From an uncultured Maribacter sp. (GTDB lineage Bacteria; Bacteroidota; Bacteroidia; Flavobacteriales; Flavobacteriaceae), in assembly GCA_947504045.1 (NCBI GenBank), contig CANNFY010000005.1:1-64000 (forward strand): a DNA stretch of 64,000 nt, in the 5' to 3' direction. Position numbers and translations under genes: made by a program. Positions 1 to 64,000 of the stretch are shown piece after piece. The notes beneath the pieces were generated by a model. That model ran no database searches, had not been told where the DNA came from, and saw only the letters and a program-made list of their open reading frames with translations. Position 1 is the first letter of the stretch. Each line of letters begins with the position of its first letter.

Positions 1-1
1 T

Positions 2-3000
2 GCTATTACGAGTAACGATACGGATATTGCTACAAACGCAACTGCAATTGCTAGCAACGATACCGATATTACGGCGCTACAAAACGATAAAGAAGATACT
101 GCGAACAAATCTACCGATGTTGCTTTAGGTACTTCAGATGTGGCTTTTCCAACACAAAATGCTGTAAAGACTTATGTAGATACTCAAGTAGCAACCATCA
201 CTACCGATGATGATATTTCTGCCGTTACTTTTGATGGCACTAACTTAAGTGTTACCGAAAGTGGTACTACGCTTTCTGCAGACCTTTCGGCTTTAGAAGA
301 ATCTAGTGATATTACTGCGAATACTACTGCTATTACGAGTAACGATACGGATATTGCTACAAACGCAACTGCAATTGCTAGCAACGATACCGATATTACG
401 GCGCTACAAAACGATAAAGAAGATACTGCGAACAAATCTACCGATGTTGCTTTAGGTACTTCGGATGTGGCTTTTCCAACACAAAATGCTGTAAAGACTT
501 ATGTAGATAATCAGGTAGGTACGATTACTACCGATGATGATATTTCTGCTGTTACTTTTGATGGCACCAACTTAAGTGTTATCGAAAGTGGTACTACGCT
601 TTCTGCTAACCTTTCCGATTTAGAAGAATCTGCAGATATTACTGCGAATACCAATGCGATTACGAGTAATGATACAGATATTACAGATTTACAATCCAAT
701 AAAGAAGATACCGCAAACAAATCTACCGATGTGGCTTTAGGTACTTCCGATGTGGCTTTCCCAACACAAAATGCTGTAAAGACTTATGTAGATACTCAAG
801 TAGCAACCATCACTACCGATGATGACATTTCTGCCGTTACTTTTGATGGTACTAACTTAAGTGTTACCGAAAGTGGTACTACGCTTTCTGCTGATCTTTC
901 GGCTTTAGAAGAATCTGCAGATATTACTGCAAACACTACTGCGATTAATAACGAAATTACTCGTGCTACTGCTGCGGAAGCTGCAAACACAGCTAACATT
1001 ACTAGCAACGATACCGATATTACGGCACTACAATCCGATAAAGAAGATACTGCGAACAAATCTACCGATGTTGCTTTAGGTACTTCCGATGTGGCTTTTC
1101 CAACACAAAATGCTGTAAAGACTTATGTAGATACTCAAGTAGCAACCATTACTACCGATGATGATATTTCTGCCGTTACTTTTGATGGTACCAACTTAAG
1201 TGTTACCGAAAGTGGTACTACGCTTTCTGCGGACCTTTCCGATCTAGAAGAATCTGCTGAAATTTCTACACTACAAGCGGATGTGGACCAAAACGAATTA
1301 GATGCAGATAATGCCATTACTGCTGTGCAAAATGATGTTGACCAAAACGAGTCGGATGCAGATGCGGCTATCGCTCTTAAAGAAGATACCGCTAACAAAT
1401 CTACTGATGTTGCTTTAGGTACTTCCGATGTGGCTTTCCCAACACAAAATGCTGTAAAGACTTATGTAGATACTCAAGTAGCAACCATCACTACCGATGA
1501 TGATATTTCTGCAGTTACTTTTGATGGTACTAACTTAAGTGTTACCGAAAGTGGCACTACGCTTTCTGCGGACCTTTCGGCTTTAGAAGAATCTGCAGAT
1601 ATTACTGCGAATACCAATGCGATTACGAGTAACGATACGGATATTGCTACAAACGCAACTGCAATTGCTAGCAACGATACCGATATTACGGCGCTACAAT
1701 CCGATAAAGAAGATACTGCCAACAAATCTACCGATGTGGCTTTAGGTACTTCCGATGTTGCTTTCCCAACGCAAAATGCTGTAAAGACTTATGTAGATAC
1801 TCAAGTAGGTACCATCACTACCGATGATGATATTTCTGCCGTTACTTTTGATGGTACCAACTTAAGTGTTACCGAAAGTGGTACTACGCTTTCTGCGGAC
1901 CTTTCGGCTTTAGAAGAATCTGCAGATATTACTGCAAACACTACTGCTATTAATAACGAAATTACTCGTGCTACTGCAGCGGAAGCTGCAAACACAGCTA
2001 ACATTACTAGCAACGATACCGATATTACGGCACTACAATCCGATAAAGAAGATACTGCCAACAAATCTACCGATGTTGCTTTAGGCACTTCCGATGTGGC
2101 TTTTCCAACACAAAATGCAGTTAAAACTTATGTAGATAATCAAGTAGGTACCATCACTACCGATGATGATATTTCTGCCGTTACTTTTGATGGTACTAAC
2201 TTAAGCGTTACTGAAAGTGGTACTACGCTTTCTGCTGACCTTTCAGCTTTAGAAGAATCTAGTGATATTACTGCGAATACCAATGCGATTACGAGTAATG
2301 ATACGGATATTGCAACAAACGCAACTGCAATTGCTAGCAACGATACCGATATTACAGCCTTACAAAACGATAAAGAAGATACCGCTAACAAATCTACCGA
2401 TGTTACTCTGGCAGATGGAACTAACACAAAATTCCCAACAGAACTTGCAGTTAAAACCTATGTAGATAATCAGACGGTAAACGGTACTCAAGGCTCCATA
2501 TTTTTTGCTGATACAGATGGCTCAGTTACTGAAGACAACTCGCAATTATTTTGGGACGGCACCAGTCTAGGTATTGGAAATAATAGTCCTAGTAATAAAT
2601 TACAAGTATCTGGTGCAGTTAGATCAGCAGGGTATCTAAATTCTTCTGGTACTACTAATGAACCTTCCTATAGGTTTCATGAAGATACAAATACGGGTAT
2701 GTACAGAAAAGCTGCTGATGAGATAGGTTTAACTGTAGGTGGCAACGATGCTTTAATTATAGATGAAGTTACAACAGGAAATACAAAAGTTATTGTAACA
2801 CAATCATTAGAACTAGAAGGAACCTTGGTGGATGAAAATGATTCTCCTGGTACTGCAGGGCAAGTATTAACTGCTACTGCAACAGGAACAGAATGGGTTA
2901 CGAATTACAATCCTGTAAAAGCTATCGGTAAAATTTCTAGTGGTGGTGGCATTGTTAAAGCAACAACAGGTATTACTGTTACCAAGTTAACTGGCAATGG

Positions 3001-3223
3001 TCATTACCGAATTAATTTACCTTCTGGTATTGTATCTGATGCAGATTACATTATTCAACTAACCCAACCAGGAAGAGGTGGGGCTGGAAACGATGACCCA
3101 GGCATATCTTACTCCAACCAAACTAGCTCTAGTTTTGAAGTTATTATTGGAGATAATGATAATGGTGGTACAGACCGTAATAGATTTGACTCGGAATTTA
3201 TGTTTACCATTTTAGATTTATAA
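2..3223 (+). CDS. Repetitive fibre-like/surface protein, 5' end outside window
   Basis: The reading frame is already open at base 2 and runs to TAA at 3221-3223, so at least 1,073 residues are visible and the N-terminus is missing. A GTG at 140 is an internal Val codon, not the start. Seven units of 95-113 residues each carry KEDTANKSTDVALGTSDV, then AFPTQNAVKTYVD, then a DDDISAVTFDGTNLSV strand-rich part, then a Thr/Asn/Asp-rich stretch (SNDTDI, NATAI) that looks like a helical or coiled-coil stalk. After the repeats a non-repeated region includes SYRFHEDTNTGMYR, a pattern I associate with phage tail-fibre proteins. No T9SS C-terminal sorting domain is visible. The next gene, a T9SS cargo, starts 23 bp downstream and is probably co-transcribed. 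A trimeric fibre or adhesin-like stalk is inferred; no enzymatic function is suggested. Confidence 0.8.
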   Translation, partial: AITSNDTDIATNATAIASNDTDITALQNDKEDTANKSTDVALGTSDVAFPTQNAVKTYVDTQVATITTDDDISAVTFDGTNLSVTESGTTLSADLSALEESSDITANTTAITSNDTDIATNATAIASNDTDITALQNDKEDTANKSTDVALGTSDVAFPTQNAVKTYVDNQVGTITTDDDISAVTFDGTNLSVIESGTTLSANLSDLEESADITANTNAITSNDTDITDLQSNKEDTANKSTDVALGTSDVAFPTQNAVKTYVDTQVATITTDDDISAVTFDGTNLSVTESGTTLSADLSALEESADITANTTAINNEITRATAAEAANTANITSNDTDITALQSDKEDTANKSTDVALGTSDVAFPTQNAVKTYVDTQVATITTDDDISAVTFDGTNLSVTESGTTLSADLSDLEESAEISTLQADVDQNELDADNAITAVQNDVDQNESDADAAIALKEDTANKSTDVALGTSDVAFPTQNAVKTYVDTQVATITTDDDISAVTFDGTNLSVTESGTTLSADLSALEESADITANTNAITSNDTDIATNATAIASNDTDITALQSDKEDTANKSTDVALGTSDVAFPTQNAVKTYVDTQVGTITTDDDISAVTFDGTNLSVTESGTTLSADLSALEESADITANTTAINNEITRATAAEAANTANITSNDTDITALQSDKEDTANKSTDVALGTSDVAFPTQNAVKTYVDNQVGTITTDDDISAVTFDGTNLSVTESGTTLSADLSALEESSDITANTNAITSNDTDIATNATAIASNDTDITALQNDKEDTANKSTDVTLADGTNTKFPTELAVKTYVDNQTVNGTQGSIFFADTDGSVTEDNSQLFWDGTSLGIGNNSPSNKLQVSGAVRSAGYLNSSGTTNEPSYRFHEDTNTGMYRKAADEIGLTVGGNDALIIDEVTTGNTKVIVTQSLELEGTLVDENDSPGTAGQVLTATATGTEWVTNYNPVKAIGKISSGGGIVKATTGITVTKLTGNGHYRINLPSGIVSDADYIIQLTQPGRGGAGNDDPGISYSNQTSSSFEVIIGDNDNGGTDRNRFDSEFMFTILDL
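89..2371 (+). repeat. Seven in-frame tandem repeats of 285-339 bp
   Basis: Units start at the Lys codon of KEDTANKS at 89, 416, 701, 1040, 1379, 1706 and 2045, giving lengths 327, 285, 339, 339, 327, 339 and 327 bp. All are multiples of three. An eighth, diverged partial unit begins at 2372. Units are near identical at DNA level; the length changes sit in the stalk part, where about four alternative segments occur (SNDTDIATNATAI type, NNEITRATAAEAANTANI type, a short type, and a DVDQNE type). The array continues left of the window edge. Confidence 0.95.
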
Positions 3224-3246
3224 TAATATACTTCAAAATTAAAAAC

Positions 3247-4419
3247 ATGAAACTGTTAAAAACCATAGGCCTATTTTTACTACTACAACATACCATTGTA
3301 GCGCAAGATGCCTTACATAATTTTGGAAATCTGCAAGTACACGATGGTACTGCCGTAGGGCTGCATATAAATTTAGTAAATGATGGTACTTTTAACAATA
3401 ACCTTGGCTTAGTTGGTTTTTATGGCTACGATACATCTTTAAATATTTCTGGAACTAACATTCCTGTTTTTTATGACACAGAAATACTTGTAGATAACAA
3501 CTTATTTTTAGAAACATCTATTGAAGTAGAAAATAACACTAACCTAATAACAGGAGATATTGTAACCCCAAGAAATAATTCAGAAATCTATATTAATTTT
3601 CTAAATAATGCTTTTTACATTGGAGAAAATATGGTTTCTAAAGTAGACGGTTATGCAGCAATAACAAATAAAGATGATTTTATTTTTCCTATAGGAACAG
3701 AAGATAGACTACGAACACTAACCCTAAATTCACAAGCTACAAATGCATTTGCTAAATGCGCATATTTTTACGAAAACCCAAATACACCTTCTACATTTAC
3801 AGAATCTTTTGACACTAATAGTAAAGAAACAGAACTCTTAAAAGTTAGCGAAGAAGAATTTTGGCATTTAGAAGGAGACATTCCTTCTACCGTTACATTA
3901 ACTTGGGATATTTATAGTAACATAAGTGCTTTAGGAGAATTTATTACCGATTTAAAAATAGTAGGCTGGAGTAAAGCACAACAACAATGGGTTAATTTAG
4001 GAAATACCAATGTACAAGGAAGCCTAACCCTAGGAACAATTACATCTGACACTTTTTTACCTAATGATTATGCTATTATTACAATAGGAGGAAATAGTGA
4101 TGTTTTAGAGGCATTTAATTTACTGGAACTAGATAATTATTACATGACACCAAATGGAGATGGGGTGAACGATTTTCTGGTAATAGACGGTATAGAAAAC
4201 TCTCCAAATAACAACCTACAAATTTACAACAGATACGGAATTATGGTTTATTCTAAAAACAACTACACTAATGAGTTTGGTGGATTTTCTAATAGAAGCT
4301 CCGTTATTACAAGAAACGATGGCTTGGCATCTGGTGTTTACTTTTATTTAATAACATTAAACGATTTAAGGCAAAAACACCAAGGTTATCTTTATTTAAC
4401 CTCCAATGCAAAAAAATAA
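3247..4419 (+). CDS. T9SS-secreted protein with gliding-motility-type C-terminal sorting domain
   Basis: A 390-residue protein. Residues 1-20 form a Sec signal peptide (MKLLKTIGLFLLL then IVAQ). The last ~95 residues hold the pattern of the type B T9SS sorting domain (gliding motility-associated C-terminal domain): YMTPNGDGVNDFLVIDGI, then LQIYNRYGIMVY, then GVYFYLITL and a short charged end. The middle is strand-rich and I do not recognise it. Such proteins are exported across the outer membrane by T9SS and attached to or released from the surface. The gene starts 23 bp after the repetitive-protein gene, so the two probably form one unit and may interact at the cell surface; that is inference. 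Confidence 0.85.
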   Translation: MKLLKTIGLFLLLQHTIVAQDALHNFGNLQVHDGTAVGLHINLVNDGTFNNNLGLVGFYGYDTSLNISGTNIPVFYDTEILVDNNLFLETSIEVENNTNLITGDIVTPRNNSEIYINFLNNAFYIGENMVSKVDGYAAITNKDDFIFPIGTEDRLRTLTLNSQATNAFAKCAYFYENPNTPSTFTESFDTNSKETELLKVSEEEFWHLEGDIPSTVTLTWDIYSNISALGEFITDLKIVGWSKAQQQWVNLGNTNVQGSLTLGTITSDTFLPNDYAIITIGGNSDVLEAFNLLELDNYYMTPNGDGVNDFLVIDGIENSPNNNLQIYNRYGIMVYSKNNYTNEFGGFSNRSSVITRNDGLASGVYFYLITLNDLRQKHQGYLYLTSNAKK

Positions 4420-4466
4420 CTAAATTTATAAACCAATAGCATCTCTAGTAATTAATATAATTAAAA

Positions 4467-5207
4467 ATGCAAAGAAGATTATTCCTAAAAAAAAGTAGCT
4501 TAACAACATTAGCCATTTCTACTATACCATCTTCCATATTACTTGGAAAAAAAGATGAAGAATATTCTATTTTAGAATTAATGGGAAAAGTAGATATTGA
4601 TTTATACGGCAAAAACATAAATCTTAGAAAAGAAGCTCATGATGCTTTTTTAGAAATGAAAAAAGCAGCATATAGTTCCGGAATAGATTTAAAAATTGTT
4701 TCGAGTTACAGAAGTTTTCAAAAACAAGTGCAAATTTGGGAAAGAAAATATGATGCTTACACAGAAGATGATGCCATGGAACCATTGGATGCTATTGATA
4801 AAATTATAGAATACTCCACTATACCAGGAACTAGCAGACACCATTGGGGAACCGATATTGATGTTGTAGATGGGTATCGTAAAGTAGAAGGTAATGTACT
4901 TAATCCAAATAAATTTGAAGAAGGAGGCCCTTACGAAGATTTTAAAAATTGGATGGACGAAAATTCGGAAAAATATGGTTTTTATTTAGTTTATAATGAT
5001 CATCCTAAAAGAAAAGGGTTTAAATACGAACCTTGGCATTATAGCTACGCTCCTATTTCTAAACCTATGCTAACTGCTTTTAGAAGAAAAAATATTCTTT
5101 CTATACTACAAAATGAAGATTTTTATGGTACTGATCATTTTACCAATGGCTTTATAAAAGATTATATTAGAAATAATATTTTAGATATAAATAAAAACCT
5201 TTTATAA
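4467..5207 (+). CDS. M15-family D-alanyl-D-alanine carboxypeptidase, probable Tat substrate
   Basis: A 246-residue protein of the VanY/M15B type, which trims the terminal D-Ala of peptidoglycan stem peptides in the periplasm. The zinc site can be read directly: S123-R-H125-H-W-G-T-D-I-D132 matches SxHxxGxxxD, and E188-P-W-H191-Y supplies the catalytic Glu and third ligand. SSYRSFQKQ (79-87) is the usual substrate-side motif. The N-terminus MQRRLFLKKS followed by a mildly hydrophobic stretch matches the twin-arginine consensus RRxFLK, so export by Tat rather than Sec is likely. It lies 47 bp after the T9SS cargo gene with no terminator seen between them. Confidence 0.88.
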   Translation: MQRRLFLKKSSLTTLAISTIPSSILLGKKDEEYSILELMGKVDIDLYGKNINLRKEAHDAFLEMKKAAYSSGIDLKIVSSYRSFQKQVQIWERKYDAYTEDDAMEPLDAIDKIIEYSTIPGTSRHHWGTDIDVVDGYRKVEGNVLNPNKFEEGGPYEDFKNWMDENSEKYGFYLVYNDHPKRKGFKYEPWHYSYAPISKPMLTAFRRKNILSILQNEDFYGTDHFTNGFIKDYIRNNILDINKNLL

Positions 5208-5248
5208 CTCTTTTGTATATTGAGCCTCTATTTTAAACACTATACACC

Positions 5249-6016
5249 ATGAATAGAGGAAGTTGGAAAATTCGAATTTTTATTGGTCTTGCTATTGTTG
5301 CATTTGCTTTTATACAACGCTGTAGCAATAGCGAAAAAAATGAATATACAGGAAGAACACAAAATATAAACATGACCGCAGAGCAAGAAATTGCTATAGG
5401 TTTACAAAGTTTACCCGAAATTTCGCAACAACATGGTGGACTTTATCCAGATGAGCGTATGCAAGCTTTTGTAGATGCTGTTGGTAATAAATTAGTAAAT
5501 AGTAGTATTGCTAGAGAAACTCCTTATGAATACGACTTTCATTTATTAGCAGACACCCAAACCATTAATGCTTTTGCATTACCTGGTGGGCAAATTTTTA
5601 TAACCTATGCGCTTTTTTCTCAATTAAATGAGGCACAACTTGCTGGTGTTCTTGGTCACGAAATAGGACATGTTATTGGCCGCCATTCTGCAGAACGTAT
5701 AGCAGATAGTAGTTTTTGGCAAACACTTACCATGGGTGCTACAGTTGGTGCAGATATGGGAGGTTTAGTTGGCGGTATTGGGCAAAACAAACTATTAACC
5801 AATGGTCGTGGAGACGAATTAGAAAGCGATGAACTAGGAGTTCTTTTTATGATTCAATCTGGTTACCAACCAGAAGAAATGATAAAAGTTATGGAAATAC
5901 TTAAAGCTGCTGCTGGCCCTAATAGAACACCAGAATTTCAAAGTACACATCCCGACCCTGAAAATAGAATAGAAAAAATTAAAGAAGCTATTATTAAATA
6001 TAAAGGTAAAGTATAA
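5249..6016 (+). CDS. M48-family zinc metalloprotease
   Basis: A 255-residue periplasmic or membrane-anchored peptidase. One N-terminal hydrophobic segment (residues 8-23) ends in FIQRCSN, which may be a weak lipobox with Cys25. The catalytic site is H137-E-I-G-H141 within LGHEIGHVIGRH, and the third ligand is expected in E190-L-E-S-D194. This layout is that of the single-anchor M48 group (YggG/LoiP or BepA-like core without TPRs), which acts in envelope protein quality control. Length fits the family. The start ATG lies 41 bp after the preceding gene. The exact substrate cannot be told from sequence. Confidence 0.9.
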   Translation: MNRGSWKIRIFIGLAIVAFAFIQRCSNSEKNEYTGRTQNINMTAEQEIAIGLQSLPEISQQHGGLYPDERMQAFVDAVGNKLVNSSIARETPYEYDFHLLADTQTINAFALPGGQIFITYALFSQLNEAQLAGVLGHEIGHVIGRHSAERIADSSFWQTLTMGATVGADMGGLVGGIGQNKLLTNGRGDELESDELGVLFMIQSGYQPEEMIKVMEILKAAAGPNRTPEFQSTHPDPENRIEKIKEAIIKYKGKV

Positions 6017-6196
6017 ATTAAACCGATAAAACGCACTTTAATTTCGACAAAAAACATTTTATTTATACCTGATTTTTAGACATTTACTTAAATTTTGCAG
6101 CTCACCGAATAAATTTATTTAATCGTCGAAAGTTCTATTTTTTTTTCTACATTTGGGGCTCCCATAGTCTTATTACCGTCTCAGATTTAATCCTTA

Positions 6197-6204
6197 TAGC
6201 TTTG
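6197..6204 (+). promoter_or_regulatory. -7 promoter box TAGCTTTG upstream of small ORF
   Basis: TAGCTTTG fits the Bacteroidota -7 consensus TAnnTTTG and lies 26 bp before the ATG at 6231. A second match, TACATTTG, is at 6148-6155. No convincing TTG -33 element is seen at the usual spacing. Confidence 0.5.
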
Positions 6205-6230
6205 TAATTTTTAATTTTAAACAAAACTAT

Positions 6231-6398
6231 ATGGGAACACTAGTACATTTTAGAAACATTTATGAAAAAGCTTTTGAAAACTGCCATCCTAACGTTGTAG
6301 TAATGTTACTTAAGGCATATTCCGTTTTTTGCGGCATTATGTTAACATTTGCAATTTATGCCTTTATATACAGAGCATTTACAGGATTTGAGTTTTAA
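6231..6398 (+). CDS. Small membrane protein, 55 residues
   Basis: ATG at 6231, TAA at 6396-6398. It begins MGTLVHFRNIYEKAF, has a hydrophobic helix from about residue 22 to 47 with a lysine near its start, and ends FTGFEF. It is preceded by a -7 box and followed by a strong terminator at 6457-6494, so it looks like a complete monocistronic unit. The composition (one amphipathic N-terminal helix, one transmembrane segment) resembles short conserved flavobacterial proteins of unknown function; from memory these may be annotated DUF6747, which I cannot check. No function is proposed. Confidence 0.65.
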   Translation: MGTLVHFRNIYEKAFENCHPNVVVMLLKAYSVFCGIMLTFAIYAFIYRAFTGFEF

Positions 6399-6456
6399 TT
6401 ATTTTTAGTTCGCACTCTTTTACCTGAACACTATTGGAGAAGAACTTTTTATTGTA

Positions 6457-6494
6457 AAAAAAATCCCATTCTACTATAGAATGGGATTTTTTTT
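6457..6494. terminator. Bidirectional intrinsic terminator
   Basis: A perfect 10-bp stem (6464-6473 with 6477-6486, TCCCATTCTA) closes a 3-nt loop. It is flanked by an A-run on the left and eight T on the right, so it can serve the small ORF on the plus strand and the ankyrin gene on the minus strand. Confidence 0.9.
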
Positions 6495-6507
6495 AGCACA
6501 TTTTTTT

Positions 6508-6897
6508 TTACCCTTTAGCTTTTTTTATAACTGCAAGAGCCTCTTTAGCGTTAGATTCTTTAGCAATTTCTGTAATAGTAAAACCATTTTTACATTTAAT
6601 TTTAAGATCTGCTCCATTAGCAATAAGAAGTTCTAAAATTTCTGCTTTGTTATAACGTGCAGCAAAAATTGCAGGTGTCATTCCTAAAGATACCTTATTA
6701 ACATCTTCTCCTGCTTCAATCATCCCTTTTACTAATTTTAAATTTCCACTTAAAATAGCTTTACAAAAAGTGCTAATTTCTGGGTTTACAACAAACTGTG
6801 TTTCATTACACTTTAATACACTTACATTCTCATTCGCCATTAATCCTGTACTTAAAAGTACAGCCATAATAGCCATAGTTACTGTTAATTTTTTCAT
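6508..6897 (-). CDS. Exported ankyrin-repeat protein
   Basis: 129 residues. Residues 1-21 are a Sec signal peptide (MKKLTVTMAIMAVLLSTGLMA). The mature part contains two ankyrin-type repeats: LKLVKGMIEAGEDVNKVS followed by MTPAIFAARYNKAEILELLI, ANGADLKIKCKNGFTITEIA. There are three cysteines (about residues 29, 45, 104), which could pair in the periplasm. Ankyrin repeats bind other proteins; the partner is unknown. The gene is monocistronic and transcribed toward the shared terminator at 6457-6494, with a 223-bp intergenic region upstream shared with gpmI. Confidence 0.8.
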   Translation of the reverse strand: MKKLTVTMAIMAVLLSTGLMANENVSVLKCNETQFVVNPEISTFCKAILSGNLKLVKGMIEAGEDVNKVSLGMTPAIFAARYNKAEILELLIANGADLKIKCKNGFTITEIAKESNAKEALAVIKKAKG

Positions 6898-7090
6898 GAT
6901 GATTTGTTTTTTAATTGATGAATAAATGAATTGATATAAAAAAGACGACGCGCATTTAATATTGTTACATAAAAAACACTTTTTTTATATTAATTTAACA
7001 TCTTTAACATTTTTTTAAAACAGATACAATATTGTTTACAAACCACTAAAAAATTGAATACGAAACTTAGTTTAAGTAAATATATCATAG

Positions 7091-7098
7091 TACTTTTG
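7091..7098 (+). promoter_or_regulatory. -7 promoter box TACTTTTG for gpmI
   Basis: Exact TAnnTTTG match 22 bp before the gpmI ATG. The 223-bp divergent region 6898-7120 also holds a 10-bp palindrome ACAATATTGT at 7026-7035, possibly an operator. Confidence 0.6.
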
Positions 7099-7120
7099 AT
7101 GCTATAAAGACACTATAATT

Positions 7121-8638
7121 ATGAACAAAAAAGTAATCCTAATGATATTGGATGGCTGGGGAAAATCTCCAGACCCAAAAGTATCTGCCATAGATAATGC
7201 TCAAACTCCTTTTATAGATGCGTTATACCAAAACTACCCAAATGCAACCCTAAGAACTGATGGTGAACATGTTGGTTTACCTACAGGCCAAATGGGAAAT
7301 AGTGAAGTTGGTCATATGAATTTAGGAGCTGGTAGAATTGTTTATCAAGATTTAGCAAAAATTAATTTAGCAATAGAAAACAATACTTTAAAAGATGAAA
7401 AAGTATTGATAGATGCTCTTGCCTATGCTAAAGAAAATAATAAAAAAGTACATTTTTTAGGACTTTTAAGTAATGGTGGTGTGCATGCACACACTAATCA
7501 TTTAAAAGGGTTTATTGATGCTGCAAATAATGCAGGTGTACAAAACTCATATATTCATGCTTTTACAGATGGTAGAGATGTAGACCCAAAATCTGGAAAA
7601 GGCTATGTAGAAGATATTGAAAAATACATATCTAACACCAATACTAAACTTGCTTCTGTAACAGGGCGTTATTATGCCATGGATAGAGACAAACGTTGGG
7701 AACGTGTACAATTAGCTTATGATGCTCTAGTAAATGCAAATGGAACAAAAACAAGTTCCATAGCCAACAGTATTCAAGAAAACTATGATGCAGATATTAC
7801 CGATGAGTTTATAAAACCATTAATAGCTACAGATAGTAATGGTGCCCCTCTTGCTACTATTGAAAAAGATGATGTTGTTATCTTTTTTAACTTTAGAACA
7901 GACAGAGGAAGAGAGCTAACCGAAATGCTTAATCAAAAAGATTTTGAAGAATACAATACAAAAAAAATAGACCTTTACTATGTTACAATAACAAATTATA
8001 GTGACGATTTTAAAGGAATAAAAGTAATCTTCAATAAAGATAATATTACGCAAACCTTAGGAGAAGTTTTAGAAAAAAATAACAAAAAGCAAATCCGAAT
8101 AGCGGAAACAGAAAAATACCCTCATGTAACTTTTTTCTTTTCTGGCGGACAAGAAACTCCATTTAAAGGAGAGTCTCGTATTCTAAAAAACTCTCCAAAA
8201 GTTGCAACATATGATTTACAGCCGGAAATGAGTGCTTACGAATTACGTGATGCATTAGTACCCGAGTTACAAAAAGGAGAAGCAGATTTTGTTTGTTTAA
8301 ACTTTGCAAATGGAGATATGGTAGGCCATACTGGCGTAATGAGTGCTGCAATTAAAGCCTGCGAAGCAGTAGATATTTGTGCTAAAGATGTAATTACTAC
8401 AGGTTTAGAAAATGGTTATACAACAATACTAATTGCAGACCATGGTAATTGCGAAACTATGATGAATCCGGATGGTAGCCCGCATACAGCCCATACAACA
8501 AATCCAGTACCAATTATATTAATTGATAAAGAATTAAAGAAAATAGAAAGTGGAGTGTTAGGAGATGTTGCCCCAACAATACTTAAGTTAATTGGTATTC
8601 CGCAACCAAAAGCAATGACACAACATTCGTTAGTTTAA
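7121..8638 (+). CDS. gpmI: 2,3-bisphosphoglycerate-independent phosphoglycerate mutase
   Basis: 505 residues, the normal length for iPGM. It interconverts 3- and 2-phosphoglycerate in cytoplasmic glycolysis and gluconeogenesis, using two Mn2+ ions and a phosphoserine. The alkaline-phosphatase-like core starts with MILDGWG, the nucleophile is Ser61 in GQMGNSEVGHMNLGAGR, and later metal-binding motifs include HAFTDGRDVDP, NFRTDRGRE, FANGDMVGHTG and ADHGNCE. It is a single-gene unit with its own -7 box upstream and a terminator 29 bp downstream. Confidence 0.97.
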   Translation: MNKKVILMILDGWGKSPDPKVSAIDNAQTPFIDALYQNYPNATLRTDGEHVGLPTGQMGNSEVGHMNLGAGRIVYQDLAKINLAIENNTLKDEKVLIDALAYAKENNKKVHFLGLLSNGGVHAHTNHLKGFIDAANNAGVQNSYIHAFTDGRDVDPKSGKGYVEDIEKYISNTNTKLASVTGRYYAMDRDKRWERVQLAYDALVNANGTKTSSIANSIQENYDADITDEFIKPLIATDSNGAPLATIEKDDVVIFFNFRTDRGRELTEMLNQKDFEEYNTKKIDLYYVTITNYSDDFKGIKVIFNKDNITQTLGEVLEKNNKKQIRIAETEKYPHVTFFFSGGQETPFKGESRILKNSPKVATYDLQPEMSAYELRDALVPELQKGEADFVCLNFANGDMVGHTGVMSAAIKACEAVDICAKDVITTGLENGYTTILIADHGNCETMMNPDGSPHTAHTTNPVPIILIDKELKKIESGVLGDVAPTILKLIGIPQPKAMTQHSLV

Positions 8639-8666
8639 ACACAACTACAATTTACTTAATATAAAA

Positions 8667-8697
8667 GGCCAACTTAAAAAGTTGGTCTTTATTTTTA
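8667..8697 (+). terminator. Intrinsic terminator after gpmI
   Basis: An 8-bp stem with one G-T pair (8667-8674 with 8680-8687) and a 5-nt loop, followed by a T-rich tract. Confidence 0.8.
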
Positions 8698-8725
8698 TAC
8701 TAAAAGCACCATTAAATTAGACTTC

Positions 8726-8753
8726 TTTCCTTAAAAGGAAATATTTACCTTTG
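8726..8753 (+). promoter_or_regulatory. map promoter with overlapping upstream inverted repeat
   Basis: The -7 box TACCTTTG is at 8746-8753 and the map ATG at 8760, only six bases later. Transcription from this box would start at or next to the ATG, giving a leaderless or nearly leaderless mRNA. Just upstream, 8726-8741 is an inverted repeat TTTCCTT-AA-AAGGAAA that could be an operator. Confidence 0.55.
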
Positions 8754-8759
8754 CAAACT

Positions 8760-9563
8760 ATGATTATAGTAAAAACACCAGAAGAAATAGAATTAATGCG
8801 CGAAAGCGCTTTAATAGTTTCTAAAACATTAGGAATGCTTGCTAGTGAAGTAAAACCAGGGGTTACTACATTACAATTAGACAAACTTGCAGAAACTTTT
8901 ATTAGAGACCATGGAGCTATTCCAGGTTTTTTAGGCTTGTACGACTTTCCTAACACCCTATGTATGAGTCCCAATGCACAAGTAGTACATGGCATACCAA
9001 ATAGTACACCATTAGTTGAGGGCGATATTATCTCTATCGACTGTGGTGCGTTAAAAAATGATTTTTATGGCGATCATGCTTACACTTTTGAAGTTGGAGA
9101 AGTAGCTGCAGAAACTAAAAAAATGCTCGACATTACTAAGGAGTCTTTATATGTTGGTATACGTGAATTTAAAGCAGGTAATAGAGTTGGAGATGTTGGG
9201 TATGCAATACAAAAATTTACGGAAGATCATGGTTATGGTGTTGTTCGCGAACTTGTAGGGCATGGCTTAGGTCGTAAAATGCACGAAGATCCAGAAATGC
9301 CAAATTACGGAAGAAGAGGAAGAGGCAAAAAATTTGTAGAAGGTATGGTTGTTGCTATAGAACCAATGACAAATCTTGGAACTAGAAGAATTAAACAATT
9401 AAAAGATGGCTGGACAATCCTTACAGCGGATGGTAAACCAAGCGCGCATTTTGAGCATGATGTTGCTCTAGTAAACGGTAAACCAGAATTACTTTCTACT
9501 TTTAAATACATTTACGAAGCATTAGGAATTACCAGTACAGAAGAAGAAGAATTTAGACAATAG
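8760..9563 (+). CDS. map: Methionine aminopeptidase, type I
   Basis: 267 residues from ATG 8760. An in-frame TTG at 8751 would add three residues but lies inside the -7 box, so the ATG is chosen. The enzyme removes the initiator Met from nascent proteins in the cytoplasm. The five metal ligands are recognisable in order: Asp in SIDCGA, Asp in YGDHAYTF, His in VGHGLGRKMHE, Glu in AIEPMT, and Glu in the C-terminal part near HFEHDVA. Length fits type Ia. A methyltransferase gene follows 31 bp later and probably shares the transcript. Confidence 0.96.
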   Translation: MIIVKTPEEIELMRESALIVSKTLGMLASEVKPGVTTLQLDKLAETFIRDHGAIPGFLGLYDFPNTLCMSPNAQVVHGIPNSTPLVEGDIISIDCGALKNDFYGDHAYTFEVGEVAAETKKMLDITKESLYVGIREFKAGNRVGDVGYAIQKFTEDHGYGVVRELVGHGLGRKMHEDPEMPNYGRRGRGKKFVEGMVVAIEPMTNLGTRRIKQLKDGWTILTADGKPSAHFEHDVALVNGKPELLSTFKYIYEALGITSTEEEEFRQ

Positions 9564-9594
9564 TCTTTTTAAAAAATAGGATTATCTCTACTAC

Positions 9595-10359
9595 ATGAAG
9601 AATGCTTTTAAATATATTTTAAATACCATACCAAGACCTTTTCTTATTAAATTAAGCTACTTGGTTAGGCCTATTTTAGCATTTTTTATGAAAGGAAAAA
9701 ACTATACCGATCCTATTGATGGTAAAAGTTTTAAAAAATTTCTTCCGTACGGATACGAAAACCAAAGAGAGAATGTTCTTTCCCCATCTACGCTTTCCTT
9801 AGAAAGACATCGGTTATTATGGGTATACCTAAAAAATGAAACTACTTTTTTTACTAAAAAATTAAAAGTATTACATTTTGCTCCTGAACAAGCTTTTTAT
9901 AAAAGGTTTAGAAAGCTAAAAAATTTAGAATACACTACAACAGATTTAAATTCTCCGCTAGCAGATGTTAAAGCAGACATTTGCAACTTACCTTTTAATG
10001 ATAATACATATGATGTAATTTTTTGTAATCATGTTTTAGAGCATATACCAGATGACACAAAAGCAATGCAAGAATTGTATAGAGTATTAAAACCTGGAGG
10101 ATGGGGAATTTTTCAAATTCCACAAGATTTAGGTAGAGAAACCACTTTTGAAGACAACTCTATTACCGATAAAAAGGAACGTGCTAAAATATTTGGCCAA
10201 TACGATCATGTTCGCATTTATGGTAAAGATTATTTTAATAAACTAAGAAGTATTGGTTTTGTTGTAGAAGAAGAAGACTACACAAACAAACTTTCTGAGA
10301 TAGATGTGAATACTTATCGCTTAGCAAAAGGAGAAATTATTCCTGTAGTAAGAAAGTAA
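9595..10359 (+). CDS. Class I SAM-dependent methyltransferase
   Basis: 254 residues. The Methyltransf_11-like core covers about 85-200: the glycine-rich loop is replaced by LKVLHFAPEQAFY, followed by the acidic TTDLNSPLADVKADI, then YDVIFCNHVLEHIPDD and MQELYRVLKPGGWGIFQIP. The variant motif I (HFAPE) is seen in a family common in Bacteroidota whose substrate is unknown to me. The N-terminal ~40 residues are basic with a hydrophobic stretch (LIKLSYLVRPILAFFM), suggesting membrane association. It follows map by 31 bp. Its stop codon directly abuts the stop codon of apbE on the other strand, with no base between. Confidence 0.8.
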   Translation: MKNAFKYILNTIPRPFLIKLSYLVRPILAFFMKGKNYTDPIDGKSFKKFLPYGYENQRENVLSPSTLSLERHRLLWVYLKNETTFFTKKLKVLHFAPEQAFYKRFRKLKNLEYTTTDLNSPLADVKADICNLPFNDNTYDVIFCNHVLEHIPDDTKAMQELYRVLKPGGWGIFQIPQDLGRETTFEDNSITDKKERAKIFGQYDHVRIYGKDYFNKLRSIGFVVEEEDYTNKLSEIDVNTYRLAKGEIIPVVRK

Positions 10360-11388
10360 TTATATAACCATTAATTTCTTAATACCGCTTGTCATAAACT
10401 CTTTAGTATTTCCCTCTTTATCTACATAAATTATATAGGCCTCGAGCTCTTTATCTTTACTTAAAACTTTTTTAACCTCTACCAGCTCCATTGCCATAAA
10501 AGAAGTAGCATATGCATCTGCCTTGGCACATGAATTAGCAAGTACAGTAACTCCTAAAGTTGTTCCGTTTTTTGTAAAACCTGTTATAGGGTTTATCGTA
10601 TGTACATATTTTTTACCTGTTTTTTTATCTATTCTAAACTTTCTGTAGTTACCAGAAGAGGCCATTGCTTTATTATTTAAATTAAGCATTAGTTTTAACT
10701 GTCTACCTTCTTCCACTTGTGGATCATCAATACCAACCACCCATTTTTTTTGTTTTTTTGTATTAATTCCTTTTGCTACAAGCTCTCCTCCTACTTCTAA
10801 AAGGTAGTTATCTATATTATAGTTATCCAACATTTTAGCTAACCTATCAATAGCATATCCTTTTGCAATCGCATTAAAATCAAAACGAATATGTATATTT
10901 TCCTTTATGATTTTATTTTGTTTAGATAAAGAAACTTTGTTAAATCCGACATACTCTAATAAACTATCTACTTTAGAACTGTCTAACTCTATTTTTTTTT
11001 CGGGACCAAAACCCCAAGCATTTACCAAGACACCAACAGTAGGATCAAAAAAACCTTTTGTTTGTTTGTGTACTTCTTTAGATAATGTATATACTTCTTC
11101 AAACATTTTATCTACAACTATAGTAGAATCTCCTGAGTTTATTTTAGAAATATCAGATTCAGGAATATAGGTAGATAAAGATTGGTTCATAACATTAAAA
11201 ACCGAATCTATTTGTGTTTGCAAATCTAACTGCTTTTCAGAAAAATATATTAAATTATATGTGGTACCTAAAGCAGAACCACTATTATTATTCTGAAATA
11301 AACTTTTGCTTTGCATCTTACACGATACAAATACTAGAAAAATTGCTATTACTAAATATCTAGTTTTAAATTTTAACAAGTCCATCAT
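10360..11388 (-). CDS. apbE: FAD:protein FMN transferase (ApbE family lipoprotein)
   Basis: 342 residues. It covalently attaches FMN to Thr in Dxx(S/T)GAT-type motifs of NqrB and NqrC. The N-terminus has a hydrophobic segment ending in FVSC, a lipobox, so the mature protein is probably an inner-membrane lipoprotein facing the periplasm where the NQR flavins are attached. Family motifs include ALGTTYNLIYF, FDPTVGVLVNAWGFG, FDFNAIAKGYAIDRLA, LLEVGGELVAKG, and THINPITGF-like residues (HTINPITGF). It overlaps the upstream small gene by 23 bp if the first of two Met codons is used. Location at the end of the nqr cluster fits its role. Confidence 0.93.
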   Translation of the reverse strand: MMDLLKFKTRYLVIAIFLVFVSCKMQSKSLFQNNNSGSALGTTYNLIYFSEKQLDLQTQIDSVFNVMNQSLSTYIPESDISKINSGDSTIVVDKMFEEVYTLSKEVHKQTKGFFDPTVGVLVNAWGFGPEKKIELDSSKVDSLLEYVGFNKVSLSKQNKIIKENIHIRFDFNAIAKGYAIDRLAKMLDNYNIDNYLLEVGGELVAKGINTKKQKKWVVGIDDPQVEEGRQLKLMLNLNNKAMASSGNYRKFRIDKKTGKKYVHTINPITGFTKNGTTLGVTVLANSCAKADAYATSFMAMELVEVKKVLSKDKELEAYIIYVDKEGNTKEFMTSGIKKLMVI

Positions 11389-11731
11389 AATCTACTATAT
11401 ATTCTTCATTTAAATAAACTGGTAAGTTATAATCCGTAGCATTAACAAGGCCAACACCGGCATAAAAAGTATCTGCTTCAAATTTTAAAGCATGTTCTTT
11501 CATTTTGTTTAAATCAGACATAAAAAATTCTAAATCTTTTGGATCGCCAGGGTAATTTATAGCTTTAACCACAATAAAATGCATTTTTTTATCTTTTAAG
11601 CATACAAATTGAGGGTTCTTTTTTAGTTCGCTATTTACAGCCATAAACTCATAACCGCTAGCTTCCAACTCTTTACCAACAATGTTCATGGCTAAATTAT
11701 GTAATTCTTGTTCAGATAATTTTTTTCCCAT
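11366..11731 (-). CDS. Conserved small protein between nqrF and apbE
   Basis: 121 residues, no signal peptide and no transmembrane segment. I recognise the pattern as a protein often found next to nqrF in Bacteroidota and sometimes mislabelled as an NqrF subunit; it carries none of the NqrF [2Fe-2S] or FAD motifs. It has a mixed alpha/beta look, with helix LSEQELHNLAMNIVGKELEASG, strands FVCLKDKKMHFIVVKA, and a conserved-looking YPGDP. Position suggests a role in Na+-NQR assembly or flavinylation together with ApbE; that is inference. It overlaps apbE and lies 12 bp downstream of a terminator-like hairpin that ends the nqrA-F unit. Confidence 0.7.
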   Translation of the reverse strand: MGKKLSEQELHNLAMNIVGKELEASGYEFMAVNSELKKNPQFVCLKDKKMHFIVVKAINYPGDPKDLEFFMSDLNKMKEHALKFEADTFYAGVGLVNATDYNLPVYLNEEYIVDYDGLVKI

Positions 11732-11742
11732 TTATAATCTAT

Positions 11743-11771
11743 AAAAAAAGCCGATATAATATATCGGCTTT
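11743..11771 (-). terminator. Terminator or attenuator between nqrF and the small gene/apbE
   Basis: A perfect 11-bp stem (11747-11757 with 11761-11771, core GCCGATAT) with a 3-nt loop. Read on the minus strand it is followed by a run of T, the arrangement of an intrinsic terminator. The next gene starts only 12 bases later and no promoter box is visible between, so partial readthrough is likely. Confidence 0.85.
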
Positions 11772-11809
11772 AAATTTATTTTAAAATTACAATTTTTACA
11801 GATATATAG

Positions 11810-13117
11810 TTATCCACCAAAATCATCAAATCTAATATTCTCATCTGCTAAACCAAAATCTTCTCCCATTTTTTGAACAGCTTTGTTCATTAATGGAGGT
11901 CCACAAAAATATAATTCTATATCTTCTGGAGATTCGTGTTTACTTAAGTAATTGTCTATTACACAATTGTGAATAAACCCAACAAAACCATCACCTGGAG
12001 CATCAATATCTTCTTTTACCTTCCAATTATCCTCTTCCATAGGCTCTGATAATGCTAAATAGAATTTAAAATTTGGAAATTCTTTCTCTAAAGCATAGAA
12101 GTGATCTAAATAAAATAATTCTCTTTTAGAACGTCCACCATACCAATAAGTAACTTTTCTATCCGTTCTTAATGTTTTAAATAGATGGTATAAGTGAGAA
12201 CGCATTGGAGCCATACCTGCACCACCACCTACATAAAGCATTTCGGCATCAGACTCATTAATAAAGAATTCACCGTAAGGACCAGAAATAACTACATCAT
12301 CTCCTTTTTTAAGGTTAAATATGTAAGATGAAGCAACACCTGGATTAACATCCATCCAACCATTTTTAGAACGATCCCATGGCGGCGTAGCAATTCTAAC
12401 ATTAAGCATAATTTCTCTACCTTCTGCTGGAAAAGAAGCCATAGAATATGCTCTTTCAACAGTTTCTGGGTTTTTCATAACTAAAGGCCAAAGGTTAAAT
12501 TTGTCCCATTCAGCTTTAAATTTATCTGGAGTTTCGTGTTCTTCTGGGTGTGCTGTAATATCTATATCAGCATATTTAACTTCACACTCTGGAATTTCAA
12601 TTTGAATATAACCTCCAGCTTTATATCCCATATCTTCAGGAATTTCAACAACAAATTCCTTTATAAAAGATGCTACGTTGTAGTTACGAACTACTTTTGC
12701 ATTCCATTTTTTAATTCCAAATACTTCTTCAGGAATCGTAATTTCCATATCTTGTTTAACTTTTACTTGACAAGCTAAACGAGCACCATGATTTAATTCT
12801 TTTCTAGAAAAATGAGGAGTTTCTGTAGGTAAAGCTTCACCTCCACCTGATAAAACATGACATTCGCACTGAATACATGTTCCACCACCACCACATGCCG
12901 ATGGTAAAAACACTTTGTTACTTCCTAATGTAGATAACAAACTACCTCCAGAAGCTACTTCAATTTCTTTTTCACCATTTATAGTAATTTTTACTGGACC
13001 AGATGGTGATAATTTTTGTTTTACAAATAATAGTAAAGCAACTAACAAAAGCGTAATAATTAAAAAAGCTGTTACTGTTGCTATTATTGTTCCTAATGTA
13101 CCTGCGGCTAAAATCAT
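11810..13117 (-). CDS. nqrF: Na+-translocating NADH:quinone reductase subunit F
   Basis: 435 residues. This is the NADH-oxidising subunit: NADH gives electrons to FAD, then to a [2Fe-2S] cluster and on to the membrane flavins. Residues ~5-33 form the membrane anchor. The ferredoxin domain (~42-125) has C75-GGGGT-C81-IQ-C84 and C116. The ferredoxin reductase domain has RAYSMASFP (FAD binding), GGGAGMAPMRSH (NADH pyrophosphate site) and YFCGPPLMNKAV near the end, finishing with FDDFGG. It directly follows nqrE (adjacent, no gap) as the last of the six nqr genes. Confidence 0.97.
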   Translation of the reverse strand: MILAAGTLGTIIATVTAFLIITLLLVALLLFVKQKLSPSGPVKITINGEKEIEVASGGSLLSTLGSNKVFLPSACGGGGTCIQCECHVLSGGGEALPTETPHFSRKELNHGARLACQVKVKQDMEITIPEEVFGIKKWNAKVVRNYNVASFIKEFVVEIPEDMGYKAGGYIQIEIPECEVKYADIDITAHPEEHETPDKFKAEWDKFNLWPLVMKNPETVERAYSMASFPAEGREIMLNVRIATPPWDRSKNGWMDVNPGVASSYIFNLKKGDDVVISGPYGEFFINESDAEMLYVGGGAGMAPMRSHLYHLFKTLRTDRKVTYWYGGRSKRELFYLDHFYALEKEFPNFKFYLALSEPMEEDNWKVKEDIDAPGDGFVGFIHNCVIDNYLSKHESPEDIELYFCGPPLMNKAVQKMGEDFGLADENIRFDDFGG

Positions 13118-13834
13118 TTACTTAATTCCTTTTATGTTGTTAGCTAACACTTCTTTATTTTCTTTTGCAGTTTTAACGGTAACTGTTTTAGTTTCTTTTG
13201 GAGCTTCTTCTTCATCTCCACCAGTAAGCATACCACCAAAACTCATAAATCCTATTGCCATTAACCCCGTTATAATAAAAGTTATTCCTAACCCTCTTAA
13301 AGCAGGTGGCACATTTGAATATCTAATTTTTTCACGTATTGCTGCAATTGCTAAGATTGCTAAGAACCATCCTATACCAGATCCTACACCGTAAGTAGTT
13401 GCCAAACCTAATGTAGCTATTTCTCTAGATTGCATAAATAACGAACCTCCTAAAATAGCACAGTTTACTGCAATAAGAGGTAAAAATATACCTAGTGAGT
13501 TATATAAAGAAGGTGAAAATTTTTCTACTATAATTTCTACTAATTGTACCATTGTAGCTATAGTTGCAATAAACATGATAAAGGATAAAAAACTTAAATC
13601 ATAATCTGCATATTCCGCTCCTAACCAAGATAATGCTCCAGGTTGTAATAAATACTGATCTAGTAACCAGTTTAGAGGTACTGTAATTGCTAATACAAAT
13701 ATTACAGCTGCTCCTAAACCAACAGCGGTAGATACTTTTTTAGATACTGCTAGATAAGAACACATTCCCAAGAAAACTGAGAATACCATGTTATCTATAA
13801 ATATTGATTTGAAAAATAATTCTATATGTTCCAT
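13118..13834 (-). CDS. nqrE: Na+-translocating NADH:quinone reductase subunit E
   Basis: 238 residues with six predicted membrane segments; it begins [20 protein letters not shown], typical of NqrE. In the family, NqrE and NqrD form a symmetric pair that ligates an intramembrane iron centre; the conserved Cys residues sit in [12 protein letters not shown] (about residue 25) and [15 protein letters not shown] (about 119), both present. The C-terminus carries a ~40-residue Glu/Lys-rich tail beyond the usual end, as is common in Bacteroidota. Its stop is immediately followed by the nqrF start. Confidence 0.96.
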
Positions 13835-13880
13835 ATTCTTATTTGTCTAATTTTAGTTGCTAAATACTAAGCAAGTAAAT

Positions 13881-14525
13881 TTAATCCTCTATTAATGCTT
13901 TATTTTTAGTACGTTGAATCCAGATAATAATACCTACAACTATTAAGGCCATAGGAGGCATAATCATAAATCCATTATTTTCATATCCTATAGCATATAA
14001 TCCTGTTTTTGCAATAGGATCACCTAGTACTGGAATTCCAAATAAGGTTCCTGATCCGAACAACTCTCTAAAAAAACCAACAATAATTAAAATAACTCCA
14101 TATCCTAAGGCATTACCTATACCATCTAAAAATGATTTCCAAGGGCCATTTCCTAATGCAAAAGCTTCAAAACGCCCCATAATTATACAGTTTGTTATAA
14201 TTAACCCAACAAAAACAGATAGTGTTTTACTTAATTCATAAGCAAAAGCTTTAAGAACTAAATCTACTATAATTACTAAAGCAGCAACCACAATTAATTG
14301 TACAATAATTCTAATTTTTGATGGTATAATATTTCGCATTAAAGAAATTACAACATTACCTATACCTAATACAAAGATTACAGAAATTGCCATTACTAAA
14401 GAAGCCTTTAGTTCTGCTGTAATTGCTAATGCAGAACAGATACCTAATACTTGAATAGTAATAGGGTTATTGTCTGCTAATGGGTCTGTAATTAACTGTG
14501 CGTCTTTTTTTGATAAAAGTCCCAT
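13881..14525 (-). CDS. nqrD: Na+-translocating NADH:quinone reductase subunit D
   Basis: 214 residues, six membrane segments. Family Cys positions are visible in VLGICSALAIT (about residue 30) and GLIITNCIIMGRFEAFA (about 113), homologous to those of NqrE. It sits between nqrC (6-bp gap) and nqrE (46-bp gap). Part of the Na+ pump that couples NADH oxidation to sodium export in the inner membrane. Confidence 0.96.
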   Translation of the reverse strand: MGLLSKKDAQLITDPLADNNPITIQVLGICSALAITAELKASLVMAISVIFVLGIGNVVISLMRNIIPSKIRIIVQLIVVAALVIIVDLVLKAFAYELSKTLSVFVGLIITNCIIMGRFEAFALGNGPWKSFLDGIGNALGYGVILIIVGFFRELFGSGTLFGIPVLGDPIAKTGLYAIGYENNGFMIMPPMALIVVGIIIWIQRTKNKALIED

Positions 14526-14531
14526 AAATAA

Positions 14532-15275
14532 TTAATTTTTTAAAGTTTCAAAATGTGGCACATATAATTTTAATTCGCTCTTAATCATTGCTGCCACTCC
14601 GTTTCCTGTAATTGTAGCTCCAGCAATTGCATCAACTTCATTATCCGATTTATCGTTATTTAATGGATCCGCGTTTCCTTTTGCAACAGCAATACCTTTA
14701 AATACTCCGTTATCTTTTAAATCTTCTCCAATAAAGTCATCCATAAAGAAACGTTTGTTAATATTTGCTCCTAAACCTGCTGTTTCTCCTTTATGATCAA
14801 AAAACACACCTTGAACAACCATATCTTTATCCATTGCAACATATGCCCATATAGCATCCCAAAGACCTTTACCTCTAATTGGAGCAATGTAAAATGTTTT
14901 TCCATCTTTTTCTCCAACAAACAAAGGCAACTTTCTTTCTATACCGGATTTAGCATTAGCTTGTTCTTTTTTAACATCAATTAGGTATGCTTGATCATCC
15001 TCTGTTACAGAAGTACCTTGAATAACTAATTGCTTCTTTATATATTTCTTGAATAATTCTGGAGCATCTGCTGTAGATACAAAATTAGCGTTGCTCTCAT
15101 CGTTTTCATTAACCCCCATTGCATACAAGATATTCTGTTGCTTTTCTAGGCGTTTATTTTCATCTATATTCGGCTTTAAGTATGATGCTGCAAATGCTAA
15201 CAAAGCACCTACCACCAATACCATACCTATAGCAAATAGAATTGTATATGAATTTTTATCTGTTCTATTTTCCAT
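14532..15275 (-). CDS. nqrC: Na+-translocating NADH:quinone reductase subunit C
   Basis: 247 residues. One N-terminal membrane anchor (residues ~11-31) and a periplasmic domain carrying covalently bound FMN. The flavinylation site is D215-A-I-A-G-A-T221, a normal DxxxGAT motif, so Thr221 is the expected attachment residue for ApbE. Other family features are GKGLWDAIWAYVA and FFDHKGETAGLGANI. It lies 2 bp after nqrB and 6 bp before nqrD in the operon. Confidence 0.96.
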   Translation of the reverse strand: MENRTDKNSYTILFAIGMVLVVGALLAFAASYLKPNIDENKRLEKQQNILYAMGVNENDESNANFVSTADAPELFKKYIKKQLVIQGTSVTEDDQAYLIDVKKEQANAKSGIERKLPLFVGEKDGKTFYIAPIRGKGLWDAIWAYVAMDKDMVVQGVFFDHKGETAGLGANINKRFFMDDFIGEDLKDNGVFKGIAVAKGNADPLNNDKSDNEVDAIAGATITGNGVAAMIKSELKLYVPHFETLKN

Positions 15276-15277
15276 CG

Positions 15278-16504
15278 TTAGGCTGTTTTTGCTTTTAGAC
15301 GTTTCATTCTTTGTTTTACATTTCCTTGAACCACATAATGATCAATTGTTGGTGCAAAAACATTCATTAATAGAATTGCTAGCATTACACCTTCTGGATA
15401 GGCAGGGTTAAATACGCGTATTAAAATAGAAATAAAACCTATTAAAAATCCATATATCCATTTTCCCTTATTAGTTTGTGATGCAGTTACAGGGTCTGTT
15501 GCCATAAATACGGTACCAAAAGCAAAACCTCCAATTAATAAGTGATGCCAGAATTCTGTTGACATTAGCCCGTAAAACTTACTGGTTTCTGTAATCCAAC
15601 CAGAGCTAACAACTCCGTTAAAAATTAGACCCATTACTAATGCTCCTATTACAGAGGACAACATAATTCTCCAACTTCCTATTTTAGTAAAGATTAAAAA
15701 TAGACCTCCAAGTAGTATTAAAAGGGTAGATGTTTCTCCTACTGATCCAGGAATAAAACCAAAAAACATATCCATAACGCTATAACCTACTTCTTTATTT
15801 TGAGCTAAACTACCCAAGATAGTTTCCCCTGATATAGCATCTAAATTTTCTCCTGCTGCAATAAGTTGATCTTGTTTTACTGCACCTTCAACCCATACTT
15901 TATCTCCAGACATCCATGTTGGGTATGCAAAGAATAAAAAGGCTCTTATTGTTAAAGCAGGGTTTAGAATATTCATTCCTGTTCCACCAAACACTTCTTT
16001 TCCTATTACAACTCCAAAAGCTACAGCTACAGCAAGCATCCAAAGTGGAATATCTACAGGAACAATAAGAGGTACTAACATACCGGTTACAAGATACCCT
16101 TCTTCTACTTCGTGCTTTTTAATTATTGCAAATAAAATTTCAATTGCTAAACCAACACCATATGAAACAATAAGTATTGGCAAAATTTTCCAAGCTCCAA
16201 TTATTAAATTGTCTAAAGACCAAAACTCTGAGCTAAACAATCCTTCTGAAATAGCAGAGCCTGTACCAAAAGCTATGTTATGCTGATAACCAGCGTTAAA
16301 CATACCAAAAATTAAACACGGTATCATTGCCATGATTACGGTGTTCATCGTACGCTTTAAATCATCAGCTGCTTTTATATGAGTACCATTATGGGTAGTC
16401 TCATTTGGCAAATATAAAAAGGTATGAATTGCGTTAAACGCAGGAGCCATTTTTGTCCCTTTATACTTTTCTTTTAAATTATGTAAATTACTCTTTAAAC
16501 CCAT
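15278..16504 (-). CDS. nqrB: Na+-translocating NADH:quinone reductase subunit B
   Basis: 408 residues. The core membrane subunit, expected to bind covalent FMN and riboflavin. N-terminal soluble part, then about ten membrane segments. Recognisable features are THNGTHIKAADDLKRTMN, GGTGMNILNPALTIRAFLFFAYP and FGFIPGSVGETS. The expected FMN site reads D222-A-I-S-G-E-T228: the Thr is kept, but the residue before it is Glu instead of the usual Ala. Its ATG overlaps the nqrA stop by one base (TAATG), indicating translational coupling. Confidence 0.96.
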   Translation of the reverse strand: MGLKSNLHNLKEKYKGTKMAPAFNAIHTFLYLPNETTHNGTHIKAADDLKRTMNTVIMAMIPCLIFGMFNAGYQHNIAFGTGSAISEGLFSSEFWSLDNLIIGAWKILPILIVSYGVGLAIEILFAIIKKHEVEEGYLVTGMLVPLIVPVDIPLWMLAVAVAFGVVIGKEVFGGTGMNILNPALTIRAFLFFAYPTWMSGDKVWVEGAVKQDQLIAAGENLDAISGETILGSLAQNKEVGYSVMDMFFGFIPGSVGETSTLLILLGGLFLIFTKIGSWRIMLSSVIGALVMGLIFNGVVSSGWITETSKFYGLMSTEFWHHLLIGGFAFGTVFMATDPVTASQTNKGKWIYGFLIGFISILIRVFNPAYPEGVMLAILLMNVFAPTIDHYVVQGNVKQRMKRLKAKTA

Positions 16505-17853
16505 TATCCTATCTCTTTAAGCATTAAGTCTAAACCTTCTCTTATAATTTTCTGATGCGGTTGTTTAGACACGCATATAAATTCTGTTAATGCAAAATCT
16601 TCTGGAGCTACTTCATACATTCCTAAAGCTTCCATCTCATCTAAATCTTTATACATACAAGCTTTTAGAATTTGCATTGGAAATATATCTAAAGGAAAAA
16701 CCTCTTCGTAACTTCCTGTAGTAACAAATGCTCTATGCTCTCCGTTTGTATTTGTATTTAAATCAAATTTTTTACCTGGAGTTAACCATGAAAAAGTTAA
16801 TGCTCTAGATTTAGATATTTTATTAAAAATTGGTTTATTCCATCCAAAAAACTCATAATCATCTCCTTCTGGAATTACAGAAACGGTACTATTATAATAC
16901 CCTAAATTACCATCCGGAGCACTTTTAGAACCTGTTAAAACATCTCCGTTTATGACTCTAAAATTTTCTGAATTTACACCGCTTGCATATAAAAATGTAG
17001 AAATTTCAGCACCTATAGTTGTTGTATAATACTTAGGTGTTTTTACAGAAGAACCAACTAAAGCAACTGTTCTTTCTGCCTTAAATTTTCCTGTCAATAA
17101 TAAATTACCAATAATTAATAGGTCTTGAGCGCTTACAGTCCAAACAACCTCTCCTTTATTAACAGGATCTATTTTATTTATTTGCGTTCCAACAAGCCCT
17201 GCAGGGTGCGGCCCTGACACTTTATGCAACACTATATTATTTAAACCAGAAAAAGGAGAATTACCAGAACCCAAAGAAACATGCACCTTTCCAGGTGTTA
17301 ACATTGACAAGGCCGTTAAAGCGGCTTGCAATTCTGCTTCTTTACCTTTTAATATATAATCTAAATCCGCAGACAATGGAGCTGTTGAATAACCTGAAAC
17401 AAAAATTGCCTTAGGTGTATTTGCCGGATTTGCTATAACATCATAGGGTCTTTGTTTAATAAATGGCCAACAACCACCTTTTAACAAATAACTTTTAATT
17501 TCTTCTTTAGAGGATGATGCTAAATTTAACTTAGAATGCTCTAAAACAGACTCTTCTTTATCTGTTTTAATTTTCAAAGTTAATATTCTTCTTCTTTCTC
17601 CTCTTACAATTTCCACCAACTCCCCACTAACAGGAGATACAAAAAACATATCCTCTATACTTTTGTTATAAAACAATGGCTCTCCTGCTTTTACAAGCGC
17701 ACCTTGTTTTACCAACATTTTGGGTGTTATTCCGTGAAAATCATCTAATTGAATTGCGTAAACATTACTTAATACCGCCTTAGAAGTTGTTTGTTCTGCA
17801 GCACCTACAAGATTAATATTTAAGCCCTTTTTAATTCGAATGTCTTTAGACAT
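16504..17853 (-). CDS. nqrA: Na+-translocating NADH:quinone reductase subunit A
   Basis: 449 residues, the usual length. The peripheral cytoplasmic subunit, implicated in quinone binding. It begins MSKDIRIKKGLNINLVG, typical of NqrA, and holds PVSGELVEIVRGERRR (barrel-sandwich-like), RPYDVIANP, and LSADLDYILKGKEAELQ. It is the first gene of nqrABCDEF. A TACTTTTG box lies 35 bp upstream, so this is probably the operon promoter. Confidence 0.96.
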   Translation of the reverse strand: MSKDIRIKKGLNINLVGAAEQTTSKAVLSNVYAIQLDDFHGITPKMLVKQGALVKAGEPLFYNKSIEDMFFVSPVSGELVEIVRGERRRILTLKIKTDKEESVLEHSKLNLASSSKEEIKSYLLKGGCWPFIKQRPYDVIANPANTPKAIFVSGYSTAPLSADLDYILKGKEAELQAALTALSMLTPGKVHVSLGSGNSPFSGLNNIVLHKVSGPHPAGLVGTQINKIDPVNKGEVVWTVSAQDLLIIGNLLLTGKFKAERTVALVGSSVKTPKYYTTTIGAEISTFLYASGVNSENFRVINGDVLTGSKSAPDGNLGYYNSTVSVIPEGDDYEFFGWNKPIFNKISKSRALTFSWLTPGKKFDLNTNTNGEHRAFVTTGSYEEVFPLDIFPMQILKACMYKDLDEMEALGMYEVAPEDFALTEFICVSKQPHQKIIREGLDLMLKEIG

Positions 17854-17887
17854 ATTGATGTAGACCTTTGGTTAACAAAATTTGGTG

Positions 17888-17895
17888 CAAAAGTA
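17888..17895 (-). promoter_or_regulatory. -7 promoter box TACTTTTG for the nqr operon
   Basis: On the minus strand TACTTTTG matches TAnnTTTG exactly and lies 34 bases before the nqrA ATG (17853). No TTG is seen at the preferred spacing. Confidence 0.6.
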
Positions 17896-18040
17896 AAATT
17901 TTAACCCCAAAACTCCTTGATTAAAAGACCGTTTTTGTTTTATTTATATTAATTCTAAATAATATAAAATAGAACACCTCCTACATTTTATCGATCGGTA
18001 TACTTTTTGCTTACCTTTACAAAAAAAAGCTTTAAAATAA

Positions 18041-19285
18041 ATGCGCTCTATATTTACAACCTTAACATTACTTTTATCCAGCTTTTACTTAACTAGCCAA
18101 GTCTTAGAAGAAGTAAATGAGCCCTATAATATAAAATCGATTCTATTTAAAGGTCCTACAGAAGACCAATTTCCTATAATTAAATTAGGAGACCCTATAT
18201 ACCTAGAATTTGACGACCTTTTAGCTAATGAACAAGATTATTATTACAAAATAACTCATTGCGATTATAATTGGGAAAAATCTGATTTACTTAAATCTCA
18301 ATATCTAAAAGGAATAGACAACCAGCGTATAACAAATTACGAAAACAGCTACTCCACATTACAACCTTACTCTAATTACCAATTAACAATACCTAACGAT
18401 TATGTTAAACTAAAAGTAAGTGGTAATCATATTCTTGAAGTATACAATAGCAATAACGAAATTCAATTTTCTAGACGGTTTGTAGTATACCAAGACTTAG
18501 TTACAATTGGAGCAACTATTAAGCGATCTAGAGACTTTAATTTTTTAAACGAAAAACAAGTAGTTCAATTTAGCATTAACACCAGTAATTATTCTGTAAT
18601 AAACCCAAAAAAAGAAGTTAAAGTAACCATTTTACAAAATTACCATTGGCCAACTGCCATTAATAATATTGCTCCGCAATTTACATTAGGTTCTCAACTT
18701 GTATATAAATATGATAAAGAAACCAGCTTTTATGGTGGTAATGAATTTTACAATTTTGATACTAAAGACTTAAGAGCTCCAACTTCTGCCATTTCTAAAA
18801 TAAGTCTTACCGATCTCTACAACCATTATCTTTTTTCTAATGTTTATCGCAACAATAGAGAGTATGGGTACTATCCTGATATTAATGGAGATTATGTAAT
18901 TAGAACTTTACAAGGCACAGACTCTTCTAGAGAAGCCGAATACACTAAAGTTCATTTTAGCCTCCCATATAAAGAAGAATTAGCATTAGATGATGTATAT
19001 ATTTACGGAAAGCATAATAACTATGTTTTAAACGAAAACAACATTATGACATACAATGAAAATAATGGAATGATGGAGGCCACATTAACACTTAAACAAG
19101 GTTTTTATAATTATAAGTATGTAATTAAAAGAAAAGATGACTCTATTGAACTAAACACAATATCTGGTAATTTTCATACTACAGAAAACAACTATACAAT
19201 ACTTGTTTATTATCGATTATTTGGAAACTTATACGATAGTATAATAGGAATAGGTTCTGTTAATTCTAGAAACATTAGCAATTAA
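18041..19285 (+). CDS. T9SS plug-domain protein (DUF5103 type)
   Basis: 414 residues. Residues 1-20 form a signal peptide (MRSIFTTLTLLLSSFYLTSQ). The sequence follows the pattern of the DUF5103 family: NIKSILFKGPTEDQFPIIKLGDP, YYKITHCDYNWEKSDL, FSRRFVVYQD, then a long strand-rich region ending in TENNYTILVYYRLFG. Members are known as T9SS plug proteins, reported to occlude the SprA outer-membrane channel from the periplasmic side. It is monocistronic, divergent from nqrA. A weak -7 match TACCTTTA lies at 18012-18019. Confidence 0.85.
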   Translation: MRSIFTTLTLLLSSFYLTSQVLEEVNEPYNIKSILFKGPTEDQFPIIKLGDPIYLEFDDLLANEQDYYYKITHCDYNWEKSDLLKSQYLKGIDNQRITNYENSYSTLQPYSNYQLTIPNDYVKLKVSGNHILEVYNSNNEIQFSRRFVVYQDLVTIGATIKRSRDFNFLNEKQVVQFSINTSNYSVINPKKEVKVTILQNYHWPTAINNIAPQFTLGSQLVYKYDKETSFYGGNEFYNFDTKDLRAPTSAISKISLTDLYNHYLFSNVYRNNREYGYYPDINGDYVIRTLQGTDSSREAEYTKVHFSLPYKEELALDDVYIYGKHNNYVLNENNIMTYNENNGMMEATLTLKQGFYNYKYVIKRKDDSIELNTISGNFHTTENNYTILVYYRLFGNLYDSIIGIGSVNSRNISN

Positions 19286-19498
19286 ATAAAACAAACCAAA
19301 GAACCTTTTGTCGATCATAAAAGAGCTACATCAGAAAAACAAACACTTATAACGATCATGAGTTAATACTTTTTTTTAATACAACAATGTTCTTTACCTT
19401 GCTCTCTCTTAATGAATTATAAGAGTTAATTTCTTAAGAAACATTATTAAAGACAAAGTACTAGATTATATATTTATATCTGAAATCTATTTTTTATT

Positions 19499-19518
19499 TT
19501 AGCAAATAAAAATGCTAA
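19499..19518 (+). promoter_or_regulatory. Inverted repeat upstream of apaG
   Basis: TTAGCA and TGCTAA arms with an 8-nt AT-only spacer, 43-62 bp before apaG. The rest of 19286-19560 is AT-rich with no ORF or terminator that I can support; the 7-mer CGATCAT occurs twice in its first part. Confidence 0.3.
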
Positions 19519-19560
19519 TTAGTTAAATTTCGGAAGACATTATTACACATTTGCACGCAT

Positions 19561-19947
19561 ATGACTACACAAGTAACAAACGGCATTAAAGTATCAGTAA
19601 ACACTAATTTTGAAGGTACTTTTTTTAAAAATTACAAAATGCATTTTGCTTTTGGATACACCATTACCATTGAAAACCAAAGTAAAGACTCTGTTCAATT
19701 AAACTCTAGACACTGGAAAATTTACGACGCATTAAATGACCTTGAATTATTGGATGGCGAAGGAGTTATAGGAAAGAAACCCGTAATCCTTCCTGGAGAA
19801 TCTCACACATACAATTCTGGTTGTTTATTAGCCTCTCCTATTGGTGCAATGAAAGGACACTATAATATGGTGAATTTTGGAACATCAGAAAAATTAAGAG
19901 TATATATTCCCACCTTTAAGTTTAGCGCACCTTTTGCCCTAAACTAA
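19561..19947 (+). CDS. apaG: ApaG family protein
   Basis: 128 residues, the standard size of a single ApaG domain (immunoglobulin-like beta sandwich). Signatures are FAFGYTITIENQSKDSVQL, SRHWKIYDA, GEGVIGKKPVILPGESHTYNSGC and GAMKGHYNMV. The family was linked to Co2+ resistance in Salmonella, but its biochemical role is unsettled. The ATG lies just downstream of an AT-rich region and the gene is followed by a strong terminator, so it is monocistronic. Confidence 0.93.
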   Translation: MTTQVTNGIKVSVNTNFEGTFFKNYKMHFAFGYTITIENQSKDSVQLNSRHWKIYDALNDLELLDGEGVIGKKPVILPGESHTYNSGCLLASPIGAMKGHYNMVNFGTSEKLRVYIPTFKFSAPFALN

Positions 19948-19971
19948 ACCTAACTAACTAAACATTATTGT

Positions 19972-20013
19972 AAAAAATCGTAACATTTGGCGTGTCAAAT
20001 GTTACGATTTTTT
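19972..20013. terminator. Strong bidirectional terminator after apaG
   Basis: A perfect 18-bp stem (19972-19989 with 19996-20013, core ATCGTAACATTTG) with a 6-nt loop, A-run on the left and T-run on the right. Confidence 0.93.
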
Positions 20014-20158
20014 AATTTTTAGCCACTTTTTACTCCCAAATAATCATATAATCTACATTTTCAATTATAATATTTTCAATTTTCACCCTTAAAAATAACA
20101 TATCCTCAAATTAAATAAATACAAACAATAATATATTTAAAAAAACTTTACGATTTAA

Positions 20159-20166
20159 TACCTTTG
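20159..20166 (+). promoter_or_regulatory. -7 promoter box TACCTTTG for pruA
   Basis: Exact TAnnTTTG match 33 bp before the pruA ATG. Confidence 0.6.
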
Positions 20167-20199
20167 TTATATAATTTTTAATTTATAAAAAATAAATAT

Positions 20200-21828
20200 A
20201 TGGGTAAAGGTTTTTTTCAAGTACCTAAAGCTATTAATGAACCTATTAAAAGCTATGCTCCAGGATCACCTGAAAGAGCAGAAGTACTACAACAATACAA
20301 CTCTTATTTTAACAGCTCTGTTGATATTCCAATGTACATTGGAAATAAAGAAGTTAAAACAAATAACACCAAACCTTTATCTCCTCCGCATGACCATAAA
20401 CATATTGTTGGTCAATACCATATTGCCGAAAAAAAGAATATAGATCAAGCCATAGAAAATGCTTTAGATTCTAGACAAGAATGGGCAAATTTAAGTTGGG
20501 AACAACGAGCTGCAATATTTTTAAAAGCTGCAGATTTAGTAGCCGGACCTTATAGAGCCAAAATAAACGCAGCAACAATGATTGCGCAATCTAAAACCAT
20601 TCATCAGGCAGAAATAGATGCCGCTTGTGAATTCATAGATTTTCTTCGTTTTAATGTAGAATTTATGTCTCAAATTTACACAGAGCAACCAGAATCTGCA
20701 GAAGGCATTTGGAATAGAGTTGAATACCGACCTTTAGAAGGCTTTGTTTACGCTGTAACCCCTTTTAATTTTACTGCTATTGCTGGAAATTTACCAGCAT
20801 GTGCTGCCATGATGGGAAATGTTGTTGTTTGGAAACCAAGTGATAGTCAAATATTTTCTGCAAAAGTTATTGTAGATATTTTTAAAGAAGCTGGCCTACC
20901 AAACGGTGTAATAAATGTAGTTTATGGGGATCCAGTTATGATTACTGACACCGTATTATCTAGCCCTGATTTTTCTGGATTACATTTTACAGGGTCAACT
21001 TTCATATTTAAAGAATTATGGAAACAAATTGGTAATAACATACATACTTATAAAACATATCCAAAAATAGTAGGTGAAACTGGCGGTAAAGATTTTATTA
21101 TAGCACACCCATCTGCAAAACCAGCTCAAGTTGCTACCGCAATTATTAGAGGTGCTTTTGAATTTCAAGGACAAAAATGTAGTGCGGCATCTAGAGTATA
21201 TTTACCAAAATCCTCTTCTGAAGAAATTTTAAATTTAGTAAAAAAAGATGTTGCATCTTTTAACAAACCAGGCTCTCCTGAAGATATGAGTAATTTTATT
21301 ACTGCTGTAATTCATGAAGGTTCTTTTAACAAATTAGCTAAATATATTGACCAAGCTAAACAAGACAAAGACGCTACAATTATTGCTGGTGGAAATTATG
21401 ACAAGTCTAAAGGATACTTTATTGAGCCAACAGTTATTGTTACCACAGACCCAAAATACACTACAATGGAAACCGAATTATTTGGCCCTATTGTAACTAT
21501 ATATATTTATGAGGATAAAGACTGGAGTAAAACATTAAAATTAGTAGATAGCACTTCTGAATATGCACTTACTGGAGCAGTTATAGCAACAGACAGATAC
21601 GCTATTGAAGAAGCTACAAAAGCACTAGAAAATTGTGCCGGAAACTTTTATATAAATGATAAACCAACAGGAGCAGTTGTTGGGCAACAACCTTTTGGTG
21701 GCGCAAGATCCTCTGGAACTAACGATAAAGCAGGGTCTCCACAAAACCTATTACGCTGGGTTTCTCCAAGATTAATAAAGGAAACTTTTGTAACCCCAGA
21801 AAATTATAGATATCCTTTTTTAGGATAA
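20200..21828 (+). CDS. pruA: L-glutamate gamma-semialdehyde (1-pyrroline-5-carboxylate) dehydrogenase
   Basis: 542 residues, the length of the monofunctional P5C dehydrogenase of the ALDH4 type. It oxidises glutamate semialdehyde to glutamate with NAD+, the second step of proline degradation. The catalytic Glu is in GETGGKDF, the nucleophilic Cys in GAFEFQGQKCSAASRVY, cofactor-binding residues in WKPSDSQ and FTGSTF, and PFGGARSSGTNDKAG near the end. Proline dehydrogenase is not in this window. It has its own -7 box and is closed by a terminator, so it is monocistronic. Confidence 0.95.
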   Translation: MGKGFFQVPKAINEPIKSYAPGSPERAEVLQQYNSYFNSSVDIPMYIGNKEVKTNNTKPLSPPHDHKHIVGQYHIAEKKNIDQAIENALDSRQEWANLSWEQRAAIFLKAADLVAGPYRAKINAATMIAQSKTIHQAEIDAACEFIDFLRFNVEFMSQIYTEQPESAEGIWNRVEYRPLEGFVYAVTPFNFTAIAGNLPACAAMMGNVVVWKPSDSQIFSAKVIVDIFKEAGLPNGVINVVYGDPVMITDTVLSSPDFSGLHFTGSTFIFKELWKQIGNNIHTYKTYPKIVGETGGKDFIIAHPSAKPAQVATAIIRGAFEFQGQKCSAASRVYLPKSSSEEILNLVKKDVASFNKPGSPEDMSNFITAVIHEGSFNKLAKYIDQAKQDKDATIIAGGNYDKSKGYFIEPTVIVTTDPKYTTMETELFGPIVTIYIYEDKDWSKTLKLVDSTSEYALTGAVIATDRYAIEEATKALENCAGNFYINDKPTGAVVGQQPFGGARSSGTNDKAGSPQNLLRWVSPRLIKETFVTPENYRYPFLG

Positions 21829-21870
21829 AAATTAAGCTATTGTAACACATACTTAATTACCTTTTACTAA

Positions 21871-21899
21871 TGCCCAAAGTTTTTTGGGCATTTTTTATT
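21871..21899 (+). terminator. Intrinsic terminator after pruA
   Basis: Perfect 8-bp stem TGCCCAAA/TTTGGGCA (21871-21878 with 21883-21890), 4-nt loop, then a T-run. Confidence 0.9.
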
Positions 21900-21944
21900 T
21901 TAATACATTTGAAACATTACTTATAACAACTAAAATTAAAAATA

Positions 21945-22463
21945 ATGAAAATGAAATTTTTACTTTCGGCATTTCTTACACTATTTTACCTAGGTGCCCA
22001 AGCACAAGATAAACTTGCACAGACAACTATAAAAGCAGTTTTAACAGGTAATCAAAATCAGGTAATTCAACTAGCGGAGGCTTTTTCAGAAGAGCAATAT
22101 AATTGGAGACCTACAAAAGGTGTAGCATCGGTTGGAGAAGCTCTTTTACATGTTGCTGGCGCAAATTATTATTTAGCATCTAAAATGGGCTTTGCTCCCC
22201 CAGAAGAAATAGATATAATGAAATTGAATAAAATAACTGGAAAAGAAAATATTATTGCTGCCGTAAAAAAATCTAATGCATTTGTTTTAGAAAAAATTAC
22301 AATGATTGAAACCGCTTCTCTTGGTGAAGAGGTAGACTTTGGGTTTATGAAAGCAAATAAGCTAGGTGGTTTGCTGGCTATAATGGAACATAACGGAGAA
22401 CATAAAGGACAACTAATTGCCTATGCACGCTCTAATAATGTAACACCACCTTGGAGCAAATAA
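21945..22463 (+). CDS. Exported DinB-family protein
   Basis: 172 residues. Residues 1-20 are a Sec signal peptide (MKMKFLLSAFLTLFYLGAQA then QDK); the third residue is also Met and could be the true start. The mature part is a DinB four-helix bundle with the three expected metal His: LLHVAGANYY (about 64), and HNGEHKGQLIAYAR (about 148 and 152). Many DinB-superfamily members are cytoplasmic thiol or metal-dependent transferases; this one is predicted periplasmic. The substrate is unknown. Monocistronic, bounded by terminators on both sides. Confidence 0.85.
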   Translation: MKMKFLLSAFLTLFYLGAQAQDKLAQTTIKAVLTGNQNQVIQLAEAFSEEQYNWRPTKGVASVGEALLHVAGANYYLASKMGFAPPEEIDIMKLNKITGKENIIAAVKKSNAFVLEKITMIETASLGEEVDFGFMKANKLGGLLAIMEHNGEHKGQLIAYARSNNVTPPWSK

Positions 22464-22481
22464 AACTTATATTTAATTCAT

Positions 22482-22513
22482 AAAAGCCTTTGTTAAAACA
22501 AAGGCTTTTTTAT
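22482..22513. terminator. Intrinsic terminator after the DinB-like gene
   Basis: Arms AAAAGCCTTTGTT and AACAAAGGCTTTT (22482-22494 with 22497-22509), followed by T on the plus strand and flanked by A on the left. Confidence 0.9.
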
Positions 22514-22722
22514 TTCTTAAAAAGACGCTCCCCACCATACTATTCTTACCTAAATTACGTTACAAGTAAAAGAACCTTTTCTTACAACACGGATTATAAC
22601 TTCTTTTTATCAAAGAACATTTTTACCCCTAAAACCACAGGGATTAACAAAAATTTAGGAATAAACAAAAAATCAAATTGTAAATTTGATGTAAATTAAA
22701 TGTTAACTTAATGTAAACTGTT
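22514..22722. other. Intergenic region with a palindrome over a -7 box
   Basis: No gene is supported here. It holds a loose inverted repeat CCCT-N8-AGGG at 22627-22642, and an 8-bp-arm inverted repeat ATCAAATT-GTA-AATTTGAT at 22672-22690. The second overlaps the TAnnTTTG match TAAATTTG at 22681-22688. The sequence from 22690 to the ATG at 22723 has two related ATGTAAA-type direct repeats. These would fit a repressible promoter for the small ORF that follows. Confidence 0.4.
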
Positions 22723-22821
22723 ATGAAGAGAATTAAAAAAACTTACGATGAGTTATGGGAGGCATTAAAAACATATGCTAGAAAATGTAGAAAAACATAT
22801 CAAAGCATCTTGGCTTTATAA
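22723..22821 (+). CDS. Possible 32-residue basic peptide
   Basis: ATG 22723, TAA 22819-22821. It starts MKRIKKTYDELWEALKTY and is Lys/Arg-rich with the spacing of an amphipathic helix. It has a -7 box 34 bp upstream inside a palindrome. Its TAA directly abuts the rsmG stop on the other strand, the same zero-gap arrangement as the methyltransferase/apbE pair at 10359/10360. No family is recognised. Short length means chance is a serious alternative. Confidence 0.35.
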   Translation: MKRIKKTYDELWEALKTYARKCRKTYQSILAL

Positions 22822-23457
22822 TTAACCTTTATATTTTTGAGGAAGGTACACCACTTTTTTAGTTTCAAAAAAATCTTCCTTAAACAAAGGTTCTAAATCG
22901 TAAATCTCTGTATTTCTATAATCTTTTAATTCTTCAGACAAATCACCTCCTTTTAAATACAAAATCCCATTTTTTCTTTCGTGTAAAGACTCTTTTTTAA
23001 TTTTTCCTTTTACCCAATGCACAAAAGTAGGCATTGCAGCCACTGCCCTACTTACAATAAAATCAAATTTAGAATCTAAATCTTCTACCCTGGTATGCAT
23101 AGCTTTTACATTTGTAATACCTAAACCATCTACTACTTCTTGAACAACTTTTATTTTTTTTCCAATAGCATCAACCAAAGTAAATTGCGTTTCTGGAAAT
23201 AATATTGCCAAAGGCACACCCGGAAATCCCCCTCCTGTGCCAACATCTAACACAGTACTATTAGGCTTAAATTCTTGTATTTTAGCTATTCCTAAAGAAT
23301 GTAAAACATGTCTTACATATAACTCATCTATATCTTTTCTAGAAACAACATTAATTTTCTGATTCCAATCTTTGTACAAAAATTCTAGCCTAGAAAATTG
23401 TTCTTTTTGTTCCTCCGTTAAATTTGGAAAATAATTATAAATAACATTTACATCCAT
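22822..23457 (-). CDS. rsmG: 16S rRNA (guanine527-N7)-methyltransferase
   Basis: 211 residues, normal length. It methylates N7 of G527 in 16S rRNA using SAM. Family motifs are LYKDWNQKINVVSRKD, the SAM loop VLDVGTGGGFPGVPLAI, and FDFIVSRAVA. Loss of this enzyme in other bacteria gives low-level streptomycin resistance. Monocistronic on the minus strand, with a -7 box at 23475-23482. Confidence 0.96.
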   Translation of the reverse strand: MDVNVIYNYFPNLTEEQKEQFSRLEFLYKDWNQKINVVSRKDIDELYVRHVLHSLGIAKIQEFKPNSTVLDVGTGGGFPGVPLAILFPETQFTLVDAIGKKIKVVQEVVDGLGITNVKAMHTRVEDLDSKFDFIVSRAVAAMPTFVHWVKGKIKKESLHERKNGILYLKGGDLSEELKDYRNTEIYDLEPLFKEDFFETKKVVYLPQKYKG

Positions 23458-23474
23458 TTATATAGCATTTTCTG

Positions 23475-23482
23475 CAAAAATA
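23475..23482 (-). promoter_or_regulatory. -7 promoter box TATTTTTG for rsmG
   Basis: On the minus strand TATTTTTG fits TAnnTTTG and lies 17 bases before the rsmG ATG at 23457. Confidence 0.55.
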
Positions 23483-23549
23483 AGGATTTTAACACCAATA
23501 AATTTTCGGTTTTAGCAAAGTATTATAACTTCCCAACTTATAATTAAGT

Positions 23550-23557
23550 TACATTTG
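23550..23557 (+). promoter_or_regulatory. -7 promoter box TACATTTG for the desaturase
   Basis: Exact TAnnTTTG match 15 bp before the desaturase ATG at 23573; the leader would be about 10 nt. Confidence 0.6.
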
Positions 23558-23572
23558 TAAAAAAAATATATA

Positions 23573-24673
23573 ATGGAAAAAACAACAATACGGTTTTCCA
23601 GAAAAGATTCTACTGACTTTTTCAAAACTCTTAACAAAAGAGTAAATACATACTTTAAAGAAAATAAATTAAAGAAAACAGGAAATTGGAAATTGCATAT
23701 AAAAACTGCAATTATGTTTACTATTTTTTTAGCACCATATTTTGCTATTTTAACTTTAGGGCTTCCAAATTGGGCAAATTTAATTTTGGCTGCTGTTATG
23801 GGAGTTGGAATGGCTGGTGTTGGTATGAATGTTATGCATGACGGTAACCATGGCTCCTACTCTAACAAAAAATGGGTAAATAAAATAATGGGAGGTAGTA
23901 TTTATATTCTTGCAGGCAATGTTTATAATTGGCAAGTACAACACAATGTATTACACCACACCTACACTAATATACATGGGCATGATGAAGATTTGGATGC
24001 CGGTAGAATTTTACGATTTTCGAAACATGCAGAATGGAAAAAATATCATAAATTCCAACATTATTATTCTATTTTCCTTTACGGACTATTAACTTTTAAT
24101 TGGGCTATTACAACAGATTTTCAACAAATGTACAGGTATACCAAAAGAAAATTATCTTATGGAGAATTTCCTAACCCTGTTGCTAATTGGAGTAAACTAG
24201 TAATTTTCAAAATAATTTACTTAACACTTTGGATTGTAATTCCGTTTATAATTCTTGATATTTCTTGGTGGAAATTATTACTTGGTTTCTTTGTTATGCA
24301 CTACGTTGCTGGAGTAATTTTAAGTGTTGTTTTTCAATTAGCTCATGTTATTGATGATGCAGAAACACCTTTACCAGACCAAAAAGGAAATATTAAAAAT
24401 ACTTGGGCTATACACCAGTTATTTACGACTGTTAATTTTGGAAATAAAAACAAAATAATAAATTGGTTTACAGGAGGTCTTAACCACCAAGTAGAACACC
24501 ATATTTTTCCCAATATTAGCCATGTACATTACACAAAAATTGGAGAAATTGTTAAACAAACTGCAAAGGAGTTTAATTTACCCTATAACGAATATAAAAC
24601 AACTAGAAAAGCTATAATTTCGCATTTTAAACATTTAAAAGAGTTAGGAAAAAACCCTGCTCTACAGTATTAG
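23573..24673 (+). CDS. Membrane fatty acid desaturase
   Basis: 366 residues. The three His boxes of membrane di-iron desaturases are present: H89-D-G-N-H93, H124-NVL-HH129, and QVEHH in LNHQVEHHIFP near residue 308. The QxxHH form of box three is typical of the front-end/linoleoyl-CoA-type subgroup rather than delta-9 stearoyl desaturases. About four membrane segments (45-62, 70-88, 212-250). The likely role is adjusting unsaturation of membrane lipids, useful in a cold or marine habitat (inference). An aminotransferase gene follows after 13 bp and is probably co-transcribed. Confidence 0.9.
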   Translation: MEKTTIRFSRKDSTDFFKTLNKRVNTYFKENKLKKTGNWKLHIKTAIMFTIFLAPYFAILTLGLPNWANLILAAVMGVGMAGVGMNVMHDGNHGSYSNKKWVNKIMGGSIYILAGNVYNWQVQHNVLHHTYTNIHGHDEDLDAGRILRFSKHAEWKKYHKFQHYYSIFLYGLLTFNWAITTDFQQMYRYTKRKLSYGEFPNPVANWSKLVIFKIIYLTLWIVIPFIILDISWWKLLLGFFVMHYVAGVILSVVFQLAHVIDDAETPLPDQKGNIKNTWAIHQLFTTVNFGNKNKIINWFTGGLNHQVEHHIFPNISHVHYTKIGEIVKQTAKEFNLPYNEYKTTRKAIISHFKHLKELGKNPALQY

Positions 24674-24686
24674 AAAATTTTATTTT

Positions 24687-25874
24687 ATGAGTAATAATTT
24701 ATCCGACAGAATTAACAGCTTATCCCCTTCTGCAACCTTAGAAATGGCTGCAAAAGCAAGAGAATTAAGAGCGGCTGGAAAAGATATTATTGGCCTAAGT
24801 TTAGGCGAACCAGATTTTAACACTCCTGATTACATTAAAGAAGCTGCTATAAAAGCAATTAATGATGATTACAATTCTTACACACCAGTAGATGGTTATG
24901 TAGAATTAAAAGATGCTATTATCACTAAATTTAAGAGAGATAATAATATATCTTACGACTATTCTCAAATAGTAGTTTCTACTGGAGCAAAACAAGCTTT
25001 ATACAATGTTGCTCAGGCTTGTATTAACAAAGGAGACGAAGTTCTTTTACCATGCCCTTACTGGGTTAGTTATAGCGATATTGTTAAACTTGCAGACGGT
25101 GTTCCTGTAGAAATTGAAACTTCTATTGAGAATGATTTTAAAATGACTCCTGCACAATTAGAGGCTGCTATTACACCAAAAACAAAAATGCTTTGGTATA
25201 GCTCTCCTTGTAACCCTAGTGGTTCTATTTACAGTAAAGAAGAATTAAGAGCTCTTGCAGATGTACTTAAAAAATATCCGCAAATTATTATTGTTAGTGA
25301 TGAAATTTACGAACATATAAACTACGGGGTAACTGCACATGCTTCTATGGCAGAATTTGAAGATATGTATGACCGTACAGTTACTGTAAATGGTGTAGCA
25401 AAAGCTTTTGCTATGACAGGATGGAGAATTGGGTATATTGGCGCTCCAACCTATATTGCTAGAGCATGTAATAAATTACAAGGGCAAGTAACAAGTGGTG
25501 CAAACTGTATTGCTCAAAGAGCGGTTATTACTGCTTTAGAAGAACCTGTAAGTAAAATACAGTACATGGTTGACAAATTTAAAGAACGTAGAACTTTAAT
25601 TTTAGGCCTACTTAATGATATAGAAGGCTTTACATGTAACGAACCTGAAGGTGCCTTTTATGTTTATCCAGATGTAACTTACTTTTTTGGAAAAACATTA
25701 AACGGAACAAAAATTAATAATGCATCAGACTTTTCTATGTACTTATTAGAAAACGCAAATGTAGCTACTGTTACTGGTGACGCATTTGGAAATGGAAATT
25801 CTATAAGAATTTCTTACGCAGCTAGCGAAGAGCAAATTATTGAAGCAGTTAACAGAATTAAAGCTGCTTTATAA
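24687..25874 (+). CDS. Class I pyridoxal-phosphate aminotransferase (aspartate aminotransferase type)
   Basis: 395 residues, fold type I. Features are LSLGEPDFNTPDYI, VSTGAKQALYNVAQA, SSPCNPSGSIYS (Asn binding PLP), VSDEIYEHINYG, and the PLP lysine in VNGVAKAFAMTGWRIGYIG. This is the AAT-Ib subgroup, which usually transfers amino groups between aspartate or an aromatic amino acid and 2-oxoglutarate. Substrate cannot be fixed from sequence. It starts 13 bp after the desaturase gene and ends at a shared terminator. Confidence 0.92.
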   Translation: MSNNLSDRINSLSPSATLEMAAKARELRAAGKDIIGLSLGEPDFNTPDYIKEAAIKAINDDYNSYTPVDGYVELKDAIITKFKRDNNISYDYSQIVVSTGAKQALYNVAQACINKGDEVLLPCPYWVSYSDIVKLADGVPVEIETSIENDFKMTPAQLEAAITPKTKMLWYSSPCNPSGSIYSKEELRALADVLKKYPQIIIVSDEIYEHINYGVTAHASMAEFEDMYDRTVTVNGVAKAFAMTGWRIGYIGAPTYIARACNKLQGQVTSGANCIAQRAVITALEEPVSKIQYMVDKFKERRTLILGLLNDIEGFTCNEPEGAFYVYPDVTYFFGKTLNGTKINNASDFSMYLLENANVATVTGDAFGNGNSIRISYAASEEQIIEAVNRIKAAL

Positions 25875-25895
25875 ATTATATATTTAAATACAAAT

Positions 25896-25929
25896 AAAAA
25901 AAGCCTACTCAAATGAGTAGGCTTTTTTT
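25896..25929. terminator. Bidirectional terminator between aminotransferase and trkH
   Basis: Perfect stem of 15 bp including A/T flanks (core GCCTACTC/GAGTAGGC, 25896-25910 with 25915-25929) and a 4-nt loop. It serves both converging genes. Confidence 0.92.
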
Positions 25930-25935
25930 ATATTA

Positions 25936-27426
25936 CTAAGTACTTTTCCAAAAATAAGGTGTAAATAATATTAGTACTGTAAAAAGTTCTAGCCTACCTA
26001 CCAGCATTAAAAAACCACACCACCACTTACCTAAAGAAGGCAACTCATTAAAGTTACTTAAGGGGTTTAATTCTCCTAAACCAGGACCTACATTACCTAA
26101 AGAAGTTGCAGCACCACCAACAGCGGAAACAAAGTCTAAACCTAAGGCTCCTAACACCAGAGCTCCAATAATAAACAACAGCATATACAAAACAAAAAAG
26201 GCTATTATATTATATACAAAATGCTCTTTAACCGTCTTATCATTATATCGTACAGGTATAATTGCATTTACATGTAACGTTCTTTTAAACTCTAACAAGC
26301 CATTTTTTATAATTAATAAATGACGCATTACTTTTATACCACCTGCTGTAGAACCAGCGGAACCTCCTAAAAACATTAAACCAAAAAAGAATACGGTTAA
26401 AAAAGGTGTCCAGTCAGTAAAATCTGCACTAACAAAACCAGTAGTAGTTATTACTGCTATTACTTGAAATAATGAATGCCTAAATGAGCTTTCTGCCGTA
26501 CCCAATACTTTAGGATGATAATCGGAAACAGGCACATTTGCTTGGTAATATATAACAAGAGCTGCTATAATTGAAAATACTAATATAAATATAGAGTAAT
26601 ATTTAAACTCTTCATCTTTAATAACCCTTTGTATTTTTCCTTTAAATGCAAAGTAGCTTAAAACAAAATTACTTCCTGCCAAAAACATAAAAAGAATAAC
26701 AATGTATTGTATTAAAGGAGAATCATTCCAATAAGCTAAGCTTGCATTTTTAGTAGAAAACCCTCCAGTAGACAATGTAGATAACGAATGGTTAACAGCA
26801 TCAAAAAAAGACATTCCTGCTAATTTTAAAAGTATAGTTTCTGCTGCAGTATAACCTACATAAATATACCATAACCTTTTTGCTGTATCTGTTATTCTAG
26901 GGTGTAATTTATCGGCATTTGGCCCTGGTGCTTCTGCAGCAAATAACTGCATACCTCCTATACCCAATAAAGGCAATATTGCAATAGCCAAAACAATTAT
27001 ACCCATACCACCAATCCAATGCGTTATGCTTCGCCATATTAATATGCCCTCTGGCATTGCCTCAATATCATCTAAAATAGAAGCTCCTGTTGTTGTATAG
27101 CCAGATATAGTTTCAAAAAAAGCATTAGTTATATTAGGTATTGCACCTGAAAATAAATATGGTAACATTCCTGATATAGACATTACCAACCAACCAAAAG
27201 TTACTATAATGTAGCCTTCTTTTCTTTTTACTTCTTTTTTATGATCCCTTGTGTAAAACATCAAAAAAATTCCAATAAACATACTAGTAATAGAAGCTAA
27301 AGTAATACCCAAGGTTGCATTATCTTTATAAATACCACTTACTACTGCAGCCACAAGCATAAACAAACCATTGAACAACAATAGCAAGCCCATTAAGTGA
27401 AATATAATTTTTGAATTTAGTTTCAT
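25936..27426 (-). CDS. trkH: Potassium uptake channel subunit TrkH
   Basis: 496 residues, about ten membrane segments. This is the K+-translocating subunit of the Trk system in the inner membrane. Selectivity-filter loops of the four pseudo-repeats are visible: SGYTTTGASIL, LSTLSTGGFSTKN, VITTTGFVSADF and AATSLGNVGPGLG. It follows trkA with a 1-bp gap, so K+ channel and regulator are made from one mRNA, and it ends at the shared terminator. Confidence 0.96.
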   Translation of the reverse strand: MKLNSKIIFHLMGLLLLFNGLFMLVAAVVSGIYKDNATLGITLASITSMFIGIFLMFYTRDHKKEVKRKEGYIIVTFGWLVMSISGMLPYLFSGAIPNITNAFFETISGYTTTGASILDDIEAMPEGILIWRSITHWIGGMGIIVLAIAILPLLGIGGMQLFAAEAPGPNADKLHPRITDTAKRLWYIYVGYTAAETILLKLAGMSFFDAVNHSLSTLSTGGFSTKNASLAYWNDSPLIQYIVILFMFLAGSNFVLSYFAFKGKIQRVIKDEEFKYYSIFILVFSIIAALVIYYQANVPVSDYHPKVLGTAESSFRHSLFQVIAVITTTGFVSADFTDWTPFLTVFFFGLMFLGGSAGSTAGGIKVMRHLLIIKNGLLEFKRTLHVNAIIPVRYNDKTVKEHFVYNIIAFFVLYMLLFIIGALVLGALGLDFVSAVGGAATSLGNVGPGLGELNPLSNFNELPSLGKWWCGFLMLVGRLELFTVLILFTPYFWKST

Positions 27427-27427
27427 A

Positions 27428-28777
27428 TTACAAAAACAATCTTTCTATTTTCCCTATTATTTCTGGCAAGCAACATACTAAAACTCTATCTCCAGCTTTA
27501 ATTTCAAAACCTCCTAAAGCAATAATACCTTTACCACCTCTTACAACACCTCCAATAGTTGCCGATTTTGGAAAATCTAACTCTCGTATAATTGTTCCTT
27601 CTACCTTAGAGTCTGGCTTTACAACAAACTCTAAAATTTCTGCATTTAAGTTATTTAAACGCATTGTTTCTACCACCTCTCCTTTTCTAATATGACGGAA
27701 TATATTATTTGCAGCTAATAATTTTTTATTGATAAGAGTATCTATCCCTATTGAATGTGACAACTGAAAATAATCCATGTTTTCTACAAGAGCAATAGTC
27801 TTTTTTATCTTTTTAGATTTTGCAACCAAACAAGACATTATGTTAGTTTCAGAATTTCCGGTTACTGCAATAAAAGCATCCATAGATTCTAAACTTTCTT
27901 CTTGTAAAACCTCTACATTTCTACCATCGCCATTTATAATAAGGGCATTAGGTAAGTCATCCGCTAAATCAAAAGCTTTTTCTTTATTTTTTTCTACCAG
28001 TTTAACATTAAACCTACTAGCACATAAATCTCTTGCAGTTTTAAAACCAACTTTACTACCGCCAAGGATCATTACATTTTTTATTTCTTCTTTTTTCTTT
28101 CCGGTAAGTTTATAAAGCTCATCTACCCCTTCACTTGTGGTAATAAAATAAACTTGGTCTCCTTCTTTAAAAACAGTATCTCCTCTTGGTATTACAGTAA
28201 ATTGTGTTCCTAATCTTTTAAGTGCAATTGGCATAAAATGTAGCTCTGGAAATATCTTTGCCGCTTCCTTTACCATTTTTCCAACAAAGGGTGCTGTTTT
28301 TAATAATGAAACCCCAATCATAGTTAGCTTACCGTCTTCAAACTCATAAGTGTCATTAAAAGCAGATTTATTTAAAAGCAACTGTATTTCTTCTGCTGCT
28401 AATGCTTCTGGAGAAATAAGCTCATCAATACCTAATTCTGAAAATTTTAAAAGCTCTTTATTTCTTATAAATTCTGTATTAGATATTCTTGCAATGGTTC
28501 TTTTACAACCTAATTGCTTTGCCAACATACACAACGTAATATTTGTTGTTTCAGAAGAGGTTACTCCTATTACTAAATCAGAATCTTGTACTTGTGCTTC
28601 TTGCATTAAAGAAATTGAAGTAGCATCGCCTTTAATTACACGAATATCTAAATGACTATCTGCATAGGCTAAATTTTCCTTACGAGTATCTATTAGTGTA
28701 ATGTCTTGGGATTCGTAGGAGAATAGTTTTGCTAAATGAAACCCCACTTCACCAGCTCCCGCAATTATTATTTTCAT
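27428..28777 (-). CDS. trkA: Trk system potassium uptake regulator TrkA
   Basis: 449 residues, two tandem RCK modules. Each has an NAD-binding RCK_N domain (MKIIIAGAGEVGFHLAKLF at 1-19; MILGGSKVGFKTARDL around 232-247) followed by an RCK_C domain (about 140-225 and 370-449). It binds the cytoplasmic face of TrkH and gates it by nucleotide state. It is the promoter-proximal gene of trkA-trkH. Confidence 0.96.
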   Translation of the reverse strand: MKIIIAGAGEVGFHLAKLFSYESQDITLIDTRKENLAYADSHLDIRVIKGDATSISLMQEAQVQDSDLVIGVTSSETTNITLCMLAKQLGCKRTIARISNTEFIRNKELLKFSELGIDELISPEALAAEEIQLLLNKSAFNDTYEFEDGKLTMIGVSLLKTAPFVGKMVKEAAKIFPELHFMPIALKRLGTQFTVIPRGDTVFKEGDQVYFITTSEGVDELYKLTGKKKEEIKNVMILGGSKVGFKTARDLCASRFNVKLVEKNKEKAFDLADDLPNALIINGDGRNVEVLQEESLESMDAFIAVTGNSETNIMSCLVAKSKKIKKTIALVENMDYFQLSHSIGIDTLINKKLLAANNIFRHIRKGEVVETMRLNNLNAEILEFVVKPDSKVEGTIIRELDFPKSATIGGVVRGGKGIIALGGFEIKAGDRVLVCCLPEIIGKIERLFL

Positions 28778-28818
28778 TTAGTATGTATGTAGTTTAACAT
28801 AGCAAGAATTATTTGTTC

Positions 28819-28834
28819 ACCTAAACTATTAGGT
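28819..28834 (-). promoter_or_regulatory. 16-bp palindrome in the trkA leader
   Basis: ACCTAA-ACTA-TTAGGT, 42-57 bp upstream of the trkA start and downstream of the candidate promoter at 28905-28912. A related CCTAAAC-AT-TTAGG occurs upstream of pnp at 36478-36491. Confidence 0.4.
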
Positions 28835-28904
28835 AACAACACCTTAAAAGGCATTTTCATTTTCAAGAAGATTTATTTTACTAAAATTATGCAAAAATGT
28901 AATG

Positions 28905-28912
28905 CAAAACTA
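28905..28912 (-). promoter_or_regulatory. -7 promoter box TAGTTTTG for trkA-trkH
   Basis: Minus-strand TAGTTTTG fits TAnnTTTG; the leader to trkA would be about 120 nt. Confidence 0.4.
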
Positions 28913-29012
28913 CATAATTTTATTGGTTACAATACACTTTAACTCTTTAAAGAACATAAGATTACTTGCTTTTATTGTACAAATAAAGAAGTAGTTGCTT
29001 ATTCCTAAATTG

Positions 29013-29020
29013 TATATTTG
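29013..29020 (+). promoter_or_regulatory. -7 promoter box TATATTTG for menG-porT
   Basis: Exact TAnnTTTG match 14 bp before the methyltransferase ATG; a TTG lies 15 bp upstream of the box at 28995-28997, slightly closer than the usual 17-23 bp. Confidence 0.55.
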
Positions 29021-29034
29021 CCAAAAAATTTAAA

Positions 29035-29763
29035 ATGACCAAAAAGGTTACACCATATAAAGACTCTGAACTAGGAAAAAAGGAACAGGTTACACAAATG
29101 TTTGACAACATTTCTACGCATTATGACGGTTTAAATCGTGTAATCTCTTTTGGAATTGATATAAAGTGGAGAAACAGAGTAGTATCTATACTATCAAAAA
29201 AGAAACCTGAAACCATTTTAGATATTGCTACAGGAACCGGAGATTTAGCTATAAATATGGTAAAAACTGGAGCTTCTAAAATAATTGGTTTAGATATTTC
29301 TCCGGGTATGTTAGAAGTTGGAAAAAATAAAATAAACGATAAAAAACTTAGTAACACTATAGAAATGGTGGTTGGCGATAGCGAAAATCTACCATTTAAC
29401 ACAAATTCTTTTGATGCCGTTACTGTTGCTTTTGGCGTTCGCAATTTTGAAACACTAGAAAAAGGTCTTGCTGAAATTTATAGAGTTTTAAAACCTAATG
29501 GTTCTTTTGTTGTTCTAGAAACATCTGTACCTACAAAAACACCCTACAAACAAGGGTATAATTTTTATACCAAAAGAATATTACCCGTTATTGGAAGAAT
29601 TTTTTCTAAAGACCGTTCTGCTTATGCATATTTAAGTGAATCTGCATCTGTTTTTCCACATGGAGAAAACTTCAACAATATTTTACGTAAAATTGGGTTT
29701 ATAGATGTAGTTAACAAACCTCAAACATTTGGTGTTGCATCAATATATGTTGCTACCAAATAG
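29035..29763 (+). CDS. menG: Demethylmenaquinone methyltransferase (UbiE/MenG)
   Basis: 242 residues. It performs the SAM-dependent last step of menaquinone synthesis; menaquinone is the expected quinone here. Signatures are VTQMFDNISTHYDGLNRVISFGID, the SAM loop ILDIATGTGDLAINM, and FDAVTVAFGVRNFE. The porT gene follows 20 bp later, an order I know from other Flavobacteriia. The product links to Na+-NQR in the window, which reduces the same quinone pool. Confidence 0.95.
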   Translation: MTKKVTPYKDSELGKKEQVTQMFDNISTHYDGLNRVISFGIDIKWRNRVVSILSKKKPETILDIATGTGDLAINMVKTGASKIIGLDISPGMLEVGKNKINDKKLSNTIEMVVGDSENLPFNTNSFDAVTVAFGVRNFETLEKGLAEIYRVLKPNGSFVVLETSVPTKTPYKQGYNFYTKRILPVIGRIFSKDRSAYAYLSESASVFPHGENFNNILRKIGFIDVVNKPQTFGVASIYVATK

Positions 29764-29783
29764 CCAATAAAGGGCAGTGTATT

Positions 29784-30539
29784 ATGGCAATAAAAGTATG
29801 TAACAATACCTATAAAAAAGAGTTTTTATTAAATTTCTTTAAAAAGAACTTCTTCTTTTATATAATTATAGGAATATTTTTTATTTCTACTAATGTAAAA
29901 GCGCAATTTAATGAACGTCCGGTTCTTAATTTAGAAACCGAGGACGAACCATTATTAAATTGGGGGTATTATTTAGGTTTTAATCAGTACGATTTTAAGT
30001 TTAGCTATATAAATGATGCTCCAGATATTTTAGTTGAAAAAAGTATTGGCTTTAATGTTGGACTTATTGGAGAATTGCGCCTTAATAATTTTCTAGACCT
30101 TAGGTTTGAGCCTGGATTAAGTTACGCTTCAAGAAATCTTGGCTTTACAGGTTTTACCGAAGAAAGAGATGCCATAAGAGAAGTAAAATCTACCTATATA
30201 AATTTTCCTCTATTATTAAAAGCCAGCACAAAAAGGCTAGGAAACTGGAAACCTTATTTAGTTGGTGGTTTTTCTACTTCCTTAAATTTAGGTAGTAATG
30301 AAGGTAGCTTAGATGATAATTCTGCAGGAACCTTTAGAATGAAAAAATCTGTTTATAATTACGAACTAGGTTTTGGTATAGATTTTTATTTAGAATACTT
30401 TAAATTTTCTCCATCTATACGTGGTGTATTTGCTATTACTGATGAGCTAGTTGAAGATGCAGACCCTAATAGCCCGTGGACAGGTAATATTGATCTTATG
30501 CAAACTCGCGGACTTTTTATAAACTTTACTTTTGAGTAA
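29784..30539 (+). CDS. porT: Type IX secretion protein PorT (SprT)
   Basis: 251 residues. A signal peptide with an unusually long n-region (hydrophobic core at ~25-38, ending VKAQ) precedes an outer-membrane beta-barrel of about eight strands. Typical pieces are WGYYLGFNQYDFKFSY, LRLNNFLDLRFEPGLSY, TYINFPLLLKAST, NWKPYLVGGFS and YELGFGIDFYLEYFKFSPSIR. PorT is needed for T9SS secretion in Porphyromonas and (as SprT) in Flavobacterium. Position after menG supports the call. It converges on the next gene with a 3-bp gap and no terminator. Confidence 0.85.
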   Translation: MAIKVCNNTYKKEFLLNFFKKNFFFYIIIGIFFISTNVKAQFNERPVLNLETEDEPLLNWGYYLGFNQYDFKFSYINDAPDILVEKSIGFNVGLIGELRLNNFLDLRFEPGLSYASRNLGFTGFTEERDAIREVKSTYINFPLLLKASTKRLGNWKPYLVGGFSTSLNLGSNEGSLDDNSAGTFRMKKSVYNYELGFGIDFYLEYFKFSPSIRGVFAITDELVEDADPNSPWTGNIDLMQTRGLFINFTFE

Positions 30540-30542
30540 TAT

Positions 30543-31271
30543 TTAAAAACTACTTCTTCTAATTTCATTCAACAAAATAGAAGTTGCAGTAGCAACATTT
30601 AAACTTTCTGTTGTAGATTTTCCAAACTGTGGAATTGCAATTTTATTGGTGCAAATAGCTGCTATTTCTTTAGATATTCCGTTTGCTTCATTCCCCATAA
30701 CCAAAGCTCCTTTTTCTGGTAAATTTTCAGAATAAACAACAGATCCATTCATAAAAGTACCATATATAGGTTTTTTATATTCTTTTAAAAAAGACTCTAT
30801 TTGTAAATACGTAATATTTACTCTAGTAATAGAACCCATAGTTGCTTGTAATACTTTAGGATTATAACAATCTACAGTAGAAGAAGAACATATTAAGTTT
30901 TTTATACCAAACCAATCGCATAGTCTAATAATAGTACCTAAATTTCCAGGGTCGCGCACATCATCTAACACAACTACCCAATCTTCCTGATCTATATTTA
31001 AAGGTTTTGGCATATAAAAAACACCTAAAACAGAACTTGGGTTTTTTAAAGAACTAATATGTGACAAATCTTTTTGAGAAATTATTTCGCAAACCTCCCC
31101 TATTTCTTTTTTATAATTTTCATCTGTAGTTAAAACTTTATATACTTCTATATCCGAAGCTAATAACTCATTCACCGTTTTTTTTCCTTCTACAACAAAC
31201 ATTTTATGCTGAATTCGGCATTTTTTTTGCTGTAGAGTTCTTATAAACTTTATTTGGCTTTTAACAACCAT
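30543..31271 (-). CDS. TrmH/SpoU-family RNA 2'-O-methyltransferase
   Basis: 242 residues. N-terminal substrate-binding domain (~1-95), then a SPOUT trefoil-knot domain: WVVVLDDVRDPGNLGTIIRLCDWFGI, GALVMGNEANGIS, and IPQFGKSTTESLNVATATSILL carry the three family motifs. It uses SAM to methylate ribose in rRNA or tRNA; the exact site (23S G2251-like or other) is not determined by sequence. Divergent from tamL with a 24-bp gap between starts. Confidence 0.9.
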   Translation of the reverse strand: MVVKSQIKFIRTLQQKKCRIQHKMFVVEGKKTVNELLASDIEVYKVLTTDENYKKEIGEVCEIISQKDLSHISSLKNPSSVLGVFYMPKPLNIDQEDWVVVLDDVRDPGNLGTIIRLCDWFGIKNLICSSSTVDCYNPKVLQATMGSITRVNITYLQIESFLKEYKKPIYGTFMNGSVVYSENLPEKGALVMGNEANGISKEIAAICTNKIAIPQFGKSTTESLNVATATSILLNEIRRSSF

Positions 31272-31281
31272 ACAAATAATG

Positions 31282-31289
31282 TATTTTTG
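31282..31289 (+). promoter_or_regulatory. -7 promoter box TATTTTTG for tamL
   Basis: TAnnTTTG match ending 6 bp before the tamL ATG at 31296, so the mRNA may be leaderless. It lies only 10 bp beyond the start codon of the divergent methyltransferase gene. Confidence 0.45.
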
Positions 31290-31295
31290 ATTTCT

Positions 31296-33875
31296 ATGAA
31301 GATTTTAAGGCGCTATAAAAAAAACATTGCTAAAATAAGCTTATTATTTTTTGCTATAGCATTTACTTCATGCAATACTTTAAAAAGAGTTGGAGAAAAT
31401 GATTTACTACTAACAAAAAATAACATTTATGCCAACAATAATAAAGTTAATGATGAAGATATAGAAAGCCTTATTGTACAAAAACCAAATAGCACATTGT
31501 TAGGGTACCCTCTTCGTCTTAACTTATATAATCTTGCTAAAAAAAATCCGGACTCTTCTTTTCAAAATTGGTTATACAAAAAAGAGAAAAGAGAAAAAAG
31601 ACTAGTTAATTTATTATCTCAAAAACAAGTTGATAGGCTTGGAGAATCTTTTATTGTAAAAGGAATGAGTGTTTGGCTAAAAAAAGTAGGTGAAGCACCT
31701 TCTATAGTTGACACTTTACAAACTAGAAAAACCTTAGAAAAACTTAGTGCATACTACGATAGTAAAGGGTACTTTAATAACAATACAACTTCAGAAATAA
31801 TACCTAGCAAAAGAAAAAAAAGAGCTACAATAGATTATAAAATTGCTCTAGGCAAACCCTTTAAATTAGATTCGGTATCTAAAAAAATTAAATCTTCCAT
31901 TATAGATTCTATTTACATTGCCCACAAAAAAAAATCTTTTGTAAAATCTGGGCAACAATTTGATTTAAATAACTTTAATAACGAAAGAGAAAGACTAACC
32001 TATGTTTTTAGAAATAACGGCATCTACAATTTTCAACAAAGTTCTATTAGTTATGATATAGCAACAGACACTACTAAAACTGCTAACGATCAATTAATGA
32101 ATGTAGAGTTAGTTATTGCTGGACTTAAAGTAAGAGGAGATAGTGCCATTTCTAACGCTAAGTACAAAATATCAAAATTTAATAAAATAAAAATCTACTT
32201 AGATTACCTATATAATGATAGTGAAAATGAACATAAATCTGTAAAATATGGCGATTACACCATTTTTTACAAAGACAAATTAAGATACAAACCAAAAACT
32301 CTTGCAAATGCAATTTTATTTAAAAAAGATAGTATTTATAGAGATATTGATAAAATAAGAACTTACAGACAAATTACAAGCTTAAATGTATTTAAGTATC
32401 CGAGCATAAATTTTGAAGAAGAAGACAACACCTTAAATACAAATATTTATTTATCTAGTAGACCTAAATATTCTTTAGAAACCGATTTAGAAATTACAAG
32501 ATCCAACATAAGGCGCCTAGGAGTTGGGTTCGGTAGCTCTTTATTAATGCGTAATATTTTTAATGGCGCAGAAACACTAAGTATATCTGCCAGTGGAACT
32601 TTTGGACTTTTAAGTAATACTACATTAACAGATGATTTTTTCTCCGAAATTGGAGCAGATATTAATCTTAATTTCCCAAGAATATGGCTTCCTTTTATTA
32701 ATACCGACAAAATAATACCAAGCTATAATTTACCTGAAACACGAATAACACTTGGTACTAGCTCTCAAAGAAATATAGGATTAGACAAACAAACATTTAA
32801 TGCAATACTTGGGTACAACTGGTCTCCATCAGACTTTAAACAAAACTCTGTAGAGCTATTAAATATACAATATGTAAACAACAAAAATACAGATCGATTT
32901 TTTGAGGTTTACGAAAGCACCTATGAAAACCTAGATGAAATAGCAGACAATTACGAAACACTAGAGGAACTAAGCGATTTTTTTGAAACAGATGAAAATA
33001 GCACAGACCCATATTTAACCATACCAGATGGTGCAAATGGTTTTATTAACGCCGTTTTAAATAACGAAATAGCAACTACAACAGATGATAAAGATGATGT
33101 TAGTAGCATTCAAGAAAGACAAGAAAGATTAACAGAAAACAACTTAATATTTGCTAGTAATTACACATTTTCTAAAAACAATAAAAATGGAATTACAGAC
33201 AATAACTTTTATCAATTTAAACTTAAATTAGAAAGTGCTGGAAATTTTTTATCAGGCTTATCTTACCTTACTCCTTTTAAAGAAAATGACGAAAACCAGC
33301 TCTTAGTTTTTAACGTACCTTACTCGCAATATATTAAAACAGAAGTAGACTTTATTAAATATTGGGATTTAAACAGATCTAACGTATTAGCCTTTCATAG
33401 TTTTACAGGAATTGCCATACCCTACGGAAATTCAGACAACATACCTTTTGTACGAAGTTATTTTGCAGGTGGCTCTAACGATAACAGAGCGTGGTTCCCA
33501 TACTCACTAGGACCAGGAAAAACAGATGCTATTAATGATTTTAATGAAGCTAATTTCAAAATTGCTTTAAACCTTGAATATAGATTTCCTATTCTGGGTA
33601 ATTTTAATGGCGCCATATTTGCAGATGCCGGAAATATCTGGAATGTTTTTGATAATGTAGAAGACCCTGATGCAACATTTAACGGAATAGAATCTTTAAA
33701 AGACATTGCACTAGGTTCCGGATTTGGTGTTAGGTATGATGCTACTTACTTTATATTTAGACTAGATTTAGGTTTTAAAACATATAATCCTGCAGAAATA
33801 ACTTCTAAAAGATGGTTTAGAGACTATAATTTTGCAAATTCTGTGCTTCAAGTTGGTATTAATTACCCATTTTAA
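31296..33875 (+). CDS. tamL: BamA/TamA-family outer-membrane lipoprotein TamL
   Basis: 859 residues from ATG 31296; an in-frame TTG at 31254 would add 14 residues but lies upstream of the -7 box. Residues 1-26 form a lipoprotein signal (AIAFTSC lipobox). POTRA-like repeats occupy roughly 30-390. The C-terminal ~450 residues form an Omp85 16-stranded barrel: DAGNIWNVFD, RSYFAGGSNDNRAW (the conserved barrel lid loop) and FGVRYDATYFIFRLDLGF with a terminal aromatic NYPF. Bacteroidota TamL replaces TamA as the TamB partner for outer-membrane protein or lipid transport; tamB is not in this window. Confidence 0.92.
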   Translation: MKILRRYKKNIAKISLLFFAIAFTSCNTLKRVGENDLLLTKNNIYANNNKVNDEDIESLIVQKPNSTLLGYPLRLNLYNLAKKNPDSSFQNWLYKKEKREKRLVNLLSQKQVDRLGESFIVKGMSVWLKKVGEAPSIVDTLQTRKTLEKLSAYYDSKGYFNNNTTSEIIPSKRKKRATIDYKIALGKPFKLDSVSKKIKSSIIDSIYIAHKKKSFVKSGQQFDLNNFNNERERLTYVFRNNGIYNFQQSSISYDIATDTTKTANDQLMNVELVIAGLKVRGDSAISNAKYKISKFNKIKIYLDYLYNDSENEHKSVKYGDYTIFYKDKLRYKPKTLANAILFKKDSIYRDIDKIRTYRQITSLNVFKYPSINFEEEDNTLNTNIYLSSRPKYSLETDLEITRSNIRRLGVGFGSSLLMRNIFNGAETLSISASGTFGLLSNTTLTDDFFSEIGADINLNFPRIWLPFINTDKIIPSYNLPETRITLGTSSQRNIGLDKQTFNAILGYNWSPSDFKQNSVELLNIQYVNNKNTDRFFEVYESTYENLDEIADNYETLEELSDFFETDENSTDPYLTIPDGANGFINAVLNNEIATTTDDKDDVSSIQERQERLTENNLIFASNYTFSKNNKNGITDNNFYQFKLKLESAGNFLSGLSYLTPFKENDENQLLVFNVPYSQYIKTEVDFIKYWDLNRSNVLAFHSFTGIAIPYGNSDNIPFVRSYFAGGSNDNRAWFPYSLGPGKTDAINDFNEANFKIALNLEYRFPILGNFNGAIFADAGNIWNVFDNVEDPDATFNGIESLKDIALGSGFGVRYDATYFIFRLDLGFKTYNPAEITSKRWFRDYNFANSVLQVGINYPF

Positions 33876-33981
33876 TCCTAAATTTTACTTTATACCTTTA
33901 CCGCAAACGTTGTAATTGGATAATAATCGAAAACATAACTGTTTCCGACTAAATTGCCCTTAAGCTCTTAATATTTTTATT

Positions 33982-33989
33982 TACTTTTG
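33982..33989 (+). promoter_or_regulatory. -7 promoter box TACTTTTG for fbaA-accD
   Basis: Exact TAnnTTTG match 35 bp before the fbaA ATG; a TTG lies 25 bp upstream of it (33954-33956), a slightly long spacing. Confidence 0.6.
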
Positions 33990-34024
33990 CTATTCAATTT
34001 TATTAAACATTAAACACACATAAA

Positions 34025-35092
34025 ATGGCTCACAACATAAAACCAGGAGTTGCTACCGGTGATCAGGTTCAAGAAATTTTTAATTACGCAAAAGAAAAAG
34101 GATTTGCTTTACCAGCAGTAAACGTTATTGGATCAGATACTATTAATGGTGTTTTAGAAACAGCAGCAAGCTTAAATGCTCCAGTAATAATACAATTTTC
34201 TAATGGAGGAGCTCAATTTAATGCAGGAAAAGGACTTTCTAATGAAGGCCAAAATGCTGCAATACAAGGTGCTGTTGCAGGAGCAAAACATGTACACCAA
34301 TTAGCTGAAGCTTACGGTGCAACAGTCATTTTACATACAGACCACTGTGCAAAAAAACTTTTACCTTGGATCGATGGTCTTTTAGATGCTAGTGAAAAAC
34401 ATTATGCAGAAACTGGAAAATCTCTTTTTAGTTCTCATATGATAGATCTTTCTGAAGAACCTATTGAAGAAAATATAGAAATATGTAAAGGATATCTTGA
34501 ACGAATGAGCAAGATGGATATGACTTTAGAAATAGAATTAGGTATTACTGGAGGAGAAGAAGATGGTGTAGATAACTCCGATGTAGATGATTCTAAATTA
34601 TACACGCAACCAGAAGAAGTGGCATACGCTTATGAAGAACTTTCTAAAGTAAGCCATAGATTTACAATTGCAGCTGCATTTGGTAATGTACATGGTGTTT
34701 ACAAACCTGGAAACGTAAAATTAACTCCAAAAATTCTTAAGAACTCTCAAGAGTTTATTTCAGAAAAATATGGTGTAGAGCATAATCATATAGATTTTGT
34801 TTTCCATGGTGGATCAGGATCAACAGTGGAAGAAATTCGTGAAGGTATTAGCTACGGAGTAATAAAAATGAATATAGACACCGATTTACAATATGCTTTT
34901 TTATCAGGTGTAAGAGACTATATTCAAGACAAAAAAGATTATTTACAAGGCCAAATAGGTAACCCAAAAGGAGCTGATGAACCTAACAAAAAATTCTACG
35001 ATCCAAGAGTTTGGTTACGTGAAGGTGAAAAATCTTTTGTAGAAAGATTGAAAAAAGCCTTTGAAGATTTAAACAATGTTAATACATTGTAG
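34025..35092 (+). CDS. fbaA: Class II fructose-bisphosphate aldolase
   Basis: 355 residues, the class IIA length. It cleaves or forms fructose 1,6-bisphosphate in glycolysis and gluconeogenesis with Zn2+. Metal and substrate motifs are VILHTDHCAKK, LEIELGITGGEEDGVD, AAAFGNVHGVYKPGNVKL and FHGGSGSTVEEI. The accD gene follows 36 bp later and seems to share its transcript. Confidence 0.97.
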   Translation: MAHNIKPGVATGDQVQEIFNYAKEKGFALPAVNVIGSDTINGVLETAASLNAPVIIQFSNGGAQFNAGKGLSNEGQNAAIQGAVAGAKHVHQLAEAYGATVILHTDHCAKKLLPWIDGLLDASEKHYAETGKSLFSSHMIDLSEEPIEENIEICKGYLERMSKMDMTLEIELGITGGEEDGVDNSDVDDSKLYTQPEEVAYAYEELSKVSHRFTIAAAFGNVHGVYKPGNVKLTPKILKNSQEFISEKYGVEHNHIDFVFHGGSGSTVEEIREGISYGVIKMNIDTDLQYAFLSGVRDYIQDKKDYLQGQIGNPKGADEPNKKFYDPRVWLREGEKSFVERLKKAFEDLNNVNTL

Positions 35093-35128
35093 CCCCAAAA
35101 TAAATCTAACAACACCTAATTTATAGAT

Positions 35129-35992
35129 ATGACGGCTTGGTTTAAAAGAACAGAAAAAGGAATACAGACCTCTACAGAAGAAAAAAAAGACACCCCAAAA
35201 GGATTGTGGTATAAATCCCCAACAGGTAAAATTGTAGAGTCTGATGAACTAGCTAAAAACTTTTATGTAAGTCCTGAAGATGACTACCACGTAAGAATTG
35301 GAAGCAAAGAATACTTTGAAATTCTTTTTGATGATAACAAATTTGAAGAACTTGATAGTAAGCTGACCTCTAAAGACCCTTTAAAGTTTGAGGACACCAA
35401 AAAATATGTGGATCGCTTAAAAGATGCACAGAAAAAAACTGGACTAAAAGACGCTGTTAGAACTGCAGTAGGACTTTCAACAGGAAAAAAACTTGTTATT
35501 TGCTGTATGGACTTTAGTTTTATAGGTGGATCAATGGGTAGTGTTGTTGGCGAAAAAATAGCACGAGGCATAGATTATTCTATAAAAAACAAGATACCAT
35601 TTTTAATGATATCTAAATCTGGTGGAGCCCGTATGATGGAAGCAGCTCTTTCTTTAATGCAATTAGCAAAAACATCTGCTAAACTTGCGCAATTAGCAGA
35701 GGCAGGTATACCATACATATCTTTATGTACTGATCCAACTACAGGCGGAACAACAGCATCTTATGCAATGCTTGGAGATATTAACATTTCAGAACCAGGT
35801 GCTTTAATAGGTTTTGCTGGCCCAAGAATTGTAAAAGATTTTACAGGTAAAGACCTTCCAGAAGGTTTTCAAACTTCTGAATTCTTATTAGAACACGGCT
35901 TTTTAGATTTTATATCTCACAGAAGAGATTTAAAAAAGAATATAAATTTATATATAGATTTAATTCAGAATAACAAGGTAAGACTTAACTAA
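35129..35992 (+). CDS. accD: Acetyl-CoA carboxylase carboxyltransferase subunit beta
   Basis: 287 residues. With AccA it transfers CO2 from carboxy-biotin to acetyl-CoA, the first step of fatty acid synthesis. The crotonase-like core is normal: [67 protein letters not shown]. The N-terminal zinc ribbon lacks all four cysteines: where E. coli has C27, C30, C46 and C49, this protein has S30, G33, S48 and D51, in an otherwise alignable stretch starting [11 protein letters not shown] believe this is shared by other flavobacteria, but cannot check. It is probably co-transcribed with fbaA. Confidence 0.96.
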
Positions 35993-36008
35993 AAAATAAG
36001 TTTTATAT

Positions 36009-36053
36009 ATAAAAGTGCTATACAAGTTTATACTAGTGTGGCACTTTTATTAT
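36009..36053 (+). terminator. Probable terminator after accD
   Basis: Arms ATAAAAGTGC and GCACTTTTAT (36009-36018 with 36041-36050) with a 22-nt loop that can itself pair in part, then a T-rich stretch. Confidence 0.6.
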
Positions 36054-36082
36054 ACTTAGTGCATTTTTAATATAAAAAAAGT

Positions 36083-36113
36083 TATATTTGCGCCTTGATT
36101 GAAAATCAATCAA
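36083..36113 (+). promoter_or_regulatory. rpsO promoter box and leader hairpin
   Basis: TATATTTG at 36083-36090 is an exact -7 match. The leader starts a few bases later and contains a 7-bp inverted repeat TTGATTG/CAATCAA (36095-36101 with 36107-36113), a possible S15 autoregulatory site. S15 controls its own mRNA in several bacteria; here this is inference. Confidence 0.5.
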
Positions 36114-36148
36114 AAAACATACATAAAAATCATTAAAACAATATTGGA

Positions 36149-36418
36149 ATGTATTTAACAAAAGAAGTAAAAGCCGAAATTTTTGCAAAACACGGCGGAA
36201 AAGCAGAGAACACAGGTTCTACAGAAGGTCAAATAGCGTTGTTTACGCACCGTATAAACCACCTAACTGGGCACCTAAAAAAGAATCATAAAGATTTTAA
36301 CACAGAGCGTTCTCTAGTAAAATTAGTAGGTAAAAGAAGAAGCTTACTAGACTATTTAAAGAAAAAAGATATTGTAAAATATCGTGAACTAATTGTAGAA
36401 TTAGGTATTAGAAAATAA
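36149..36418 (+). CDS. rpsO: 30S ribosomal protein S15
   Basis: 89 residues, exactly the usual size. Family signatures are the helical start, GSTEGQIALFTHRINHLTGHLKKNHKDF, and LVGKRRSLLDYLKKKDIVKYRELI. S15 binds 16S rRNA and nucleates the platform. It is followed by a terminator and then pnp, the same gene order (rpsO-pnp) as in E. coli. Confidence 0.98.
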   Translation: MYLTKEVKAEIFAKHGGKAENTGSTEGQIALFTHRINHLTGHLKKNHKDFNTERSLVKLVGKRRSLLDYLKKKDIVKYRELIVELGIRK

Positions 36419-36424
36419 TTTTTT

Positions 36425-36450
36425 AAGGGGAAGCTAAGCTTCCCCTTTTT
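36425..36450 (+). terminator. Intrinsic terminator after rpsO
   Basis: Perfect stem AAGGGGAAGC/GCTTCCCCTT (36425-36434 with 36438-36447) with a 3-nt loop and a following T-run. Confidence 0.92.
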
Positions 36451-36477
36451 ATATACTCTACTGTTCAAGAGGTAAAA

Positions 36478-36491
36478 CCTAAACATTTAGG
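36478..36491. promoter_or_regulatory. Palindrome upstream of pnp
   Basis: CCTAAA-CA-TTTAGG, about 115 bp before the pnp start. It differs at two central bases from the 14-mer in the trkA leader. Confidence 0.3.
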
Positions 36492-36554
36492 AAGAACAAA
36501 AACAAAAAGCTACGTATAGTTTTTCATTGGTCCACACAACAACACAACACACAA

Positions 36555-36611
36555 TTTGTCTAACAAGACAAAAGACCATTGTTTAACACTCATGTAAAAA
36601 TAAACATGAGT
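36555..36611 (+). promoter_or_regulatory. Two hairpins in the pnp leader, one covering the start codon
   Basis: Hairpin 1: TTTGTCT/AGACAAA (36555-36561 with 36566-36572), 4-nt loop. Hairpin 2: ACTCATG/CATGAGT (36588-36594 with 36605-36611), 10-nt loop; its right arm contains the pnp ATG (36606-36608). PNPase represses its own translation in E. coli through leader structure; a similar control is possible here. Confidence 0.45.
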
Positions 36612-38870
36612 AAAATCGAATTTATGATTCCAAAAGTATTTAAAGAGGTCATAGACCTTGGGGACGGTAGAGAAATTTCTATCGAAACTGGAAAATTGGC
36701 AAAACAGGCACACGGTTCTGTTGTTGTTCAATCTGGAAAATGTATGTTATTATGTACAGTTGTTTCCAATTACAAATCTGCAGATGTAGATTTTTTACCA
36801 TTAACAGTAGATTATCGCGAAAAATTTGCCGCAGCAGGTCGTTATCCTGGTGGTTTTTTCAAAAGAGAAGCAAGACCTAGTGATGGTGAAGTATTAACTA
36901 TGCGTTTAGTAGACCGTGTTTTACGTCCCCTATTCCCAAAAGATTACCATTCAGAAACTCAAGTAATGATTCAGTTAATGTCTCATGACCCAGATGTTAT
37001 GCCAGATGCAATGGCTGGATTAGCAGCTTCTGCTGCAATACAATTGTCTGATTTTCCTTTTGAGTGTCCAATTTCTGAAGCCAGAGTTGGTCGTGTAAAT
37101 GGAGAATTTATTATTAACCCAACTAGAGCACAATTAGAAGAATCTGACATTGATATGATGATTGGAGCATCTGCTGATTCTGTAATGATGGTTGAGGGAG
37201 AAATGAATGAAATTTCTGAAGAAGAAATGACTGAGGCTATTAAGTTTGCACATGAAGCAATTAAAGTACAATGTGCTGCTCAAATTAAATTAGCTGAAGC
37301 TTTTGGTAAAAAAGAAACACGTGAGTATGAGCCAGAACGCGAAGATGCTGATCTAGCACAAAAAATTCATGAAATGGCATATGACAAAGTATATGCTGTT
37401 GCTCAAGCAGGTTCTGCAAAACATGAACGTAGCGCTGCATTTGGAGAAATAAAAGAAGAAATAATTGCTTCTTTCTCCGAAGAAGAAAGAGAAGATTTTG
37501 GCGGACTTATTTCTAAATATTACAGTAAAGCAGAAAAAGCAGCTGTAAGAGATTTAACTTTAAATGAAGGCTTACGTTTAGACGGACGTAAAACCGATGA
37601 AATTAGACCAATTTGGTGCGAGGTAGATTACTTACCTTCTACACACGGTTCTTCTATTTTTACAAGAGGAGAAACACAAGCATTAGCTACAGTTACTTTA
37701 GGTACATCTAGAGAAGCTAACCAAATAGATATGCCATCTTATGAAGGTGAAGAATCTTTTTATCTACACTATAACTTCCCTCCTTTTTCAACTGGAGAAG
37801 CAAGACCAATTCGTGGTACTTCACGTAGAGAAGTAGGTCATGGTAACTTAGCACAAAGAGCATTAAAAGGAATGGTTCCTGAAGATTGCCCGTATACTGT
37901 ACGTGTAGTTTCAGAAATTTTAGAATCTAACGGTTCTTCTTCTATGGCAACCGTTTGCGCAGGAACAATGGCAATGATGGATGCAGGTGTACAACTTAAA
38001 AAACCAGTTTCTGGTATTGCAATGGGATTAATATCTGATGCAGATTCTGGAAAATATGCTGTTTTATCTGATATTTTAGGAGATGAAGATCACTTAGGTG
38101 ATATGGATTTTAAAGTTACCGGTACTGCAGATGGTATAACAGCTTGCCAAATGGATATTAAAGTAAAAGGACTTTCTTATGAAATTCTTGTAAATGCTTT
38201 AAAACAAGCACGTGAGGGTCGTTTGCATATTTTAGGAAAAATTACCGACACTATTTCTGCTCCAAATACAGGTGTTAAAGAACACGCTCCTACAATGATC
38301 ACAAGAAGAATTCCTAACGAATTCATTGGTGCTTTAATAGGTCCTGGAGGAAAAGTAATTCAAGAATTACAAAAAGAAACAGGATGTACTATAGTTATTA
38401 ATGAAGACCCAGTTACAGAAGAAGGAATTGTAGAAATTTTAGGTACAGGTTCTGAAGGTATTGCTGCTGTTGAAAGCAAAATAGACTCTTTACTATTTAA
38501 GCCAGAAAAAGGTAGCGTATACGAAGTAAAAGTAATTAAAATGTTAGACTTTGGTGCTGTTGTAGAATATACAGATGCTCCTGGTAACGAAGTTTTATTA
38601 CACGTATCTGAGTTAGCTTGGGAACGTACAGAAAATGTTACTGATGTAGTAAACATGGGTGATGTTTTTGATGTAAAATACTTTGGTGTAGACCCAAGAA
38701 CTCGTAAAGAGAAAGTTTCTCGTAAAGCTCTTTTACCTAAACCAGAAGGTTACGTAGAAAGAGCCCCAAGAGACAACAACAGAAGTAGAGACAGTAAAGG
38801 TAGAGATAATCGTGGACGCGATAACCGCAGAGATGATAGAAAACCAAGAGAAGAGAAAAAAGAGAGTTAA
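36606..38870 (+). CDS. pnp: Polyribonucleotide nucleotidyltransferase (PNPase)
   Basis: 754 residues from ATG 36606; the TTG at 36579 in the same frame lies inside the leader structure. A 3'-5' phosphorolytic exoribonuclease, trimeric, central to mRNA decay. Two RNase PH domains (~15-140 and ~315-540), the second with [23 protein letters not shown] and [16 protein letters not shown]; a KH domain near 555-615 ([16 protein letters not shown]) and an S1 domain near 625-695. The last ~30 residues are an Arg/Asp/Asn/Lys-rich low-complexity tail that may help bind RNA or partners. Confidence 0.97.
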
Positions 38871-38891
38871 TCTTTATACTCCTAAATAATT

Positions 38892-38926
38892 AAAGCCCAA
38901 TTAGTAATTACTAATTGGGCTTTTTA
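38892..38926. terminator. Terminator after pnp
   Basis: A perfect 32-bp palindrome (16-bp arms 38892-38907 and 38908-38923, core GCCCAATTAG) with a T-run on the right. Confidence 0.92.
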
Positions 38927-39091
38927 TTTTAAATAAATTTTAACATAGAATTCCGTGCTTTTTAACATCATTTCAAAATAAAAAAATCAAAATCACGCAT
39001 TTTCATAAATTATTCATAAATCTTAAAAATAAAAAATCTAAAGTTTCAAAGTCTCCGTAAAAATAATAGAACAAAATAGTAATAATGATTT

Positions 39092-40471
39092 ATGGAAACT
39101 AAAAACACTTTACCAGTACAGACACAATCATCAGAAAAAAACAGTACGTCTTCTGGACCAATAATTCTGATTAGCACTTTTTTATTAATGATTGGTGCCA
39201 TTTATTTAGTCTATGTATTTAAAAGTGATTTTGACCAATTTAATAAAGAAAGATCTAACTCTATTTTAGGATACAGTTTTATGGTTATTGCTGGCGTATT
39301 ATTTGCCCTAAAAGCATTTTATTTTGCCTATATTTTATTTAGATATTATAAATACAAAAGTATTGCCCCTTTACCAGATGAAGAATTACCAACTTGCACG
39401 GTAATAGTACCAGCATATAACGAAGGAAAACAAGTTTATGACACTTTAATAAGTTTATCCGACAGCCATTTTCCACGAAAAAAATTACAAATAATATCTA
39501 TTGATGATGGCAGTGTTGATGATACTTGGGAATGGATGCAAAAAGCAAAAAATATTTTAGGTAATCGCTTAGAAATCTACCAACAACCAGAAAACAAAGG
39601 AAAAAGACATGCGCTTTATCGCGGATTTAATTTAGGAACGGGCGAAATATTTGTTACGGTAGATAGTGACTCTATAGTAAACCAAGATACCCTTAGAATT
39701 TTAGTAAGTCCATTTGTAACTAATAAAAAATGTGGGGCCGTTGCTGGTAACATTAGAGTTTTAAATAAGGAAAAAGCTTTACTTCCTAAAATGCTAGATG
39801 TTAGTTTTGTTTTAAGTTTTGAATTTGTTCGGTCAGCAGAAAGTAGTTTAAACTCTGTATTTTGTACTCCTGGTGCATTGGCAGCATACAAAAGTTCTGC
39901 TGTTTATGCTTGTTTACCAGAATGGATTAACCAAACTTTTATGGGGCAACCATCCGATATTGGTGAAGATAGAGCAATGACAAATATGATACTTAAACAA
40001 GGGTATCATGTTTTATTTCAAAAAAATGCAATTGCTTACACTAATGTTCCTGAAGAGTATACAGGTTTATATAAAATGTTTATTAGATGGGGAAGAAGCA
40101 ATGTTCGCGAAAACATTCAAATGGCAAAATATGTGTTTACTAACTTTAGAAAAGGTCCAAAAACTGGAACAAGAATATTGTTTATAAATCAATCTTTAAA
40201 AATATTAATGAGTTACCCTTTTTTAATATTCATGTTATTCTTTATACTATCACACCCATTACTATATATAAGCTCTACCTTATTAAGTATACTTGTACTA
40301 TCCTCTTTTCCTGTTCTATTTTATGCCAAAAAATACGACCTTAAAGAGTCTTTCTGGGCGTATTCTTATAGTATTTTATATGCATTCGGTTTGTTTTGGA
40401 TTACACCATATGCAATAGCAACAGCAAATAGAAAAGGGTGGTTAACACGTGGCTTACCTGAAAAAAAATAA
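39092..40471 (+). CDS. Membrane family-2 glycosyltransferase
   Basis: 459 residues. Two N-terminal membrane segments (~22-43, ~60-84), a cytoplasmic GT-A domain, and three or four C-terminal segments (~365-450): the layout of hyaluronan/poly-GlcNAc synthase-like GT2 enzymes. Catalytic motifs are in order: VIVPAYNEG, ISIDDGSVDDT, TVDSDSIV (metal-binding DxD), GEDRAM (catalytic base) and IRWGRSN in place of QxxRW. It probably makes a surface polysaccharide. It stands alone between terminators with a 166-bp AT-rich region upstream that shows no clear promoter box. Confidence 0.88.
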   Translation: METKNTLPVQTQSSEKNSTSSGPIILISTFLLMIGAIYLVYVFKSDFDQFNKERSNSILGYSFMVIAGVLFALKAFYFAYILFRYYKYKSIAPLPDEELPTCTVIVPAYNEGKQVYDTLISLSDSHFPRKKLQIISIDDGSVDDTWEWMQKAKNILGNRLEIYQQPENKGKRHALYRGFNLGTGEIFVTVDSDSIVNQDTLRILVSPFVTNKKCGAVAGNIRVLNKEKALLPKMLDVSFVLSFEFVRSAESSLNSVFCTPGALAAYKSSAVYACLPEWINQTFMGQPSDIGEDRAMTNMILKQGYHVLFQKNAIAYTNVPEEYTGLYKMFIRWGRSNVRENIQMAKYVFTNFRKGPKTGTRILFINQSLKILMSYPFLIFMLFFILSHPLLYISSTLLSILVLSSFPVLFYAKKYDLKESFWAYSYSILYAFGLFWITPYAIATANRKGWLTRGLPEKK

Positions 40472-40490
40472 TCTTATTATATTCTACATA

Positions 40491-40534
40491 AAACGCCATT
40501 TAGTTTTAAATAATAACTAAATGGCGTTTTTTTT
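40491..40534. terminator. Terminator after the glycosyltransferase gene
   Basis: Perfect 15-bp stem (40491-40505 with 40515-40529, core CGCCATTTAG), 9-nt loop, T-run. Confidence 0.92.
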
Positions 40535-40635
40535 AAATAAAATTTACTTTGTAATTGAAAGTAAAATATAATTTTATCGACTAATATATAACGGTATACA
40601 AATAGATAAAAACCTTTTTTTCTTACCGTTTAACT

Positions 40636-40651
40636 AAAAAATGCATTTTTT
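40636..40651. promoter_or_regulatory. Palindrome upstream of rpoD
   Basis: AAAAAATGCATTTTTT is a perfect 16-bp palindrome about 80 bp before rpoD; a near -7 box TGCTTTTG follows at 40656-40663. The rest of 40535-40728 shows nothing further. Confidence 0.3.
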
Positions 40652-40728
40652 TTAATGCTTTTGTAACATTCGGAGCTTTTTTACGTATAAGTATATGCAG
40701 TCTATGCAAATGAACTTAATTTTATTAA

Positions 40729-41592
40729 ATGAGACAGCTTAAGATTACAAAACAGGTTACCAACAGGGAAACCGCATCTTTGGATAAGTACTTACAAGAA
40801 ATTGGAAAAGTAGACCTTATTACTGCAGATGAAGAAGTAGAATTGGCACAACGCATCAAGGCAGGCGACCAGATCGCTCTTGAAAAACTTACAAAAGCCA
40901 ATCTTAGATTCGTAGTATCGGTTGCTAAACAGTACCAAAACCAGGGCCTTACTCTGCCAGACTTAATCAACGAAGGAAACTTAGGGTTGATAAAAGCGGC
41001 ACAACGTTTTGATGAAACTCGTGGATTCAAATTTATTTCCTATGCCGTATGGTGGATTCGTCAATCTATCCTGCAAGCATTAGCAGAACAATCTCGTATT
41101 GTTCGTTTACCATTGAACAAAATTGGTTCAATAAACAAAATAAATAAAACTTTTGCCTTTTTAGAGCAGGCTCATGAACGCCAGCCTTCACCAGAAGAAA
41201 TTGCAAAAGAATTAGACATGACTGTTGATGATGTAAAACAGTCTTTAAAAAATTCTGGCCGTCATGTATCAATGGATGCTCCATTAATTGATGGTGAAGA
41301 CTCTAACCTTTATGATGTACTTCGTAGTGGCGAATCTCCAAATCCAGATAAAGAGTTATTACACGAATCATTACGCACAGAAATAGAGCGTGCTTTAGAA
41401 ACATTAACTCCTAGAGAAGCGGATGTTATTCGTTTATATTTTGGTTTAGCTGGGCAACACTCTATGACCTTAGAAGAAATTGGAGAAACTTTTGATTTAA
41501 CAAGAGAAAGAGTTCGTCAAATTAAAGAAAAGGCAATTCGTAGATTAAAGCATACATCTAGAAGCAAAATTTTAAAAACATATCTTGGTTAA
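40729..41592 (+). CDS. rpoD: Primary sigma factor RpoD (short Bacteroidota form)
   Basis: 287 residues. Region 1.1 and the non-conserved insert are absent, as is normal for the Bacteroidota housekeeping sigma. Region 1.2 starts near [18 protein letters not shown]; region 2 has [33 protein letters not shown] and [13 protein letters not shown]; region 3 follows; region 4 ends with [20 protein letters not shown] and IRRLKH. This protein is the reader of the TAnnTTTG promoters noted across the window. Monocistronic or followed by the small unit at 41635-41740. Confidence 0.97.
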
Positions 41593-41613
41593 ACAAGACA
41601 TAAGTTAAATTAG

Positions 41614-41642
41614 TTGTAAAATTTACTCTTATTGTAGATTTG
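41614..41642 (+). promoter_or_regulatory. Complete promoter TTG-N18-TAGATTTG
   Basis: A -33 TTG at 41614-41616, an 18-bp spacer and an exact -7 box at 41635-41642. This is the only promoter in the window where I find both elements at canonical spacing. It points into a short non-coding stretch that ends in a terminator. Confidence 0.55.
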
Positions 41643-41647
41643 GCATA

Positions 41648-41740
41648 TTAATTGTAATTTGTGAAACATAACAACAGTTTATCATGACTGTTCGTTTTTT
41701 GATTGATGAATAAACTCCGGCTGATTACCGGAGTTTTTTA
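41648..41740 (+). ncRNA. Candidate small RNA (~93 nt) between rpoD and the VF530-like gene
   Basis: Start estimated 6 bases after the -7 box; end at the terminator T-run. Internal hairpin AACAGT/ACTGTT (41673-41678 with 41687-41692). The only ORF is 9 codons. The alternative is that this is merely the rpoD 3' UTR. No known RNA family is recognised. Confidence 0.4.
41712..41740 (+). terminator. Intrinsic terminator
   Basis: Stem AAACTCCGG/CCGGAGTTT (41712-41720 with 41728-41736), 7-nt loop, T-run. Confidence 0.9.
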
Positions 41741-41752
41741 ATTTTATAAGCT

Positions 41753-41971
41753 ATGCAACAGCAACCAAACAACCCCCTACATGGTATTAAACTAGTAACT
41801 ATTTTAGAAGAACTAACAAATACCTATAGTTGGGAAGAATTAGCTAATCAAGTAAACATAAATTGCTTTAAAAGTAACCCTTCTATAAAATCTAGCTTAA
41901 AATTTTTAAGAAGAACCCCATGGGCTAGAGAGAAAGTAGAAAAACTATACCTTCATAGTATTAAAAAATAA
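41753..41971 (+). CDS. VF530-like small DNA-binding protein
   Basis: 72 residues. The whole sequence follows the VF530 family pattern (DUF2132): [48 protein letters not shown] and EKVEKLY. VF530 from Vibrio fischeri was solved as a small helical protein and suggested to bind DNA; function is not established. It starts 13 bp after a terminator and is followed by trmL after 2 bp, so the two form an operon. Confidence 0.88.
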
Positions 41972-41973
41972 AT

Positions 41974-42426
41974 ATGGCATTTAATATTGTTCTTATAGAA
42001 CCAGAAATACCAAATAATACGGGTAACATAGGAAGACTAAGTTTAGGCACTGGATCTACATTGCACCTAGTAAAACCATTTGGGTTTGAACTTAACGACA
42101 AAAGAGTAAAACGTGCAGGTCTTGATTATTGGCAACATTTAAATGTTATTATTTATGAAAGTGCCGAAGACTTTTTTAATCTACACAAAAACAAACAAAT
42201 GGCTTTTTTATCTAGTCACGGAGAAAAAAAACACTGGAATATTCCTTTTACAAAAGATATGTTTTTAATTTTCGGAAAAGAGTCTGTAGGGTTATCAAAG
42301 TCTATAGTAGAAAAAAACAAAGAACAACTTTTTAAAATTCCGTTATATAGCAAGCACATTCGTAGTTTAAATATAGCCAATGCAGTTAGTATAGTAGTTT
42401 ATGAAGGTTTACGCCAATTACAATAA
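41974..42426 (+). CDS. trmL: tRNA (cytidine/uridine-34-2'-O)-methyltransferase TrmL
   Basis: 150 residues, a minimal SPOUT protein consisting only of the trefoil-knot domain. Motif 1 is IVLIEPEIPNNTGNIGRLS, motif 2 is LIFGKESVGLSKSIV and motif 3 is IPLYSKHIRSLNIANAVSIVVYE. It methylates the wobble ribose of tRNA-Leu isoacceptors. It begins 2 bp after the VF530-like gene. Confidence 0.94.
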   Translation: MAFNIVLIEPEIPNNTGNIGRLSLGTGSTLHLVKPFGFELNDKRVKRAGLDYWQHLNVIIYESAEDFFNLHKNKQMAFLSSHGEKKHWNIPFTKDMFLIFGKESVGLSKSIVEKNKEQLFKIPLYSKHIRSLNIANAVSIVVYEGLRQLQ

Positions 42427-42503
42427 ATACTATCTTTAAACCTACTATTAATTAACTATACATTTCCGTATTTTTGTTATTAAACGAATAAAGGTATTTT
42501 CTA

Positions 42504-43163
42504 ATGAGCAAAACAAAAATTGCCCCTTCCCTATTAGCTGCCGATTTTGGCAACTTACAACGCGATGTTGAAATGGTTAACAACAGTAATGCAGATTGGC
42601 ACCATATAGATGTTATGGATGGCGTTTTTGTTCCTAACATATCTTATGGCATGCCTGTTTTAAAAGCCATACAAAAACACGCTACCAAACCTTTAGATGT
42701 ACATTTAATGATCGTAGATCCTGATCGCTATATTAAAACTTTTGCCAATTTAGGAGCCACGGTTTTAACTGTCCATTATGAAGCTTGCACACATTTACAC
42801 CGATCATTACAAGCAATTAAAGCAGAAGGTATGATGGCTGGAGTAGCCCTTAATCCACATACAAATATTTCGCTTTTAGAAAATGTAATTAATGATATAG
42901 ATGTTGTTTGTATTATGAGCGTTAACCCTGGTTTTGGGGGACAATCTTTTATAGAAAACACCTACTCTAAAATAAAAGCTTTAAAAGAATTAATTGTTAA
43001 AAAAGAAGCAAAAACTCTAATTGAAATTGATGGTGGTGTTACCTCTAAAAATGCAGCTATGCTTACTGCTGCTGGCGCAGATGTTTTAGTAGCTGGTAGT
43101 TTTGTTTTTAAAAGTAAAAACCCAACTGAAACAATTAAAGAATTAAAAACTATAGCTGGTTAA
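42504..43163 (+). CDS. rpe: Ribulose-phosphate 3-epimerase
   Basis: 219 residues, the normal size of this TIM barrel. It interconverts ribulose 5-phosphate and xylulose 5-phosphate in the pentose phosphate pathway. Signatures are IAPSLLAADFGNL, HIDVMDGVFVPNISYG, PLDVHLMI, CIMSVNPGFGGQSFI and IEIDGGVTSKNAAML. Its stop overlaps the ATG of the next gene by one base (TAATG), so the two are translationally coupled. Confidence 0.97.
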   Translation: MSKTKIAPSLLAADFGNLQRDVEMVNNSNADWHHIDVMDGVFVPNISYGMPVLKAIQKHATKPLDVHLMIVDPDRYIKTFANLGATVLTVHYEACTHLHRSLQAIKAEGMMAGVALNPHTNISLLENVINDIDVVCIMSVNPGFGGQSFIENTYSKIKALKELIVKKEAKTLIEIDGGVTSKNAAMLTAAGADVLVAGSFVFKSKNPTETIKELKTIAG

Positions 43164-44137
43164 TGAATTTTTTTGATATAATAATTATAGGAGGTGGACC
43201 AATAGGAATAGCCTGTGGTCTAGAAGCGAAAAAAAAAGGTCTTACACACTTAATTATTGAAAAAGGACCTATTGTAAACTCTTTATATAATTACCCAGAT
43301 AAAATGCAATTTTTCTCCTCTGCAGAACGATTGGAAATTGACAACATTCCTTTTGTTTCTACGGAAGCTAAACCCAAAAGAGATGAGGCATTAGAATATT
43401 ACAGAAGAATTGTAACTAGCAACAACTTAAATATTAATTTATTTGAAGAGGTTATTGATGTTAAAAAAGAAACAGATATTTTTCAAATCACAACAAGTAA
43501 AAAACAATATACGTCTTCTAATGTCGTAATTGCTACAGGCTTTTATGACATTCCTAATTTATTAAATATTCCTGGCGAGAATTTAGAAAAAGTAAGTCAT
43601 TATTACAAAAACCCACATTATTATTCTGGTCAGAAAGTTGCCGTTATTGGAGCTAGTAACTCCTCTATTGATGCGGCTTTAGAATGTTGGCGTAAAGGCG
43701 CAGAAGTATCTTTAATTATAAGAGGAAAAGAAGTTGGCCCTAGAGTAAAATATTGGGTAAGACCAGATATAATAAACAGAATTGAAGAAGGCAGTATTAA
43801 CGTATACTACAATACTATTGTTAAAGAAATAACACCTAACACAATAACTGTAACAAACCAAGAAACAAAAAAATCAGAAACTATTGAAAATAATTTTGTT
43901 CTTGCTCTAACAGGGTATCAGCCTAACTTTAAATTTCTTCACAAACTTGGCGTAAATTTAAGCTCCGATAATAAAAAGCTGCCAGAGTATAACTCAGATA
44001 CTATGGAAACTAATATTTCTGGACTTTATTTAGCTGGTGTTGTTTGTGGTGGTATGGAAACGCACAAATGGTTTATTGAAAACTCTAGAATACACGCCAA
44101 ACAAATAATAAGCAATATATTACAAAATAAAAAGTAA
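43163..44137 (+). CDS. ypdA: YpdA-type FAD-dependent disulfide reductase (putative bacillithiol disulfide reductase)
   Basis: 324 residues. FAD-binding Rossmann site IIIGGGPIGIACGLEAKK at the start, NAD(P)H-binding site VAVIGASNSSIDAALECWRKG near 155-175, and a C-terminal FAD contact ISGLYLAGVVCGGMETHKWF. It lacks a CxxC active site, as expected for YpdA (Bdr), which reduces bacillithiol disulfide in Bacillus; many Bacteroidota are reported to make bacillithiol. Coupled to rpe, whose pathway supplies NADPH; that link is inference. Confidence 0.9.
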   Translation: MNFFDIIIIGGGPIGIACGLEAKKKGLTHLIIEKGPIVNSLYNYPDKMQFFSSAERLEIDNIPFVSTEAKPKRDEALEYYRRIVTSNNLNINLFEEVIDVKKETDIFQITTSKKQYTSSNVVIATGFYDIPNLLNIPGENLEKVSHYYKNPHYYSGQKVAVIGASNSSIDAALECWRKGAEVSLIIRGKEVGPRVKYWVRPDIINRIEEGSINVYYNTIVKEITPNTITVTNQETKKSETIENNFVLALTGYQPNFKFLHKLGVNLSSDNKKLPEYNSDTMETNISGLYLAGVVCGGMETHKWFIENSRIHAKQIISNILQNKK

Positions 44138-44145
44138 ATATACCT

Positions 44146-44159
44146 CCCTAAAAACAGGG
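44146..44159. promoter_or_regulatory. Candidate regulator site CCCTAAAAACAGGG upstream of the kinase gene
   Basis: A 14-bp inverted repeat starting 61 bp before the -7-like box CAATTTTG at 44207. The same motif (one base different) with the same 61-bp spacing lies at 46918-46931. The most likely binder is the LuxR-type regulator encoded between them. Confidence 0.6.
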
Positions 44160-44206
44160 ATATATTTTTTACTACTTAAAGCCTATTTTTTAAATAAATA
44201 ATATCT

Positions 44207-44214
44207 CAATTTTG
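44207..44214 (+). promoter_or_regulatory. -7-like box CAATTTTG for the kinase-regulator operon
   Basis: CAnnTTTG differs from TAnnTTTG at the first base, which fits an activator-dependent promoter. The kinase ATG is 62 bp downstream of the box. Confidence 0.45.
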
Positions 44215-44275
44215 TAATTGCCAAAAACCTTATTGTTTTACCAAATAAAATTTAAAAAGGGCTATAGAATAAAAA

Positions 44276-46249
44276 ATGAGGAATATAAAACTTAAAATAG
44301 GAAAACGTATATATTTTAAAAAAATGCTTTTTATATGTTTATGCCTATGTTTTATTACTTTAAGTGGCCAAGATAGTACCGCTAATAAAAACCAAATGGT
44401 TAATTTTTCTTGGTCTAAAAGAGGCCCTGAAAAATCTTTACAACCTTTTTATGAATTACTAAAAAGTACAGAATATGGCGTACAACGTTTTTCTGTTATA
44501 GAACAATTAATAGAGCATCATACAAAAAAGAGTAACACAGATTCTATTTTACATTACGGAAACTTATATATAAAAGAAATTGGAAATTGGAATCAAACAG
44601 AGCATATAAAGTTAAGACACTACTCTAAAGCACATTACTATTTAGGTACCGGAAGCCTTATGAACGGGCTTATAGACAACGCTATAAAATGGCACATTCA
44701 AGGCTTACGAGAATCTGAAGAATCTAATTTTAAAGAATATAATTACAAAAATAAATTAGGCTTATCTAAAAGTTACATTTACCAATTAAAACTAGATAAA
44801 GCCATAAAAATACTTCACAAATCTTTAAAAGAATTTTCACCAGAATTTCCTTCATTAAAAATTAAAAATTCTCTTTTACTAGGAAAAGCCTTTAGATTAA
44901 AAAAAGAATATGATAAAGCAGAATCCTATTATAAAGAAGGTTTAGAGATTGCTAATTCTTTAAACGATTTAGAAATGCAACTAACTATTAATTTAGACAT
45001 AGCTAAACTTTTAGAAGCAAAAGGCGATTTTGAAAAAGCTTTTAATGCCTATGAAAATACTAGAAATAAAGCTAAGGCTAATAATCTAGACGCTATTTAT
45101 TATGAAGGTTCTTTATTACTAGCAAAATATTATTACAAACATGAGCATTATGATGCTGCTCTTATAGGTTTATCTACAGCTTATATAAATGCCATAGATA
45201 GTAAAAACCTAGAATTTCAGAAAGAGTTATTACAAATACAAGCAAGAATCTTTTCCAAACAAAAAGACTATAATAATGCTTATGCAGTTATGACACAATT
45301 ATTTGGAGTAACTAGAAAAATAAACTCCAAACAACAACGCGAAATAATAAAAGAACTTGAAATACAGTACGAAACTTTAGAAAAAGAAAAAGAGATATCT
45401 AAACTAGAAGAAAATCAAATTAAAAGAGAGGCAGAGTTAGAAAGGCAAAAGACCATTAAATATGCTTTTTTAATAGGATTCCTAATTATATTAATTCCCG
45501 TAATTGCACTACTCTATACCTATTACCAAAAAATACAAACCCAAAGTCTACTATCAAAAAAACAAGAAGAAATAAACCAACAAAAAGTTACTACATTAAA
45601 GCAAGAACAAGAATTAAACTTAATTAAAGCCTCTATAGCTGGGCAAGATGAAGAGCGCAAACGTATTGCACAAGAACTACACGATAGTATTGGAGGTAAT
45701 TTGGCTGGTATTAAACTGCAACTTTCTAGCATAAATAACAAACCCAAAGAGTTTAAAATTATAACCAAACAGTTAGATGAAACTTACCAGTTAGTACGAA
45801 ACATATCGCATACTTTAATACCTAAAAAATTTAGACAAAATGAGTTTACTAATTTAATTAGTGAATACGCTAAAACAATAAGCGATACAGGAAAAATACA
45901 AGTAGATTTTTATCCTCATCCAAAAGAAGTAATAAATAAAATACCAGATGAAATTCAATCTGAATTATTTAAAATAATACAAGAATTAATGACAAATACT
46001 TTAAAACATGCAAATGCTAAAAAAGTAGATATTCATTTAAATTATATAGAAGATAAACTGTCTTTACTTTTCGAAGATAACGGACAAGGTTTTATTGCAG
46101 AAAATACTACAGATGGTATTGGTTTTAAAAACATAAAAAATAGAATTGAGGAAGTTTCTGGTTCTTTACATATAGATTCTACATTAAAAAGAGGAACCAT
46201 AATAGCAATAGAAATACCAATTTTTAATACAAATAAAAATGAAATATAA
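44276..46249 (+). CDS. TPR-containing sensor histidine kinase
   Basis: 657 residues. A second in-frame Met at residue 17 (44324) would leave a cleaner signal peptide (hydrophobic core LFICLCLCFITL) and may be the true start. TPR-like helices cover about 110-345 in the periplasm, a coiled coil 355-392, one membrane segment 395-416, then a cytoplasmic HisKA_3 domain with phospho-acceptor H469 in RIAQELHDSIGGNLAG and an HATPase_c domain with IIQELMTNTLKHANAK (N box) and FEDNGQGF plus GIGFKNIKNRIEE (G boxes). The TPR part presumably senses a protein or peptide. The regulator gene overlaps its end by 11 bp. Confidence 0.92.
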   Translation: MRNIKLKIGKRIYFKKMLFICLCLCFITLSGQDSTANKNQMVNFSWSKRGPEKSLQPFYELLKSTEYGVQRFSVIEQLIEHHTKKSNTDSILHYGNLYIKEIGNWNQTEHIKLRHYSKAHYYLGTGSLMNGLIDNAIKWHIQGLRESEESNFKEYNYKNKLGLSKSYIYQLKLDKAIKILHKSLKEFSPEFPSLKIKNSLLLGKAFRLKKEYDKAESYYKEGLEIANSLNDLEMQLTINLDIAKLLEAKGDFEKAFNAYENTRNKAKANNLDAIYYEGSLLLAKYYYKHEHYDAALIGLSTAYINAIDSKNLEFQKELLQIQARIFSKQKDYNNAYAVMTQLFGVTRKINSKQQREIIKELEIQYETLEKEKEISKLEENQIKREAELERQKTIKYAFLIGFLIILIPVIALLYTYYQKIQTQSLLSKKQEEINQQKVTTLKQEQELNLIKASIAGQDEERKRIAQELHDSIGGNLAGIKLQLSSINNKPKEFKIITKQLDETYQLVRNISHTLIPKKFRQNEFTNLISEYAKTISDTGKIQVDFYPHPKEVINKIPDEIQSELFKIIQELMTNTLKHANAKKVDIHLNYIEDKLSLLFEDNGQGFIAENTTDGIGFKNIKNRIEEVSGSLHIDSTLKRGTIIAIEIPIFNTNKNEI

Positions 46250-46883
46250 TCTTATAATAGTAGATGACCATAAGATGTTTATTGATGGTCTTCTAAGCAT
46301 TCTTAAAGATGCTCCAGAATATAATGTAGTACTTACTGCAAAAAACGGAGCACAAGTAGCAAAATATTTAGACATTAATGGTGTAGATGAATTAGACCTA
46401 CTAATTACAGATCTAACCATGCCAGAAATGGACGGTATAGCACTTAACCAATTAGTTAAAGACAAATACCCCAAATTAAAAACACTAATTGTTAGTATGC
46501 ATATTGATGGCGAAATGATTGATAAGCTTATACGTAATAATGCTGACGGTTATGTTCCAAAAAATGCTGAAAAAGAAGAGCTTCTTTCTGCAATAAACAC
46601 AATTATTAAAGGAGAAAAGTATTTTTCTCCAGAAATTAAAAGAGCATATACAGATGCCATGTTTAAAAATGAGAAAGTAAAAGAAATTAAACTTACTACA
46701 AGAGAAAAAGAAGTTTTAAAATTAATTGCAGAAGAAAATACAACCCAAGAAATTGCCGATATTTTATTTTTAAGCAAACATACTATAGAGAGTTATAGAA
46801 AAAATTTAATTTCTAAATTGAATGTAAAAAACTTAGCTGGCTTAACTAAACACGCTATTAAAATGGGGCTTTTAGAAGAGTAA
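46239..46883 (+). CDS. NarL/LuxR-family response regulator
   Basis: 214 residues. Receiver domain 1-125 with acidic pocket D9-D10, phosphorylation site D58 in LLITDLTMPEMDG, and Lys in GYVPKNAEKEE. The C-terminal LuxR/GerE HTH (about 150-212) reads LTTREKEVLKLIAEENTTQEIADILFLS then HTIESYRKNLISKL. It pairs with the kinase encoded just upstream (11-bp overlap). It probably binds as a dimer to the inverted repeats at 44146-44159 and 46918-46931. Confidence 0.95.
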   Translation: MKYNLIIVDDHKMFIDGLLSILKDAPEYNVVLTAKNGAQVAKYLDINGVDELDLLITDLTMPEMDGIALNQLVKDKYPKLKTLIVSMHIDGEMIDKLIRNNADGYVPKNAEKEELLSAINTIIKGEKYFSPEIKRAYTDAMFKNEKVKEIKLTTREKEVLKLIAEENTTQEIADILFLSKHTIESYRKNLISKLNVKNLAGLTKHAIKMGLLEE

Positions 46884-46915
46884 AACCATTTGTTACATAA
46901 TTTTAATTTTTAGAA

Positions 46916-46933
46916 CACCCTGAAAACAGGGTG
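46916..46933. promoter_or_regulatory. Candidate regulator site CCCTGAAAACAGGG upstream of the lipoprotein gene
   Basis: The 14-mer lies at 46918-46931 within a 7-bp-arm repeat CACCCTG-AAAA-CAGGGTG. It starts 61 bp before the -7-like box at 46979. An inverted half-site (CCCTAAAAAC on the minus strand, 46957-46966) lies between the two. Confidence 0.6.
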
Positions 46934-46978
46934 GTAATTTTAGCCTTTTAAGGTGTGTTTTTAGGGTGTGGATTATTG

Positions 46979-46986
46979 CAACTTTG
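46979..46986 (+). promoter_or_regulatory. -7-like box CAACTTTG for the lipoprotein operon
   Basis: Same CAnnTTTG form as at 44207-44214, ending 23 bp before the lipoprotein ATG. Confidence 0.45.
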
Positions 46987-47009
46987 TAGTGTTAAAAAAC
47001 ATTACAACT

Positions 47010-47393
47010 ATGAAATACCAAATTTTATTTATCACCATTACCGCATTATTTATTTCTTGTAGCAACGATAAAAAAGCTACAGAAACAACCAAACAATTTT
47101 CTAGCTTAAAATCGGACATTTTATTAGAAAACAGTCTTAACAAACCATTTAACGCTTCAGGAGTAAAAGAAGAACATACGTTATTTATTTCTGGTAAAAC
47201 TATTTTAGATGGCACTGCAACTTTTAAAATTACCGACACCAAAGGAGAAGAATTACATTGTAAATCTTTCCCAGCTAAAGACCTTATTCAAGAAGATTAC
47301 AAAACAGCTAACTCTACCTTACAAGAACAACATTTAAGAGAAGTTGTAGATGGCTACTTTGTAGACCAAGAAAATATAATTGCAAATCTTTAG
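47010..47393 (+). CDS. Small lipoprotein of unknown function
   Basis: 127 residues from ATG 47010; an upstream in-frame codon at 46968 would place the start before the -7-like box, so the ATG is preferred. The signal MKYQILFITITALFISC ends in a lipobox, so the mature protein starts at Cys17 (CSNDKK). The rest is hydrophilic with a strand-rich middle and a helical C-terminal part (STLQEQHLREVVDGYFVDQ). No family recognised. It lies downstream of the kinase-regulator pair and is preceded by the shared motif, so it is a candidate target of that system. Confidence 0.75.
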   Translation: MKYQILFITITALFISCSNDKKATETTKQFSSLKSDILLENSLNKPFNASGVKEEHTLFISGKTILDGTATFKITDTKGEELHCKSFPAKDLIQEDYKTANSTLQEQHLREVVDGYFVDQENIIANL

Positions 47394-47438
47394 TTATTTA
47401 GTTAGTTTTAAATTAACCACCAACCAAAATTTATTATT

Positions 47439-48047
47439 ATGATCATATTTGGAACAAGAACAGCTTTTATTGGTTCAAAAAAATCAACAACAAACGTAAG
47501 CTGCAATCATTGCGGAACAACAGGGCAAATTGTATATAGTATTTTTAGAAGTCATTTTCATGTTTTTTGGATACCTGTATTCCCAACAGGAAAAAAAGCC
47601 GTGTCAGAATGCCAACATTGCAAAAGAACTCTTAGTTATAAAGAGATGTCTGCTGAGATGAAAAAAGAATGTAATAGTATAAAAAATGACATTAAAGGTC
47701 CAATTTGGCAATTTTCTGGTTTATTTATATTTGCAGCCCTAATTGTATTTGCTGGTTTTGCTAGTAAAAACGATAAGAAAAATGAAGCAGAATATCTAAA
47801 AAGTCCAGCAGTTGGTGACATCTACGAATATTTTACCGACACAAAACAATATTCTACCATGAAGGTTTCAAAAGTTACTACCGACTCTGTATTTGTTCAA
47901 TTAAATGATTATGAAATAAGTAGAAGTAGTAAACTATACAAAATAGAGAAAGATGAAAATTACTCAGAATATACATATGGTTACTCTATAGATGAAATAA
48001 AAAGTATGTATGGCGAAAAAATAATTATAGATATTAATAGGGATTAA
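47439..48047 (+). CDS. Zinc-ribbon membrane protein of unknown function
   Basis: 202 residues. An N-terminal zinc ribbon with C22-NH-C25 and C58-QH-C61, one membrane segment at ~90-108, and a C-terminal ~90-residue domain (GDIYEYFTDTKQYSTMKVSKVTTDSVFVQLNDYE) of strands and a helix. The amphipathic segment YSIFRSHFHVFWIPVFPTGKK is seen in a family of small zinc-ribbon membrane proteins of unknown role. It starts 45 bp after the lipoprotein gene and probably belongs to the same operon. It converges with corA, 16 bp apart. Confidence 0.75.
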   Translation: MIIFGTRTAFIGSKKSTTNVSCNHCGTTGQIVYSIFRSHFHVFWIPVFPTGKKAVSECQHCKRTLSYKEMSAEMKKECNSIKNDIKGPIWQFSGLFIFAALIVFAGFASKNDKKNEAEYLKSPAVGDIYEYFTDTKQYSTMKVSKVTTDSVFVQLNDYEISRSSKLYKIEKDENYSEYTYGYSIDEIKSMYGEKIIIDINRD

Positions 48048-48063
48048 TTACTATTAATATCTA

Positions 48064-49119
48064 TTAAAGCCAATTTTTCTTTTTAAAATATAAGAGCATT
48101 CCAATAAATATAATAACCATTACTGCTAATAATATAAAGTATCCATTTTCATATTTAAGCTCTGGTATATTAACAAAATTCATCCCATAAATACCTGCTA
48201 AAAAAGTTAGTGGAATAAATATTACAGAAATTAGTGTTAGTAATTGCATTACTTGGTTCATTTTAAGACTCATTTCAGAAATAAATAGATCTTGAAGACC
48301 ATTTAATATTTCTCTGGTAGCATCTACAGTATCCATTACTTGAACGGTATGCTCATATAAATCTCTCACATATAATTGACTTGAATGATCTATAAAAGAG
48401 CTCTCTATTTTAGAAAACTTACTTATAGCTTCTCTTAAAGGAGAAACAGATTTTCGCATAGACATTAGTTCTTTTTTAAGTTGATGAATTTTATTTTTAT
48501 CTTGAACTTGTTGATTTTCAATAATTCTTTTTTCTAAGCCTTCTATTACCTCTTCTATTTCATCTAACACAACATAATAGTTATCAACAATACTATCTAT
48601 TAAAGCATACGCAAGGTAATCTGCTCCTCTTTGTCGTATTCTTCCTTTTCCTGTATTTATTCTTTTTCTAACAAATGCAAACAAATCGCTATCGGTTTCT
48701 TGTACTGTTAACATAAAACCGTTATTAAAAAATAATGCTACGTGTTCTTTTTTTATTTCGAGTTTAACATTATCAAAACTAATTGCTGCAAGAGTAATAA
48801 AAATACCATTATCGTATTCTTCAAATTTTGGCCTTTGATGAATATCTACTATACCTTCCTGCACAAGTGGATGTATTTCAAATAATTGTCCAACCTGTGT
48901 TATTAAGTCTGTATCATGCATTCCCCTAATATCATACCAATCTATTTTTTCTGCAGATGGTTTTTTTAAAATATTTTTGGAATGACTTTCTATAATTTGA
49001 TCATTACAATACGTATCATTATAGGCTAAATAATGTGTATATACATTATCTACTTTTTTGTTTCCTGTAAACACTACAGAACCTGGTGGTAATCCTATCT
49101 TCTTAGTATGTTTTCGCAT
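48064..49119 (-). CDS. corA: Magnesium/cobalt transporter CorA
   Basis: 351 residues from ATG 49119 (MRKHTKKIGLPPGSVVF). An ATG 24 codons upstream exists, but it lies in a leader hairpin and its added residues do not look like CorA. The cytoplasmic funnel domain covers ~1-285 and the two C-terminal membrane helices end the protein. The selectivity signature GMN is present in LAGIYGMNFVNIPEL. The C-terminus KKKNWL is basic as expected. It imports Mg2+ (also Co2+, Ni2+) down its gradient. The leader contains a terminator-like hairpin at 49174-49197. Confidence 0.95.
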   Translation of the reverse strand: MRKHTKKIGLPPGSVVFTGNKKVDNVYTHYLAYNDTYCNDQIIESHSKNILKKPSAEKIDWYDIRGMHDTDLITQVGQLFEIHPLVQEGIVDIHQRPKFEEYDNGIFITLAAISFDNVKLEIKKEHVALFFNNGFMLTVQETDSDLFAFVRKRINTGKGRIRQRGADYLAYALIDSIVDNYYVVLDEIEEVIEGLEKRIIENQQVQDKNKIHQLKKELMSMRKSVSPLREAISKFSKIESSFIDHSSQLYVRDLYEHTVQVMDTVDATREILNGLQDLFISEMSLKMNQVMQLLTLISVIFIPLTFLAGIYGMNFVNIPELKYENGYFILLAVMVIIFIGMLLYFKKKNWL

Positions 49120-49167
49120 AGCAAACTTTGTAATTGCTTTAGAATACAAGATATAACACTTTATTGT

Positions 49168-49197
49168 ACTAAAAAAGTCATGATTTCTCATGACTTT
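49168..49197 (-). promoter_or_regulatory. Terminator-like hairpin in the corA leader
   Basis: Perfect 10-bp stem AAAGTCATGA/TCATGACTTT (49174-49183 with 49188-49197), 4-nt loop, followed on the minus strand by six T, about 50 bp before the corA start. Position and form fit an attenuator controlling corA; it could instead terminate a transcript from upstream. Confidence 0.6.
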
Positions 49198-49404
49198 ATA
49201 GCTTCACAATAGTACTTTATTAAAAAACTGCTGCTAATTTATCTGAAAAATTATACTAAGGGCTAGCAAATTCTTCTATCTATAAACTAGTTTTTTCCAT
49301 GTCTCCTAGGCTGTTATGCGAGGTTAGGACAAATAAAATTTTTTAATCTTTCTTTTTCTATTACTCTATTTTTTGGGGGAAACATAGGAAAATTTCACAC
49401 CTTT
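49198..49404 (-). other. Intergenic region upstream of corA, possible structured leader
   Basis: 207 bp without an ORF. Most is AT-rich, but 49300-49330 is a GC-rich patch for this genome, with TCCTA/TAGGA arms enclosing about 16 nt. It could be part of a structured 5' leader of corA. No known riboswitch is recognised. Confidence 0.35.
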
Positions 49405-50037
49405 TTAATCTATTACTGTAACTAAATCTTCTGTACTTTTTCTTACTTTAACTAGGTTTACTAACCAATCTTTTTCTTCTTCTCTATAACCAATAGGTAA
49501 TAAAACAGCACTACGTAAACCTTTTTCTCTAAGACCTAAAATTTTATCTACCTCTGCTGGATTAAAACCCTCTAAAGGTGTTGCATCTACCTCTTCAAAA
49601 GCTGCAGCTGTAATAGCATGTGAAAAAGCGATATATGCTTGTTTAGATGCATGGTTAAAGTTTACTTCCGGGTCTTTTTTTGGGTAAGAATCTAATAGCA
49701 TTTGTCTATAATTTTCCCATCCTTCATTCTTAAAACCTCTAATTTCGTTTGTTAAATCAAACATTTTATTTATTCTATCTTCGGTATAGGTATCCCAAGC
49801 TGCAAATACTAATAGGTGAGAACAGTCTGTAATTACAGATTGGTTCCAAGCTACTGGTTTTATTTTTTCTTTAATTTCCTGGTTTGTAATAACATATATT
49901 TCAAAAGGTTGCAATCCGCTTGAAGTTGGTGCTAAACGTGCCGCTTCTAATATTCGGTCTATTTTTTCTTGTGAAACCTTTTTACCATTCATTGCTTTTG
50001 CAGCATACCTCCAATTTAATCTCTCTAATAATTTCAT
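49405..50037 (-). CDS. Nitroreductase-family NAD(P)H-dependent oxidoreductase
   Basis: 210 residues, one nitroreductase (FMN) domain. Features are RLNWRYAAKAMNGKKVS at the start (Arg/Lys contacts to FMN phosphate), ARLAPTSSGLQPFEIYV, CSHLLVFAAWDTYTEDRI, and GLREKGLRSAVLLPIGYREEEKDW. Such enzymes reduce nitro compounds and quinones. The start codon overlaps the stop of the tetR gene by 4 bp, so the regulator gene upstream very likely controls it. Confidence 0.92.
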   Translation of the reverse strand: MKLLERLNWRYAAKAMNGKKVSQEKIDRILEAARLAPTSSGLQPFEIYVITNQEIKEKIKPVAWNQSVITDCSHLLVFAAWDTYTEDRINKMFDLTNEIRGFKNEGWENYRQMLLDSYPKKDPEVNFNHASKQAYIAFSHAITAAAFEEVDATPLEGFNPAEVDKILGLREKGLRSAVLLPIGYREEEKDWLVNLVKVRKSTEDLVTVID

Positions 50038-50627
50038 TTATTCTTATTATTTTTTTTTATACTATTCCATGCTGCTGTATACGCAGCATTTATTTGTTCT
50101 TTAGTTAATTTAAACACTCCTCTTTTTTGTGCAACCATTAAAAATGATAATGGATTAATTGTATATGCATATAATACATAATCTGACAAAGGCATTATTA
50201 TCCCCTCTTCTTTTCCTTTTTTCCATAAATCTAATAACGGTTGTAAATGTTTAATACCTTCTTTTCTACAATCCTCATCAATCATAGGAGTATTATCACA
50301 TTGCGATAAAAACATAGCCTCATCACATTTTTTTAATTTAAATTCTGCAATACGATACCATATTTTTTTAAAACCACTTTCTATATCCACATCTTTAGTA
50401 TAAGTAGCAAAAGCATACGTTGTAAAAGAACTTTTAACTTCTAAATATGTTTTATTTACTAAGTCTTGCTTACCTTCAAAATATAGATATATGGTAGCTG
50501 GCGAAACACTTGCCGTTTTTGCAATTTTAGACATTGGAGCAGCATGAAAGCCGTTGTTATTTACAAGTTTTATTGTTGCTTTAATTAAAGCGTTACGCTT
50601 ATCTATACTCTTTTGAAGTCTAACCAT
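50034..50627 (-). CDS. TetR-family transcriptional regulator
   Basis: 197 residues. N-terminal HTH: KRNALIKATIKLVNNNGFHAAPMSKIAKTA followed by SPATIYLYFEGKQDLVNKTY, the standard TetR_N pattern. The C-terminal ligand domain is unassigned, with two Cys in SQCDNTPMIDEDCRKEG. It overlaps the nitroreductase gene by 4 bp and precedes it in transcription. Two inverted repeats sit just upstream and are candidate operators. Confidence 0.92.
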   Translation of the reverse strand: MVRLQKSIDKRNALIKATIKLVNNNGFHAAPMSKIAKTASVSPATIYLYFEGKQDLVNKTYLEVKSSFTTYAFATYTKDVDIESGFKKIWYRIAEFKLKKCDEAMFLSQCDNTPMIDEDCRKEGIKHLQPLLDLWKKGKEEGIIMPLSDYVLYAYTINPLSFLMVAQKRGVFKLTKEQINAAYTAAWNSIKKNNKNK

Positions 50628-50642
50628 AATTAAACATTTAAA

Positions 50643-50677
50643 GTGTAAAATTACACAAAAAAGAATAAACGTTCATT
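50643..50677. promoter_or_regulatory. Candidate TetR operators
   Basis: GTGTAA-AA-TTACAC at 50643-50656 and the near-palindrome AATAAACGTTCATT at 50664-50677 (12 of 14 symmetric), 16-50 bp before the tetR start. The second resembles the AACGTT-centred operators common for TetR regulators. Autoregulation is inferred. Confidence 0.5.
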
Positions 50678-50733
50678 TTTTTTAACACTACTTTAATTAA
50701 ATAGTTTTGTAAACAAAAACGTTACAAAATAAT

Positions 50734-50760
50734 ATAGGCAAGTAATTACTACTTGCCTAT
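50734..50760 (-). terminator. Hairpin after tRNA-Arg
   Basis: Arms ATAGGCAAGTA and TACTTGCCTAT (50734-50744 with 50750-50760), 5-nt loop, 3 bases beyond the tRNA 3' end. The T-tract on the minus strand is weak (TATTATTTTG). Confidence 0.7.
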
Positions 50761-50763
50761 TAG

Positions 50764-50837
50764 TGACCGCGAAGGGATTCAAACCCCCAACCCTCAGAGC
50801 CGAAATCTGATGCGCTATTCAGTTGCGCCACGCGGCC
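50764..50837 (-). tRNA. tRNA-Arg (anticodon TCG)
   Basis: 74 nt. Acceptor stem GGCCGCG/CGCGGTC with one G-T pair, D stem GCGC/GCGC, anticodon stem TCAGA/TCTGA with loop TTTCGGC, giving anticodon TCG (reads CGA and, by wobble, other CGN codons). T stem has two G-T pairs. The T loop is TTTGAAT, not TTCGAAT, and the D loop has G18-A19 rather than G18-G19, so positions 19 and 56 are A and T. No CCA is encoded. It lies 9 bp after yqeY on the same strand. Confidence 0.93.
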
Positions 50838-50846
50838 AAAATATTT

Positions 50847-51296
50847 TTAAGAAAGTAATTTTTTAACTATTGTAGAAATTGTTTTACCGTCTGCTTGCCC
50901 TGATAATTTTTTGGATACTATTCCCATAACTTTACCCATATCTTTCATTCCAGAGGCTCCTGTAGTTTCTATAGTTTGCACAACTACTTTTTCTACTTCT
51001 TCTTCTGATAATTGTTCTGGTAAAAATTGTTCTATTACAGCAACTTCGGCTAGTTCTGGTTCTGCAAGGTCTGCTCTACCCTGTTCTGTAAAAATAGCAG
51101 CACTATCTTTTCTTTGCTTTACTAGTTTTTGCACTAATTTTATTTCTTCAGCCTCCGATAATTCTTCTTTAGAACCACTTTCTGTTTGTGCTAATAATAA
51201 TGCAGATTTTATTGCACGCAAGGATTGTAACGCAACAGAATCTTTTGCTTTCATAGCAGTTTTCATCTGCTCCATAACCTTTGATTGTAAGCTCAT
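50847..51296 (-). CDS. GatB/YqeY-domain protein
   Basis: 149 residues, the standard stand-alone YqeY form. Signatures are LQSKVMEQMKTAMKAKDSVALQSLRAIKSALL, KRKDSA-type VKQRKDSAAIF, FLPEQLSEEEVEKVV, and GKVMGIVSKKLSGQADGKTIS. The domain is related to the tail of GatB, which binds tRNA, but the role of the free protein is not known. It is transcribed toward tRNA-Arg and separated from ftsZ by a terminator. Confidence 0.94.
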   Translation of the reverse strand: MSLQSKVMEQMKTAMKAKDSVALQSLRAIKSALLLAQTESGSKEELSEAEEIKLVQKLVKQRKDSAAIFTEQGRADLAEPELAEVAVIEQFLPEQLSEEEVEKVVVQTIETTGASGMKDMGKVMGIVSKKLSGQADGKTISTIVKKLLS

Positions 51297-51332
51297 AAGT
51301 ATAATTTTTTAGATGTGCGAAGATAAAAAAAT

Positions 51333-51363
51333 AAACCCGAAAATAATTTCTATTTTCGGGTTT
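51333..51363 (-). terminator. Intrinsic terminator after ftsZ
   Basis: Perfect 13-bp stem (51333-51345 with 51351-51363, core ACCCGAAAATA), 5-nt loop, T-run on the minus strand. It marks the end of the dcw cluster. Confidence 0.9.
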
Positions 51364-51385
51364 AATAAGCTTGTTATATAGCTTG

Positions 51386-53290
51386 TTAGTCTACATTATC
51401 GTGTAAAAAAGAATTATTTGATCGTAATTGAATTTCATCATTACTATCCGAACCTAGGGTAGTTCTAGAAATTTTTTTTTCAGCTCCATTATCACTCAAG
51501 TTTATTCCTTGTCTTTTGTATGCTGGTTCTTTTTCTATTTCGTCTACACTAGAGCTACTTTTAAATTTATAGTTATAATCTTTTAATTTTCTTCTACGCT
51601 CGTCTGCTCTTTCTTTTAAAAGTTCTTCTATTGGTTTTTCTAAAGGATCTTCTTCATCTACAATAGGAGAAGATGCTGCTACTTTTCTTTGTTCAAATAC
51701 AAGTTCATCTTCTACAATTTTAGGCTCAAATTCTTCCGCTTTAGACTTTGCACCAGTTAGTTTATTTTCTAACTCCATATAGTCATCTAAACTATATCTT
51801 TTTTCTCCGTCTTTATTATACTCTAAAACCGGAATAACCTCTATATGCTCATTTACAGGCACATCTTTAATATCTTCATCATCTAAACTAAAGGTTATAA
51901 TATTTTCTGGTTCTTCTTTTGTTTCTTTTAAAGGCATATCAAAACTCATAGCAAACATATCGTCTTCTTGTTTTGGCTTAACCTCTTCTGCATCTATTAC
52001 ATGCATATTTTTTATAGTCTCTGAAGAATCTACAATAATAAAATCGTCTTCACTTACATTTTCTGCTACTACCTCGTCATAAAAAACATTAAAATTTCTA
52101 ATATAATTTGTTGTAGGTATTAGGTCTAAATCTGTATTATCTTCTAATGTATGTGTTTTTACATTAGATATTTCTTCTTCAAAATCGTCTTCATCAACTA
52201 ATTGATGTACTATATTATTTTGTGTTAAATCTTTTTGTGCTTTTTGACCATCTTCAAGAGTGTGAATAATTTTTTTTGATTCTGTATTCACAATTTCATC
52301 TTGCTGGTCTACATTAAAACCCGTAGCAATAACCGTTACAGCAATAGCTTCTCCTAAATCTTCATCTTCACCAACACCCATTATTATGTTTGCACCGTAA
52401 CCAGCTTCTACTTGTATATGATCATTTATTTCACCAATTTCATCAATTGTAATTTCTTGTGATCCAGATACTATAAGTAATAATACATTTTTAGCTCCTG
52501 TAATTTTATTATCGTTTAATAATGGAGAATCTAATGCTTTCATTATTGCTTCATTTGCTCTTGCTGAGCCAGATGCAATTGCAGAACCCATAATTGCTGT
52601 TCCACTGTTAGAAAGCACCGTTTTAGCATCTCTAAGGTCAATATTCTGAGTATAATGGTGTGTAATTACTTCTGCAATACCACGAGCAGCAGTTGCTAAA
52701 ACTTCATCTGCTTTAGAAAAGCCAGCTTTAAAACCTAAGTTGCCGTATACTTCTCTTAGTTTATTATTATTTATTACGATTAAAGAATCTACATTAGCAC
52801 GTAATTTTTCTATACCTAATTGAGATTGTTGCCCTCGCATTTTACCTTCAAACTGAAAAGGCATAGTAACAATACCTACAGTTAGAACATCCATTTCTTT
52901 AGCAAGTTTGGCTATAATTGGAGCAGCACCAGTTCCTGTTCCTCCACCCATACCTGCGGTAATAAAAATCATTTTAGTAGTAGTTCCCAACATAGCTTTT
53001 ATGTCTTCCATACTTTCAATTGCAGCTTGCTCTCCTACTTCTGGGTTAGCACCAGCTCCCAATCCTTCTGTAAGAGAAACACCTAATTGAATTTTATTTG
53101 GCACAGAACTATTATCTAAAGCTTGCGAATCTGTATTACAAATAACAAAATCTACTCCATTAATACCTGCCTGGAACATGTGATTAATGGCATTACTTCC
53201 GCCCCCACCGACTCCAATTACTTTAATAACGTTACTTTGATTCTTAGGTAAATCAAAAGAAATATTTTCAAATTCTGTGTTACTACTCAT
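51386..53290 (-). CDS. ftsZ: Cell division protein FtsZ
   Basis: 634 residues. The tubulin-like GTPase domain covers ~20-335 with VGVGGGGSNAINHM, the GTP signature G115-GGTGTG in TAGMGGGTGTGAAPI, and NNDKITGAKNVLLL. The C-terminal ~300 residues are acidic and mostly disordered, far longer than in E. coli (383 residues total), as is usual for Flavobacteriia. No clear E. coli-type DIPAFLR peptide is seen at the extreme C-terminus (NNSFLHDNVD); KEPAYKRQGINL is a candidate partner-binding segment. It is the last gene of the cluster. Confidence 0.97.
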   Translation of the reverse strand: MSSNTEFENISFDLPKNQSNVIKVIGVGGGGSNAINHMFQAGINGVDFVICNTDSQALDNSSVPNKIQLGVSLTEGLGAGANPEVGEQAAIESMEDIKAMLGTTTKMIFITAGMGGGTGTGAAPIIAKLAKEMDVLTVGIVTMPFQFEGKMRGQQSQLGIEKLRANVDSLIVINNNKLREVYGNLGFKAGFSKADEVLATAARGIAEVITHHYTQNIDLRDAKTVLSNSGTAIMGSAIASGSARANEAIMKALDSPLLNDNKITGAKNVLLLIVSGSQEITIDEIGEINDHIQVEAGYGANIIMGVGEDEDLGEAIAVTVIATGFNVDQQDEIVNTESKKIIHTLEDGQKAQKDLTQNNIVHQLVDEDDFEEEISNVKTHTLEDNTDLDLIPTTNYIRNFNVFYDEVVAENVSEDDFIIVDSSETIKNMHVIDAEEVKPKQEDDMFAMSFDMPLKETKEEPENIITFSLDDEDIKDVPVNEHIEVIPVLEYNKDGEKRYSLDDYMELENKLTGAKSKAEEFEPKIVEDELVFEQRKVAASSPIVDEEDPLEKPIEELLKERADERRRKLKDYNYKFKSSSSVDEIEKEPAYKRQGINLSDNGAEKKISRTTLGSDSNDEIQLRSNNSFLHDNVD

Positions 53291-53335
53291 GTTACTTAAA
53301 TTACTGGTTAATATGTGTTCTTGATTATACTTATA

Positions 53336-54691
53336 TTACTCTGCGTTGTCTAAAAAGTCTTTTAACTTGTCTGACCATTTATCTAAAACAGATTTTCTGG
53401 GGGCTTTACTTTGTTTTTGCTGATAATCTGCAGGCTGCTGTTCGTCAACTAAAACAGGTTCTTCATTATTTATTGCGTTGTTTTCTTGTTCTTCTAAATT
53501 GTGTTGCTCTTCTAATCTTTTTGTTTTAGCATCATTTTCTATGGCATTCATTAACAAGCCAACACTTGTTGCATATAATGGACTTACAACTTCTTTATCT
53601 GAGTCTCCTGCTAAATGCTCATTAGGGTACCCTATTCTGGTATCCATACCTGTTATATACTCTACTAATTGTTTTAAATGTTTTAATTGGCTACCGCCAC
53701 CTGTTAAAACAATTCCTGCAATTAATTTTTTCTTTTGCTCTTCATGTCCGTAGTTTTTTATCTCTACATATACTTGCTCAATAATTTCTACTACTCTAGC
53801 ATGAATAATTTTAGAAAGATTTTTTAGTGATATTTCTTTAGGCTCTCTACCTCTTAAACCAGGTATTGATACAATTTCATTATCCTTATTTTCTCCTGGC
53901 CATGCAGATCCAAACTTAATTTTTAAAAGTTCTGCTTGCTTTTCAATAATAGAACAACCTTCTTTTATGTCTTCTGTAATTACACCTCCACCAAAAGGAA
54001 TAACTGCAGTATGCCTAATAATACCGTCTTTAAAAATTGCTAAATCTGTTGTACCACCTCCTATATCTATTAATGCTACACCTGCTTCTTTTTCTTCTTG
54101 ACTTAATACTGCATTTGAAGATGCTAGCGGCTCTAAAGTTATATTACCAAGGTCTAAACCTGCACTTTTAATACATCTTCCAATATTTTTTATAGAGGTT
54201 ACTTGGCCAACTACAACATGAAAATTAGCTTCTAATCTACCTCCATACATTCCTATAGGCTCTTTAATTTCTGTTTGCCCATCTACTTTATATTCTTGTG
54301 GTAATACATGAATAATTTCTTCTCCAGGTAGCATTATTAATTTGTACACTTGGTTACATAACACCTCTAAATCCACATCATTAATAACTTTTTCTGAGTC
54401 TTCTCTAGAAATATAATCGCTATGTTGTAAACTACGTATGTGTTGCCCGGCAATACCTACTACTACAGAACCTATTCTTAAACCCGAATTTGCTTCTGCT
54501 TCTTCTACAGCTTGTTGTATAGATTTTATGGTTTGGGTTATATTATTTACCACTCCTCTATGTACACCTAAACTCTTAGATTTACCAATGCCAAGAATTT
54601 CAATTTTGCCATACTCGTTTTCTTTACCAATAATTGCTACAATTTTGGTAGTCCCTATGTCTAAACCTACTGAATAATTTCCTTGTTCCAT
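53336..54691 (-). CDS. ftsA: Cell division protein FtsA
   Basis: 451 residues from ATG 54691 (MEQGNYSVGLD), which sits 5 bp after the ftsQ stop; an ATG seven codons earlier would overlap ftsQ. Actin-like ATPase with phosphate-1 loop VGLDIGTTKIVAIIG, phosphate-2 loop ALIDIGGGTTDLAIF and adenosine motif IVLTGGGSQLKHL. The C-terminus (KWSDKLKDFL) is an amphipathic membrane-targeting helix. It anchors FtsZ to the membrane. ftsZ follows after 45 bp. Confidence 0.95.
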   Translation of the reverse strand: MEQGNYSVGLDIGTTKIVAIIGKENEYGKIEILGIGKSKSLGVHRGVVNNITQTIKSIQQAVEEAEANSGLRIGSVVVGIAGQHIRSLQHSDYISREDSEKVINDVDLEVLCNQVYKLIMLPGEEIIHVLPQEYKVDGQTEIKEPIGMYGGRLEANFHVVVGQVTSIKNIGRCIKSAGLDLGNITLEPLASSNAVLSQEEKEAGVALIDIGGGTTDLAIFKDGIIRHTAVIPFGGGVITEDIKEGCSIIEKQAELLKIKFGSAWPGENKDNEIVSIPGLRGREPKEISLKNLSKIIHARVVEIIEQVYVEIKNYGHEEQKKKLIAGIVLTGGGSQLKHLKQLVEYITGMDTRIGYPNEHLAGDSDKEVVSPLYATSVGLLMNAIENDAKTKRLEEQHNLEEQENNAINNEEPVLVDEQQPADYQQKQSKAPRKSVLDKWSDKLKDFLDNAE

Positions 54692-54696
54692 TGTTT

Positions 54697-55416
54697 CTAT
54701 ATTTTGGTGCACACTACTTGATTATTAAACTCTAAACTAACCATTGTAAAGTTATCTAGAGTTTTATCTTTATTGGCCTTGGTATAAAAGGCTTTAAAAT
54801 TGTTAAATTTTTCTTCCAAATTATCTATCCCTCCAAGACTAACAACAAACTGCTCCATTCTAAATTTTAATTGATAGTCATCCACATCATTAATATGAAT
54901 TCCAATTACATTTTTTCTAAGGAACTCATCCTTGTTAATGTATTTTAGAATTTCATATACATCTTCTAAACTATCCCCCGATATCTTTCCTGTAATAATT
55001 GGCACTCTAGCAGAATGATTTCTGGATAACGGCATGCGTTTTCCTTCATCATCTAGATAACAATTATAATTCCCCGTAATTCTTGCGATTGGCTTTCGTT
55101 GAACAATTCTAGACGTAAGCTCCCCATCTACAGTAAGATACACTTGGGCTTTTTTCACCATTTCATTGGCCTCAATGGCCTTCTCCACAGTATTCAAAAC
55201 TAATTTTTCTTTTGAGACGTTTTGAAGGTTACCGTAATTTTGTATTAACAATTTATTAACCATGCCTTGCGTAAGGTATAAATTGTCATTTCCAACAAAT
55301 TCTATGTTAACTTTTTTAATCTTTTTAGACACGTTTCTATGATTAGAAAATGCGTACAATCCTAATAAAACAAAGGATAGACCAAAAATTTTAATATAAT
55401 TCCAATTAATTTTCAT
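54697..55416 (-). CDS. ftsQ: Cell division protein FtsQ
   Basis: 239 residues. One N-terminal membrane segment (~8-24) and a periplasmic POTRA/FtsQ domain: VEKAIEANEMVKKAQVYLTVDGELTSRIVQRKPIARI is recognisable. Sequence identity to E. coli FtsQ is low, but the position between murC and ftsA is diagnostic. It overlaps murC by 11 bp. Confidence 0.88.
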   Translation of the reverse strand: MKINWNYIKIFGLSFVLLGLYAFSNHRNVSKKIKKVNIEFVGNDNLYLTQGMVNKLLIQNYGNLQNVSKEKLVLNTVEKAIEANEMVKKAQVYLTVDGELTSRIVQRKPIARITGNYNCYLDDEGKRMPLSRNHSARVPIITGKISGDSLEDVYEILKYINKDEFLRKNVIGIHINDVDDYQLKFRMEQFVVSLGGIDNLEEKFNNFKAFYTKANKDKTLDNFTMVSLEFNNQVVCTKI

Positions 55417-56758
55417 AGTACAATTCTTTCTTTATTCTGTTTACTTCTAAACCTATATCTCCGGCACCCATTGTAATTAATATTTCAGGATTTTGTTCTT
55501 TAATTTCTGAAATAATATTTGCTTTATTAATTAATTTTTTATTAGGGTTTTTTATTTTTTCTAACAGCCATTTAGAGGTTACTCCGTTTATAGGTTTTTC
55601 TCTTGCTGGATAAATATCTAATAATAAAATACTATCAAATTTTGAGAGACTTTCAGCAAAATCATCCACAAAATCTTTAGTTCTAGAAAATAAATGTGGT
55701 TGAAAAACTGCCACTACTTTTTTACCCGGATGCATTTCATAAACAGCACTACAAACTGCATTAATTTCTGTAGGATGATGTGCGTAATCGTCTATATAAA
55801 CTAAATCTTGATTTTTAATTTGATAAGAAAACCTACGTTGCACGCCTTTAAAAGTTCCAAGTGCTTTTGCAAGGCGATCAGGTGGGGAACCTGCCTCTAT
55901 CGCCATTGCAAATGCAACTAAACCATTTAACAAATTATGTTTTCCTGGCTTGTTAAAAGTAACTCCTTTTAAAATTTGCTTAGGAGTTCCCAAATCAAAA
56001 ATGTAGGCACCATGTTCTATTTTTAAATTTCGAATACAAAAATCCGAATCATCATCTATTCCATAAGTTACACCCTTTAAAGGCAAACCGTTACGTACAA
56101 ATAGCTTCCCATTTGGTTTTATACGTTTTACAAAATCTTTAAAAGAATTATGCAACTCTTCTTTTGTTCCATAAATATCTAAATGGTCTGCATCCATAGT
56201 AGTAATACAAGCCATACTTGGTGATAATTGTAAAAACGAACGGTCAAATTCATCTGCTTCAACAACAGAATAATCTGTTCCTTCTAACAAAAAATTACTA
56301 TTAAAATCTTCTGATATTCCTCCTAAAAATGCAGTTATTGGCGTTCCAGTTTCTTTTAACAAGTGTGCCAATATACTTGAGGTTGTTGTTTTACCGTGCG
56401 TACCTGCAACTGCAAAACAAAATGTATCTTTTGTTATAAGGCCTAAAACTTCTGAGCGTTTTTTTATTGTAAAACCGTTATTTAAAAAATACTGATATTC
56501 TTTATGTGTTGTTGGTATTGCTGGAGTATAAACTATTAAAGTTGTTAATGCATTTAAATATTCTGACCCAATATTTTCTACATCATCTTTATAATGTATT
56601 ACAATACCAGAATTTTGCAACTCTTTAGTTAATGGCGTTTCCGTTTTATCATATCCAGAAACATTTTTATTAATAAATTTAAAATAACGTGCCAAAGCAG
56701 ACATTCCTATGCCTCCTATGCCTATAAAATAAACGTTATGTATTTGCTTTAAATTCAT
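55406..56758 (-). CDS. murC: UDP-N-acetylmuramate--L-alanine ligase
   Basis: 450 residues. Adds L-Ala to UDP-MurNAc, first peptide step. Rossmann domain with FIGIGGIGMSALARYF, ATP loop AGTHGKTTTSSILAHLL, central motif EADEFDRSFL and DDYAHHPTEI typical of MurC. It follows murG with a 1-bp gap and overlaps ftsQ. Confidence 0.97.
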   Translation of the reverse strand: MNLKQIHNVYFIGIGGIGMSALARYFKFINKNVSGYDKTETPLTKELQNSGIVIHYKDDVENIGSEYLNALTTLIVYTPAIPTTHKEYQYFLNNGFTIKKRSEVLGLITKDTFCFAVAGTHGKTTTSSILAHLLKETGTPITAFLGGISEDFNSNFLLEGTDYSVVEADEFDRSFLQLSPSMACITTMDADHLDIYGTKEELHNSFKDFVKRIKPNGKLFVRNGLPLKGVTYGIDDDSDFCIRNLKIEHGAYIFDLGTPKQILKGVTFNKPGKHNLLNGLVAFAMAIEAGSPPDRLAKALGTFKGVQRRFSYQIKNQDLVYIDDYAHHPTEINAVCSAVYEMHPGKKVVAVFQPHLFSRTKDFVDDFAESLSKFDSILLLDIYPAREKPINGVTSKWLLEKIKNPNKKLINKANIISEIKEQNPEILITMGAGDIGLEVNRIKKELYYEN

Positions 56759-56759
56759 T

Positions 56760-57851
56760 TTACTTTTGTAACAACATTTCTATTTGGTCCACTATATCTT
56801 TTGTAGCATTTGGCAATGCCATTTCTTTTATATTTTTTGCAATTTCTTTTTGCTTTTCTTCAGATGTTATTACATCCGAAAAAACAGTATCAAAATGTAA
56901 CTCTAGATCTTTTTCTTTCACCATTATGGCTGCATTTTTATTTACTAAAGCCATAGCGTTTTTTGTTTGATGGTCTTCTGCTACATTTGGCGATGGTATA
57001 AAAACTACAGGCTTACCAACTATACTTAACTCAGACACAGAACCTGCACCAGCTCTAGAAATAATAACATCTGCACTAGCATAAGCACAATCCATTTTAT
57101 TAATAAAAGCCATTACTTTTACCGTATTAGAATGATACTTTTTATACTCCTCGTAATACAGTTTACCACACTGCCATATAATTTGTAATCCTATCTCTTT
57201 AAAAAAATCTAATTTTTTTTCTATTAATTGATTTATTCTACGAGCTCCTAAACTACCTCCTAAAACAACTAAAGTTTGTTTGTTTTTTTGTAATTCAAAA
57301 AATGCCAAAGCTTCTTCTTTATTAGATGTAAGCATAATTAAATCTTCGCGCACAGGATTTCCTGTTTTAACTATTTTAGCTGCTGGAAAAAACTTTTCCA
57401 TACCATCATACGCTACACAAATTTTTGCTACAGCATCTTTTAAAAGCTTATTTGTAACCCCTGCATAAGAATTTTGTTCTTGCAATACACAAGGCACCTT
57501 TCTTCCTGATGCTATTTTAAGCAATGGCCCACTAGCAAAACCTCCAGTGCCAATTACGGCATTAGGTTTAAACTGCGATACTATTTTTCTTGCTTTTAAC
57601 AAACTACTTATTAGTTTAAAAGGAAACATTAAATTTTTTAAAGTCAACTTTCGTTGTAATCCAGTAATCCACAAACCCTCAATTTTATACCCTGCTTGTG
57701 GCACTTTTTCCATCTCCATTCTATCCTTTGCGCCAACAAAAAGAAACTCTGCATTAGGGTGTCTTTTTTTTAACTCATTTGCAATTGCTATTGCCGGATA
57801 AATATGACCACCTGTACCTCCTCCAGAAAGAATAAATTTATAATTGCCCAC
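56760..57851 (-). CDS. murG: UDP-N-acetylglucosamine--lipid I GlcNAc transferase
   Basis: 363 residues, normal length. Converts lipid I to lipid II on the inner face of the membrane. G-loop motifs are [21 protein letters not shown] and [13 protein letters not shown], with [12 protein letters not shown] and [12 protein letters not shown] and the nucleotide site [16 protein letters not shown]. It overlaps ftsW by 14 bp. Confidence 0.97.
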
Positions 57852-59043
57852 TTAATATTTCTAAAGGATTTGTTTCGTCTATATCTTTAACCATCTCACT
57901 CTCTTCTTCCTCCGCATCTTTATTACTTACGCTTAGTATAATTCCTATAGCTAAACAAATCATCCAACTAGAGGTACCTCCCATACTTATTAATGGTAAA
58001 TTTTGCCCTGTAACTGGAAATAATTCTACTGCTACAGCCATATTAATTAGGGCCTGAAAAACAATAGGTAAGCCAACGCCTAACACCAATAATTTTCCAA
58101 AAATGGTATTACTTCCATTTGCAACTACAATAATTCTAAACAACAGCAATAGGTAAAAAAACATCAGTATAAAACCGCCAAGTAATCCATATTCTTCTAC
58201 TATAATTGCATAAATAAAATCGGAAGAACTTTGCGGTAAAAAGTTTTTTTGCACACTTTTTCCCGCACCATTACCTAAAATACCACCTGTTGCAATTGCT
58301 ATTTTTGCTTTTTCTATTTGGTAATCTGCCTCTGTATCTTCTGGATTAGCAAAATTATCTACTCTACTCATCCAGGTATCTACCCTGTTAGGAAATAAAT
58401 CTGGTGCTGCCTTAGCCGTAAGAATAAAAATTGCTAAAAAAGCTATTCCTGTACCTACAATACCTAATAAATATTTAAAAGGATATCCTCCTAAAAAACA
58501 CAACATTAACACCATACAAAAAATTATTGCTGCAGTAGAAAAGTTTGCAGGCAAAATTAAGACTACAGTTAAAAAAACAGGCAACCATAATGGAAGTATA
58601 CTCTCTGAAAATGTAACTACTTTGTCTTTTATTTTAGTAAGGTAACGCGCAACATAAATCATTAAAACAACTGCTGCTAAATTAGAAGGCTGAAAACCTA
58701 ACCCTACCAATGGCAAACGGATCCACCTACTTGCATTTGTACCTCCAGTAGTAGTGCCTTGTGCCAAGGTAAACACTAATAAAATTAATACAATAGGCAT
58801 GGCAATTAACGACAAGCCTTTAAAAAAGTGCGTTGGAATTTTATGAACTCCATAAATAATACCAAAACCTAAAAATAAAAGTAACGCATGTTTTACTAAA
58901 TGCCCCATTGTAGTACCATTACCAACAACATATACCAAGTTACTAGAAGAACTGTATACTGGTAAAAATGAGAATAATGCTAAAAGAGCAACAACTGCCC
59001 AAATAGCTTTATCTCCACTAATATTTTTAAATATGCTTAGCAC
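57838..59043 (-). CDS. ftsW: Septal peptidoglycan glycosyltransferase FtsW
   Basis: 401 residues, SEDS family with about ten membrane segments. Polymerises lipid II together with FtsI. Family motifs are [66 protein letters not shown] and [12 protein letters not shown]. It adjoins murD with no gap and overlaps murG. A charged 30-residue tail follows the last helix. Confidence 0.95.
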
Positions 59044-60378
59044 CTATAAATTTTTAATTGCTGTTTTAAATTGATTTCCTCTGTCTTCGTAATTCTTAAA
59101 CAAATCGAAACTAGCACATGCAGGAGACAATAAAACTGTTTCTCCGCGCTCTGCTATTTTGTAAGCTACTTTTACAGCCTCTTCCATTGCGTAGGTTTCT
59201 ACAACTAAATCTACCACATTACCAAAGGCATCTATAATTTTAGAGTTGTCTTCTCCTAAACAAACTATTGCTTTTACCTTTTCTCTTACCAAAGGCATTA
59301 ATTCTTTATAATTATTTCCCTTATCTACACCACCAACAATCCATACTGTAGCAGTTTTCATACTATCCAAAGCAAAATAAGTTGCGTTTACATTGGTTGC
59401 TTTAGAATCGTTAATATATTGTACATGATTAATTTTTAACACCTTTTCTAAACGATGTTCTGCACCTTGAAAAGTAGCAATACTATTACGTATAGTTTCT
59501 TTTCTAATACTAACCAATTTTGCAGCAGTAGATGCTGCCATTGTATTTTTAAGATTGTGTTTCCCCTCTAAGGCCAAGGTGTTTGTCGTCATTTCTATAG
59601 TGTTATTTTGTGTCTTTATTATTATTTTATCGTCCTGAATAAACGCTCCTTCTTCTAATTTTTCTTTTATAGAAAAAGGGATTAATTTTGATTTAACTGG
59701 GTTTTCTTTTAGCCATTTTACGATTACTTCATCATCTGCATCATAAATTAAATAGTCTTCTGCCTCTTGGTTCATTGCAATACGGAATTTAGAAGCTATG
59801 TAGTTTTCAAACTTATAATTATAGCGATCTAAATGATCTGGTGTAATATTTGTTAAAACAGCTATATGTGGCTTAAAATCTATAATTCCGTCTAACTGAA
59901 AACTACTAATCTCTAACACATAATACTCATATGAATTTGCAGAAACCATTTTTGCATAACTATCTCCAATATTACCTGCCATACCTACATGCAGACCTGC
60001 TTCTTTAAAAATATAGTTTGTTAGCATTGTAGTAGTGGTTTTTCCATTACTACCTGTAATACCAATTATGGTTGCATTGGTATATTTTGAAGCAAACTCT
60101 ATTTCAGAAATAACAGGAATACTTTTAGAATGTAATTTTTGTATTAAAGCCACCGTATCTGGAATACCAGGGCTTTTCATAACTACATCGGCATTTAGTA
60201 TTTTAGATTCTGTATGAATCTCGTCTTCCCAATTAATGTCAAAATGTTTAAGAACGTTTTTATATTCTTCTTTTATTTTTCCTCTATCAGATACAAAAAC
60301 ATCATATCCTTCTTTTTTACCCAATATTGCGGTACCAACACCACTTTCTCCTCCTCCTAGTATTACTAACCTTTGCAT
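59044..60378 (-). CDS. murD: UDP-N-acetylmuramoylalanine--D-glutamate ligase
   Basis: 444 residues. Adds D-Glu to UDP-MurNAc-L-Ala. N-terminal VILGGGESGVGTAILGKK, ATP loop GITGSNGKTTTTMLTNYIF, ISSFQLDGI, TNITPDHLDRY and GTP-like NDSKATNVNATYFAL. Its ATG overlaps the mraY stop by one base. Confidence 0.97.
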   Translation of the reverse strand: MQRLVILGGGESGVGTAILGKKEGYDVFVSDRGKIKEEYKNVLKHFDINWEDEIHTESKILNADVVMKSPGIPDTVALIQKLHSKSIPVISEIEFASKYTNATIIGITGSNGKTTTTMLTNYIFKEAGLHVGMAGNIGDSYAKMVSANSYEYYVLEISSFQLDGIIDFKPHIAVLTNITPDHLDRYNYKFENYIASKFRIAMNQEAEDYLIYDADDEVIVKWLKENPVKSKLIPFSIKEKLEEGAFIQDDKIIIKTQNNTIEMTTNTLALEGKHNLKNTMAASTAAKLVSIRKETIRNSIATFQGAEHRLEKVLKINHVQYINDSKATNVNATYFALDSMKTATVWIVGGVDKGNNYKELMPLVREKVKAIVCLGEDNSKIIDAFGNVVDLVVETYAMEEAVKVAYKIAERGETVLLSPACASFDLFKNYEDRGNQFKTAIKNL

Positions 60379-61598
60379 TACCTTACTTTAAGCGTAACAA
60401 TAGTTATAATAGCAAGTAAGATTCCAATAATCCAAAAACGAGTTACTATCTTGCTCTCGTGATATCCTTTTTTTTGATAATGGTGATGTAATGGTGCCAT
60501 TAAAAAAATACGTTTTCCTTCTCCTGTTTTTTTCTTGGTATATTTAAAATATCCTACTTGTAAAATGACCGAAATGTTTTCTGCAAAGAAAATTCCACAT
60601 AAAACAGGTATTAGCAACTCTTTACGTATTACAATAGCAATTACAGCAATTACTCCTCCTATAGTTAAACTTCCTGTGTCTCCCATAAATACTTGAGCAG
60701 GAAAAGTATTGTACCATAAAAACCCTATTAATGCTCCCATAAAAGCAGTTACAAAAACTAGCAACTCTCCTGCTCTTGGAATAAACATAATATCTAAATA
60801 CTCTGAAAAAATATAATTTCCAGATACCCAAGTAAATATACCTAGCGCAAAAACAATTATTGCAGATGTTCCGGCCGCTAAACCATCAATACCATCTGTA
60901 AGGTTAGCCCCATTAGAAACTGCCGTTACAATTAAAATTACAATTGGAATAAAAAGTAACCATGCGTAATCTTTAACCCCATCGCCCATCCATGAAATAA
61001 AACTACTATAGTCCATCTCATTATTTTTAAAAAATGGAACAGTTGTCATGGTAGATTTTATGTCTTGCCCACGAATTTCCTCTACTGTAAAATTTTCCGT
61101 TATCATGGTTTTGTTATGCTCACGCATAGTAACCTCTGGATGAAAATATAGAGTTGCGCCTACTATTAAACCCAAACCAACTTGACCTAAAATTTTAAAA
61201 CGCCCTTTTAGACCTTCTTTATCTTTTTTAAAAACCTTTATATAATCATCTACAAAACCAATAACACCCATCCAAACTGTGGTTACTATTAATAAAATGA
61301 TGTATATATTATTTAATCTTGCAAATAAAAGAACAGGAATAAGGGTTGCCATAATAATAATAAGTCCTCCCATTGTTGGGGTTCCTGCTTTTTTCTTTTG
61401 CCCTTCTAAGCCTAAATCTCTTACCGTTTCCCCTATTTGCTGTTTTTGTAAAAAAACAATTATACGCTTACCATAAACAGTAGCAATAATTAAAGAAAAA
61501 AGAATAGCCATTGCAGCACGAAACGTGATAAACTGGAACAAACTTGCTCCAGGAAATTGGTATTGTTTCTCTAAATATTCAAATAAATAATACAGCAT
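60378..61598 (-). CDS. mraY: Phospho-N-acetylmuramoyl-pentapeptide transferase
   Basis: 406 residues, about ten membrane segments. Forms lipid I from UDP-MurNAc-pentapeptide and undecaprenyl phosphate. Catalytic Asp motifs are [28 protein letters not shown] and [12 protein letters not shown], and the HHHYQKKG loop ([15 protein letters not shown]). It is ~45 residues longer than E. coli MraY because of an extracytoplasmic insert between about residues 158 and 205, usual for Bacteroidota. Confidence 0.97.
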
Positions 61599-61613
61599 TA
61601 CTCTCTTTTTATC

Positions 61614-63077
61614 TTATTTGTTTAGGTCTGCTAAAAGCTCTTTAACTATTTTAAAATCATCAAAATCCACTCTTTCTCCATTAGTTTCTTGATATGTTTC
61701 GTGTCCTTTACCAGCCACCAAAATAATGTCATTAGTTTCCGCAAATTGACAAGCTGTTTTTATAGCTTGTTTGCGATTTTCAATAGAAAGAATTTTTTTG
61801 AAATTTTGAGGCTCTACACCGGCCTCCATCTCTTTAATTATAACACTAGCAACTTCTGTTCTAGGATTGTCCGATGTAAAAATGGCCTTATTACTCATTT
61901 CTGCTGCGATATGACCCATTACCGGACGCTTAGACTTGTCTCTATCGCCACCACACCCCACAACGGTGATGACGTTTTCATTTCCAGTCCTCAATGTATT
62001 GATTGTCTCAAGCACATTTTTTAGCGCATCCGGCGTATGGGCATAATCAACTATAGCCGTAATTTTTTCTTTAGATATATAATATTGAAACCTACCATCT
62101 ACATTATCCAATTCACTTAATAAACGTAGTGTTTCTAAATGCTCTAAACCTAACAACTCTGCCGTAGCAAATATTGCAAGTATATTATAGGCATTAAAAT
62201 GGCCTATTAATTTAGTCCAAAGCTCTTGATCATTTACCTTAAGTAATTGACCATCAAATCTATTTTCAAGTATTTGCGCTCTATAATCCGCATAAGACTT
62301 TAATGCATATGTAAATTTTCTAGCTTTTGTATTCTGAAGCATTACCTCACCATTTTTATCATCTAAATTGGTAAGCGCAAATGCTTTTTTATTTAAGTTA
62401 TCAAACAAAAGTTTTTTAGTATCTCTATACTCTGCAAAAGTTTTATGATAATCTAAATGATCATGCGAAAGGTTAGTAAAAATTGCACCTTCAAAAACAA
62501 GCCCTTCTGTTCTTTTTTGATGGATACCATGCGAACTTACCTCCATAAAACAATATTCTACCCCAGCAATATTCATTAACCTTAGATACTTATTTATAGT
62601 TAATGCATCTGGCGTAGTATGGGTTGCAGGAAACTCTTTATTATCTACCACTATTTTTATAGTTGATATTAAACCAACTTTAAAACCTGCTTTTACAAAT
62701 AACTGATACAACAAACTACTAATGGTTGTTTTACCGTTTGTGCCAGTAATACCTACTAATTTTAAATTTTTTGATGGTGTATCATAAAAATTAGAAGCCA
62801 TAATAGCTAATGCACTATTACCATTACTTACCTCTACATATGTAATCCCATTTACCAAAACCTCAGGCATTGTTTCGCATATAATTGCCTTAGCTCCTGA
62901 GTTAATTGCAGTTTCTATATATTTATGGCCATCTGTTATTGTTCCTTTTACAGCAACAAAAACATCATCTAGACTTACCTTTCTAGAATCAAAACACACA
63001 GAATTTACCAAACAATTAGTGTCTCCACTTACTGCAGATAGGCTTACCCCGAATAATATGTCTTTAAGTAGCTTCAT
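61614..63077 (-). CDS. murE: UDP-MurNAc-L-Ala-D-Glu--meso-diaminopimelate ligase
   Basis: 487 residues. ATP loop LVGITGTNGKTTISSLLYQL, THTTPDALTINKYL, MEVSSHGIHQKRTEGL and DYAHTPDALKNVL. The amino-acid specificity motif is DNPR (TSDNPRTE), the form that selects meso-diaminopimelate, so the peptidoglycan is of the Gram-negative mDAP type. It overlaps ftsI by 4 bp (ATGA). Confidence 0.97.
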   Translation of the reverse strand: MKLLKDILFGVSLSAVSGDTNCLVNSVCFDSRKVSLDDVFVAVKGTITDGHKYIETAINSGAKAIICETMPEVLVNGITYVEVSNGNSALAIMASNFYDTPSKNLKLVGITGTNGKTTISSLLYQLFVKAGFKVGLISTIKIVVDNKEFPATHTTPDALTINKYLRLMNIAGVEYCFMEVSSHGIHQKRTEGLVFEGAIFTNLSHDHLDYHKTFAEYRDTKKLLFDNLNKKAFALTNLDDKNGEVMLQNTKARKFTYALKSYADYRAQILENRFDGQLLKVNDQELWTKLIGHFNAYNILAIFATAELLGLEHLETLRLLSELDNVDGRFQYYISKEKITAIVDYAHTPDALKNVLETINTLRTGNENVITVVGCGGDRDKSKRPVMGHIAAEMSNKAIFTSDNPRTEVASVIIKEMEAGVEPQNFKKILSIENRKQAIKTACQFAETNDIILVAGKGHETYQETNGERVDFDDFKIVKELLADLNK

Positions 63078-64000
63078 GAAAGTACCAGTACTATTTTATT
63101 TTTTACCTTACTTATTTCTGTTCCTTTAGATACCGACTGCTTTTTTACTTTTCCATTTCCTTTTACCTCTACAGAAAGTCCTAAATTTTCTAATAATGCA
63201 ATAGCATCCATACCACTCATACCTTTAACATTAGGTACAGTACTTAGCTTTTTTTGCGCATGTGCATAAAATTTTTGATATGCAGAATCTAAGTTTTCAC
63301 TTTCAACATTATCCATATCTATTTCATCTACTAAAGGAGAAGTTGCATATACTTTTTGAGCAACAGATTTAAATACCGGCCCAGAAACATCTGCTCCGTA
63401 ATACCCTACACTTTTGTCTGGCTCATGAATAACCACTATACAAGAATATTTAGGATTATCCGCTGGAAAATATCCTGCAAAAGTGGATATATACTTTAAT
63501 TTATCCGGGTCTTTAGAAACATAGTCTTTTTGACAAGTTCCTGTTTTTCCTGCCATAGAAAAATTAGGAGAATATAACCCGTGCCCTGTTCCATGTTTTT
63601 TTTCTACTGTATTTTTTAAAAGTTGCTTTACTTTTAAAATTGTTTCTTTTGAACATATAGAAGGATTAAGAACTTCTTTATCAAAAATCTCAACAGTTCT
63701 ATTCCATTCTTTTACTTCTTTAATTAATCTTGGCTTCACCATTTCACCATCATTAGCAATAGCATTATAAAAAGCTAATGTTTGCATGGGAGTTAATGCC
63801 ACTTCGTAACCATAAGCCATTTGCGCTAAAGAAAGACCAGACCAACCTTTATCTCCTGGATAACGAATTACCGGCTTGCCTTCTCCTTTAATTGGCATAC
63901 CCAATTCTTTATGCAAACCCATATTCATTAACCTATTTACATAACGCTCTGGGTTTTCTTTATACCCATTGTGTATCATCTTTGCAAAAGCTGTATTAGA
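63074..64000 (-). CDS. ftsI: Penicillin-binding protein FtsI (PBP2/3-type), N-terminus outside window
   Basis: The frame is open to base 64000, so only the last ~308 residues are visible. It starts SNTAFAKMIHNGY, containing most of the SxN active-site motif; KTGT follows in FSMAGKTGTCQKDY. The Ser nucleophile (SxxK) lies outside. The C-terminus carries one PASTA domain (about the last 65 residues: VPNVKGMSGMDAIALLENLGLSVEVKG). It is the septal transpeptidase that cross-links glycan strands with FtsW. murE overlaps its stop. Confidence 0.93.
   Translation of the reverse strand, partial: SNTAFAKMIHNGYKENPERYVNRLMNMGLHKELGMPIKGEGKPVIRYPGDKGWSGLSLAQMAYGYEVALTPMQTLAFYNAIANDGEMVKPRLIKEVKEWNRTVEIFDKEVLNPSICSKETILKVKQLLKNTVEKKHGTGHGLYSPNFSMAGKTGTCQKDYVSKDPDKLKYISTFAGYFPADNPKYSCIVVIHEPDKSVGYYGADVSGPVFKSVAQKVYATSPLVDEIDMDNVESENLDSAYQKFYAHAQKKLSTVPNVKGMSGMDAIALLENLGLSVEVKGNGKVKKQSVSKGTEISKVKNKIVLVLS

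Follow-up and report, generated by a model that had tools for sequence, protein, structure and literature searches.

What kind of protein is built from long tandem repeats at the very end of a contig, and how would it be displayed and diversified? The stretch analysed here (hereafter, the window) comprises the first 64 kb of contig C5 in a genome of an uncultured Maribacter sp. that is assembled in 42 contigs (G000:C5:1-64000). Its first open reading frame (ORF) spans positions 2..3223, is open at the 5' edge of the window, and encodes seven repeat units followed by a variant cap, then a neck and finally a C-terminal domain. The reading that we consider likely is that the array forms the shaft part of a long surface fibre built as a homotrimer, in which the base and tip are conserved, the shaft is exchangeable and a partner protein anchors or carries the fibre.

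Organization of the array gene

The features of the gene and its neighbour are listed in Table 1. Base 1 of the window is the contig end and lies inside the array, and base 2 is therefore not the array start for which it had been taken. Unit mapping bore out the seven units of 285, 327 or 339 bp described in the initial annotation, with the reading frame kept in all of them, and tandem repeat scores (TRF) of up to 2234 exclude chance as the source of the array. Six minus-strand ORFs of 83-95 aa over the array are mirror images of the repeats, and no support for them as genes was seen. The partner gene starts 23 bp past the stop codon of the fibre gene.

Table 1. Coordinates of the fibre gene segments and the partner gene in the window
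Feature	Position	Strand	Remark
3' part of cut repeat unit, stalk of longest heptad type	2..106	+	truncated by contig end
Repeat unit 1, 327 bp	107..433	+	
Repeat unit 2, 285 bp, shortest stalk	434..718	+	
Repeat unit 3, 339 bp, stalk type with 18-residue insert	719..1057	+	
Repeat unit 4, 339 bp, stalk type with 18-residue tandem	1058..1396	+	
Repeat unit 5, 327 bp	1397..1723	+	
Repeat unit 6, 339 bp	1724..2062	+	
Repeat unit 7, 327 bp	2063..2389	+	
Cap closing the array at its C-terminal end, with head variant KSTDVTLADGTNTKFPTELAVKTYVDNQ	2390..2473	+	variant also opens first unit on C7
Neck, array to tip, [VI]G[NT]xxPxxKL-type motif	2474..2902	+	low model confidence
C-terminal tip domain including stop, predicted beta sandwich	2903..3223	+	strong conservation across genera
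Partner gene, 390 aa	3247..4419	+	T9SS type-B sorting domain (CHU_C / TIGR04131) at 4138-4398

A protein search of the same genome located the N-terminal half of the fibre gene on a second contig (G000:C7:3-2360, minus strand). This half holds an N-terminus that by eye resembles a signal peptide, the conserved base, a first unit with the cap variant, four further units and a partial unit. Both the last 60 bases of the C7 piece and the initial 60 of C5 have further copies in the array. The two ends show no exact overlap at any length from 20 to 1199 bases, and part of the array is therefore probably absent from the assembly. The two pieces are one gene, split by a gap within the repeat, and the array has at least 12 full units over both contigs. 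The earlier caution that the assembled copy number may be wrong thus holds more strongly than it was put, since the contigs break within the array.

Heads and stalks of the repeat units

Every unit begins with a head, 66 residues long except in the cap unit (67), and continues as a stalk. Length change is confined to the stalk, as had been proposed, the first 66 residues being constant in all seven units of the window. The estimate of about four stalk types also agrees with the mapping: four occur within the window and a fifth in the C7 half, making five over both contigs. Three types lengthen by exact heptads (units of 95, 102 and 109 aa) with an I-x-x-N pattern in register, and these steps preserve the coiled-coil register together with the reading frame. 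The two other types (units of 113 aa) exceed the shortest by 18 residues, one through an insert and one through an 18-residue tandem. The hydrophobic period of the 8 distinct stalk sequences is 3.42-3.56 (permutation p 0.0005-0.05). Heptad-type stalks carry isoleucine every 7 residues, and asparagine follows at +3 for 28 of 50 isoleucines (12 stalks). Asparagine triads at heptad position d are described as recurrent in trimeric coiled coils in the available text of a structural study (PMC12933892).

At the DNA level the 11 ordinary heads of both contigs (198 bp each, cap unit excluded) have pairwise identities of 0.879-0.975 (median 0.929), with pS at 0.217 versus pN at 0.016, and stalks of one type are 0.868-1.0 identical. 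To call the units almost identical at the DNA level was accordingly an overstatement: heads are 88-97% identical and the differences are mostly synonymous. As judged from these substitution rates, the head protein is kept while synonymous sites have drifted.

Of 19 informative head sites, 16 fall at third codon positions, and half of the site pairs clash with a single tree. The recombination signal in the heads is weak (PHI p = 0.034), and an exact tract of 213 bp is common to two adjacent units. Head similarity has no link to stalk type (0.9343 for pairs of the same type, n=9, and 0.9340 for pairs of different types, n=46; p = 0.48). From these signals, a reshuffling of heads and stalks is probable. 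The initial proposal of expansion and contraction by recombination therefore stands in part. It is supported by the independent assortment of heads and stalks, the PHI signal, the shared tract and the spread in size of the 15 complete homologous ORFs with both base and tip, which range from 342 to 3272 aa. A pS of about 0.2 among units disfavours very fast turnover of the array and bounds the recency of its expansion.

Predicted structures of the shaft and tip

AlphaFold2 models were computed for single chains only. In the model of two units (mean pLDDT 72.1, alignment of 23 rows) the same succession appears twice: a short helix, then a meander of three strands, then a long helix, which has 48 residues in one case and 42 in the other. 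Foldseek returned no match for this model at E <= 0.001, VIA-align returned mostly single long helices (best Z 5.9) with no convincing match in the PDB, and a profile of the unit found nothing among PDB sequences.

The model of the C-terminal region has a mean pLDDT of 65.8, with the neck poorly predicted and parts of the tip low or middling. The tip, comprising the last 105 residues, is predicted as a beta sandwich in which ten-residue blocks from residue 171 to 277 have pLDDT of 65-94, 6 of the 11 blocks reaching at least 87. The VIA-align comparison aligned it with the C-terminal domains of the phage tailspikes of Pam1 (Z 8.3) and phiAB6 (Z 7.4), the coral lectin SLL-2 (Z 6.8), Helix pomatia agglutinin (Z 6.5 and 6.4, over 76 residues) and the fibre ends of R-pyocins (Z 5.4-5.7, with R2 pyocin at 5.7). 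Unrelated folds were aligned as well, namely a shrimp virus envelope protein (Z 6.7), TNF (Z near 4) and filamin. Z values of 5-8 are middling and may reflect a shared arrangement only, with no function implied. Among predicted viral structures the tip gave 52 matches at E <= 0.001, the best at 1.5e-7. In the best 50 of these 52, 7 are named as tail fibres, one of them from an Olleya phage, and query TM-scores are 0.14-0.34. The top Foldseek match in the PDB is the Bd2133 fibre (E 5.6e-4), with TM-scores of only 0.12-0.16 and an rmsd near 20. No Pfam lectin family matched the tip at E <= 1, and its profile hit only an antibody domain among PDB sequences (E 0.41).

Conserved ends and a variable shaft among relatives

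Relatives were collected by a pattern scan for the C-terminal region in one genome per species, which detects only near-exact short peptides. The scan yielded 45 loci, all flavobacterial (Maribacter, Cellulophaga, Zobellia, Kriegella, Aurantibacter and others). In 20 of the 45 the ORF runs off the start of the locus at a contig end; the locus thus breaks assemblies, and many public genomes have only a truncated copy of it. In the array of Maribacter huludaoensis, a run of 100 N (L006:8701-8800) is a scaffold gap or a masked stretch. Within the genus, a 226-residue N-terminal query matches in all eight genomes, and in five of these (G000, G001, G004, G006 and G007) the N-terminal half ends at a contig end.

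Both ends of the protein are conserved. The base comprises about 70 residues. The tip alignment has 35 invariant columns over 34 of 46 sequences, the 12 short or distant loci having been excluded, which inflates the apparent conservation. Over 28 rows (378 pairs), mean pairwise identity is 0.77 for the tip versus 0.64 for the rest.

Between these ends the shafts are of at least five, partly overlapping, kinds: AVKTYVD-type units, VDLSxLEES-type units, PADIADG/VPANLDTD motifs (55 hits in L023), TNETNT-type units (G007) and GXY runs (891 residues in L034, 183 in L041). Whole units of G000 match whole units of G001 (45-58%), L015 and L029 at 45-64% overall, and G004 has pieces of 45-85 residues in common with them at 40-62%. 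Matches are partial in L016, confined to a stretch near the base in G007 and present only at the end near the tip in L023; the G039 locus has no match to the G000 units. By these alignments the shaft kinds are mosaics, and those of G001 and G004 have pieces in common with that of G000.

In the single-contig, complete genome G039, three fibre genes and three CHU_C genes take turns, and a short fibre-like ORF precedes the last of them. Its second and third fibres have collagen shafts (PF01391, Pfam E-values 2.5e-190 and 4.3e-161) and both carry the base of the family; the third ends in the tip seen in the window and the second in a diverged tip. The fibre protein of the window itself has no Pfam collagen match. 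That the same slot accepts a heptad coiled coil or a collagen is best accounted for by a trimer.

Further genes of this kind were observed. A second fibre-like gene of 873 aa lies directly upstream of the N-terminal half of the array gene (L005:3732-6353, on G000:C7, minus strand), with its own CHU_C partner (L005:2567-3727) and a C-terminus that by eye is like the tip of the array gene, but diverged. A second tip type (NHLPGIKSA...EKIEELFLHTIEQEKKI-like) occurs on neighbouring paralogous fibres at L094:1708-4515, L095:4092-6152 and L135:2375-5479, and the two examined have no Pfam family above cut-off. The N-terminal query also matches at G000:C3:27655-28008 and G000:C2:16893-17438 (both minus strand), with no strong partner gene listed near either.

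A type-B T9SS protein accompanies the proposed fibre

The two partner proteins of the G000 genome score 44.8 and 43.2 bits against TIGR04131 (cut-off 35) and 94 and 86.7 bits against CHU_C (cut-off 27), and by this domain the partner is a predicted T9SS type-B substrate. The fibre protein has no Pfam family above cut-off and no recognised T9SS signal or surface anchor, and neither half matches TIGR04131 or TIGR04183 at E <= 1. NCBIfam matches of the array protein (e.g. GroES) were far below cut-off and were read as chance resulting from composition.

In 42 of the 45 loci the fibre gene is followed, on its own strand, by a partner homologue; in L044 and L048 the homologue is upstream only, and L049, which is 3.6 kb long, has none. 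In many relatives, ten loci having been inspected for this, fibre and partner are separated by one or two short ORFs that carry a related base. Examples are L006:10751-11908, L007:1949-4447 and L029:10875-13080, which have a YNTDxxxxYQYNGSxW-like base and different C-terminal domains; five such ORFs were examined and have no Pfam family at E <= 0.01.

Across the order, strong matches to the base (E <= 1e-28) and to the partner (E < 1e-100) occur in the same 10 of 246 genomes, from 8 genera, at thresholds that were chosen after the gaps to the next matches (4.3e-21 for the base, 1.0e-42 for the partner) were visible. Weaker matches extend to 73 of 246 genomes for the base (E <= 1e-4) and 16 of 246 for the partner (E <= 1e-30). 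Among the 22 listed genomes of genus g128, G510 alone has both genes. Base and partner are on one contig and strand in G000 (C7), G039 (three pairs), G166 (two pairs), G345, G008, G510 and G182, and the two kinds of gene alternate in G166 as in G039. They are on separate contigs for the window's own pair, G326, G591, G126 and the second base gene of G345. A strong base gene has no listed partner nearby in one of two cases in G008 and one case in G000 (on C3).

This linkage bears on the possibility that the protein is a monomeric or collagen-like matrix component, released to the medium or a biofilm, next to a functionally unrelated CHU_C protein. Such a reading would suit both a fibre protein in which no surface anchor is recognised and the collagen shafts of some homologues. 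It is nevertheless unlikely, as collagen and heptad coiled coils imply oligomers, and strong base and partner genes keep to the same few genomes and alternate in two of them.

The type-B domain also raises the possibility of an adhesin like SprB, an array protein moved on the gliding track. SprB is described as an adhesin that bears the CTD itself and has sprF directly downstream (PMC12618676). What the present system has in common with SprB and other T9SS type-B adhesins, as far as these are described in the sources at hand (PMC12618676, PMC9143113), is the link of a surface adhesin, here a putative one, to a type-B CTD in Bacteroidota; the partner carries this CTD as SprB does. Here, however, a second, small protein bears the CTD, and no PorP/SprF shuttle gene adjoins either of the two partners of this genome, although the genome encodes 15 PorP/SprF genes and 18 type-B domains above cut-off: no PorP/SprF gene is on C5, and the nearest on C7 is at 17044. 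We judge a gliding adhesin to be quite improbable, and favour a held or carried trimeric fibre.

Comparison with known fibre systems

Among the nearest described systems are the mosaic adhesive trimer (MAT) fibres of Bdellovibrio bacteriovorus, which are cellular, surface-displayed and phage-fibre-like (PMC10769870). As described in the text available for that study, MAT proteins have a signal peptide, then a conserved beta-rich N-terminal domain of about 130 aa that is constant, a trimeric beta-helix or beta-prism fibre, and at the C-terminus an S74 chaperone or independent tips that are beta-sandwich or lectin-like. The window protein is likewise phage-fibre-like with a predicted beta-sandwich tip, and the Foldseek match Bd2133, for all its low TM-scores, is one of these fibres. 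By that account MAT proteins diversify the tip. The reverse is seen here, where the shaft varies behind an unchanging tip, and the fibre gene is moreover linked to a T9SS partner. At its N-terminus the present protein has a signal-like start (by eye) and a conserved base of about 70 residues. The MAT capping loop V-G-G/N-pi-X-X-P-X-X-X-L, with pi taken as F, Y, W or H, is present in none of the 28 neck-covering rows among 34 scanned; a shorter motif, [VI]G[GNT] then P then K/L, is present in 21 of these 28.

Trimeric autotransporter adhesins such as YadA, SadA and AtaA have long coiled-coil stalks with asparagine at position d and interspersed beta modules. The predicted coiled-coil stalk with I-x-x-N and the beta modules of the window protein are similar. 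Unlike these adhesins, it has no YadA-type C-terminal anchor by Pfam and its C-terminus is a predicted beta sandwich, and its orientation is probably opposite, with an N-terminal base and a C-terminal tip.

The predicted tip fold resembles those of phage tail fibres and tailspikes, R-pyocin fibre ends and H-type lectins, which would suit a gene for the tail fibre of a phage or tailocin, located in an intact or decayed prophage. In addition, at least 69 viral contigs (L136-L204) encode AVKTYVD-type head modules, and shaft modules thus seem to occur in phage fibres as well. The gene is chromosomal, however, in a conserved non-phage neighbourhood: its neighbours are housekeeping or envelope genes (the CHU_C protein, VanY and M48 by Pfam, phosphoglycerate mutase by eye), their order is kept in three congeneric genomes, and no phage structural genes surround the fibre, the ORFs listed to 14 kb looking cellular. 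A tblastn search at 1e-5 against 50,697 phage records gave zero matches, the tip profile against viral contigs gave 63 pattern matches and no confirmed relative, and base and tip are conserved across genera together with the T9SS partner. A phage origin of this kind is therefore very improbable. Matches to PHROG families (best phrog_30158, of unknown function, 3.6e-16) fall on the repeats and are unnamed.

We have not filed the system as a MAT, a trimeric autotransporter or a phage fibre. A literature search covering titles and abstract openings, with few subscription journals, found no description of this pair of fibre and partner genes.

Similarity of units within genomes and possible shaft exchange between species

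Units that encode a near-same peptide have a pS of 0.208 within G000, 0.348 within L015 (Cellulophaga) and 0.730 between the two. For a second unit type, in three loci, the values are 0.228-0.388 within and 0.506-0.773 between. The lower pS within than between genomes indicates concerted evolution or expansion within each lineage. Codon constraint was rejected as its cause, as the near-same peptide is encoded at a pS of 0.73 between G000 and L015. That the units should be an assembly artefact of collapsed or chimeric repeats, as contigs ending within the array on both sides might suggest, has hardly any likelihood, since the units differ by synonymous changes and distinct stalks and comparable arrays lie inside long contigs of other species (L016, L023 and L029).

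A different pattern is seen between G000 and its congener G006. The G006 head has a pS of 0.252 to the G000 heads (11 comparisons; 0.283 on a part of 25 residues), about half that of the flanking genes (base, tip, partner, VanY, M48 and phosphoglycerate mutase, 0.426-0.600). Concerted evolution is not seen between these two genomes, with 0.231 within and 0.252 between, which may be read as shared or exchanged shafts. In G004 and G007 the flanking genes have a pS of 0.440-0.692 to G000 and the shafts are different, that of G004 being partly related. Exchange of shaft cassettes between species is the simplest reading that these distances suggest; for G006 the argument draws on one head of 51 residues and one segment of 26 residues, with 18.7 synonymous sites in the 25-residue part.

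A model for the fibre and its partner

A surface fibre with a modular stalk, as envisaged in the initial annotation, is supported indirectly by the signal-like N-terminus, the heptad stalks and the phage-fibre-like predicted tip, and further by the collagen shafts of homologues and the T9SS type-B neighbour. In the mechanism that we propose, the fibre protein would be exported by Sec and would then assemble as a trimer, with the N-terminal base at the cell surface, beside or bound to the CHU_C protein. Along the shaft, the repeats would make coiled-coil stretches that alternate with beta segments. By analogy with phage fibres and MAT proteins, the C-terminal beta sandwich would be the outward tip and would probably bind glycans. 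The T9SS would bring out the CHU_C partner, which would carry the fibre through the T9SS pore or receive it outside; its most likely role is to keep the fibre on the cell or to bring it out. The shaft repeats would change by unequal recombination, which would keep the frame and mostly the heptad register, as the unit lengths do, and which may make fibre length differ among the cells of a culture. Recombination would homogenise the repeats in each genome, and shafts would be swapped between species with base, tip and partner retained.

More tentatively, we envisage a two-part system of marine Flavobacteriaceae, in which a signal-less fibre is exported and held by a dedicated T9SS type-B protein. 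Its base and lectin-like tip would be fixed, and the trimeric shaft between them would be replaced as a whole, with coiled coil, collagen triple helix and beta repeats standing in for one another through recombination inside a species and across species. The strict association of a type-B protein with a signal-less fibre suggests a T9SS route for displaying proteins that lack a T9SS signal. The system is real and more unusual than first described, yet it is assembled from known kinds of parts.

Many phage fibres diversify at the tip. With tip and base conserved and the shaft changing, selection may act here on shaft length, stiffness or recognition by phages or grazers, and not on the choice of ligand.

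Elsewhere in the window, at 6508-6897 on the minus strand, an ORF of 129 aa has a signal-like start and, by eye, ankyrin-like repeats.
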